Virus record (IMG/VR): IMGVR_UViG_3300023184_000449
Coordinates: 1-26,892 of that record
Reading direction: 5' to 3' (one strand)
Origin: a virus
Length of the DNA: 26,892 bases
In this document: positions 1 to 26,892 of the stretch, in pieces
Layout of the letters: the number at the start of each line of letters is the position of its first letter
How positions within the stretch are numbered: the first letter of the stretch is position 1
Made by a program: the position numbers and the translations under genes
The notes under the pieces: model-generated
What the model was told of the DNA's origin: nothing
Database searches by the model: none
What the model saw: the letters and a program-made list of their open reading frames with translations, nothing else

Positions 1-1
1 C

Positions 2-559
2 AAAGGTGGCGAGTTTGAATTAGATGGCAAGAAGTTTACAGATACTAGTAGCACGTTAGAAGAAGCCATGTGTAACGAGTGCGGTATGTACGAGAGTATG
101 TGTAAGTGCAACGAAGGTAACTTGTTTACTAAACATTTAAAAGACACTCCCAAAGGTGGCGAATTTGAAATCGACGGTAAGAAGTACAAAGACACCAGCA
201 GCCTAGACGAAGGCACATGCGCCAAGTGCGACTGTGATCCTTGTGAGTGCGGCCCCGGTACCACACTAGAAGACATTGCCAAATTGGCAGGTATTGCTCA
301 AGAAGGCCGAGACTACGGCGATACCAAGATTGCTACTCCTCCCAAGTACGACAACACACCAGACGAAGAAGTAATGAGTGTAGATGTATTGACCAAAGGT
401 GGCGATGGTGAAGTTGCTGGCAAAGAAAAGCGTATGCACAGCGACAAGCCAACATTTAAGAATGCAGACAACCCACTGGCAGAAGCAGAATTTAATCCTG
501 TCGAAGCAATGGGACGTCGACTCATGCGAGCATACGAGGCAATCAAAGTGGCAAAATGA
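2..559 (+). CDS. Cysteine-rich acidic repeat protein, 5' partial
   Basis: The frame is open from the first bases of the window, so the true start lies upstream; 185 codons are visible. It contains an internal repeat: KGGEFELDGKKFTDTSS at visible residues 1-17 recurs as KGGEFEIDGKKYKDTSS at 51-67. The same 150-bp period is seen in the DNA (1-19 versus 151-169). Each unit is followed by a cysteine cluster (CNECGMYESMCKC; CAKCDCDPCEC), which looks like paired metal-binding knuckles. The C-terminal half is acidic and carries a short DIAKLAGIA segment. I do not recognise the family. It is the first visible gene of a run of four genes joined by 4-nt or 1-nt overlaps. An ATG at 68 could give a shorter product but would cut through the repeat, so I prefer the longer frame. 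The coding call is firm; the function is unknown. Confidence 0.75.
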   Translation, partial: KGGEFELDGKKFTDTSSTLEEAMCNECGMYESMCKCNEGNLFTKHLKDTPKGGEFEIDGKKYKDTSSLDEGTCAKCDCDPCECGPGTTLEDIAKLAGIAQEGRDYGDTKIATPPKYDNTPDEEVMSVDVLTKGGDGEVAGKEKRMHSDKPTFKNADNPLAEAEFNPVEAMGRRLMRAYEAIKVAK

Positions 560-1284
560 AAATCTCAGAAGTTATAACAGAAGGATGGAGTCAAAAGTAC
601 AAGAGCAGTATCAACTGCTCACATCCTAAAGGCTTCTCACAAAAAGCTCATTGTGCCGGTAAGAACAAGCATAACGAATCTGTTGAAATGGAAATGGTGT
701 GCGAAGACTGTGGCATGTGTGAAACACACGGAAGTGTCATGGAAATCAAGAAGGGTCAGAAAGACAGCAACGGCTATACTCGATGCTGGCCCGGCAAACA
801 CGCCGAAGGTACCAAACGTGGCAAGAATGGCGGACAGGTACGCAACTGTGTGCCCAATGAAAGTGCTGAATTAACCGAAGAGTTTGATCTAATAGAAAAC
901 ATCATTCACACGCTTGCCGAGCGTAATGGTGTAGATGCCGAAGTGATCTGGGAAGACTTAGAAAGTTTAACTGAAGATGAACTTTATGTGTTTGCTGTTA
1001 CGTCAGAGCCTATCATGGAAGACTGGCAAAAAGCCAATAAACGCGATCGTACTTCGGGCATGAGTCAAAAAGCAGTGAATGCTTATCGTAGAGAGCATCC
1101 TGGATCTAAACTAAAAACTGCTGTGACTACTAAGCCGTCAAAGTTGAAACGTGGATCAAAGGCCAGCAAGCGACGCAAGAGTTATTGTAGTCGCAGCCGT
1201 GGACAAATGAAAATGCACAGCATCAGTTGCGCCAAAACTCCAGACAAAGCCATATGCAAAGCACGTAGACGCTGGAACTGCTAA
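556..1284 (+). CDS. Basic Cys-containing protein with possible capsid-targeting N-terminus (DUF6321-like C-terminus)
   Basis: A 242-residue protein whose ATG overlaps the previous stop (ATGA). It starts MKISEVITEG, nearly the same as the start of the next gene. I-T-E before G fits the (I/L)-x-E cleavage rule of T4 prohead protease gp21, and the whole peptide resembles the targeting peptide of T4 internal head proteins. Residues 49-60 hold CEDCGMCETHG, similar to the CNECGMYE motif of the upstream protein. The middle is acidic. The last about 70 residues are strongly basic with several Cys (AVNAYRREHPGSKLKTAV onward, ending KARRRWNC), which I associate from memory with DUF6321 phage proteins. 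A nucleic-acid-binding internal head protein is a reasonable inference, not shown. It could equally be an unpackaged conserved phage protein. Confidence 0.8.
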   Translation: MKISEVITEGWSQKYKSSINCSHPKGFSQKAHCAGKNKHNESVEMEMVCEDCGMCETHGSVMEIKKGQKDSNGYTRCWPGKHAEGTKRGKNGGQVRNCVPNESAELTEEFDLIENIIHTLAERNGVDAEVIWEDLESLTEDELYVFAVTSEPIMEDWQKANKRDRTSGMSQKAVNAYRREHPGSKLKTAVTTKPSKLKRGSKASKRRKSYCSRSRGQMKMHSISCAKTPDKAICKARRRWNC

Positions 1285-1661
1285 TGAAAATAAGTGAAGT
1301 TATTATTGAGGGGAAAGAAGGTAAAAAACCTGACTCTACTCATGGAGACACTGGAGAATGGAGATTCCGTGACAAAGGCGGATATGATCGTACATATAAC
1401 TTAAATCGTGTTATGATGGCCACTGCTATGGCTGATGGTAAAAGCAACAAGCCATTGGATATGGATCAGGCCAGCTGGGTAGACAGATATAATACTGCTA
1501 GGCCGTATACTGAAGAAGAGCATAATATGATGAAACAAGCATTTGCTACAGTAGATTCAGAGTACGAAGAAACAGAAGCAGATCATAAGAGTCGTGAACC
1601 AAAAGACACAAATAAGACAAGCCCACATCGAAACCCTGGTCCAATTGCTAGACGCAAATGA
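1284..1661 (+). CDS. Small protein with MKISEVI-type N-terminus, unknown function
   Basis: 125 residues. The ATG shares one base with the preceding TAA (TAATG). It starts MKISEVIIEGKEGKK, matching the preceding protein for the first ten residues except one (I-I-E-G in place of I-T-E-G). The rest is hydrophilic and charged, with no signal peptide, membrane segment or recognisable fold. The shared start followed by an unrelated body is what modular targeting peptides look like. The next gene starts inside its stop codon (ATGA), so the four genes are probably co-translated. Function unknown. Confidence 0.75.
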   Translation: MKISEVIIEGKEGKKPDSTHGDTGEWRFRDKGGYDRTYNLNRVMMATAMADGKSNKPLDMDQASWVDRYNTARPYTEEEHNMMKQAFATVDSEYEETEADHKSREPKDTNKTSPHRNPGPIARRK

Positions 1662-2035
1662 AACAATATCGCATTACCAGTGAAAACTTTGTGTCACCAG
1701 GCGAAACTGGTGATCCTGACGCATACATGGCACCAGATGAACTTGCACAGTTAAAACGTCTTGCGGGAGTAGGCACTTTAGGACTATTAGAAGACTACCA
1801 AACACAACACAGTGACGCTACAGATCAAGACTCACCAAGTCCTGTGGGCAGTAACATCAGCATCACTGGTATGGAAAAACGCAACTTAGAAAAGCAACAT
1901 AACATCAAGCCCGGAACACCCGAATGGTTTCAGTTATGGATGAGCCGGCCCTATTTAACCGGAGAAAAGCCGGTAGGCGATGCACCGGCTCCTCAATTTA
2001 AAAAGTTACACCGTAAGACTAACGACGCGAATTAG
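1658..2035 (+). CDS. Small hypothetical protein
   Basis: 125 residues, last of the four overlapping genes (ATGA overlap at 1658-1661). It begins MKQYRITSENFVSPGE and contains ELAQLKRLAGVGTLG near residue 30. That segment resembles DIAKLAGIA in the first gene and the C-terminal ILVMRRLSGLK of the protein at 4201. The C-terminal half contains a compact segment (KPGTPEWFQLWMSRPYLTGE) and a basic end. No catalytic motif is seen. Its last 17 nt overlap the end of the convergent HNH gene. Confidence 0.7.
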   Translation: MKQYRITSENFVSPGETGDPDAYMAPDELAQLKRLAGVGTLGLLEDYQTQHSDATDQDSPSPVGSNISITGMEKRNLEKQHNIKPGTPEWFQLWMSRPYLTGEKPVGDAPAPQFKKLHRKTNDAN

Positions 2036-2561
2036 CAACCTTTTTGTCAGTCCCTAGATACTGATTCCAACTTGACTGCCTTACTGTAAATGGTAAGGCT
2101 TTCCATTTTTTAACCAATGCATAATAGTCGGGCTTGTATGGCATAACCCTTGGCAGGATATTGGTCTTTTGTCCCTTGCGATGATTACAACTCTTACAAG
2201 CAGTAACACAGTTGGCCCACTGGGTCTTACCACCGTTGACACGCGGCACAACATGGTCAATGGTCAAGTTGTCAAAGTCATAAACTTCGTTACAGTATTG
2301 ACATTGGAACAAGTCACGTAGGTACATGTTGTATCTACTGAACTTGACATGTTTCTTGTAGTGGAAATAATCTACGGTGACACATACACTGGGCACATTG
2401 ATAGTTAGTTTCTCGCTATGCAGTAACCAGTCGGGATAAGTTTCTAATACACGTACCTTGCCCAAAAACATAAGTTTGATAGCGTGTTGCCAATTGATAA
2501 CGCTCAATGGCAGTATTGATATGGGCTCAAAATTACTATTGAGCAAGAGAGTATCACTCAT
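2019..2561 (-). CDS. HNH endonuclease
   Basis: 180 residues on the minus strand. The central region has the HNH/zinc-ribbon signature: CQYC near residue 87, IDHVVPRVNGG with the catalytic DH pair near 102-103, then CKSCNHRKG with the second Cys pair and the final His. The N-terminal half (LLLNSNFEPISILPLS) is typical of the McrA-like HNH proteins common in phages and bacteria. The start has an AGAGGC-like ribosome site a few bases upstream. The gene is divergent from the terminase gene, with 62 bp between starts. HNH proteins next to terminases assist DNA packaging in several phages, but many are free-standing homing enzymes. The opposite orientation here makes the mobile-nuclease reading at least as likely. 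Confidence 0.9.
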   Translation of the reverse strand: MSDTLLLNSNFEPISILPLSVINWQHAIKLMFLGKVRVLETYPDWLLHSEKLTINVPSVCVTVDYFHYKKHVKFSRYNMYLRDLFQCQYCNEVYDFDNLTIDHVVPRVNGGKTQWANCVTACKSCNHRKGQKTNILPRVMPYKPDYYALVKKWKALPFTVRQSSWNQYLGTDKKVANSRR

Positions 2562-2623
2562 CTTTGATTGCCTCTAATTAGAATGGTGTTAAATATACTT
2601 ATAGTATAACACATTACACATTT

Positions 2624-4186
2624 ATGTCCAAAGATTTAGAAACTGCAATTATCCGAAGTCCTTATCGTAAGATGAGCATGACCGAGAAGCAAATTGTGGA
2701 ATTTGCTCGGTGTGCAGATCCCGTTGACGGCCCGCAGTACTTCATGAGCAACTACTTTTTTATTCAGCATCCTACTAGGGGTGCAATACAGTATCATCCC
2801 TACGAATATCAACACCGCCTAATTGACAGTTATCACAATTATAGATACACTATCAGTTTAATGCCCAGGCAAACCGGTAAGAGTACTAGTGCCGCTGGCT
2901 ACTTGCTATGGTATGCCATGTTTATTCCCGACTCAACTGTTCTTGTAGCGGCACACAAATACACCGGCGCCCAGGAGATCATGCAACGTGTGCGCTATGC
3001 TTACGAGAACTGTCCGGACTTTATACGAGCCGGAGTCACCAGTTACAACAAAGGTAGTTTGGACTTTGAAAATGGAAGCCGTATAGTAAGTGCTACAACA
3101 ACTGAAAACACCGGTCGTGGTATGAGTATATCCTTGCTTTATTGCGATGAGTTTGCATTCGTTCGCCCCACCATTGCCGCAGAGTTTTGGACTTCTATTA
3201 CTCCTACACTAGCAACTGGTGGTAAGTGTATTATTACAAGTACTCCCAACAGTGATGAAGATCAGTTTGCACAGATTTGGAAAAGTGCCAACAACTGTTT
3301 TGACGAGAATGGTAATGAGACAGAACTTGGTAAGAATGGATTCAAAGCATTCCGTAGTGCTTGGCAAGAACATCCAGACCGTGATGAGGCCTGGGCAGAT
3401 CAAATGCGGGCACAACTAGGTGAAGAACGTTTCCGTCGTGAGATGGAATGTGAATTCATTATTTTCGACGAAACACTTATCAACCCACTTAAACTTGTTG
3501 AGATGGCCGGAATCGATCCCGTTGAGAAGCAGGGACAAGTACGTTGGTATAAAAAACCCAGTCGCGGTAACATATATGTTGTTGCTCTAGATCCTAGTTT
3601 GGGTACAGGAAGCGATCCTAGTGCTATACAAGTTGTTGAGTTGCCCAGCATGATGCAAGTTGCCGAGTGGCGTGATAACAAGACACCGGTGCAACGCCAA
3701 ATACAAATTCTTAAAGAAGTTAATCAATACATCTATGATTGTATAGGCACAGATACAGACCTATACTACAGTTTAGAAAACAATACTTTAGGTGAAGCTG
3801 CACTGGTGTGTGTTGCTGAAATTGGCGAAGAAAATATACGTGGTTACTTCTTAAGTGAAAGCATAGCCAGTGGAAATCCTCGTCCCTACCGTAAGGGATT
3901 TACAACCACAAATAAAAGCAAGATTGCCAACTGTAGTAAGTTAAAGAGTTGGGTTGAAACTGGCAAACTAAAAATTGCCAGTAAAATGTTGATAAGCGAA
4001 CTCAAAGGGTTTGTGGCCTCGGGCACTAGTTTTCGAGCAAAAATTGGCGAGACCGACGATTTGGTCATGGCCATGTTGTTGGTGGTGCGTATGATGCAAC
4101 TTATACAGAGTTTTGATCCCAACGTAGATGAAACACTGCGTACCCAGGATGACTTCAAAGAACCACTACCCTTCATAATGATATAA
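2624..4186 (+). CDS. Terminase large subunit (gp17-like)
   Basis: 520 residues, slightly shorter than T4 gp17 (610). This is the motor that pumps DNA into the prohead and cuts the concatemer. The ATPase domain has Walker A RQTGKST (residues 82-88), Walker B LLYCDE (171-176) and a coupling motif TSTPN (205-209). The C-terminal RNase-H-like nuclease domain has VALDPSLGTGSD (D323), YYSLENN (E385) and ETDDLVMA (D478/D479), the expected acidic triad. The start ATG follows a gene-free segment with an imperfect palindrome at 2587-2612 (GTGTTAAATATAC / GTATAACAC) that may be regulatory. All key residues are present, so the protein should be active. The small terminase subunit is not identifiable in the window. 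Confidence 0.96.
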   Translation: MSKDLETAIIRSPYRKMSMTEKQIVEFARCADPVDGPQYFMSNYFFIQHPTRGAIQYHPYEYQHRLIDSYHNYRYTISLMPRQTGKSTSAAGYLLWYAMFIPDSTVLVAAHKYTGAQEIMQRVRYAYENCPDFIRAGVTSYNKGSLDFENGSRIVSATTTENTGRGMSISLLYCDEFAFVRPTIAAEFWTSITPTLATGGKCIITSTPNSDEDQFAQIWKSANNCFDENGNETELGKNGFKAFRSAWQEHPDRDEAWADQMRAQLGEERFRREMECEFIIFDETLINPLKLVEMAGIDPVEKQGQVRWYKKPSRGNIYVVALDPSLGTGSDPSAIQVVELPSMMQVAEWRDNKTPVQRQIQILKEVNQYIYDCIGTDTDLYYSLENNTLGEAALVCVAEIGEENIRGYFLSESIASGNPRPYRKGFTTTNKSKIANCSKLKSWVETGKLKIASKMLISELKGFVASGTSFRAKIGETDDLVMAMLLVVRMMQLIQSFDPNVDETLRTQDDFKEPLPFIMI

Positions 4187-4188
4187 GA

Positions 4189-4200
4189 ACTAAATACACT
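4189..4200 (+). promoter_or_regulatory. T4-type late promoter box abutting a start codon
   Basis: ACTAAATACACT lies immediately before the ATG at 4201. TAAATA (4191-4196) matches the core of the T4 late box TATAAATA. Initiation about 6 nt after the box would give a transcript starting at or beside the ATG. No Shine-Dalgarno sequence lies between. Confidence 0.5.
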
Positions 4201-5748
4201 ATGAGAGAATTAGAAAACATCGCCTCCGAGTTATTTGATAAAATTCGTACCCGTTTTGAAAAAGTCAGACTGGGCGATGAGAAATCAAAAGCCACCACAG
4301 ATCCTGAACAAGCCCGCTTTTTTAACTTTGACTACACAGTTGATGGCAACCGAATCGGCAACATCACAATCAGTTTAATTGACGATGCTAGCCTTAAAAT
4401 CTATTACGGTAAAAACATTGTGGATGATCTCAAAGCACTAGATCAAGAACGCGGTGAAGACGATGAGGACAAAGACATCGACGACAAAAACGCAGAAGAG
4501 TCCTGGTACGGTTTCCTGCGTGGCCTACGCAAGTTTGCCAAGCGTAACCTATTGAGTTTTGATACTAGAGACATCACCAAGAGCAATTTGGAGATCAAAG
4601 ACGTGAAACAACAAGCCCGATCAGATGCAACATTGAGCAAAGACGACTTAGACATCAATGTCAACGAAAGCCGTATGTTTGGTACAAGTCGCAGCAGTTA
4701 TCAAGAGTGTGGTCCAGTTAAAATTATTGTACGGCATAGTGACCATGTCGATGAAGAAAAGCGCGGAGCTCGTACACGCAATGTAGAGTCAGTGTTTGTT
4801 GAGACACACATGGGCGAGCGTTTCCTATTGCCATTTAAAAACTTACATGGTGCACGAGCAATGGCACAACATTGTAGCCAAGGTGGCAGAGTTGATGACG
4901 AAATAGGTGAAAGCATTTGTGGTATGATAACAGAGATGGATGCTATGAAGCATTTTGTACGCGAAGCCAATCGTAGACAATTTGAAGATGCAGAGACCGG
5001 AGAGATGGCACATGCCGCAGTGCGCCACTACACAGAATTAAAGAATAAACTGCGCCATATTGGCGGTCGTCGTGGATACGCACACTACAAAGAGTGCTAC
5101 ATGCCCGAAGGCGATATATTAGATGAAGTTGACATGGCGGGATTGCGTGAACGCTTTGTAAAGAAAATTTACAACGACAAGTTTGACGCGGCCCTTCCTT
5201 ATGTTTATAGAGCTTATGCGAGGCAAAAACAAATGGAAAATACATCAATGGCCGAAGAGTTTGAATCTTGGGCAAATACTGTAACTGAAGGCTCTTGGGC
5301 ATTGCCCGACGCACCCGAAGACACACAAGCATTAGATAAACTAATGTCTGAAAAATTACCATGTGGTATGGATGCACAAAACGCCACAGGCGAGTTGTAT
5401 AACATTATTGGTGACGATGAATTGTTTGATAGACTGGGCGAGTTTGCCGATAGCCAAGGCGAAGCCGCAGACGATGCCGACTGCCGCGGCGTGGTAATTG
5501 AATGGTTACGCCAAAACAATTACACAGAACTAGCAGACAAGTACAACCAATTGTACACACAAAGTACACAACCACTACAGGCTCAGGCGCAACAGAATCA
5601 AACAGATGCTGCCGCCCAAGCACAACAGGCCGCAGGTCAAGGTACCACAGGCGCACCTGCTGGAGCCCCGGCAACAGCCGCTCCAGCCGCAGTAGCCGAA
5701 AGCGAAGACCCAATATTGGTCATGCGTAGACTATCCGGGCTAAAATAA
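4201..5748 (+). CDS. Large conserved phage protein of unknown function
   Basis: 515 residues. It starts 15 nt after the terminase stop, right behind a TAAATACACT late-promoter-like box and without a ribosome binding site. The N-terminal half looks globular, with an acidic stretch (ERGEDDEDKDIDDKNAEE near residues 83-100). The middle is helical and charged. There follow a Gln/Ala/Pro-rich linker (about 455-500) and a short end, EDPILVMRRLSGLK. The linker plus short terminal motif suggests a tethered interaction peptide. No enzyme motif or membrane segment is seen. Its place beside the terminase and its late-type promoter suggest a virion or assembly role, which is inference. Confidence 0.85.
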   Translation: MRELENIASELFDKIRTRFEKVRLGDEKSKATTDPEQARFFNFDYTVDGNRIGNITISLIDDASLKIYYGKNIVDDLKALDQERGEDDEDKDIDDKNAEESWYGFLRGLRKFAKRNLLSFDTRDITKSNLEIKDVKQQARSDATLSKDDLDINVNESRMFGTSRSSYQECGPVKIIVRHSDHVDEEKRGARTRNVESVFVETHMGERFLLPFKNLHGARAMAQHCSQGGRVDDEIGESICGMITEMDAMKHFVREANRRQFEDAETGEMAHAAVRHYTELKNKLRHIGGRRGYAHYKECYMPEGDILDEVDMAGLRERFVKKIYNDKFDAALPYVYRAYARQKQMENTSMAEEFESWANTVTEGSWALPDAPEDTQALDKLMSEKLPCGMDAQNATGELYNIIGDDELFDRLGEFADSQGEAADDADCRGVVIEWLRQNNYTELADKYNQLYTQSTQPLQAQAQQNQTDAAAQAQQAAGQGTTGAPAGAPATAAPAAVAESEDPILVMRRLSGLK

Positions 5749-5767
5749 CCAAATTTTACCGAACCAA

Positions 5768-5795
5768 AAAAGGAGAATTAAATTCTCCTTTTCCC
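5768..5795 (+). terminator. Rho-independent terminator
   Basis: AAAAGGAGAATT (5768-5779) is the perfect reverse complement of AATTCTCCTTTT (5781-5792); the practical hairpin is a 10-bp stem with a 5-nt loop. The 3' arm ends in TTTT. It lies 20 nt after the stop at 5748 and just before the gp32 promoter. Confidence 0.75.
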
Positions 5796-5824
5796 TTGAC
5801 TAGGTATAAATACTATTGTATAAT
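5796..5824 (+). promoter_or_regulatory. Sigma70-type promoter with embedded T4 late promoter, for gp32
   Basis: TTGACT (5796-5801), a 17-bp spacer and TATAAT (5819-5824) make a near-consensus host promoter. Inside the spacer, TATAAATACTATT (5805-5817) equals the 13-nt T4 late promoter consensus as I recall it. The gp32-like gene starts 59 nt downstream. Confidence 0.85.
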
Positions 5825-5882
5825 GCGGGAGTGCATTATACATTTAGGCACATTATTAAGGCATACATTAAGGAGAACTATT

Positions 5883-6893
5883 ATGGCCATGACATTAGCA
5901 GAGATTCGCGCAAAATTACAAGCGAATGAGAACCGCGGAAGCGGCAACAGACCCCAAGGCGACAACGCCATTTACGCACACTGGAACATTCCAGAAAATA
6001 CAACAAGTCGCGTAAGATTCCTCCCCGACGCAAATCAAAAGAATAACTTTTTCTGGGTAGAACGAGCAATGATTCGTTTGCCTTTTGCCGGAGTTAAAGG
6101 GCAATCAGACAGCAAGCCAGTTGTAGTACAAGTACCCTGTGTTGAGATGTGGGGCGAAGCCTGTCCAATTTTGGCAGAAGTGCGTCCCTGGTTCAAAGAC
6201 CCTAACTTAGAAGAAATGGGTCGTAAGTATTGGAAAAAACGCAGTTACCTGTTCCAAGGTTTTGTTCGTGACAATCCAATTGGTGATGACAAGACGCCAG
6301 AGAATCCAATTCGTAGATTTATTATTAGCCCACAGATCTTTAACTTGATCAAGAACGCACTAATGGATCCAGATATGGAAAATTTGCCAACTGACTATGC
6401 TGCAGGTCTTGATTTTAACATCAAGAAAACCAGCAAAGGTGGTTACGCAGATTACAATACAAGTACATGGGCACGTAAAGAAACTGCTCTAACTGCCGAC
6501 GAAGCAGAAGCCGTTGAGAAGTTTGGGTTGTATGACCTAGCAGACTTCTTGCCCAAGAAGCCAACAGATGTTGAGTTAAAAGTACTCAAAGAAATGTTTG
6601 AGGCAAGTGTTGATGGACAGCCATACGATGCGGATCGTTGGGCCAACTACTACAAGCCAAGTGGTTTCCAAGCAGGCACAGGAGTTGATGCAGATGCATT
6701 ACCTGCCGCAACACCAGTGGCACAACCCAAGCCAGCATTGGCAGCAGTTCCAAAAGCAGCTGCACCAGCGGATGATACACCTCCATTTGATGTAGATGCG
6801 GCACCTGCTGCAACTGCACCGGTCGAGGCTAAACCAAGTAGCCAACGTGCCGAAGACATTTTGGCAATGATTAGAAACCGTAAATCTACTTAA
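5883..6893 (+). CDS. Single-stranded DNA-binding protein, gp32-like
   Basis: 336 residues from the ATG at 5883 (MAMTLAEIRAKLQ), chosen because AAGGAGA lies 7-13 nt upstream; an in-frame alternative start at 5796 lies inside the promoter. It coats single-stranded DNA during replication and recombination. The N-terminus is basic and Asn/Gly-rich, as in gp32 cooperative-binding segments. It is followed by an OB-like core rich in aromatics with a Cys pair (VPCVEMWGEACPI, C86 and C94) where T4 gp32 has its zinc site. The C-terminus is an Ala/Pro-rich linker (about 240-315) ending AEDILAMIRNRKST. The gene has its own promoter and terminators on both sides. Proximity to UvsX and a UvsY-like gene fits a recombination-replication module. 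Confidence 0.85.
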   Translation: MAMTLAEIRAKLQANENRGSGNRPQGDNAIYAHWNIPENTTSRVRFLPDANQKNNFFWVERAMIRLPFAGVKGQSDSKPVVVQVPCVEMWGEACPILAEVRPWFKDPNLEEMGRKYWKKRSYLFQGFVRDNPIGDDKTPENPIRRFIISPQIFNLIKNALMDPDMENLPTDYAAGLDFNIKKTSKGGYADYNTSTWARKETALTADEAEAVEKFGLYDLADFLPKKPTDVELKVLKEMFEASVDGQPYDADRWANYYKPSGFQAGTGVDADALPAATPVAQPKPALAAVPKAAAPADDTPPFDVDAAPAATAPVEAKPSSQRAEDILAMIRNRKST

Positions 6894-6911
6894 CCAGTAG
6901 ATGCTTGTGTC

Positions 6912-6945
6912 GGCAGGGGTTTGCGGTCCCCTGCCTCCTTCTTTA
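6912..6945 (+). terminator. Rho-independent terminator after gp32
   Basis: GGCAGGGG (6912-6919) pairs perfectly with CCCCTGCC (6928-6935) around an 8-nt loop, followed by a T-rich tail. It directly precedes the next start codon, so the downstream block may depend on readthrough or on a promoter I did not find. Confidence 0.8.
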
Positions 6946-6947
6946 TT

Positions 6948-7559
6948 ATGTTTTCATATATTGATCCCATCTTGTTTCCGGACCAACTCAAGGTATATGA
7001 ACTTACCCCGGGTCAGTACGTGTATCCTATACACAAAAACGCCAGTAGCACCATTGCACGAGTTGCTGTTCGAGAATTAAACTATTTTGAAATACGCGAA
7101 CTACAAACAATAGATGTGTATCTACGTGATCCATTTGAACGTTATGTCAGTGGAGTACAAACATATCTAAGATATCATCCTGAATTTGATCGTGAAACAG
7201 CACTACGATTCATTGAAGAATTTTTATTTTTAAATAACCATTTTAGTCTACAGTTCCATTGGATTGTAAATTTGTCACGCATGACTGATGCTTGGATGCA
7301 CTTTAGACATGTGGACGAGTTACAGAGTGTGACTCACGAAGTATGGAACACATTAACACGTGATCAAACACTTGTTGATCGTTTTCAAGACCACAGTAAA
7401 TTACACTACTACTTACAATTAGATAAAATACTCTACCATGAGTTCATGGATCAAACTGTTCCAATTCGAGCCGTTGGCAGACATATTGAAAGTAAATACT
7501 CATACCTGTATCGGGAAATAATTGAACGTAGCAAACACTTATGCACTGCCCTAGACTAG
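6948..7559 (+). CDS. Sulfotransferase-like protein
   Basis: 203 residues from the ATG at 6948 (MFSYIDPILFPD). An upstream in-frame TTG at 6921 lies inside the terminator loop and is unlikely. PIHKNASST (residues 27-35) resembles the 5'-phosphosulfate (PAPS) loop of sulfotransferases. RDPFERYVSG (60-69) is a close match to the 3'-phosphate motif R-DP-ER-SG. The rest is helical, as in the short sulfotransferase-like proteins often found in environmental phages. The predicted activity is transfer of sulfate from PAPS to a glycan or small molecule. The substrate is unknown and binding may be degenerate. The 3' end overlaps the next gene by 19 nt. Confidence 0.65.
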   Translation: MFSYIDPILFPDQLKVYELTPGQYVYPIHKNASSTIARVAVRELNYFEIRELQTIDVYLRDPFERYVSGVQTYLRYHPEFDRETALRFIEEFLFLNNHFSLQFHWIVNLSRMTDAWMHFRHVDELQSVTHEVWNTLTRDQTLVDRFQDHSKLHYYLQLDKILYHEFMDQTVPIRAVGRHIESKYSYLYREIIERSKHLCTALD

Positions 7560-8413
7560 ATCACTTTGTACGATTTAATCCTAACGGAACAGTGAGTCGC
7601 TGCGGGCATATGGTCAATGCTCCCGAGTTTAACAGTTTGGTGGAAATGGACACAAGCCAGTGGCTTGCTGATATTCGACAACAAGAGTCTCCAGCTGAGT
7701 GTGTACGCTGTATTGAAACAGAGCAACTAAACAACGTCAGTATTCGCAAACATGCTATTGAATTTGATGTAAAACAAACGCAACAGGATTATTTAATAGT
7801 GGGCGGCGTATTAGACAATTTGTGTAATAGTGCTTGTATGACCTGCAATGAAAGATTAAGTACAAAGATTGGTAGTTTAAAATCTAGGCAATTTCCTATT
7901 ATAGATAACTCCAGTAGATTTTGGCAACTGCCCTTGGAACGTGTAGTACACTTAGACATCAACGGGGGCGAGCCCAGTTACAGTAAAAACTATAAGCACA
8001 TACTTGCTAACCTACCCCCAAGCATTAAAAGCGTTAGACTCAATACAAACTGTAGCACAGTATTAACTGAATTGATCCCGTTAGCGGAGCGTGGGGTCGA
8101 TATTACAGTTACAGTGAGTTTTGATGGTATAGGCGATGTACATGATTTTGTACGCTGGCCCATTAAATGGGATAAATTCTATGAGAATTTAATGACATAT
8201 AAAACTATGCCTGTTTATTTAAATCTATGGACTACTGTCAGCGTACTAAATCAACACCAATTACCTGACTTAATTGAGTTTGCTAAGTCTCATGGCATCG
8301 ACCATGAATACGCATACTTAAAACATCCAGCAGTACTTGACGTAGATAATAAAAATCAAGAGTCAATTGATCGATATATACAAGAACAAAAACAACTAAG
8401 GGGAATTAATTGA
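7541..8413 (+). CDS. Radical SAM protein with N-terminal twitch-like Cys module (1)
   Basis: 290 residues. The core motif CNSACMTC (C95, C99, C102; CxxxCxxC) binds the SAM-cleaving 4Fe-4S cluster, and NGGEPS (141-146) is the SAM-binding GGEP motif. Upstream of the core, FNPNGTVSRCGHM and CVRC (C21, C54, C57) look like a half SPASM ('twitch') auxiliary cluster module, placed N-terminal instead of the usual C-terminal position. It resembles what NCBI calls N-terminal-twitch radical SAM proteins. The substrate is unknown. It overlaps the preceding gene, and its TGA shares bases with the TTG start of the next, so the genes are translationally coupled. Confidence 0.88.
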   Translation: MHCPRLDHFVRFNPNGTVSRCGHMVNAPEFNSLVEMDTSQWLADIRQQESPAECVRCIETEQLNNVSIRKHAIEFDVKQTQQDYLIVGGVLDNLCNSACMTCNERLSTKIGSLKSRQFPIIDNSSRFWQLPLERVVHLDINGGEPSYSKNYKHILANLPPSIKSVRLNTNCSTVLTELIPLAERGVDITVTVSFDGIGDVHDFVRWPIKWDKFYENLMTYKTMPVYLNLWTTVSVLNQHQLPDLIEFAKSHGIDHEYAYLKHPAVLDVDNKNQESIDRYIQEQKQLRGIN

Positions 8414-8958
8414 AAATAGCAATTACAGGCGGAACTGCAGGAATTGGAAAAGCCCTAGGCGACGTTTACGAAGCACAGGGACACGAAGTACTAAGGTTAA
8501 GTCGTCGAACAGGACACAATATAGTTTCAGTTACAAAAATTGCAACTGCTATAGAGACTTGCGACATGTTTATTAACAATGCACAGCAAGGATATGCACA
8601 AACAGATTTACTATTTGAAATGGCTCAACGCTGGCAAGGTACTTGGAAAAAAATAATGGTCATTAGTACGATGATGACGCAAGAGCCAGTATGCTCACTT
8701 CCAGGATTGGATATGGATGCGTATAGATTACAGAAAGCAACGCTTGAAGAGGCAGTTAAGCAAATTAGAAATCGCAGGCTTGGTATTAGACTGTTTATCG
8801 TCCGGCCCGGAGACATTGCAACACGCCCGGGAAAAACAGTACCGCCAAGTGCAGATCTAACACATTGGGCACAAACATTAGTAGGAATTTTTGACCTAGC
8901 AGGCGATGATTTGATTATTCCTGATATTTCTTTAGGACCAATATTTAGGCCAACATGA
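8410..8958 (+). CDS. Short-chain dehydrogenase/reductase
   Basis: 182 residues, TTG start at 8410 chosen because AAGGGG lies just upstream and the reading begins with the expected beta strand. TGGTAGIGK (6-14) is the dinucleotide-binding TGxxxGIG motif, NNAQ (56-59) is a variant of NNAG, S86 fits the catalytic Ser, YRLQK (105-109) is the catalytic YxxxK, and RPGDIAT follows. It is shorter than classic SDRs (about 250) but keeps all catalytic elements. It should be a Rossmann-fold NAD(P)-dependent oxidoreductase of unknown substrate. Its position between two radical SAM genes, with a 4-nt overlap on both sides, suggests one pathway. Confidence 0.88.
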   Translation: MKIAITGGTAGIGKALGDVYEAQGHEVLRLSRRTGHNIVSVTKIATAIETCDMFINNAQQGYAQTDLLFEMAQRWQGTWKKIMVISTMMTQEPVCSLPGLDMDAYRLQKATLEEAVKQIRNRRLGIRLFIVRPGDIATRPGKTVPPSADLTHWAQTLVGIFDLAGDDLIIPDISLGPIFRPT

Positions 8959-10112
8959 ATCCAAAAACATATTTAAGCAAGAAAAATTTTTGTGTGTTAC
9001 CTTGGACTGGAATGTATATCCAGCCAGATGGCGAAGTACGAAATTGTGCTATTGTTAAAGATGCTATTGGCAACATCAATAGCAGTGGTATACACGACAT
9101 AGTATTAGGCAAATTAAATCAAGAAATCAAAGAGGAAATGTTGAGTGATAGTTTTCCTAAGCAATGTTCTCATTGTCATAACTTGGAAAAAATGCAACCA
9201 AACAGTTTGTCACAAGTTAGCAATCGAGTCTGGTACTTGAAAGCTCTGCGTAATACAGATCTTGAATTATTTGACGATGCTAAAAACTTTAATCTTAAAC
9301 AACTAGACTTACGATGGCGGAATACTTGTAATTTTGCTTGTGTTTATTGTGGGCCAGATTTAAGTAGTGCCTGGGCAAGTGAGGTTAACCAACCTCAACA
9401 TATAAACGAAACAGCGTTAAAAAATTCAATTGAATACATTTACAACAACCTTTCTACTGTAGAGCATGTTTATCTGGCAGGTGGGGAACCGTTATTAATT
9501 AAAGAAAATTTAGAATTGTTAACTAGGGTATTACAGATTAAACCTGATATAGAACTACGAATAAATTCAAATCTTAGTATAATCAACAATAATATTTACA
9601 ACTTACTCAAACAATTTAAAAATGTGCAATGGACAATAAGTGTTGATAGTGTTGGTGCTGAGTTTGAGTACACACGATACGGTGGTAACTGGAATACCTT
9701 TTTAGATAATCTTGCCCAATTGTCCAAGGACTTTGAAAAGATTAATTTTAATCTAGTCTGGTTTATTTTAAATGCAAGTTCTATATTAGACTGCATTGAT
9801 CAACTACAGAGATTAGGATACCATGAGAATATGTTTGTAGTTAATCCATTGAACAGCCCGGTAGAATGGCATGTGTGTAATTTACCAGACTCTGAACTCG
9901 ATATAATACGCAACAAATTAGAGAAAAAACTTAGGGAATCTGATCCTGCCTATTCTCTTTACAAGTCACTGAAATTAATGTTAAACTACATTAATACACC
10001 GTTTGACAAGAACCTTGATAAAACATTTGATGTTCTTGCTGAATTAGACAACCGAAGAAAATTAGACAGCAGCAAAATTTTTACAAACTTATACACTCTT
10101 AAAGGAAATTAA
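8955..10112 (+). CDS. Radical SAM protein with N-terminal twitch-like Cys module (2)
   Basis: 385 residues, ATGA overlap with the SDR gene. The N-terminal module reads FCVLPWTGMYIQPDGEVRNC then CSHC (C13, C31, C71, C74). This is the usual look of a SPASM/twitch cluster segment, but it comes before the radical SAM core. The core has CNFACVYC (C125, C129, C132) and AGGEPL (175-180). The C-terminal about 120 residues are helical and lack further Cys clusters. The predicted chemistry is 5'-deoxyadenosyl radical generation. Substrate unknown; peptide, nucleotide and sugar substrates are all possible. Only 2 nt separate it from uvsX, with AAAGGA as the uvsX ribosome site. Confidence 0.9.
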   Translation: MNPKTYLSKKNFCVLPWTGMYIQPDGEVRNCAIVKDAIGNINSSGIHDIVLGKLNQEIKEEMLSDSFPKQCSHCHNLEKMQPNSLSQVSNRVWYLKALRNTDLELFDDAKNFNLKQLDLRWRNTCNFACVYCGPDLSSAWASEVNQPQHINETALKNSIEYIYNNLSTVEHVYLAGGEPLLIKENLELLTRVLQIKPDIELRINSNLSIINNNIYNLLKQFKNVQWTISVDSVGAEFEYTRYGGNWNTFLDNLAQLSKDFEKINFNLVWFILNASSILDCIDQLQRLGYHENMFVVNPLNSPVEWHVCNLPDSELDIIRNKLEKKLRESDPAYSLYKSLKLMLNYINTPFDKNLDKTFDVLAELDNRRKLDSSKIFTNLYTLKGN

Positions 10113-10114
10113 TT

Positions 10115-11236
10115 ATGGCAAAACCATTCGACGTAAGCAAATTTAGAAAATCAATTACAAAGAGCATTGACGGAATCTCAGTTGGCTTTACAGATCCAAC
10201 AGATTGGATCAGTACAAATAATTACGCATTAAACTATTTAATCAGCGGAGACTTTAACAAAGGTGTACCGCTAGGTAAAGTCACTGTATTTGCTGGAGAA
10301 TCTGGTGCAGGCAAATCGTTTATCTGTAGCGGTAACTTGGTGGCCAACGCACAAAAGCAAGGCATCTATGTTATCTTAGTTGATAGTGAAAACGCACTAG
10401 ACGAAAAGTGGTTACATGCACTGGACGTAGACACCAGTGAAGACAAACTTCTTAAACTTAACATGGCCATGATTGACGATGTGGGTAAGATGATTAGTGA
10501 GTTTGTTAAAGAATACAAAACATTACCAGAAACAGAACGTCCCAAGGTGTTGTTTGTGGTTGACTCGTTGGGCATGTTGCTGACACCCACTGACGTTAAT
10601 CAATTTGAAGCAGGCGACATGAAGGGCGATATGGGACGTAAGCCCAAAGCACTGGCTGCACTGGTTCGTAACTGTGTTAACATGTTTGGTAGTTTGAATT
10701 TGGGACTAGTATGTACTGCACACACATACGCAAGTCAAGACATGTTTGATCCTGATGACAAGATCTCGGGTGGACAGGGTTTCATTTACGCTTCCAGTAT
10801 TGTTGTTGCCATGCGTAAGTTGAAGTTGAAAGAAGATGAAGATGGCAATAAGATTTCGGAAGTCAAGGGTATCCGTGCCGCTTGTAAAATTATGAAAACA
10901 CGCTACGCTAAACCGTTTGAATCAGTGCAGGTAAAGATTCCGTACGAAGAAGGCATGAATCCTTACAGTGGGTTAGTTGACTTGTTTGAGGGCAAGGATC
11001 TGCTTAAAAAAGAAGGTAACAGCTTGGTATACACATTGGCTACGGGCGAAATTATTAAGAAGTTTCGCAAAGCCTGGGAACGCAATGAAGATACTTGTTT
11101 AGATCGTGCAATGGTTGACTTTGTTGCCAATCCACACCATAAGACTGCGGATGTAGAAGAACTAGAAGCGGCAGTAGAAGTCATTGTTGAAGACAAGCCA
11201 AAGAAGTCAATGAAGAATGAAAATAGTACGAGTTGA
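10115..11236 (+). CDS. uvsX: UvsX recombinase (RecA-like)
   Basis: 373 residues, near T4 UvsX (391). It forms filaments on single-stranded DNA and drives strand exchange in recombination-dependent replication and repair. Walker A is GESGAGKS (61-68) and Walker B is VLFVVDS with D150. GGQGFIYASS further on fits the L2/DNA-binding side of the RecA core. The acidic C-terminal tail is usual for the family. AAAGGA lies just upstream of the ATG. It is flanked on both sides by radical SAM genes, one of which overlaps its 3' end by 20 nt. That is not the usual neighbourhood of a core replication gene. Confidence 0.93.
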   Translation: MAKPFDVSKFRKSITKSIDGISVGFTDPTDWISTNNYALNYLISGDFNKGVPLGKVTVFAGESGAGKSFICSGNLVANAQKQGIYVILVDSENALDEKWLHALDVDTSEDKLLKLNMAMIDDVGKMISEFVKEYKTLPETERPKVLFVVDSLGMLLTPTDVNQFEAGDMKGDMGRKPKALAALVRNCVNMFGSLNLGLVCTAHTYASQDMFDPDDKISGGQGFIYASSIVVAMRKLKLKEDEDGNKISEVKGIRAACKIMKTRYAKPFESVQVKIPYEEGMNPYSGLVDLFEGKDLLKKEGNSLVYTLATGEIIKKFRKAWERNEDTCLDRAMVDFVANPHHKTADVEELEAAVEVIVEDKPKKSMKNENSTS

Positions 11237-11831
11237 TCCAACGGAAAGTTACTTTTCGTTGACCTGGCAACTTGGCATTAGGTGCAATTACGATTGCATG
11301 TATTGCCCCAGTACATGGCATGATAATATAAGTCGACATCATTCATTAGAAACCTTAAAGCAAACTTGGATTAGTGTGCTGGGTAAAACTAAAAGATCTT
11401 CTTATAAGATTAGTTTTACTGGTGGGGAACCTACTAGTAGTAAAAGTTTCCTGCCATTTTTAAAATGGTTACATACCGAATATGCCAGTATCAAATTTAA
11501 AATTCTTTTGACATCAAACGGCAGTGCGACTTACAAGTATTATCAACAGTTATACGATTATGTAGATAATATTAGTTTTAGTGTACATAGCGAACATATT
11601 GATGAGCGTAAGTTTTTTGATACTGTTATACTATTGCACAATACAATTGATAAATCAAAGCATCTACATGTGAATATAATGAACGAGACCTGGAACCAGT
11701 TAAGAATACCCAAATATCAAAAGATTCTAGAGACACACGGCATAAGTAATAACGTCAATGAGATCAATTACACACTTCAAACTAGATCTATACCTATTTT
11801 TAAAGGTAAACTAAATCTTGACATTCAGTAA
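11217..11831 (+). CDS. Radical SAM core protein (3), lacking its own auxiliary module
   Basis: 204 residues starting inside the end of uvsX. CNYDCMYC (C23, C27, C30) and TGGEPT (68-73) identify a radical SAM core. Unlike the other three in the window it begins directly with the core and has no N-terminal Cys module. It stops at TAA (11829-11831), and the Cys-rich module that would normally follow is in the next frame (11818-12126). The pair may be one enzyme split in two, a product of +1 frameshifting, or a gene broken by a single-base error. The core itself looks intact. Confidence 0.85.
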   Translation: MKIVRVDPTESYFSLTWQLGIRCNYDCMYCPSTWHDNISRHHSLETLKQTWISVLGKTKRSSYKISFTGGEPTSSKSFLPFLKWLHTEYASIKFKILLTSNGSATYKYYQQLYDYVDNISFSVHSEHIDERKFFDTVILLHNTIDKSKHLHVNIMNETWNQLRIPKYQKILETHGISNNVNEINYTLQTRSIPIFKGKLNLDIQ

Positions 11832-12126
11832 TCATATATATTATAATTGCAAGGTAACTACCGATAACGGGCAAGAGTTCCTAATCGACGCTAATTGGAT
11901 GCATAACGAGAATTTAGATCATTGGAACGGCTGGGCATGTAATGTAGGCAAAGACAGAATATATATTGATGCCAACTTAGATGTATACGGTGGCGAGTGT
12001 AAAAATGATCGGCTAGGAAACATTTTAACAGAGTGGCACATTTTAACAGATGCTACAATTTGCAATAGATTGAGATGTACAGGATGTACAGACGACTTAA
12101 TACAACATAAAAGGGAAACCAGATGA
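11818..12126 (+). CDS. SPASM/twitch-like Cys module, probable partner or continuation of the preceding radical SAM protein
   Basis: 102 residues if started at TTG 11818, in the +1 frame relative to the upstream gene and overlapping it by 14 nt. The Cys pattern C41, C61 (GGEC), then GNI, then C82, C87 and C90 (CNRLRCTGC) is that of a SPASM-type auxiliary 4Fe-4S domain. WACNVGKDRIYIDANLDVY resembles the usual start of such a domain. There is no clear ribosome binding site before the TTG. Either coupling from the upstream gene or a +1 shift near CAG-TAA could express it. I treat it as functional but flag the split. Confidence 0.7.
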   Translation: MTFSNHIYYNCKVTTDNGQEFLIDANWMHNENLDHWNGWACNVGKDRIYIDANLDVYGGECKNDRLGNILTEWHILTDATICNRLRCTGCTDDLIQHKRETR

Positions 12127-12347
12127 GCATAGATGTAGAAGTACTTGGTGAAGCATACACCATTTTAAAACAATACATTCCAGTAAAGGATCGTCAAGAG
12201 GCTGCAGACAATTTAATGAGTGTACTAGTTGATATGCTAGGTGACATTGAACTACAGGAATTTGGCGGAACCGACAGCAACCTTAAAAAAGCACTCAAAG
12301 AATATGTTGTAGAGGAAGACAACGACGAATACGACGAGGATGAATAA
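12123..12347 (+). CDS. Small acidic protein
   Basis: 74 residues, ATGA overlap with the preceding gene and a GGGA ribosome site. A helical N-terminal part (VLGEAYTILKQYIPVKDRQEAADNL) is followed by a strongly acidic tail (VEEDNDEYDEDE). No cysteines. I recall similar short proteins in other T4-like marine phages but no function. A precursor-peptide role for the neighbouring radical SAM enzymes is possible in principle, but there is no leader/core-like layout. Confidence 0.75.
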   Translation: MSIDVEVLGEAYTILKQYIPVKDRQEAADNLMSVLVDMLGDIELQEFGGTDSNLKKALKEYVVEEDNDEYDEDE

Positions 12348-13560
12348 GTATTTTCCAATTAACACAGAAACTGCATGTAAGTTAAAGTGGGGGTGGAGTA
12401 CATTATATCTGAATTCAGGAATTACTGCCAGTTGTCATCGCGCTAGTTTTAGTAAGTTAACTGCTGAAAATTTTAATCAGTTTCATAATACACCGGCCAA
12501 GGTACAAGCACGTGATGTTATGTTGGATGGAAAGTGGCCTAGTGGTGGGTGTGAGTACTGCCAAGGAATAGAACAGTCTGGCGGTACAAGTGACCGTATG
12601 TTACAAAATAGCATACCTGGATTGTTTCCCGAGAAACAGGGGTCAGTTACTGATCCGGTTATGTTAGAAGTATATTTTAACAACACCTGTAACTTATCTT
12701 GTTTATACTGTAACCCGGGACTGAGTTCTAGTATAGATCAAGAATATACGAAGTTTGGTAATTTTAATATAGGCGGAGTTCGACTTGAATCATTGGATCA
12801 AAAGCACATACAAGATTTAGAAGAACCGTTCTGGGCATGGGCCAAGGACAATTTTAGTAAATTAGAGCGTTTTCATTTTTTAGGCGGAGAACCGTTTTAT
12901 CAAAAACAACTAGATAAATTTCTAGAGTTCATTGATGATAATCCAAACTCCAACTGTGAGTTTGGTGTAGTCACTAACTTGATGATTCCATTGCCTGTTT
13001 TACAAAGTAAAATCGGCAAAATAAAAAACATCGTGGCACAAAGAAAATTAAAACGTTTTGACATCACAGTCAGTATTGACTGTTGGGGTGCGGCTCAAGA
13101 ATATGTGCGTTACGGCCTAGACTTAAATACTTGGACTGCAAATTTTGAGTACTTGCTAAATCAAAAATGGATCAAGTTGAACATAAATCAAACTATATCG
13201 GCACTAACAGTAAAAACTATGCCTGAACTCATTGAACGATTATCTAATTGGCGTCGGGTTAGACCGGTTGGCCATTATTTCAGTGTCACAGAGCCGGGCC
13301 CGAGTTACTTGCGTCCGAATATATTTGGTGCAGGAGTATTTGACAAAGACTTTGAGGCTGTGTTACAATTAATGCCTACAGACACTGAAGATGATCGACG
13401 TGCATATGAATACATGTCGGGCATAGCAAACGAGATCAAACAGTCTGAGATCAATCAAATTGAGATCAATAACTTAATGGTATTTTTAAACGAAAAAGAT
13501 CGTAGACGTCAAACCAATTGGCGTACAACTTTTCCTTGGTTAGAAGAATATGTGGTATAA
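12340..13560 (+). CDS. Radical SAM protein with N-terminal twitch-like Cys module (4)
   Basis: 406 residues, the largest of the four. N-terminal Cys residues C13, C32 (SCHRA) and C71/C74 (GGCEYC) form an auxiliary-cluster-like segment. The core follows with CNLSCLYC (C117, C121, C124) and a GGEPF motif near residue 180. The segment WPSGGCEYCQGIE..GGTSDR is shared with radical SAM proteins I associate with environmental phages. The gene overlaps its neighbours by 8 and 11 nt. The product may act with the SDR and the other radical SAM enzymes; no substrate can be read from the sequence. Confidence 0.9.
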   Translation: MNKYFPINTETACKLKWGWSTLYLNSGITASCHRASFSKLTAENFNQFHNTPAKVQARDVMLDGKWPSGGCEYCQGIEQSGGTSDRMLQNSIPGLFPEKQGSVTDPVMLEVYFNNTCNLSCLYCNPGLSSSIDQEYTKFGNFNIGGVRLESLDQKHIQDLEEPFWAWAKDNFSKLERFHFLGGEPFYQKQLDKFLEFIDDNPNSNCEFGVVTNLMIPLPVLQSKIGKIKNIVAQRKLKRFDITVSIDCWGAAQEYVRYGLDLNTWTANFEYLLNQKWIKLNINQTISALTVKTMPELIERLSNWRRVRPVGHYFSVTEPGPSYLRPNIFGAGVFDKDFEAVLQLMPTDTEDDRRAYEYMSGIANEIKQSEINQIEINNLMVFLNEKDRRRQTNWRTTFPWLEEYVV

Positions 13561-14002
13561 TCGTGTAGTTGCCGATCTAAGTCAAATACCTGCGTTCATT
13601 GACTATTACGAGAATGAACTGGGTGTGGCTCGCGGTGAAATTAAAATACAGGGCAATGTGGAACGTGCCTTAAGTAACTTGCCCGGTCAGACCGAGTATA
13701 GATTTAATCAACTGCAAGAGATCGAAGCAGTACTAAATTACTTGAATATTCAATTGCGTAAAATACGGCAGAAGCATTACAAAAAGTATTTGGAAGCATA
13801 CGCCAGGGCTTTGACCAGCAGAGATGCAGAGAAGTATGCCGAAGCCGAGGACGAAGTCATTGACATGGAAACTATTATTAACGAAGTAGCACTAGTACGC
13901 AACAAATGGCTAGGCGTTATGAAAGGCGTAGAGAGTAAAAACTTTATGTTAGGACATGTGGTTCGTTTAAGAACTGCAGGCATGGAGGATGTTGTAGTAT
14001 AA
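13550..14002 (+). CDS. uvsY: UvsY-like recombination mediator
   Basis: 150 residues, close to T4 UvsY (137). UvsY loads UvsX on gp32-covered DNA. The visible features are an N-terminal helical region, a central QLRKIRQKHYKKYLEAYARAL basic-aromatic segment, and an end reading WLGVMKGVESKNFMLGHVV..RTAGMED. These match in style the UvsY homologues of T4-like environmental phages as I remember them. Location 2.3 kb after uvsX supports the call. Direct similarity to T4 UvsY is weak, so the symbol is an informed guess. Confidence 0.6.
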   Translation: MWYNRVVADLSQIPAFIDYYENELGVARGEIKIQGNVERALSNLPGQTEYRFNQLQEIEAVLNYLNIQLRKIRQKHYKKYLEAYARALTSRDAEKYAEAEDEVIDMETIINEVALVRNKWLGVMKGVESKNFMLGHVVRLRTAGMEDVVV

Positions 14003-14253
14003 TGGACTGGCGAGCTCGAGCAGACGAATTGTTAGCAGAATATCAAGCCTGTTGTCGCGCTCGACCATACCATAACGCCCTAGATGTTGAGATAGCAAAA
14101 GAAAATTGTGCCACGTGGGCCAGTCATTTGGCAACACAACGAGCATGGGCCGGGGATACGGAAATTGCCGAGGCATGTCATCAACTTGAGCCCCGATTAA
14201 AAAAATTTAAAGAAACAGTAGTATTGGATATATTAACAGATGGCACAATTTAG
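14002..14253 (+). CDS. Small hypothetical protein
   Basis: 83 residues, TAATG overlap with the uvsY-like gene and 14-nt overlap with the methyltransferase gene. It is predicted to be mostly helical, with two Cys (QACCRARPYHNAL). No recognised motif. The tight packing and codon pattern support expression. Confidence 0.65.
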   Translation: MDWRARADELLAEYQACCRARPYHNALDVEIAKENCATWASHLATQRAWAGDTEIAEACHQLEPRLKKFKETVVLDILTDGTI

Positions 14254-14992
14254 AAACGCATTAGAAAGTCACGAACATAGTCGAGACGTACTAGACATGC
14301 TTTATCAGTATGACAGTTTTATGGACAGCATACAGGTAGTTGCCGACATGGGTTGCGGTACAGGCCTAGATGCGGGGTGGTGGGCAACATTAATGACTCG
14401 GGATGATCCTCCCGAGCCGCATGATTATCTTGTGTATGCAGTTGATCGAAACATAAAGCAGGTCGAGCACGAAGTATTAACACACAACAATATCAAGTTC
14501 ATAGAAGGTGACTTTGAACAACCTCTTATTCCTAGAGAAGTAGATTTAATGTGGAGTCATGACAGTTTTCAATATGCCGTAAACCCACTAAACACCCTAC
14601 GAGTTTGGAACGAGCAAATGAGTACAAATGGCATGTTGGTATTGAATGTGCCACTAGCCCAGACTTACGAATATGATAGAATACTGACACGAAGTTTTTC
14701 AGGATGTTACTACAATCATAATATATGTACGTTGATGTATATGTTGGCGGTGAGTGGATTTGATTGTAGGGACTGCTATATATACATGGCTCCCAATTAC
14801 GGGTGGGTGCATATGGCAGTGTATAAGAGTTACGCACCCATGGATCCTGCTGCAACCACGTGGTTTGATCTAGCAGAAAAAAATCTCATTAGTGATAGTG
14901 CCATGGCCAGTTTAAACAAATACGGGCATGTACGTCAAGAAGAATTAATGTTTACTTGGCTAGACAAGGACTGGCGTTGGGCTAAGAATTAA
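14240..14992 (+). CDS. Class I SAM-dependent methyltransferase
   Basis: 250 residues. Motif I is VVADMGCGTGLDAGWW (33-48), motif II is AVDRN (67-71), and EGDFEQ (89-94) fits motif III, so the Rossmann SAM-binding fold is clear. VDLMWSHDSFQYAVNPLNTL corresponds to the motif IV region of small-molecule methyltransferases. There is no NPPY/DPPY, so an N6-adenine or N4-cytosine DNA methyltransferase is unlikely. It may act in the same pathway as the radical SAM/SDR block. The next gene begins 10 nt downstream behind its own late box. Confidence 0.85.
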   Translation: MAQFRNALESHEHSRDVLDMLYQYDSFMDSIQVVADMGCGTGLDAGWWATLMTRDDPPEPHDYLVYAVDRNIKQVEHEVLTHNNIKFIEGDFEQPLIPREVDLMWSHDSFQYAVNPLNTLRVWNEQMSTNGMLVLNVPLAQTYEYDRILTRSFSGCYYNHNICTLMYMLAVSGFDCRDCYIYMAPNYGWVHMAVYKSYAPMDPAATTWFDLAEKNLISDSAMASLNKYGHVRQEELMFTWLDKDWRWAKN

Positions 14993-15002
14993 TAAATACA
15001 AC
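14991..15002 (+). promoter_or_regulatory. T4-type late promoter box abutting a start codon
   Basis: AATAAATACAAC ends directly at the ATG at 15003. TAAATA (14993-14998) is followed by 4 nt and the start codon, with no ribosome binding site between, as at 4201. Confidence 0.5.
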
Positions 15003-16583
15003 ATGAACGATTTACGCCACTATATTGACCTGCTAGAAAGCATTCAGCTCAACGAAAAGGCACTGGTTGCTAAAGAGTTGCCTGCAGGCAAGTTGTCCGG
15101 GGCATTAAACCCTAAAACACAGAAGCCATTTACTAGACACGACTTGTTCTTGCACAAGATTGCCAACAACAGTCCGTTTACACTGGTCAAGGGCGGAGAA
15201 GTAATCATTGATCCACGTGAGCTTAAACGAGCCAAGGCTTGGTTAGCAACAGGTCCTGTTGTTCCAGAGAAGTTCAACACCATCAATGGCGGTACAGTTA
15301 AGAACACAGAGTTGCAAAAAACTGTAGAGTTTGGCAGTAGTGAAAAAGAAACCATTGAGCTCAAAGGCAGTGACATTTTTAGTCCTGGTAGTACAGACGT
15401 TGCAGTCAATGACATGGGCAATAAGATACAGGATATTCTCAAGGCCGGTGGATTCCCTGCAAGCGAGATGTATGAGCAAATCGTCAACAGTCCAAAAATT
15501 GCCGAGCTGGGAAAAGTTGGAGAGGCCATTAGAGACATGGCTTCGCATATTGCCATGCTGACTCCGCCTACCGTACCGCCAGGCCTGCCCAAGCCGGCAG
15601 TCAAGGCCATTGAAGTCTATGCAAGTGAATACTTGGGTGTTCTGGGACTGCTTACTGGAACTACTACATTTAAACAAGGTAATAGACAACAGTTTGATGA
15701 ATTTATTGGCACTAGCCTAAGTGAAATGATCATGTATTTTCCCAAGGATACTGCAAATCCCTTGGCCGACAGTTTTAGCGTGGTAAATGATTCAACTGGA
15801 CACGCTATTAAAATCAGCAGTAAAGCTGCAGGTCATGGTGCCGCACCTAGTATGGGCAGTTTAAAAGTGCCCGACGATGTACGAAAGAAGTATCCTGAAT
15901 TTTATGAGTTCTATACGGTGGCCAATGACGAAAGTTATACCATGTTCGAGCAACCATTTATTATTATGAATTGGTTGTTGGAAAATCACCCCAGTACCAT
16001 ACCTGCTGCGTATAAAAATATGATGCCATTTGATGCTGCAACCATTAATGCATGTCAAACAAGTTTTAAAACCAAAAAGCCCATGGCCAAGGGCTTGTTC
16101 AATTTGTTTGCCAAACGTCTTGGTGATCAAGTAAAGAAAAATACTGCGACCGATGGCGGCAAGGCCTGGTACGCGGTGTGTTCGGACATGGTCAAAATTG
16201 TAAACGATGGACGCACAATTAAAAATCTACGTGCAGGTATAATTGAGAGTTTGGGCTACAACTTTATTCAATTGTACTCCAACATCAAAGGCGATGTACT
16301 AGTAACTGAGGCATTTTGGCCAGCAAAGATACACGGCGATGCTAGAGTCAAAAGCAAAGGCTATGCCGGTAATCCCAACTATGGTAGATTAAGTTTTGAA
16401 CTAGATCCAAACAAAACTGCCGACGACATGGGGCAAGAGCCTGTATCTTCAAACGCACCTGCATTAGATGCGAAAGCTCAGGAAATTGGCACTGCACACA
16501 GCATAGGCGGCTTACGTCCCAAAGGTGCTGCCAAGTCTGGCGAAAGAAAGTCTCCGGACAACCAGCGCGGATATCGTAATTAA
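15003..16583 (+). CDS. Large hypothetical protein, possibly virion or nuclease-like
   Basis: 526 residues. It starts MNDLRHYIDLLESIQLNEK; the L-N-E at 16-18 fits the gp21 cleavage rule, so a cleaved capsid-targeting start is conceivable. The middle contains SFSVVNDSTGHAIKISSKAAGHGAAPS (about residues 258-284). This D-(x)n-IKISSK arrangement is faintly reminiscent of the PD-(D/E)xK nuclease core, but I do not rely on it. The C-terminus is Gly/Pro-rich and basic. No transmembrane segment. The late-type promoter box suggests late expression. Function unknown. Confidence 0.8.
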   Translation: MNDLRHYIDLLESIQLNEKALVAKELPAGKLSGALNPKTQKPFTRHDLFLHKIANNSPFTLVKGGEVIIDPRELKRAKAWLATGPVVPEKFNTINGGTVKNTELQKTVEFGSSEKETIELKGSDIFSPGSTDVAVNDMGNKIQDILKAGGFPASEMYEQIVNSPKIAELGKVGEAIRDMASHIAMLTPPTVPPGLPKPAVKAIEVYASEYLGVLGLLTGTTTFKQGNRQQFDEFIGTSLSEMIMYFPKDTANPLADSFSVVNDSTGHAIKISSKAAGHGAAPSMGSLKVPDDVRKKYPEFYEFYTVANDESYTMFEQPFIIMNWLLENHPSTIPAAYKNMMPFDAATINACQTSFKTKKPMAKGLFNLFAKRLGDQVKKNTATDGGKAWYAVCSDMVKIVNDGRTIKNLRAGIIESLGYNFIQLYSNIKGDVLVTEAFWPAKIHGDARVKSKGYAGNPNYGRLSFELDPNKTADDMGQEPVSSNAPALDAKAQEIGTAHSIGGLRPKGAAKSGERKSPDNQRGYRN

Positions 16584-16587
16584 TTGC

Positions 16588-16616
16588 TTGACACGCAATA
16601 GCATTTCGTATACAAT
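16588..16616 (+). promoter_or_regulatory. Sigma70-type promoter for tRNA-CAT and downstream genes
   Basis: TTGACA (16588-16593), 17-bp spacer, TACAAT (16611-16616). It lies right after the stop at 16583 and 10 nt before the tRNA. Confidence 0.85.
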
Positions 16617-16625
16617 AAACATATC

Positions 16626-16702
16626 GCGCTGATAGCTCAGTTGGTTAGAGCAGAGGACTCATAATCCTTTGGTCGTGGGTTCGAGTCCCTCTCGGCGTAC
16701 CA
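16626..16702 (+). tRNA. tRNA with anticodon CAT, Ile2-like (or elongator Met)
   Basis: Full cloverleaf with GCGCTGA / TCGGCGT acceptor (two G-U pairs), anticodon loop CTCATAA, TTCGA T-loop and encoded CCA. The anticodon-variable segment CTCATAATCCTTTGGTCG resembles tRNA-Ile2 of E. coli and T4 (CAU modified to lysidine, reading AUA) more than elongator Met. A second CAT tRNA at 21652 could then supply Met. Confidence 0.9.
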
Positions 16703-16718
16703 AATAAAGGAAATAAAA

Positions 16719-16937
16719 ATGGACATGGATCAAGCAGCAGTATTTTTAGCCGGCTCAATTTTAACTTGCCTAGGTTTTATAGTAGTGGCAATGGCAATAC
16801 TAGTAATCAATAATCTCTGTAGCAAGTATTGGAAACCTATTACTTGGATACGTTATGAAGAAGGATCACACGAATTGCCTCCAAGATTTGTAACGCAAGA
16901 AGAAATTGATAAAACTAACGAACCCAAATTAAAATAA
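16719..16937 (+). CDS. Small single-span membrane protein
   Basis: 72 residues with AAAGGA before the ATG. Residues about 6-32 are a hydrophobic helix (AVFLAGSILTCLGFIVVAMA), followed by a hydrophilic tail of about 40 residues. No cleavage site is evident, so it is probably an anchored protein with one soluble side. Function unknown; a lysis or superinfection role would be a guess. Its stop is adjacent to the GTG start of the next gene. Confidence 0.75.
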   Translation: MDMDQAAVFLAGSILTCLGFIVVAMAILVINNLCSKYWKPITWIRYEEGSHELPPRFVTQEEIDKTNEPKLK

Positions 16938-18125
16938 GTGTCGAGTTTAATTAAAGAAGATAAGTGGAGTCAATTTGGCCATTACTTGGTGGGCAACGAT
17001 CCTACCCCACTGTACCATCCAAAATTGGCACTTGAGGCTAACCGTAATAATCAAGGCCAAGTGAGGTTTATATTTCACGACACTGTATTTGAAGCAGCCA
17101 ACCCCAAAATTGAACCAACAGAAACTTTGCTTGATCTATATATTCAACGGGTCCAACAACTTCGAGAAAAGTACGATTATATAGTACTACTATACAGTGG
17201 CGGAGCAGATAGTCACAATGTTCTAAAATGCTTTGAACATGCGGACGCAAAGTTAGACGAAATTGTAAGTTTTGTTGACTCTGGATATAAAAGTAAAGAT
17301 AGTAAAATTAGTTCGGAGATATATCGTGTAGCACTTCCTGAAGTAATTGAATATCAAAAAAAGTATCCTGAATGTGAGTATCGATTATTAGAAATTAGGG
17401 ATATACAACAAAAACTATTCGCTGATACTGCATTTAAGTTTGACTCCTATCAGGATATGTCGTACCACATTATACCTTTTGCAGTCATGCATTATTACGG
17501 ATTAAACTATATTAGCAAGTATCGGGATCTACATAATTCAGGCAAGCGTGTGTGCGTGTTACATGGAATAGATAAATTAAAATTACGTAGCCGACCGCCG
17601 GAAAACAAATGGCACTTTTACTTTGATGACTTTAGTAGTATGTTTGGACAGAAACACTATTTTAGAGAATATCCAATTTATGACGAATTTTTTTATTGGA
17701 CTCCCGAAGCACCATTAATCACTATTAAGCAGGCCCACATTGTATCTCGATATATGGATTATTTAGACAGTATAAAACAAGAAACTCCTTATAGAGCCAA
17801 TGAGCGTGTAAATACCATTTGGCGCAAAAGCGGAACAATTACCAATTGGGAGTATTTTAATCATATCATTTATCCTTTTTGGCAACAAGGAACCTTTTCA
17901 ACAGGCAAGACATTTGAGAGTAGGTTAAGCAATGCCAGAGATGATACCCTATCTCGTAGTCCAGACGAAATAATGACAATCTATAAGAAAGGTGTTGCCA
18001 AGACTTTGGTGCTAGCCAAACAAACCGGTAACCAACTAACACCTAACTCGCTCTCCAATTCGCCGGACAATCAGACATTAATTGGACTAAAGTCCATGGA
18101 AGCGGCATCGCACTATATAGAATAA
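16938..18125 (+). CDS. PP-loop ATPase (N-type ATP pyrophosphatase fold) protein 1
   Basis: 395 residues with a GTG start directly after the previous TAA; no good ATG lies nearby and coupling explains the missing ribosome site. YIVLLYSGGADSHNVL (81-96) contains the SGGxDS PP-loop that binds ATP and releases pyrophosphate in adenylation enzymes (QueC, asparagine synthetase, TilS and relatives). No glutaminase domain is present. The rest is rich in Tyr and Phe and matches no member I can name. It likely activates a carboxylate or amide for amidation or ligation. A similar enzyme lies on the minus strand at 23204-24304. Confidence 0.8.
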   Translation: MSSLIKEDKWSQFGHYLVGNDPTPLYHPKLALEANRNNQGQVRFIFHDTVFEAANPKIEPTETLLDLYIQRVQQLREKYDYIVLLYSGGADSHNVLKCFEHADAKLDEIVSFVDSGYKSKDSKISSEIYRVALPEVIEYQKKYPECEYRLLEIRDIQQKLFADTAFKFDSYQDMSYHIIPFAVMHYYGLNYISKYRDLHNSGKRVCVLHGIDKLKLRSRPPENKWHFYFDDFSSMFGQKHYFREYPIYDEFFYWTPEAPLITIKQAHIVSRYMDYLDSIKQETPYRANERVNTIWRKSGTITNWEYFNHIIYPFWQQGTFSTGKTFESRLSNARDDTLSRSPDEIMTIYKKGVAKTLVLAKQTGNQLTPNSLSNSPDNQTLIGLKSMEAASHYIE

Positions 18126-18142
18126 ACATTTATCCAAAACAC

Positions 18143-18171
18143 TTTACAACAAGGTATAAATAACTTATAAT
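18143..18171 (+). promoter_or_regulatory. Composite sigma70 and T4-type late promoter
   Basis: TTTACA (18143-18148), 17-bp spacer and TATAAT (18166-18171), with TATAAATA (18155-18162) inside the spacer. The AGGTATAAATA core is the same as in the gp32 promoter. The small gene at 18181 follows. Confidence 0.75.
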
Positions 18172-18180
18172 AGAAACACT

Positions 18181-18306
18181 ATGAAACATTGTATTAAACA
18201 TTTACAGCCGACACTAGCACTACTAGGTTTACCCGCCTATTGGTCTGTGTTCGCCGTATCAACAATGATTAATAGTGATCGTGAACCATGCGGGGGCTGC
18301 AGTTAA
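18181..18306 (+). CDS. Very small membrane-associated peptide
   Basis: 41 codons before the stop, starting MKHCIKHLQPTLALLGLP and ending REPCGGCS. A hydrophobic stretch of about 20 residues (TLALLGLPAYWSVFAVSTM) suggests membrane insertion; the CGGC end could bind metal or form a disulfide. A composite promoter sits just upstream and a terminator just downstream (18338), so this is a free-standing unit and probably a real gene despite its size. No ribosome binding site is obvious. Confidence 0.55.
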   Translation: MKHCIKHLQPTLALLGLPAYWSVFAVSTMINSDREPCGGCS

Positions 18307-18337
18307 CATATCTTACATACAAGTATTTTAACTAGAG

Positions 18338-18366
18338 CCCCTGGACTAAACACTCAGGGGTTTTTC
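18338..18366 (+). terminator. Rho-independent terminator
   Basis: CCCCTG (18338-18343) pairs with CAGGGG (18355-18360) around an 11-nt loop and is followed by TTTTT. Confidence 0.8.
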
Positions 18367-18382
18367 ATTATAGGAGTTGAAA

Positions 18383-18529
18383 ATGGAGAACAAGAAAAAG
18401 CCTCTAACAGAGCAGTTACCTTTGTTTCTCTCTCAAGAACAAAGGCTTGCTCTAATAGAAGAAAAAGTTAAGCGTGCCGAGCAACATGTCAAGGATCTAG
18501 TAGAAATTGCTAGACGCTTGAAGCAATAA
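18383..18529 (+). CDS. Small coiled-coil protein
   Basis: 48 residues (MENKKKPLTEQLPLFLSQEQ at the start), with TAGGAG 7-12 nt upstream of the ATG. The second half is a charged amphipathic helix with heptad-like spacing (LALIEEKVKRAEQHVKDLVE). Function unknown; it may be a dimerising regulator or partner protein. It is immediately followed by the structured RNA candidate at 18530. Confidence 0.65.
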   Translation: MENKKKPLTEQLPLFLSQEQRLALIEEKVKRAEQHVKDLVEIARRLKQ

Positions 18530-18772
18530 GCCGCAAGTGGTTAAGAGTAACGAGGACTCTGCTACACACTATAAACAGTAATGAACGGGCGGACAGGATA
18601 CATGGAGTTCCATTTGTGGAACAATAGACTCCTGGGTAGGGTATTATCTCTATCATATCCGGTGGCAACACCGGGTATTCTAAAACATATTAGACGAAAG
18701 CGTCCAAAGGTCCTGAACACCTTGTGGGACAGGGCACAGGAATCACCGTGACACTAGTATGCTTTAGAATAC
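18530..18772 (+). ncRNA. Candidate structured RNA abutting tRNA-Ser
   Basis: A 243-nt gene-free stretch rich in perfect hairpins: AGAGT/ACTCT (18544-18548/18556-18560), GTTCCA-TTTG-TGGAAC (18607-18622), and CCGGTG-GCAA-CACCGG with a GNRA loop (18659-18674). It ends in a helix of 10 bp, an A-C mismatch and 4 bp: GTATTCTAAA..CATA (18675-18689) with TATG..TTTAGAATAC (18758-18772). The last helix encloses further small hairpins. Base 18772 immediately precedes the first base of tRNA-Ser, so RNase P processing would set its 3' end. No match to RNase P RNA, tmRNA, 6S or group I/II introns was recognised. Confidence 0.6.
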
Positions 18773-18862
18773 GGAAGTGTGGCAGAGTCTGGCTTATTGC
18801 GTTAGTCTTGAAAACTAAAGACTTGAAAAGGTCCGTGGGTTCGAATCCTACCACTTCCGCCA
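18773..18862 (+). tRNA. tRNA-Ser (TGA)
   Basis: GGAAGTG/CACTTCC acceptor, anticodon loop CTTGAAA, long variable arm (GACTTGAAAAGGTC), standard TTCGA T-loop, encoded CCA. Confidence 0.95.
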
Positions 18863-18888
18863 GAATCTAGCGTATTGTCAAAGATATG

Positions 18889-18898
18889 CATAAATACA
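18889..18898 (+). promoter_or_regulatory. Possible T4-type late promoter box
   Basis: CATAAATACA carries the TAAATA core. It is 26 nt upstream of the ATG at 18923, which has its own ribosome site, so here a short leader would form. Confidence 0.35.
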
Positions 18899-18922
18899 AA
18901 CATAATAATTGGAGAAATCTCA

Positions 18923-19279
18923 ATGAGCAGCTTAAATTTAACACACACTAGTAAAGTAACCTACGATAATATCAAACCAAAATTGTATGATGCTGATCCA
19001 GTTTATGCTGCAGCCGTCGCAGCAAAAATTGCCGAAATGGTTGCAAGTGGAAAAACTGATGGGGTAATTGTGTATGGGGCTGACGATAACGTAATATATA
19101 GAAATTTTACTAGCGAAGCAGCAGCTTACGAATGGCTTGAATGGGTGTACGCACATAACGAGCCTGTAGATTATCCTAATGTTACACACTCAATCGTTAC
19201 TGACTATAGCCCGCCAACTAATCAAACGCCAGAACACGAAGCTGCACGTCGTGCAAGAATCCTTGGCAACGACGCCTAA
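18923..19279 (+). CDS. Hypothetical protein, 118 residues
   Basis: Start ATG 18923 chosen over an upstream in-frame start at 18875 because GGAGA lies 8-12 nt before it. A compact alpha/beta protein is suggested by alternating segments: AVAAKIAEMVASGKTDGVIV, then a strand and the helix EAAAYEWLEWVYAH. The C-terminus is basic and flexible. No enzyme motif. It stops 4 nt before the end of the convergent oxygenase gene. Confidence 0.7.
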   Translation: MSSLNLTHTSKVTYDNIKPKLYDADPVYAAAVAAKIAEMVASGKTDGVIVYGADDNVIYRNFTSEAAAYEWLEWVYAHNEPVDYPNVTHSIVTDYSPPTNQTPEHEAARRARILGNDA

Positions 19280-19283
19280 TATA

Positions 19284-20021
19284 TTATTTTAATTGTGCTC
19301 TAAAAGCCACTGTGACTCTTGGCTCGGTGGTCCATACGGCAGCAGGTCGTGTGGTATGTAGAGTACGCCCGTCGTAAGCAATAATCCGTCCTGGAACAGG
19401 GCTTACAATTTTTTCGGCCCATCCTAGATCAAAATTTCTGCGTTGTGCATCAGTATCAACAACTTGAAATTGTTGTTGGTCACCAGTTGCACGATCTGAA
19501 TAGTAAACACATTCAGCAAACCAGCTGGGATACCATGCCAAGTTAGCAACATAAAGAATGGTAGCAGTTGTTGCATCATTTAAGTCTGGAGTATCTCTGT
19601 GTACTCCGTGGCTGTGTTTGATCGTTTCTTGATACTGAGCATTGGTATAAACACGCCAACCAGGTTCTAGTCCGGGTATTGCAGTTTTTGCTTTCAAATT
19701 GCCCGGTATGCCTTCTGGGTAGCCAGTTAGTTTATAACAGGAGCCTAGGGATTTATTGATAGATTCCCACAAGGTATTAATAACTCGATGACGTGCTTTT
19801 AAATATTTGTCATCTGCGGCAAGTGCGATACGTGCCATACTAATACCATGTACCGCCAATGGATTTCGATGTGGGTAGTCTAATCCATCTTGTCTTGGTA
19901 CGTAAGTCTCTACGCTTTTATCTTGTTTATATTGTATGTGCCAGGTTTGGTCTAGTAAATAGTCCCAAATCTGTTTTCGCAATGTTTCTGGGACTGCATC
20001 GTCAATAACTTTAATGTTCAT
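19284..20021 (-). CDS. 2-oxoglutarate/Fe(II)-dependent oxygenase
   Basis: 245 residues on the minus strand. HRD at 141-143 (in HGVHRDTPD) supplies the HxD iron ligands, H222 (in DGRTLHTTRP) the distal His and R235 (EPRVTVAF) the 2-oxoglutarate-binding Arg. The spacing is right for the cupin-type 2OG oxygenases of prolyl-hydroxylase style that are abundant in phages. The N-terminus VIDDAVPETLRKQIWDYL is also typical. The substrate may be a protein, glycan or nucleobase; it is unknown. A TAAATACTAT box abuts its ATG. Confidence 0.87.
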   Translation of the reverse strand: MNIKVIDDAVPETLRKQIWDYLLDQTWHIQYKQDKSVETYVPRQDGLDYPHRNPLAVHGISMARIALAADDKYLKARHRVINTLWESINKSLGSCYKLTGYPEGIPGNLKAKTAIPGLEPGWRVYTNAQYQETIKHSHGVHRDTPDLNDATTATILYVANLAWYPSWFAECVYYSDRATGDQQQFQVVDTDAQRRNFDLGWAEKIVSPVPGRIIAYDGRTLHTTRPAAVWTTEPRVTVAFRAQLK

Positions 20022-20032
20022 ATAGTATTTAA
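20022..20032 (-). promoter_or_regulatory. T4-type late promoter box abutting a start codon (minus strand)
   Basis: Read on the minus strand: TTAAATACTAT then ATG (20021). This matches TAAATACTAT of the T4 late consensus and leaves 4 nt between TAAATA and the start codon. Confidence 0.6.
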
Positions 20033-20058
20033 GTGTTGTCTAAATACAACAAAACAAT

Positions 20059-20087
20059 TTGCACTCTAATGGTATCGGTGCTACAAT
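20059..20087 (+). promoter_or_regulatory. Sigma70-type promoter, upstream copy of a tandem pair
   Basis: TTGCAC (20059-20064), 17-bp spacer, TACAAT (20082-20087). The sequence GGTGCTACAATAGAA is shared exactly with the copy 100 bp downstream. Confidence 0.7.
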
Positions 20088-20158
20088 AGAAACAAGTCGA
20101 GTAATTGGCATCGTTTGGTTACAGAAAACAACGTGTTGTGCAAAAACAACAACCAGAT

Positions 20159-20187
20159 TTGCAAAGAAATGGTGTTGGTGCTACAAT
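20159..20187 (+). promoter_or_regulatory. Sigma70-type promoter, downstream copy of a tandem pair
   Basis: TTGCAA (20159-20164), 17-bp spacer, TACAAT (20182-20187). It is the nearest promoter to the large structured RNA and tRNA-Asp. Confidence 0.7.
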
Positions 20188-20189
20188 AG

Positions 20190-20646
20190 AAGTAAGTTAA
20201 GTAATTAACAACGTTCTTTAAAAAGTTGAGTCGTTTTGTAGTAACCCGAGAGGGTTGCTATTTTAAAACACATTTGGGGTTACCAGACCCGTTAGTGGCA
20301 TTGGTAGAAGTGAATTGGTACCGGCGGGTGCCCACTTGCTATCAGTCATGAAGCCGAGACTGCTTGAGTTTCAGAAAAGCGGCGGATCGTCTGGCAGTAA
20401 TGATCGTGGTGACTTGGCCTCGCAAGCCAAGCAGAATAAGATCCACAATGATTCCCCGAGCGTGTTTTAAAATAGTCTTACAAGATTATTGATAAGTGTT
20501 TGAGATGAAAAATAGGTATCGTCGGCAGACGTGTCGACTATGCGGGCCTAACTGGCGTGGAACAGGTCCTAATATAACTAGCCATACGCTGTTGCCGGGA
20601 AGCCCCCGACGCATAAATTGGCACTCAAACATTTTTCAATAATTTT
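20190..20646 (+). ncRNA. Candidate large multi-domain RNA abutting tRNA-Asp
   Basis: This gene-free stretch contains nested complementarity. There is a leader hairpin TAGTAACCC-GAGA-GGGTTGCTA (20239-20260). Domain A is closed by ATTTTAAAACAC (20260-20271) with GTGTTTTAAAAT (20462-20473), perfect 12 bp and extendable to 14. Inside it are AAGTG/CACTT around GGTACC-GGCG-GGTGCC (20309-20338), CAGTC/GACTG (20343-20362) and CTTGGC/GCCAAG (20413-20431). Domain B is closed by 20482-20504 with 20624-20646, about 22 pairs with one T-T mismatch and two G-U. It holds GGGCCT/AGGTCC and ATGCG/CGCAT. The final helix base (20646) is directly before tRNA-Asp. The pairing far exceeds chance. The family was not recognised. 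Confidence 0.72.
20212..20224 (+). promoter_or_regulatory. boxA-like antitermination element
   Basis: CGTTCTTTAAAAA, about 18 nt after the expected transcription start of the second promoter, resembles rRNA-leader boxA (core GCTCTTTAACA; GTTCTTTAAAAA-like forms occur in betaproteobacterial rRNA spacers as I recall). It would suit a long untranslated structured transcript. The upstream duplicated copy lacks it. Confidence 0.4.
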
Positions 20647-20721
20647 GGTCTCATAGTATAATGGTCAGTATAGCGGCTTGTCACGCCGTTGATAGGAGTT
20701 CGATTCTCCTTGGGACCGCCA
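20647..20721 (+). tRNA. tRNA-Asp (GTC)
   Basis: GGTCTCA/TGGGACC acceptor, anticodon loop TTGTCAC, TTCGA T-loop, G discriminator, encoded CCA. Confidence 0.95.
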
Positions 20722-20727
20722 AATTTT

Positions 20728-20803
20728 GCTGGGTTCATCTAGAGGCCTAGGATAGTAGCCTTTCACGCTATTCACACGGGTTCGAATCCCGTACCCAGTA
20801 CCA
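20728..20803 (+). tRNA. tRNA-Glu (TTC)
   Basis: GCTGGGT/ACCCAGT acceptor, anticodon loop CTTTCAC, TTCGA T-loop, encoded CCA. Confidence 0.95.
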
Positions 20804-20810
20804 AAACAAT

Positions 20811-20888
20811 ACAACGGTGGCAGAGTGGTCCAATGCAACGGATTGCAAATCCGTAAAGCCGGGGGTTCAAATCCCTCCCGTTGTTCCA
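20811..20888 (+). tRNA. tRNA-Cys (GCA)
   Basis: ACAACGG/CCGTTGT acceptor, anticodon loop TTGCAAA, U discriminator as expected for Cys, encoded CCA. Confidence 0.95.
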
Positions 20889-20892
20889 AATT

Positions 20893-20976
20893 GGAGATGT
20901 GGCAGAGAGGTCGATTGCGGCAGACTGTAAATCTGTTCTTAACAGCACGGTGGTTCGAATCCATCCGTCTCCACCA
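20893..20976 (+). tRNA. tRNA-Tyr (GTA)
   Basis: GGAGATG/CGTCTCC acceptor, anticodon loop CTGTAAA, long variable arm, TTCGA T-loop, encoded CCA. Confidence 0.95.
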
Positions 20977-21200
20977 AACGTTCCAGCGTCACTGGATAGT
21001 CTGACCCAGACGATGAGAAGTGCTGTGACAAGCACGGGTGGTTCTGAAACGAAAAGTTTCACACAGAGGCCATGATAGAACATGGATTGTATGTGCGGTT
21101 CAACCTAACCGGCGTTGGCAATACGAGAACGGTCCCTGTCGGGAAGCGGGTGGAGGGTGTAAGTGATGAATAGACTAGTTGGGGCAACTTGACGAAATTT
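20977..21200 (+). ncRNA. Candidate structured RNA between tRNA-Tyr and tRNA-His
   Basis: Gene-free and made of a chain of perfect short hairpins: TCCAG/CTGGA (20982-20996), GTCTG/CAGAC (20999-21011), GTGCT/AGCAC (21020-21035), GAAAC/GTTTC (21046-21060), CCATG/CATGG (21070-21085), TCCC/GGGA (21133-21144), and AGTTG/CAACT near 21178-21190. It follows the tRNA-Tyr CCA with no gap. There is no long closing helix, so the case is weaker than for the other RNAs. The segment 21200-21243 looks like a promoter for tRNA-His. Confidence 0.45.
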
Positions 21201-21215
21201 CTGATACACTATAAT
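21189..21215 (+). promoter_or_regulatory. Possible weak promoter before tRNA-His
   Basis: TTGACG (21189-21194) and TATAAT (21210-21215) are separated by 15 bp, shorter than ideal. Confidence 0.35.
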
Positions 21216-21243
21216 TACCGCCGGGGGGCGCCAGAGCATTTAT

Positions 21244-21318
21244 GTTGAAGTTAGTTTAGTGGCAAAACCGCGGGTTGTGATTCCGCTATCATGAGTTCGA
21301 TTCTCATACTTCGACCCA
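21244..21318 (+). tRNA. tRNA-His (GTG)
   Basis: TTGAAGT/ACTTCGA acceptor with an additional G at -1 facing C73, the His identity element; anticodon loop TTGTGAT; encoded CCA. Confidence 0.94.
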
Positions 21319-21323
21319 AATTC

Positions 21324-21398
21324 GGGGGATTGGCGTAATTGGGAACGCACTAGATTTGCATTCTAGAGTCAGGAGTTCGAATCTCCTATCCTCCACCA
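21324..21398 (+). tRNA. tRNA-Ala (TGC)
   Basis: GGGGGAT/ATCCTCC acceptor containing the G3-U70 pair that defines Ala; anticodon loop TTTGCAT; encoded CCA. Confidence 0.94.
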
Positions 21399-21402
21399 AA
21401 TT

Positions 21403-21490
21403 GGAGCATTGGCCGACCGGTTAAGGCAACAGATTGCTAATCTGTCATTCAGCAATGGGTGAGTAGGTTCGATTCCTACATGCTCCGCCA
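21403..21490 (+). tRNA. tRNA-Ser (GCT)
   Basis: GGAGCAT/ATGCTCC acceptor, anticodon loop TTGCTAA, long variable arm, encoded CCA. Confidence 0.95.
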
Positions 21491-21496
21491 AATTGT

Positions 21497-21570
21497 TCGG
21501 GAATAGTGTAATGGTAACACTACAGACTTTGACTCTGTCATTCTAGGTTCGAGCCCTAGTTCCCGTGCCA
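21497..21570 (+). tRNA. tRNA-Gln (TTG)
   Basis: Anticodon loop CTTTGAC, TTCGA T-loop, G discriminator, encoded CCA. The acceptor TCGGGAA/TTCCCGT has an unpaired U1-U72 end; GlnRS favours a weak first pair, so it is probably functional. Confidence 0.92.
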
Positions 21571-21575
21571 AATAT

Positions 21576-21651
21576 GCAAGTGTAGCTCAGCCGGTAGAGC
21601 AACGGACTTTTAATCCGCTGGTCGTGGGTTCGATCCCCGCCACTTGCACCA
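21576..21651 (+). tRNA. tRNA-Lys (TTT)
   Basis: GCAAGTG/CACTTGC acceptor, anticodon loop CTTTTAA, encoded CCA. Its final A is adjacent to the first G of the next tRNA, with no spacer. Confidence 0.95.
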
Positions 21652-21726
21652 GGTAATGTAGCATAACGGTAGTGCAACTGCTTCATACGCAGTCAAGTGG
21701 AAGTTCGATTCTTCCCATTACCACCA
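21652..21726 (+). tRNA. tRNA-Met (CAT), elongator type
   Basis: GGTAATG/CATTACC acceptor with a G1-C72 pair (not the initiator C1-A72 mismatch); anticodon loop TTCATAC; encoded CCA. The 3' half is overlapped on the other strand by a small gene (21693-21932). Confidence 0.93.
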
Positions 21727-21932
21727 GATAATCTCGTATCCGGTACAAACGGTTCTTTGGCAACCGGAACTACTTCGACAAAAGGTGTTGGTTTTACGTC
21801 AAGAGTTGTGTCACGTGTAAATTCACGTACATTAGTAGAACGCATTGGATCTCGATATGGTTCATAATCTCTATAAGCATTATGCCATAATTCGTTTACA
21901 CCTAGATTAACGTTTTGTTTAAAAACAGACAT
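21693..21932 (-). CDS. Small hypothetical protein, 3' end antisense to tRNA-Met
   Basis: 79 residues (MSVFKQNVNLGVNELWHNAY at the start), hydrophilic, with Asp/Arg/Tyr repeats (AYRDYEPYRDPM) and a Pro-rich acidic middle. A TAAATACTGT late-type box abuts the ATG, the same layout as at three other starts, which supports a real gene. The last 11 codons (SGGNGKNRTST) are read from the antisense of tRNA-Met. This is unusual and suggests that either the tRNA or the gene end was acquired. Function unknown. Confidence 0.6.
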   Translation of the reverse strand: MSVFKQNVNLGVNELWHNAYRDYEPYRDPMRSTNVREFTRDTTLDVKPTPFVEVVPVAKEPFVPDTRLSGGNGKNRTST

Positions 21933-21942
21933 ACAGTATTTA
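21933..21942 (-). promoter_or_regulatory. T4-type late promoter box abutting a start codon (minus strand)
   Basis: Minus-strand TAAATACTGT then ATG (21932), with 4 nt between TAAATA and the start. It overlaps the first base of tRNA-Ile on the other strand. Confidence 0.5.
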
Positions 21943-22015
21943 CTTCCTTAGCTCAAAAGCAGAGCATTCGACTGATAATCGAAAGACGTAGGAGCGTTAC
22001 CTTCAGGAAGTACCA
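21942..22015 (+). tRNA. tRNA-Ile (GAT), atypical T-arm
   Basis: ACTTCCT/AGGAAGT acceptor, anticodon arm TTCGA-CTGATAA-TCGAA and encoded CCA are good. The T-arm reads GTAGG-AGCGTTA-CCTTC: the conserved TTCRA loop is missing and one stem pair fails. It may be a decaying tRNA, or one using an unusual elbow. Confidence 0.7.
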
Positions 22016-22024
22016 AGATTTATG

Positions 22025-22053
22025 TTGACAGGCGTCTGCTTGTCGTATATAAT
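22025..22053 (+). promoter_or_regulatory. Consensus sigma70 promoter within the tRNA array
   Basis: TTGACA (22025-22030), 17-bp spacer, TATAAT (22048-22053), directly ahead of tRNA-Thr. Full consensus at both hexamers. Confidence 0.9.
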
Positions 22054-22061
22054 AGTTTTAC

Positions 22062-22136
22062 GCCGACTTAGCACAGTGGTAGTGCAATCGCCTTGTAAGC
22101 GATAGGTCATCAGTTCGAATCCGATAGTCGGCACCA
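22062..22136 (+). tRNA. tRNA-Thr (TGT)
   Basis: GCCGACT/AGTCGGC acceptor, anticodon loop CTTGTAA, TTCGA T-loop, encoded CCA. Confidence 0.95.
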
Positions 22137-22141
22137 AATAT

Positions 22142-22217
22142 TCCTCGATAGCTCAGTTGGTAGAGCAAAGCACTGTTAATGCTTGGGTCACACGTTCGAA
22201 CCGTGTTCGAGGAGCCA
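22142..22217 (+). tRNA. tRNA-Asn (GTT)
   Basis: TCCTCGA/TCGAGGA acceptor, anticodon loop CTGTTAA, G discriminator, encoded CCA. Confidence 0.95.
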
Positions 22218-22227
22218 AAGGATCATA

Positions 22228-22476
22228 ATGACAGACTATATAACAACATTCGTTGCAATTTTTTTACTTGACATTGTGTACACCTACTATCTAAGATGCG
22301 TGGCCGCTGACAATGTATTGGGTGCGAGTTTTTGGAGTGTGGCCTGTTATATATTAGGAAGTGTAGCAGTCATAAATTATACAACCAATCACTGGTTAAT
22401 GATTCCGGCCGTGGCAGGTGCGTTTTGCGGCACGTATGTTGGCATGAAGATTAAAAAGAAACAATTCGGAGTATAG
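22228..22476 (+). CDS. Small multi-span membrane protein
   Basis: 82 residues from the ATG at 22228 (MTDYITTFVAIFLLDIVYTY), chosen because AAAGGA lies 7-12 nt upstream; an earlier in-frame ATG at 22183 lies inside tRNA-Asn. About three hydrophobic helices cover residues 5-28, 33-50 and 56-75, with a basic end (KIKKKQFGV). GAFCGTYVGMK and the Asp in the first helix are notable. The last codons and stop (TAG at 22474-22476) are inside tRNA-Pro. Inner-membrane location is likely, function unknown; a transporter-like or holin-like role cannot be told apart. Confidence 0.78.
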   Translation: MTDYITTFVAIFLLDIVYTYYLRCVAADNVLGASFWSVACYILGSVAVINYTTNHWLMIPAVAGAFCGTYVGMKIKKKQFGV

Positions 22477-22543
22477 CACAGCCTGGTAGTGCGCCTGGTT
22501 TGGGACCAGGAGGTCCGAGGTTCGATCCCTCGTACTCCGACCA
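22467..22543 (+). tRNA. tRNA-Pro (TGG)
   Basis: CGGAGTA/TACTCCG acceptor, anticodon loop TTTGGGA, encoded CCA. The 5' acceptor strand doubles as the last codons of the membrane protein gene. Confidence 0.95.
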
Positions 22544-22548
22544 CGAAC

Positions 22549-22632
22549 GCGAGTGTGGAGAAATGGTATACTCAGGAGACTTAAAATCTCCCGTCTTAGG
22601 GCATGCCGGTTCGAGTCCGGCCACTCGTACCA
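22549..22632 (+). tRNA. tRNA-Leu (TAA)
   Basis: GCGAGTG/CACTCGT acceptor, anticodon loop CTTAAAA, long variable arm, encoded CCA. Confidence 0.95.
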
Positions 22633-22640
22633 ATTCAAAA

Positions 22641-22715
22641 CTGGCTATAGTACAACGGATAGTACATAGAGCTTCTACCTCTAGAATGTGGGTTCGATTC
22701 CTGCTAGCCGGACCA
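22641..22715 (+). tRNA. tRNA-Arg (TCT)
   Basis: CTGGCTA/TAGCCGG acceptor, anticodon loop CTTCTAC, encoded CCA. The D-arm resembles that of tRNA-Arg(TCG) at 25086. Confidence 0.94.
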
Positions 22716-22725
22716 ATAAAGTAAT

Positions 22726-22808
22726 GCCTCGGTGGCGCAATATACCGGGTAGACGCATCTGTTCAAGAGACAGACTAGTTGCGGGTTCGAATCCCGTCCG
22801 GGGCACCA
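22726..22808 (+). tRNA. tRNA-Leu-like with atypical anticodon loop (AAG or CAA)
   Basis: GCCTCGG/CCGGGGC acceptor, Leu-like D-arm and variable arm, TTCGA T-loop, encoded CCA. The anticodon stem TCTGT/ACAGA gives the loop TCAAGAG, with C instead of the nearly universal U at 33 and anticodon AAG. Opening one pair gives a 9-nt loop in which TTCAA could present CAA. Confidence 0.8.
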
Positions 22809-22809
22809 A

Positions 22810-23202
22810 TTAGATAATGCGCTTCCTAAAATAAGGCATTAGTTGTTTATATAGTCCAATATCAAACTGCATCACACATATATCAGGACTAAAAATATCC
22901 GAGACAAAATCTCCAATTTGATTTTTATCTACTTTGGTATACGTTTTAGTAAACTCATGTACCGCAGGCGTTATATTTAAATAGTTAAGCCAAACTGCAT
23001 CAATATTACAAGCAATGTTATTGGTTAAATTCTCGATAGTGATCGAGTTACGATCGTGTATATTGATAGGTGCAATAAAATCTAAGTTACTACGACATTG
23101 TACTACTTTAACAACGTCGTTAACAGTAACTCTAATGTGTATTAACTCCTCACTAGAAAAATTAAATTTCAAATTGTGTACCGGAACATAATTAAAGTCC
23201 AT
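22810..23202 (-). CDS. Hypothetical protein downstream of PP-loop ATPase 2
   Basis: 130 residues, start 1 nt after the PP-loop gene stop, so the two are co-translated. It is a beta-rich, Asn/Ile-rich sequence (IRVTVNDVVKVVQCRSNLDF) with a basic end (YFRKRII). No recognised motif. The minus-strand gene ends at 22810, two bases beyond the plus-strand tRNA-Leu-like CCA end, leaving no spacer for a terminator. Confidence 0.7.
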   Translation of the reverse strand: MDFNYVPVHNLKFNFSSEELIHIRVTVNDVVKVVQCRSNLDFIAPINIHDRNSITIENLTNNIACNIDAVWLNYLNITPAVHEFTKTYTKVDKNQIGDFVSDIFSPDICVMQFDIGLYKQLMPYFRKRII

Positions 23203-23203
23203 A

Positions 23204-24304
23204 TCAAATCCCTTGTAAACTAGTTAGTGTATCTTGTAAACTTACAAAAGGATACTGACTTGGTTTGAATGTCTTGTATGCATTATCTTTTTTATAGACA
23301 AACAAGTACTGCTGATCAAATCGAGCAAGTTTTTTAACTATCCAGTGTATACTTAATGAACTGTTGACTTTTTCTTTATTATGTAAGAAATCGTTATTAT
23401 GCCAATACTGAACAACAACTTCTTTAAACGGTTGTTTATACTCGTTATACTTGTCACCTATTAGTGATGTTTTATTATGTATACACCAAGAGTCAAATTC
23501 AGGTGTATTGAAAAATTGTACGGTATTATTGGCAAAATTGTTTTCTAAATTGTAGTCCCAGTCCCGACGTGCAAAGTTTGTATGTCGTATGTAAAAATAA
23601 AACCACCAACGTGCATCAAACACAGTCGCAATTGGGCTCTGTGATTCAGAAAACAACTGTTCGCAACGTGTGATGAACACGTCGTTACATCCTTGTGCTT
23701 TAAAAAATATCTGCCAAGGTTGATTGAGCCAAGTGCCATGTTCATCGTAAAAACTACGATCTAAACTACCAGTTATTTCATCTGCACTAGTACCAGTGAC
23801 AATTAAATCATCGGGCTTAAATTTTGTATCCCATCGGTCGCTCCACATTGTGGTACGGATATTAAATTTCTGTATGTGGTCGTAGAAGTAAGGATTTTCT
23901 CTTATGCTTTCACAGGTGTGATACAGTTCGATTTGATCAGGAGGTGCAACAGATAGTATACTTGCAACTGAAAGAGTACTGTCAATACCGCCACTCCAGA
24001 ATAATTTTATGTTGTTGTTTTTATCAACAATTTGTTGTGCCCTGCGTTCTACAACTGCTGAAAGACTTTCGGGCGCAGAGACTTCGGGATCTGCAACAGC
24101 GTCAAAAGAGATGCGTTGGGTAAACTTATAGAATCTAGGTTGGTTAGTATACCCGGCCTCGTTTGCGTCCTTGCTCCAAATGGAATTTAATTGGATTAAA
24201 AATTCGTCATCTGTAGTGAGTCGGGCATTACGTTGTAACCTGGGCAGTAGGTTAACGAATGCTGGCGTCACTTTGGCCAGCGTTGGGAGTGTTATCTTGT
24301 CCAT
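23204..24304 (-). CDS. PP-loop ATPase (asparagine synthetase-like fold) protein 2
   Basis: 366 residues on the minus strand. IKLFWSGGIDSTLSVASI contains the PP-loop SGGIDST (104-110), as in asparagine synthetase and QueC-type enzymes. An acidic EITGSLDRSF segment follows where asparagine synthetases often have a second ATP-site loop. No N-terminal glutaminase domain, so ammonia or an amine would come from elsewhere. It shares fold and loop with the enzyme at 16938 but little obvious sequence otherwise. Overlaps by 13 nt with the upstream 97-residue gene. Substrate unknown. Confidence 0.82.
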   Translation of the reverse strand: MDKITLPTLAKVTPAFVNLLPRLQRNARLTTDDEFLIQLNSIWSKDANEAGYTNQPRFYKFTQRISFDAVADPEVSAPESLSAVVERRAQQIVDKNNNIKLFWSGGIDSTLSVASILSVAPPDQIELYHTCESIRENPYFYDHIQKFNIRTTMWSDRWDTKFKPDDLIVTGTSADEITGSLDRSFYDEHGTWLNQPWQIFFKAQGCNDVFITRCEQLFSESQSPIATVFDARWWFYFYIRHTNFARRDWDYNLENNFANNTVQFFNTPEFDSWCIHNKTSLIGDKYNEYKQPFKEVVVQYWHNNDFLHNKEKVNSSLSIHWIVKKLARFDQQYLFVYKKDNAYKTFKPSQYPFVSLQDTLTSLQGI

Positions 24305-24585
24305 CGAGATACCTTAATGGGAAGTAGACCTATCATTTCTGACAAATACTGAATAACGTCTTCTTTTGAGGGCTCGGTAGAAAAATCATAGGAGTATGAC
24401 AGCTCTAGTATTTTCTTCTCAACATCAATTAGTCTTACCAATTCGTTATCATTGAATTCTAATGTAGTTTCTTCGCTGTTTAGTTGCGACAACCGATCAA
24501 TCATTAATAACTCTTTTTCTTTTTGAATAAGTTCGGTCACAGCAAGAAGCCAGCGCAAACGGCGAAATTCGATTTCTTTATTCAT
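24292..24585 (-). CDS. Small coiled-coil protein, first gene of minus-strand operon
   Basis: 97 residues, mostly charged helix (RRLRWLLAVTELIQKEKELL, then VEKKILELSYSY), likely coiled coil. A perfect TATAAATA sits 5 nt before its ATG. It is followed with overlap by the PP-loop ATPase and the 130-residue gene, so it heads a three-gene late operon. No catalytic motif. Confidence 0.72.
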   Translation of the reverse strand: MNKEIEFRRLRWLLAVTELIQKEKELLMIDRLSQLNSEETTLEFNDNELVRLIDVEKKILELSYSYDFSTEPSKEDVIQYLSEMIGLLPIKVSRWTR

Positions 24586-24598
24586 AAAAATATTTATA
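24586..24598 (-). promoter_or_regulatory. T4-type late promoter (TATAAATA) abutting a start codon
   Basis: Minus-strand TATAAATA (24598-24591) followed by TTTTT and ATG (24585). An AGGAG lies upstream of the box, so it cannot act as the ribosome site of a transcript starting after the box. Confidence 0.7.
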
Positions 24599-24610
24599 CT
24601 CCTATCTCAC

Positions 24611-24639
24611 TTGACAAATATAAGTAAGTATAGTACAAT
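24611..24639 (+). promoter_or_regulatory. Sigma70-type promoter for the second tRNA group
   Basis: TTGACA (24611-24616), 17-bp spacer, TACAAT (24634-24639), 9 nt before tRNA-Gly. Confidence 0.88.
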
Positions 24640-24648
24640 GACACAAAC

Positions 24649-24722
24649 GCGGGATTGATGTAATGGTTGCCTGTGACCTTGCCAAGGTTATCGTAGGAGT
24701 TCGATTCTCCTATCCCGCTCCA
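24649..24722 (+). tRNA. tRNA-Gly (GCC)
   Basis: GCGGGAT/ATCCCGC acceptor, anticodon loop TTGCCAA, U discriminator as expected for Gly, encoded CCA. Confidence 0.95.
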
Positions 24723-24728
24723 GAATCT

Positions 24729-24803
24729 GCATCCTTAGCTCAGCGGTAGAGTTCCTGATTTACATTCAGGCTGTCGGCGGTTCGATCCCGTCAGGATGTA
24801 CCA
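24729..24803 (+). tRNA. tRNA-Val (TAC)
   Basis: GCATCCT/AGGATGT acceptor, anticodon loop TTTACAT, TTCGA T-loop, encoded CCA. Confidence 0.95.
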
Positions 24804-24812
24804 GATATATTT

Positions 24813-24886
24813 GGCCCTCTCGTTCAGTGGCAGGACTGCGGATTCCAAATCCGCCAACTGGAGTTCGATTCTCTGGGGGGTCGCCA
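24813..24886 (+). tRNA. tRNA-Trp (CCA)
   Basis: GGCCCTC/GGGGGTC acceptor, anticodon loop TTCCAAA, G discriminator as expected for Trp, encoded CCA. Confidence 0.94.
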
Positions 24887-24889
24887 GTT

Positions 24890-25085
24890 AAATATAGTGT
24901 TAGGAGTGCGAAAAAATTTCACTAGCCAGAAGCCTAACTGCTTGGGAAAAGTATGTTTCCTTGTTCTGCCTGCAACCTGAAAGGGAAGGACCGGGCGGCT
25001 CCCGGATCAGCATAGAACAAGGAAGGGGACGACGATTTAGAACCCCTTTAAACGTGTAGCAGTATTCTTAACACTTATTTTTTTT
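24890..25085 (+). ncRNA. Candidate structured RNA filling the gap between tRNA-Trp and tRNA-Arg
   Basis: AGTGTTA (24896-24902) pairs with TAACACT (25069-25075), extended by AAATA/TATTT across one bulge, giving a closing helix of about 12 bp. Inside, TTCCTTGTTCT (24957-24967) is the perfect complement of AGAACAAGGAA (25014-25024), an 11-bp helix capped by CCGGG/CCCGG (24991-25005). AGGGG/CCCCT flank 25024-25046, and AGTG/CACT lie near 24905-24923. A run of eight T (25078-25085) ends exactly at the first base of tRNA-Arg, so it may also act as a partial terminator. No known family was recognised. Confidence 0.72.
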
Positions 25086-25160
25086 GGGTCCTTAGTACAA
25101 TGGATAGTATGCTATGCTTCGAACTTAGCGATGTGGGTTCGATTCCTGCAGGACCCGCCA
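25086..25160 (+). tRNA. tRNA-Arg (TCG)
   Basis: GGGTCCT/AGGACCC acceptor, anticodon loop CTTCGAA on a stem with one T-T mismatch (CTATG/CTTAG), TTCGA T-loop, encoded CCA. Confidence 0.92.
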
Positions 25161-25167
25161 ACACACA

Positions 25168-25476
25168 ATGAATAAAACAATAGCAAACGGAAAAGTAGCA
25201 GTATTATCTAGCCCTGGGTATGGTGCCGGATGGAGCACCTGGAATCCCGACTATCCCGAAATGGTATTTGATCCGGGCCTAGTTGATCTAGTACTGGAGG
25301 GCAACGAAGAGAAAATACTAGCCTATATTGTACTCAAATGGCCCACAGCCTTTATGGGCGGTGTTGAAGATCTTAGGGTAGACTGGTTACCTGAAGGCGT
25401 TGACTTTGTGATTGAGGAGTATGATGGCGCCGAAACCATAGTAATAAAAGATAAAATGAAATGGATTACCGCATGA
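25168..25476 (+). CDS. Conserved phage hypothetical protein
   Basis: 102 residues beginning MNKTIANGKVAVLSSPGYGA. The layout VAVLSSPGYGAGWSTWN, a short FDPGLVDLVLEGN segment, FMGGVEDLRVDWLPEG and FVIEEYDGAE is one I have seen in many unrelated phages, always without a known function. It is a compact alpha/beta protein with no catalytic motif I can defend. The ATG is 7 nt after the tRNA-Arg CCA, so it is likely co-transcribed with the tRNAs. The next gene starts inside its stop codon. Confidence 0.8.
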   Translation: MNKTIANGKVAVLSSPGYGAGWSTWNPDYPEMVFDPGLVDLVLEGNEEKILAYIVLKWPTAFMGGVEDLRVDWLPEGVDFVIEEYDGAETIVIKDKMKWITA

Positions 25477-26498
25477 CATTGCATATATTAGATCCCGACG
25501 ATGGCACTCAAGTATACATGAGTTTTGCTGACTTCTTCGATTTAAATAATCCTGGACACTATGTGCTGCACAGTGACTGCAACCACAGCGACCCAGTGGA
25601 TTTTTTAATACAAAATGCCGTTGCTTACTACGACAATTACGACAAATACAATTTTAAGCATTTATTATTTTTGGATATACGGCATAATTCTGAAGACCAG
25701 ATAGCACAACTACATGGTAATAGAACAGATCGTATAATAATAACAAACGCCAGAGATTTTGGCATAACAGACTCTAGAATATTGTTTAATGACTATTTGT
25801 TTAATATAACAAAAGCATACTATTTGGGTTATAATTTCTCTATGAGTATGCCTTGGCGATTTGATGGTAAATCTGATTTTGTAATTTCTGAACCTGTGGC
25901 TCCCGAAAATAAACATAAAATTTACATAGCACCCAACAGAACTTACTTTGACCCAGAGATGCCCAAACAGAGATTTTACAGAGGCCAATTGATGCAACTG
26001 TTAAAAACCAAGTATCGAATATTGGGACATTTGGGAAATGTCACAGACCCAGACATAGGCGGACTGCGTACAAACACCGACTTAACATCACCAATTGGAT
26101 TCAGACCACCGCACGATACCTATTATCAAGACAGTTTTATTAGCATTTATGGCGAAACACTTGAGTACGGATCAACATTTGTGGCAACGGAAAAAACATT
26201 TAGTCCTTTAATTAAAGGGCATTTTATTTTGCCATACAGCACATGTCGATTCATCGAGTACACCAAAAAGTATTACGGATTCCAATTCCCCAATTTTATT
26301 GATTACAGCTACGATCTTGTTGAAGATGACGAAAAACGATATCAAGCATATAGTGCAGAAGTAGAACGTTTATTGGCAATGCCCATTGACCTCTGGCGTG
26401 AGCATTGGAGTAACAATTTAGTACTAATACAAATAAATCAACAGATATTTCACACACGCCCGTATCACTGTACAGATTTGACAAGTATATTAGAATAG
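25473..26498 (+). CDS. Glycosyltransferase-like protein (GT10/fucosyltransferase-like C-terminus)
   Basis: 341 residues from the ATG at 25473, chosen because it forms an ATGA overlap with the previous gene as elsewhere in the window; an in-frame ATG at 25461 would add four residues. The C-terminal half has SFISIYGETLEYG (about 221-233) then TEKTFSPLIKGHFILP (239-254). This is the acceptor/donor-site arrangement of GT10 and related phage glycosyltransferases, with the helix LKGHF-type segment and FIDYSYD further on. The N-terminal half is a less conserved Rossmann-like domain. The product may decorate a virion protein, DNA base or host glycan. Confidence 0.68.
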   Translation: MTLHILDPDDGTQVYMSFADFFDLNNPGHYVLHSDCNHSDPVDFLIQNAVAYYDNYDKYNFKHLLFLDIRHNSEDQIAQLHGNRTDRIIITNARDFGITDSRILFNDYLFNITKAYYLGYNFSMSMPWRFDGKSDFVISEPVAPENKHKIYIAPNRTYFDPEMPKQRFYRGQLMQLLKTKYRILGHLGNVTDPDIGGLRTNTDLTSPIGFRPPHDTYYQDSFISIYGETLEYGSTFVATEKTFSPLIKGHFILPYSTCRFIEYTKKYYGFQFPNFIDYSYDLVEDDEKRYQAYSAEVERLLAMPIDLWREHWSNNLVLIQINQQIFHTRPYHCTDLTSILE

Positions 26499-26506
26499 TG
26501 TATAAT
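26478..26506 (+). promoter_or_regulatory. Consensus sigma70 promoter for the phosphoesterase gene
   Basis: TTGACA (26478-26483), 17-bp spacer, TATAAT (26501-26506), overlapping the end of the upstream gene. AAGGAAAGGAGAG follows before the ATG at 26533. Confidence 0.9.
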
Positions 26507-26532
26507 AAACACATTAAGGAAAGGAGAGACGT

Positions 26533-26892
26533 ATGCCCGGTGTATTTTTAGTAAGCGACACACATTTTGGACACATGGGTGTATGTCGCTTCACACGTAA
26601 CGATGGTGTTACAAAGTTAAGGCCGTGGGATAGTCCTGAGGAAATGGACGAAGCAATGGTTCGGGCCTGGAACGAACGTGTACGGCCCACTGACAAGGTC
26701 TACCATTTGGGTGATGTTGTGATCAACCGCAAGGCGTTAAAAACCTTGGCCCGCTTGAACGGCGACAAGGTGTTGATACGTGGCAATCACGACATCTTCC
26801 GTGATGACGAGTACCGAGAGTATTTTAGAGAATTACGAGCCTACCATGTGATGAACGGAATGATTCTCTCTCATATTCCGTTACATACAGAG
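26533..26892 (+). CDS. Calcineurin-like metallophosphoesterase, 3' partial
   Basis: 120 codons visible, running off the window. Strong GGAGAG ribosome site. SDTHFGH (D9, H11), HLGDVV (D61) and RGNHD (84-87) are the first three metal-binding motifs of the calcineurin-like family, and SHIPLH at the end looks like the fourth. The family hydrolyses phosphomonoesters or diesters; phage members of this type are common and mostly uncharacterised. It has its own host-type promoter, suggesting early expression. Confidence 0.92.
   Translation, partial: MPGVFLVSDTHFGHMGVCRFTRNDGVTKLRPWDSPEEMDEAMVRAWNERVRPTDKVYHLGDVVINRKALKTLARLNGDKVLIRGNHDIFRDDEYREYFRELRAYHVMNGMILSHIPLHTE

Follow-up and report, generated by a model that had tools for sequence, protein, structure and literature searches.

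The window analysed here, 26,892 bases of the DNA of an IMG/VR virus, contains 22–23 tRNAs between 16.6 and 25.2 kb. Ahead of one of them, tRNA-Asp (GUC; 20647–20721, found by ARAGORN and the Rfam tRNA model), lies a region at 20190–20646 that the initial annotation described as a single large RNA of two domains, A and B. Comparative sequence analysis indicates that it instead holds two separate, previously uncatalogued noncoding RNA genes of very large uncultured phages, RNA-A (20258–20475) and RNA-B (20482–20646). Both follow a leader with two tandem promoters, a 5'-terminal hairpin and a boxA-like element; tRNA-Asp is the first tRNA after them, and all of these features are on the plus strand.

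The whole region folds at −156 kcal/mol, with a z-score of −6.8 against dinucleotide shuffles; domains A and B taken alone score −5.8 and −4.1, and in all three comparisons no shuffle folded as low. Both of the long-range helices noticed initially are present in the minimum-energy fold. Domain A has a long helix of 14 consecutive pairs plus 7 more, with an inverted repeat at 20258–20279/20454–20475 (22 nt, 86% Watson-Crick), and the outer helix of domain B, 11 + 11 pairs with one mismatch, ends at 20646, the base before the first base of tRNA-Asp (20647), as had been noted. The sole open reading frame of at least 50 aa within both domains is a 51-aa TTG-start frame at 20315–20470; in relatives, this stretch has insertions of any length and covarying pairs and shows no codon conservation, in agreement with the noncoding reading. 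A covariance search of 20000–20660 against Rfam 15 found no family at E ≤ 5, nor did searches of homologue loci, six at the gathering thresholds and twelve at E ≤ 1. The GOLLD and ROOL models matched in none of these searches, so that by the Rfam models neither RNA is GOLLD or ROOL. RNA-A also had no match among the Rfam models of self-splicing group I and group II introns.

RNA-A and RNA-B as separate structured families

Homologues of RNA-A were reached through a neighbouring protein (19284–20021, minus strand) that resembles phage endonuclease V and led to two related contigs of the same layout. A short motif common to these three loci gave more loci, and a refined motif gave 84 IMG/VR stretches, from uncultured contigs, mostly fragments, of up to 383 kb, with about 55 distinct RNA-A sequences after removal of duplicates. 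Another window protein (16938–18125) provided no route to relatives. At one locus (L012) the first motif had matched by chance within a coding gene; all other homologues share one core. RNA-A is 174–277 nt long in the family, and its core consists, in order, of a long helix P1, GGUUACC, P2, P2b, the variable arms P3 and P4, GCAGUAAUGA, P5, P6, GUUCC and the return strand of P1. The median length of P1 is 24 pairs; a few members that stand alone, away from tRNA arrays, have a short P1.

The window RNA follows the consensus P1–P6, including the conserved GGTTACC and GCAGTAATGA. Its P1 arms (20258–20279 and 20454–20475) keep 21 of 22 alignment pairs. The 5' arms of P2 (CCAGAC) and P2b (CCGTT) lie at 20283–20293, and the 3' arms of P2b (GGCGG) and P2 (GTCTGG), followed by the conserved GGCAGTAATGA, at 20381–20403. 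P2b is fully paired (5/5), P5 has 6 of 7 pairs, and P6 is present with a different loop; the CCAGAC/GTCTGG pairing of P2 is a hand reading, as the automatic alignment places gaps there.

A MAFFT alignment of 36 RNA-A sequences was compared with a structure written by hand from one member (L114), under which 88.2% of the alignment cells pair. Changes on both sides were found for 54 of the 65 pairs, 18 of them in P1 alone, and the covariation score was 0.483, versus 0.179 for shuffled and at most 0.115 for slid partners; taking the structure from a sequence in the set favours the score over the slid one, but such a bias is far too small to account for a gap this wide and for so many two-sided changes. 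This strong covariation, together with the lack of an Rfam match, agrees with the initial view of an undescribed structured RNA beside phage tRNAs. Unpaired bases are strongly conserved as well, with 21 invariant alignment columns.

The covariance model built from this alignment, R1, finds the window RNA at 20254–20479 with 138.5 bits, and the corresponding RNA-B model, R2, covers 20482–20644 with 147.3 bits. Because the window was used to train both models (it is one of the 36 R1 sequences), these scores are not independent evidence, and the case for its membership is made by its fold, its paired columns and synteny. R1 also detects copies outside the alignment, some of them close to training members: L166 (216 bits), L165 (150), L015 (107), L044 and L048 (94 each), L053/L070 (70) and L013 (63), with L164 and L003 within the range of 63–216 bits. 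The model E-values come from a short calibration and are rough.

RNA-B homologues were sought in the fetched loci with 20476–20646. RNA-B is about 165 nt long and has an outer helix, GGUAUCG and CGGG motifs, inner hairpins and a tRNA directly after it. An alignment of 14 sequences, with the consensus structure chosen by RNAalifold, has two-sided changes at 21 of 33 pairs and a covariation score of 0.605, compared with 0.221 for shuffled and at most 0.12 for slid partners. The R2 search returned 22 full copies and one cut by a contig end; in 19 of the 22, the next tRNA starts between −3 and 23 nt past RNA-B. Elsewhere RNA-B precedes tRNA-Arg (L004, L010), tRNA-Cys (L093, L096, L102, L116, L132, L141), tRNA-Glu (L018, L035) or tRNA-Ala.

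The two RNAs were seen side by side only in the window, L135 and L159, and, with a small insert between them, in L164. In six loci (L002, L003, L004, L005, L007, L010), RNA-A is followed not by RNA-B but by a shorter, different element, probably an H-type pseudoknot as judged by eye. One RNA-B copy is present in 11 of 26 large phage records, two of which lack RNA-A. Since the two RNAs occur apart, the model of one RNA with two domains was rejected, and RNA-B is regarded, from these sequence comparisons, as a second family separable from RNA-A.

Several other conserved elements were seen near these RNAs. Between tRNA-Tyr and tRNA-His, the window has a third conserved noncoding stretch (20977–21244), similar in 35 fetched loci, with motifs GGTCCCTGTCGGGAAGCGGGTGGA and TATAATTACCGCCGGGGG, two-sided changes at 16 of 47 consensus pairs and no significant match to Rfam; stretches of this type lie immediately upstream of RNA-B in several phages. 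A structured intergenic stretch between tRNA-Trp and tRNA-Arg (24887–25085; z −2.9) has a motif in common with RNA-B (GCCTAACTG..GGAA.AG). A conserved tRNA-like element (GTCCC..GGAATCCACGC..GGGCAGTGAGTAGG..), apparently without an anticodon arm, follows RNA-A or tRNA-Asp in L108, L111, L063, L010 and L004. Hairpins of 55–80 nt of the form CCATATAAAAACACATT...AATGTGTTTCTATATGG, with a variable interior and a stem resembling P1 of RNA-A, lie flush before tRNA-Met or tRNA-His in L002, L004, L005, L007 and L010, L007 having as many as three. In a 320-kb phage record, the tRNA region encodes a permuted tmRNA (L102:3150–3572, minus strand; Rfam RF04321, 104 bits). Farther away in the window, a radical SAM/SPASM protein adjoins a RecA-like gene (8955–10112 and 10115–11236).

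Distribution and genomic contexts of RNA-A

Exactly one copy of RNA-A is present in 20 of the 26 large phage records (120–383 kb) and none in the other six; many of these records were fetched by a match to the core pattern, which biases the fraction and leaves the copy number unaffected. One locus (L075) has two RNA-A in tandem. With 6 of the 26 records lacking RNA-A and 15 lacking RNA-B, neither RNA is universal. No match to the window, L004 or L114 RNA was found by blastn among the cultured phages of INPHARED, and the core pattern was absent from GTDB contigs. R1 found no credible copy, 8.2 bits at best, in PA5oct and Phosso, whose terminases (52–53% identity) place them among the nearest cultured relatives. 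The window terminase is 58–79% identical over its full length to those of 14 of the 22 large records searched, with one more split. Given the shared terminases and the absence from cultured phages and GTDB, the distribution looks like that of a clade of large uncultured phages, in which RNA-A would be kept as a single-copy gene.

RNA-A occurs in two contexts. In the first, that of the window, it follows tandem promoters and a leader, and a tRNA comes next, often within 0–7 nt. In the second, seen in about 20 phages, RNA-A lies away from tRNA arrays, mostly behind its own promoter. These promoters mostly match at 11–12 of 12 positions and are near P1; many of their −10 elements end 5–6 nt before the extracted fragment, so roughly 8–10 nt before P1. 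Often a further promoter serving a small protein gene lies right after P1, and in L125, L146 and L149 it overlaps the 3' end of RNA-A. No conserved protein partner was found beside the stand-alone copies, the downstream genes differing among phages; a 127-aa protein recurs beside RNA-A in L092, L097, L104 and L139. Immediately upstream of the stand-alone RNA-A of L097, L104, L139 and L163 is a conserved GGGTTGTAACTAAAGGATACGAAGCGAGTTTAGAGACTCGGCCTAAG element, probably the 3' part of another RNA. Mainly because of this second context, RNA-A is probably an independent trans-acting RNA and not a leader.

The same observations bear on two other readings. RNA-A and RNA-B might be mere processing spacers that punctuate the tRNA-array transcript for nucleases and have no role after release, which would suit the position of RNA-B flush with tRNAs and the small 55–80-nt hairpins, of unrelated interior, in the same position before tRNA-Met and tRNA-His. 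The strongly conserved unpaired bases of RNA-A, the single copy per genome and the independent RNA-A genes make this very unlikely. Alternatively, RNA-A could act against a host defence or nuclease as a decoy or inhibitor, as the strong, early-type promoters of the stand-alone copies and the mosaic swapping of peripheral hairpins between phages (seen by eye) might suggest; however, no target or mimicry was found, the core is conserved more strongly than expected in an arms race, and we consider a decoy improbable.

The promoter, hairpin and boxA-like leader

Two tandem sigma70-like promoters precede RNA-A in the window, each with a TG before its −10 element and each matching at 9 of 12 positions in our scan. 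The upstream one (20058–20087; −10 TACAAT at 20082–20087) sits within a direct repeat of 83 nt with 76% identity. After this promoter comes a degenerate version of the 5' hairpin, read from the sequence as GTCGA-GTAA-TTGGC (20096–20109), in which pairing is kept through changes on both sides. The second promoter (20158–20187; −10 TACAAT at 20182–20187) has a predicted transcription start at about 20194. In relatives, such tandem promoters are spaced about 82–104 nt apart. A 5'-terminal hairpin with a GNRA loop, GTTAA-GTAA-TTAAC, boxB-like in position, follows at 20196–20209; it begins 8 nt past the −10, the commonest spacing in relatives (41 of 52). Next comes the element CGTTCTTTAAAAA (20212–20224), which we take to be boxA-like from its resemblance to the rrn boxA of E. 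coli; the likeness lies in TTCTTTAAAAA at 20214–20224, at a fixed distance from promoter and hairpin. Transfer RNAs and structured RNAs follow the leader, as in an untranslated operon. This leader with its tandem promoters, and the single copy of RNA-A per huge-phage genome, were unforeseen in the initial annotation.

A scan of IMG/VR for the hairpin and boxA pattern returned 86 stretches with 59 distinct sites. At 52 of the 59, a promoter matching at 10 or more of 12 positions has its −10 ending 7–10 nt upstream (at exactly 8 nt in 41), as compared with 23 of 2000 random positions (1.2%); the window promoters, with just 9 of 12, fall below this. The search pattern did not include promoters, so their enrichment at these sites is independent support for the leader. 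A tRNA lies within 1.5 kb downstream of 52 of the 59 sites, and 57 are within loci of at least five tRNAs, so that the promoter-hairpin-boxA arrangement recurs at the tRNA arrays of dozens of large phages. In many of these arrays there is no RNA-A behind the leader, and leader and RNA-A are therefore separable modules. In five loci (L029, L039, L054, L073, L074) a different conserved stretch (GATGTAAAGTAAGCAGGCGTACCACGCTAATAGGTTGCGTGA) follows the leader in RNA-A's place; R1 finds nothing in the records of L029, L039 and L054. A pattern search of GTDB genomes for a host whose rrn leader has the same hairpin and boxA gave 4 scattered, unrelated matches. Protection of the transcript's 5' end might be all that the hairpin does.

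Where RNA-A is linked to the leader, boxA and P1 are 20–38 nt apart in 29 of 30 members, and in this interval the window has a hairpin, P0 (20238–20261; initially given as 20239–20260), that overlaps the first bases of P1. The sharing of CTA between the two, pointed out in the initial annotation, was seen again and recurs, with differing sequences, in most leader-linked relatives: in 22 of 33, six or more nucleotides of the P1 arm can pair with upstream sequence, compared with 23% for shuffles and 24% for swapped arms; the P1 starts used here were assigned automatically, and a few are misplaced. P0 is missing from the stand-alone members and is thus a feature of the leader; perhaps its overlap times the closure of P1.

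Such an overlap could also be the switch of a cis-acting leader of the tRNA operon (a riboswitch, attenuator or put-like antiterminator), with RNA-A placed, as in many phages, between promoter and first tRNA. Against this stand the roughly 20 phages in which RNA-A is not near tRNAs and, in several, is immediately followed by a new promoter, the lack of an intrinsic terminator at the leader/RNA-A site and the many arrays with a boxA leader and no RNA-A; we regard a cis-acting role, like that of a decoy, as improbable.

Proposed operon and comparison with known systems

We consider it probable that this region opens an untranslated RNA operon in a huge phage and that the operon's antiterminated transcript would yield RNA-A, RNA-B and the tRNAs, with RNA-A acting in trans. 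While the families, their structures, the promoter-hairpin-boxA module, the position flush with tRNAs and the single copy were established by sequence analysis, we infer antitermination, the processing enzymes and trans action. From the two tandem host-type promoters, host polymerase would produce a transcript opening with the GNRA hairpin and the boxA-like element, which, by analogy, would recruit the host NusB/S10 antitermination complex of the rrn type and so let polymerase cross the untranslated RNA free of Rho termination, as in rRNA operons. RNA-A and RNA-B would be made next, each closed by a long outer helix (about 24 bp in RNA-A), and then the tRNAs. Cuts by RNase III or a similar enzyme within or close to the outer helices, and by RNase P where the tRNA begins, would release RNA-A and RNA-B as stable RNAs. 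RNA-A would then act in trans during infection, as a folded RNA or an RNA-protein particle; trans action seems most likely because about 20 phages carry RNA-A as an independent gene. As to the end function, our first guess, and a doubtful one, is binding to a factor, from host or phage, involved in translation or RNA metabolism; a particle comes second.

The kind of RNA is known, since GOLLD and ROOL are also structured phage ncRNAs by tRNA arrays, and they are common but unexplained; the present analysis adds at least two families, with covariance models. No description of RNA-A, RNA-B or the leader arrangement was found in the searched literature, to which subscription papers mostly did not belong, and to that extent they appear new. 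GOLLD (Rfam RF02032) is a structured ncRNA of phages and prophages, of unknown function and often by tRNA arrays, and ROOL (RF03087) lies near tRNA islands of phages. RNA-A and RNA-B differ from GOLLD in lacking a match to its model, in being found here only in uncultured large phages and in being much shorter (174–277 and about 165 nt, as against more than 800 nt for many GOLLDs); ROOL likewise has no model match or detected relation to them, and RNA-A is about one third of its size (659 nt for one ROOL). GOLLD forms a homo-multimeric and ROOL a homo-octameric nanocage. That RNA-A is an ornate RNA of this kind, self-assembling into a multimeric particle, would fit the shared setting of noncoding, structured RNAs at phage tRNA arrays (PMC12286853) and the GNRA-type tetraloop hairpin that many members have (by eye), a hint of tertiary contacts; in view of the missing GOLLD and ROOL matches and the shorter length, it is unlikely. 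The raiA motif RNA is a free-standing structured ncRNA of similar size (a 205 nt construct, solved as a monomer; PMC12286853). In contrast to the phage-borne RNA-A, it is bacterial, and as RNA-A matches no Rfam family, the two have no detectable relation.

The proposed operon resembles the leader region of bacterial rRNA operons. Those of E. coli have boxB, boxA and boxC immediately downstream of promoter P2; boxA by itself brings in the antitermination complex, and a leader-trailer helix longer than 17 bp is required (PMC10250234). The phage locus likewise has tandem promoters about 100 nt apart, a small hairpin and then a boxA-like element, followed by a long helix that encloses a structured RNA, and by tRNAs; P1 of RNA-A is comparable to the leader-trailer helix of pre-16S RNA. 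It differs in being phage-encoded, in enclosing RNA-A and not 16S, and in having its 5' hairpin at the very start of the transcript. The likeness in architecture is strong, and by analogy the same factors may act on it. This suggests that phage tRNA arrays are transcribed with an rRNA-operon-like leader, which would account for the escape of long untranslated phage operons from Rho. It is conceivable, although we hold the idea only tentatively, that huge phages have a small-scale equivalent of the rRNA operon in which phage-specific ncRNAs replace 16S and the host's rRNA-making machinery yields a trans-acting particle; if so, host antitermination and folding machinery would be turned to the production of an abundant phage RNA particle working in trans.
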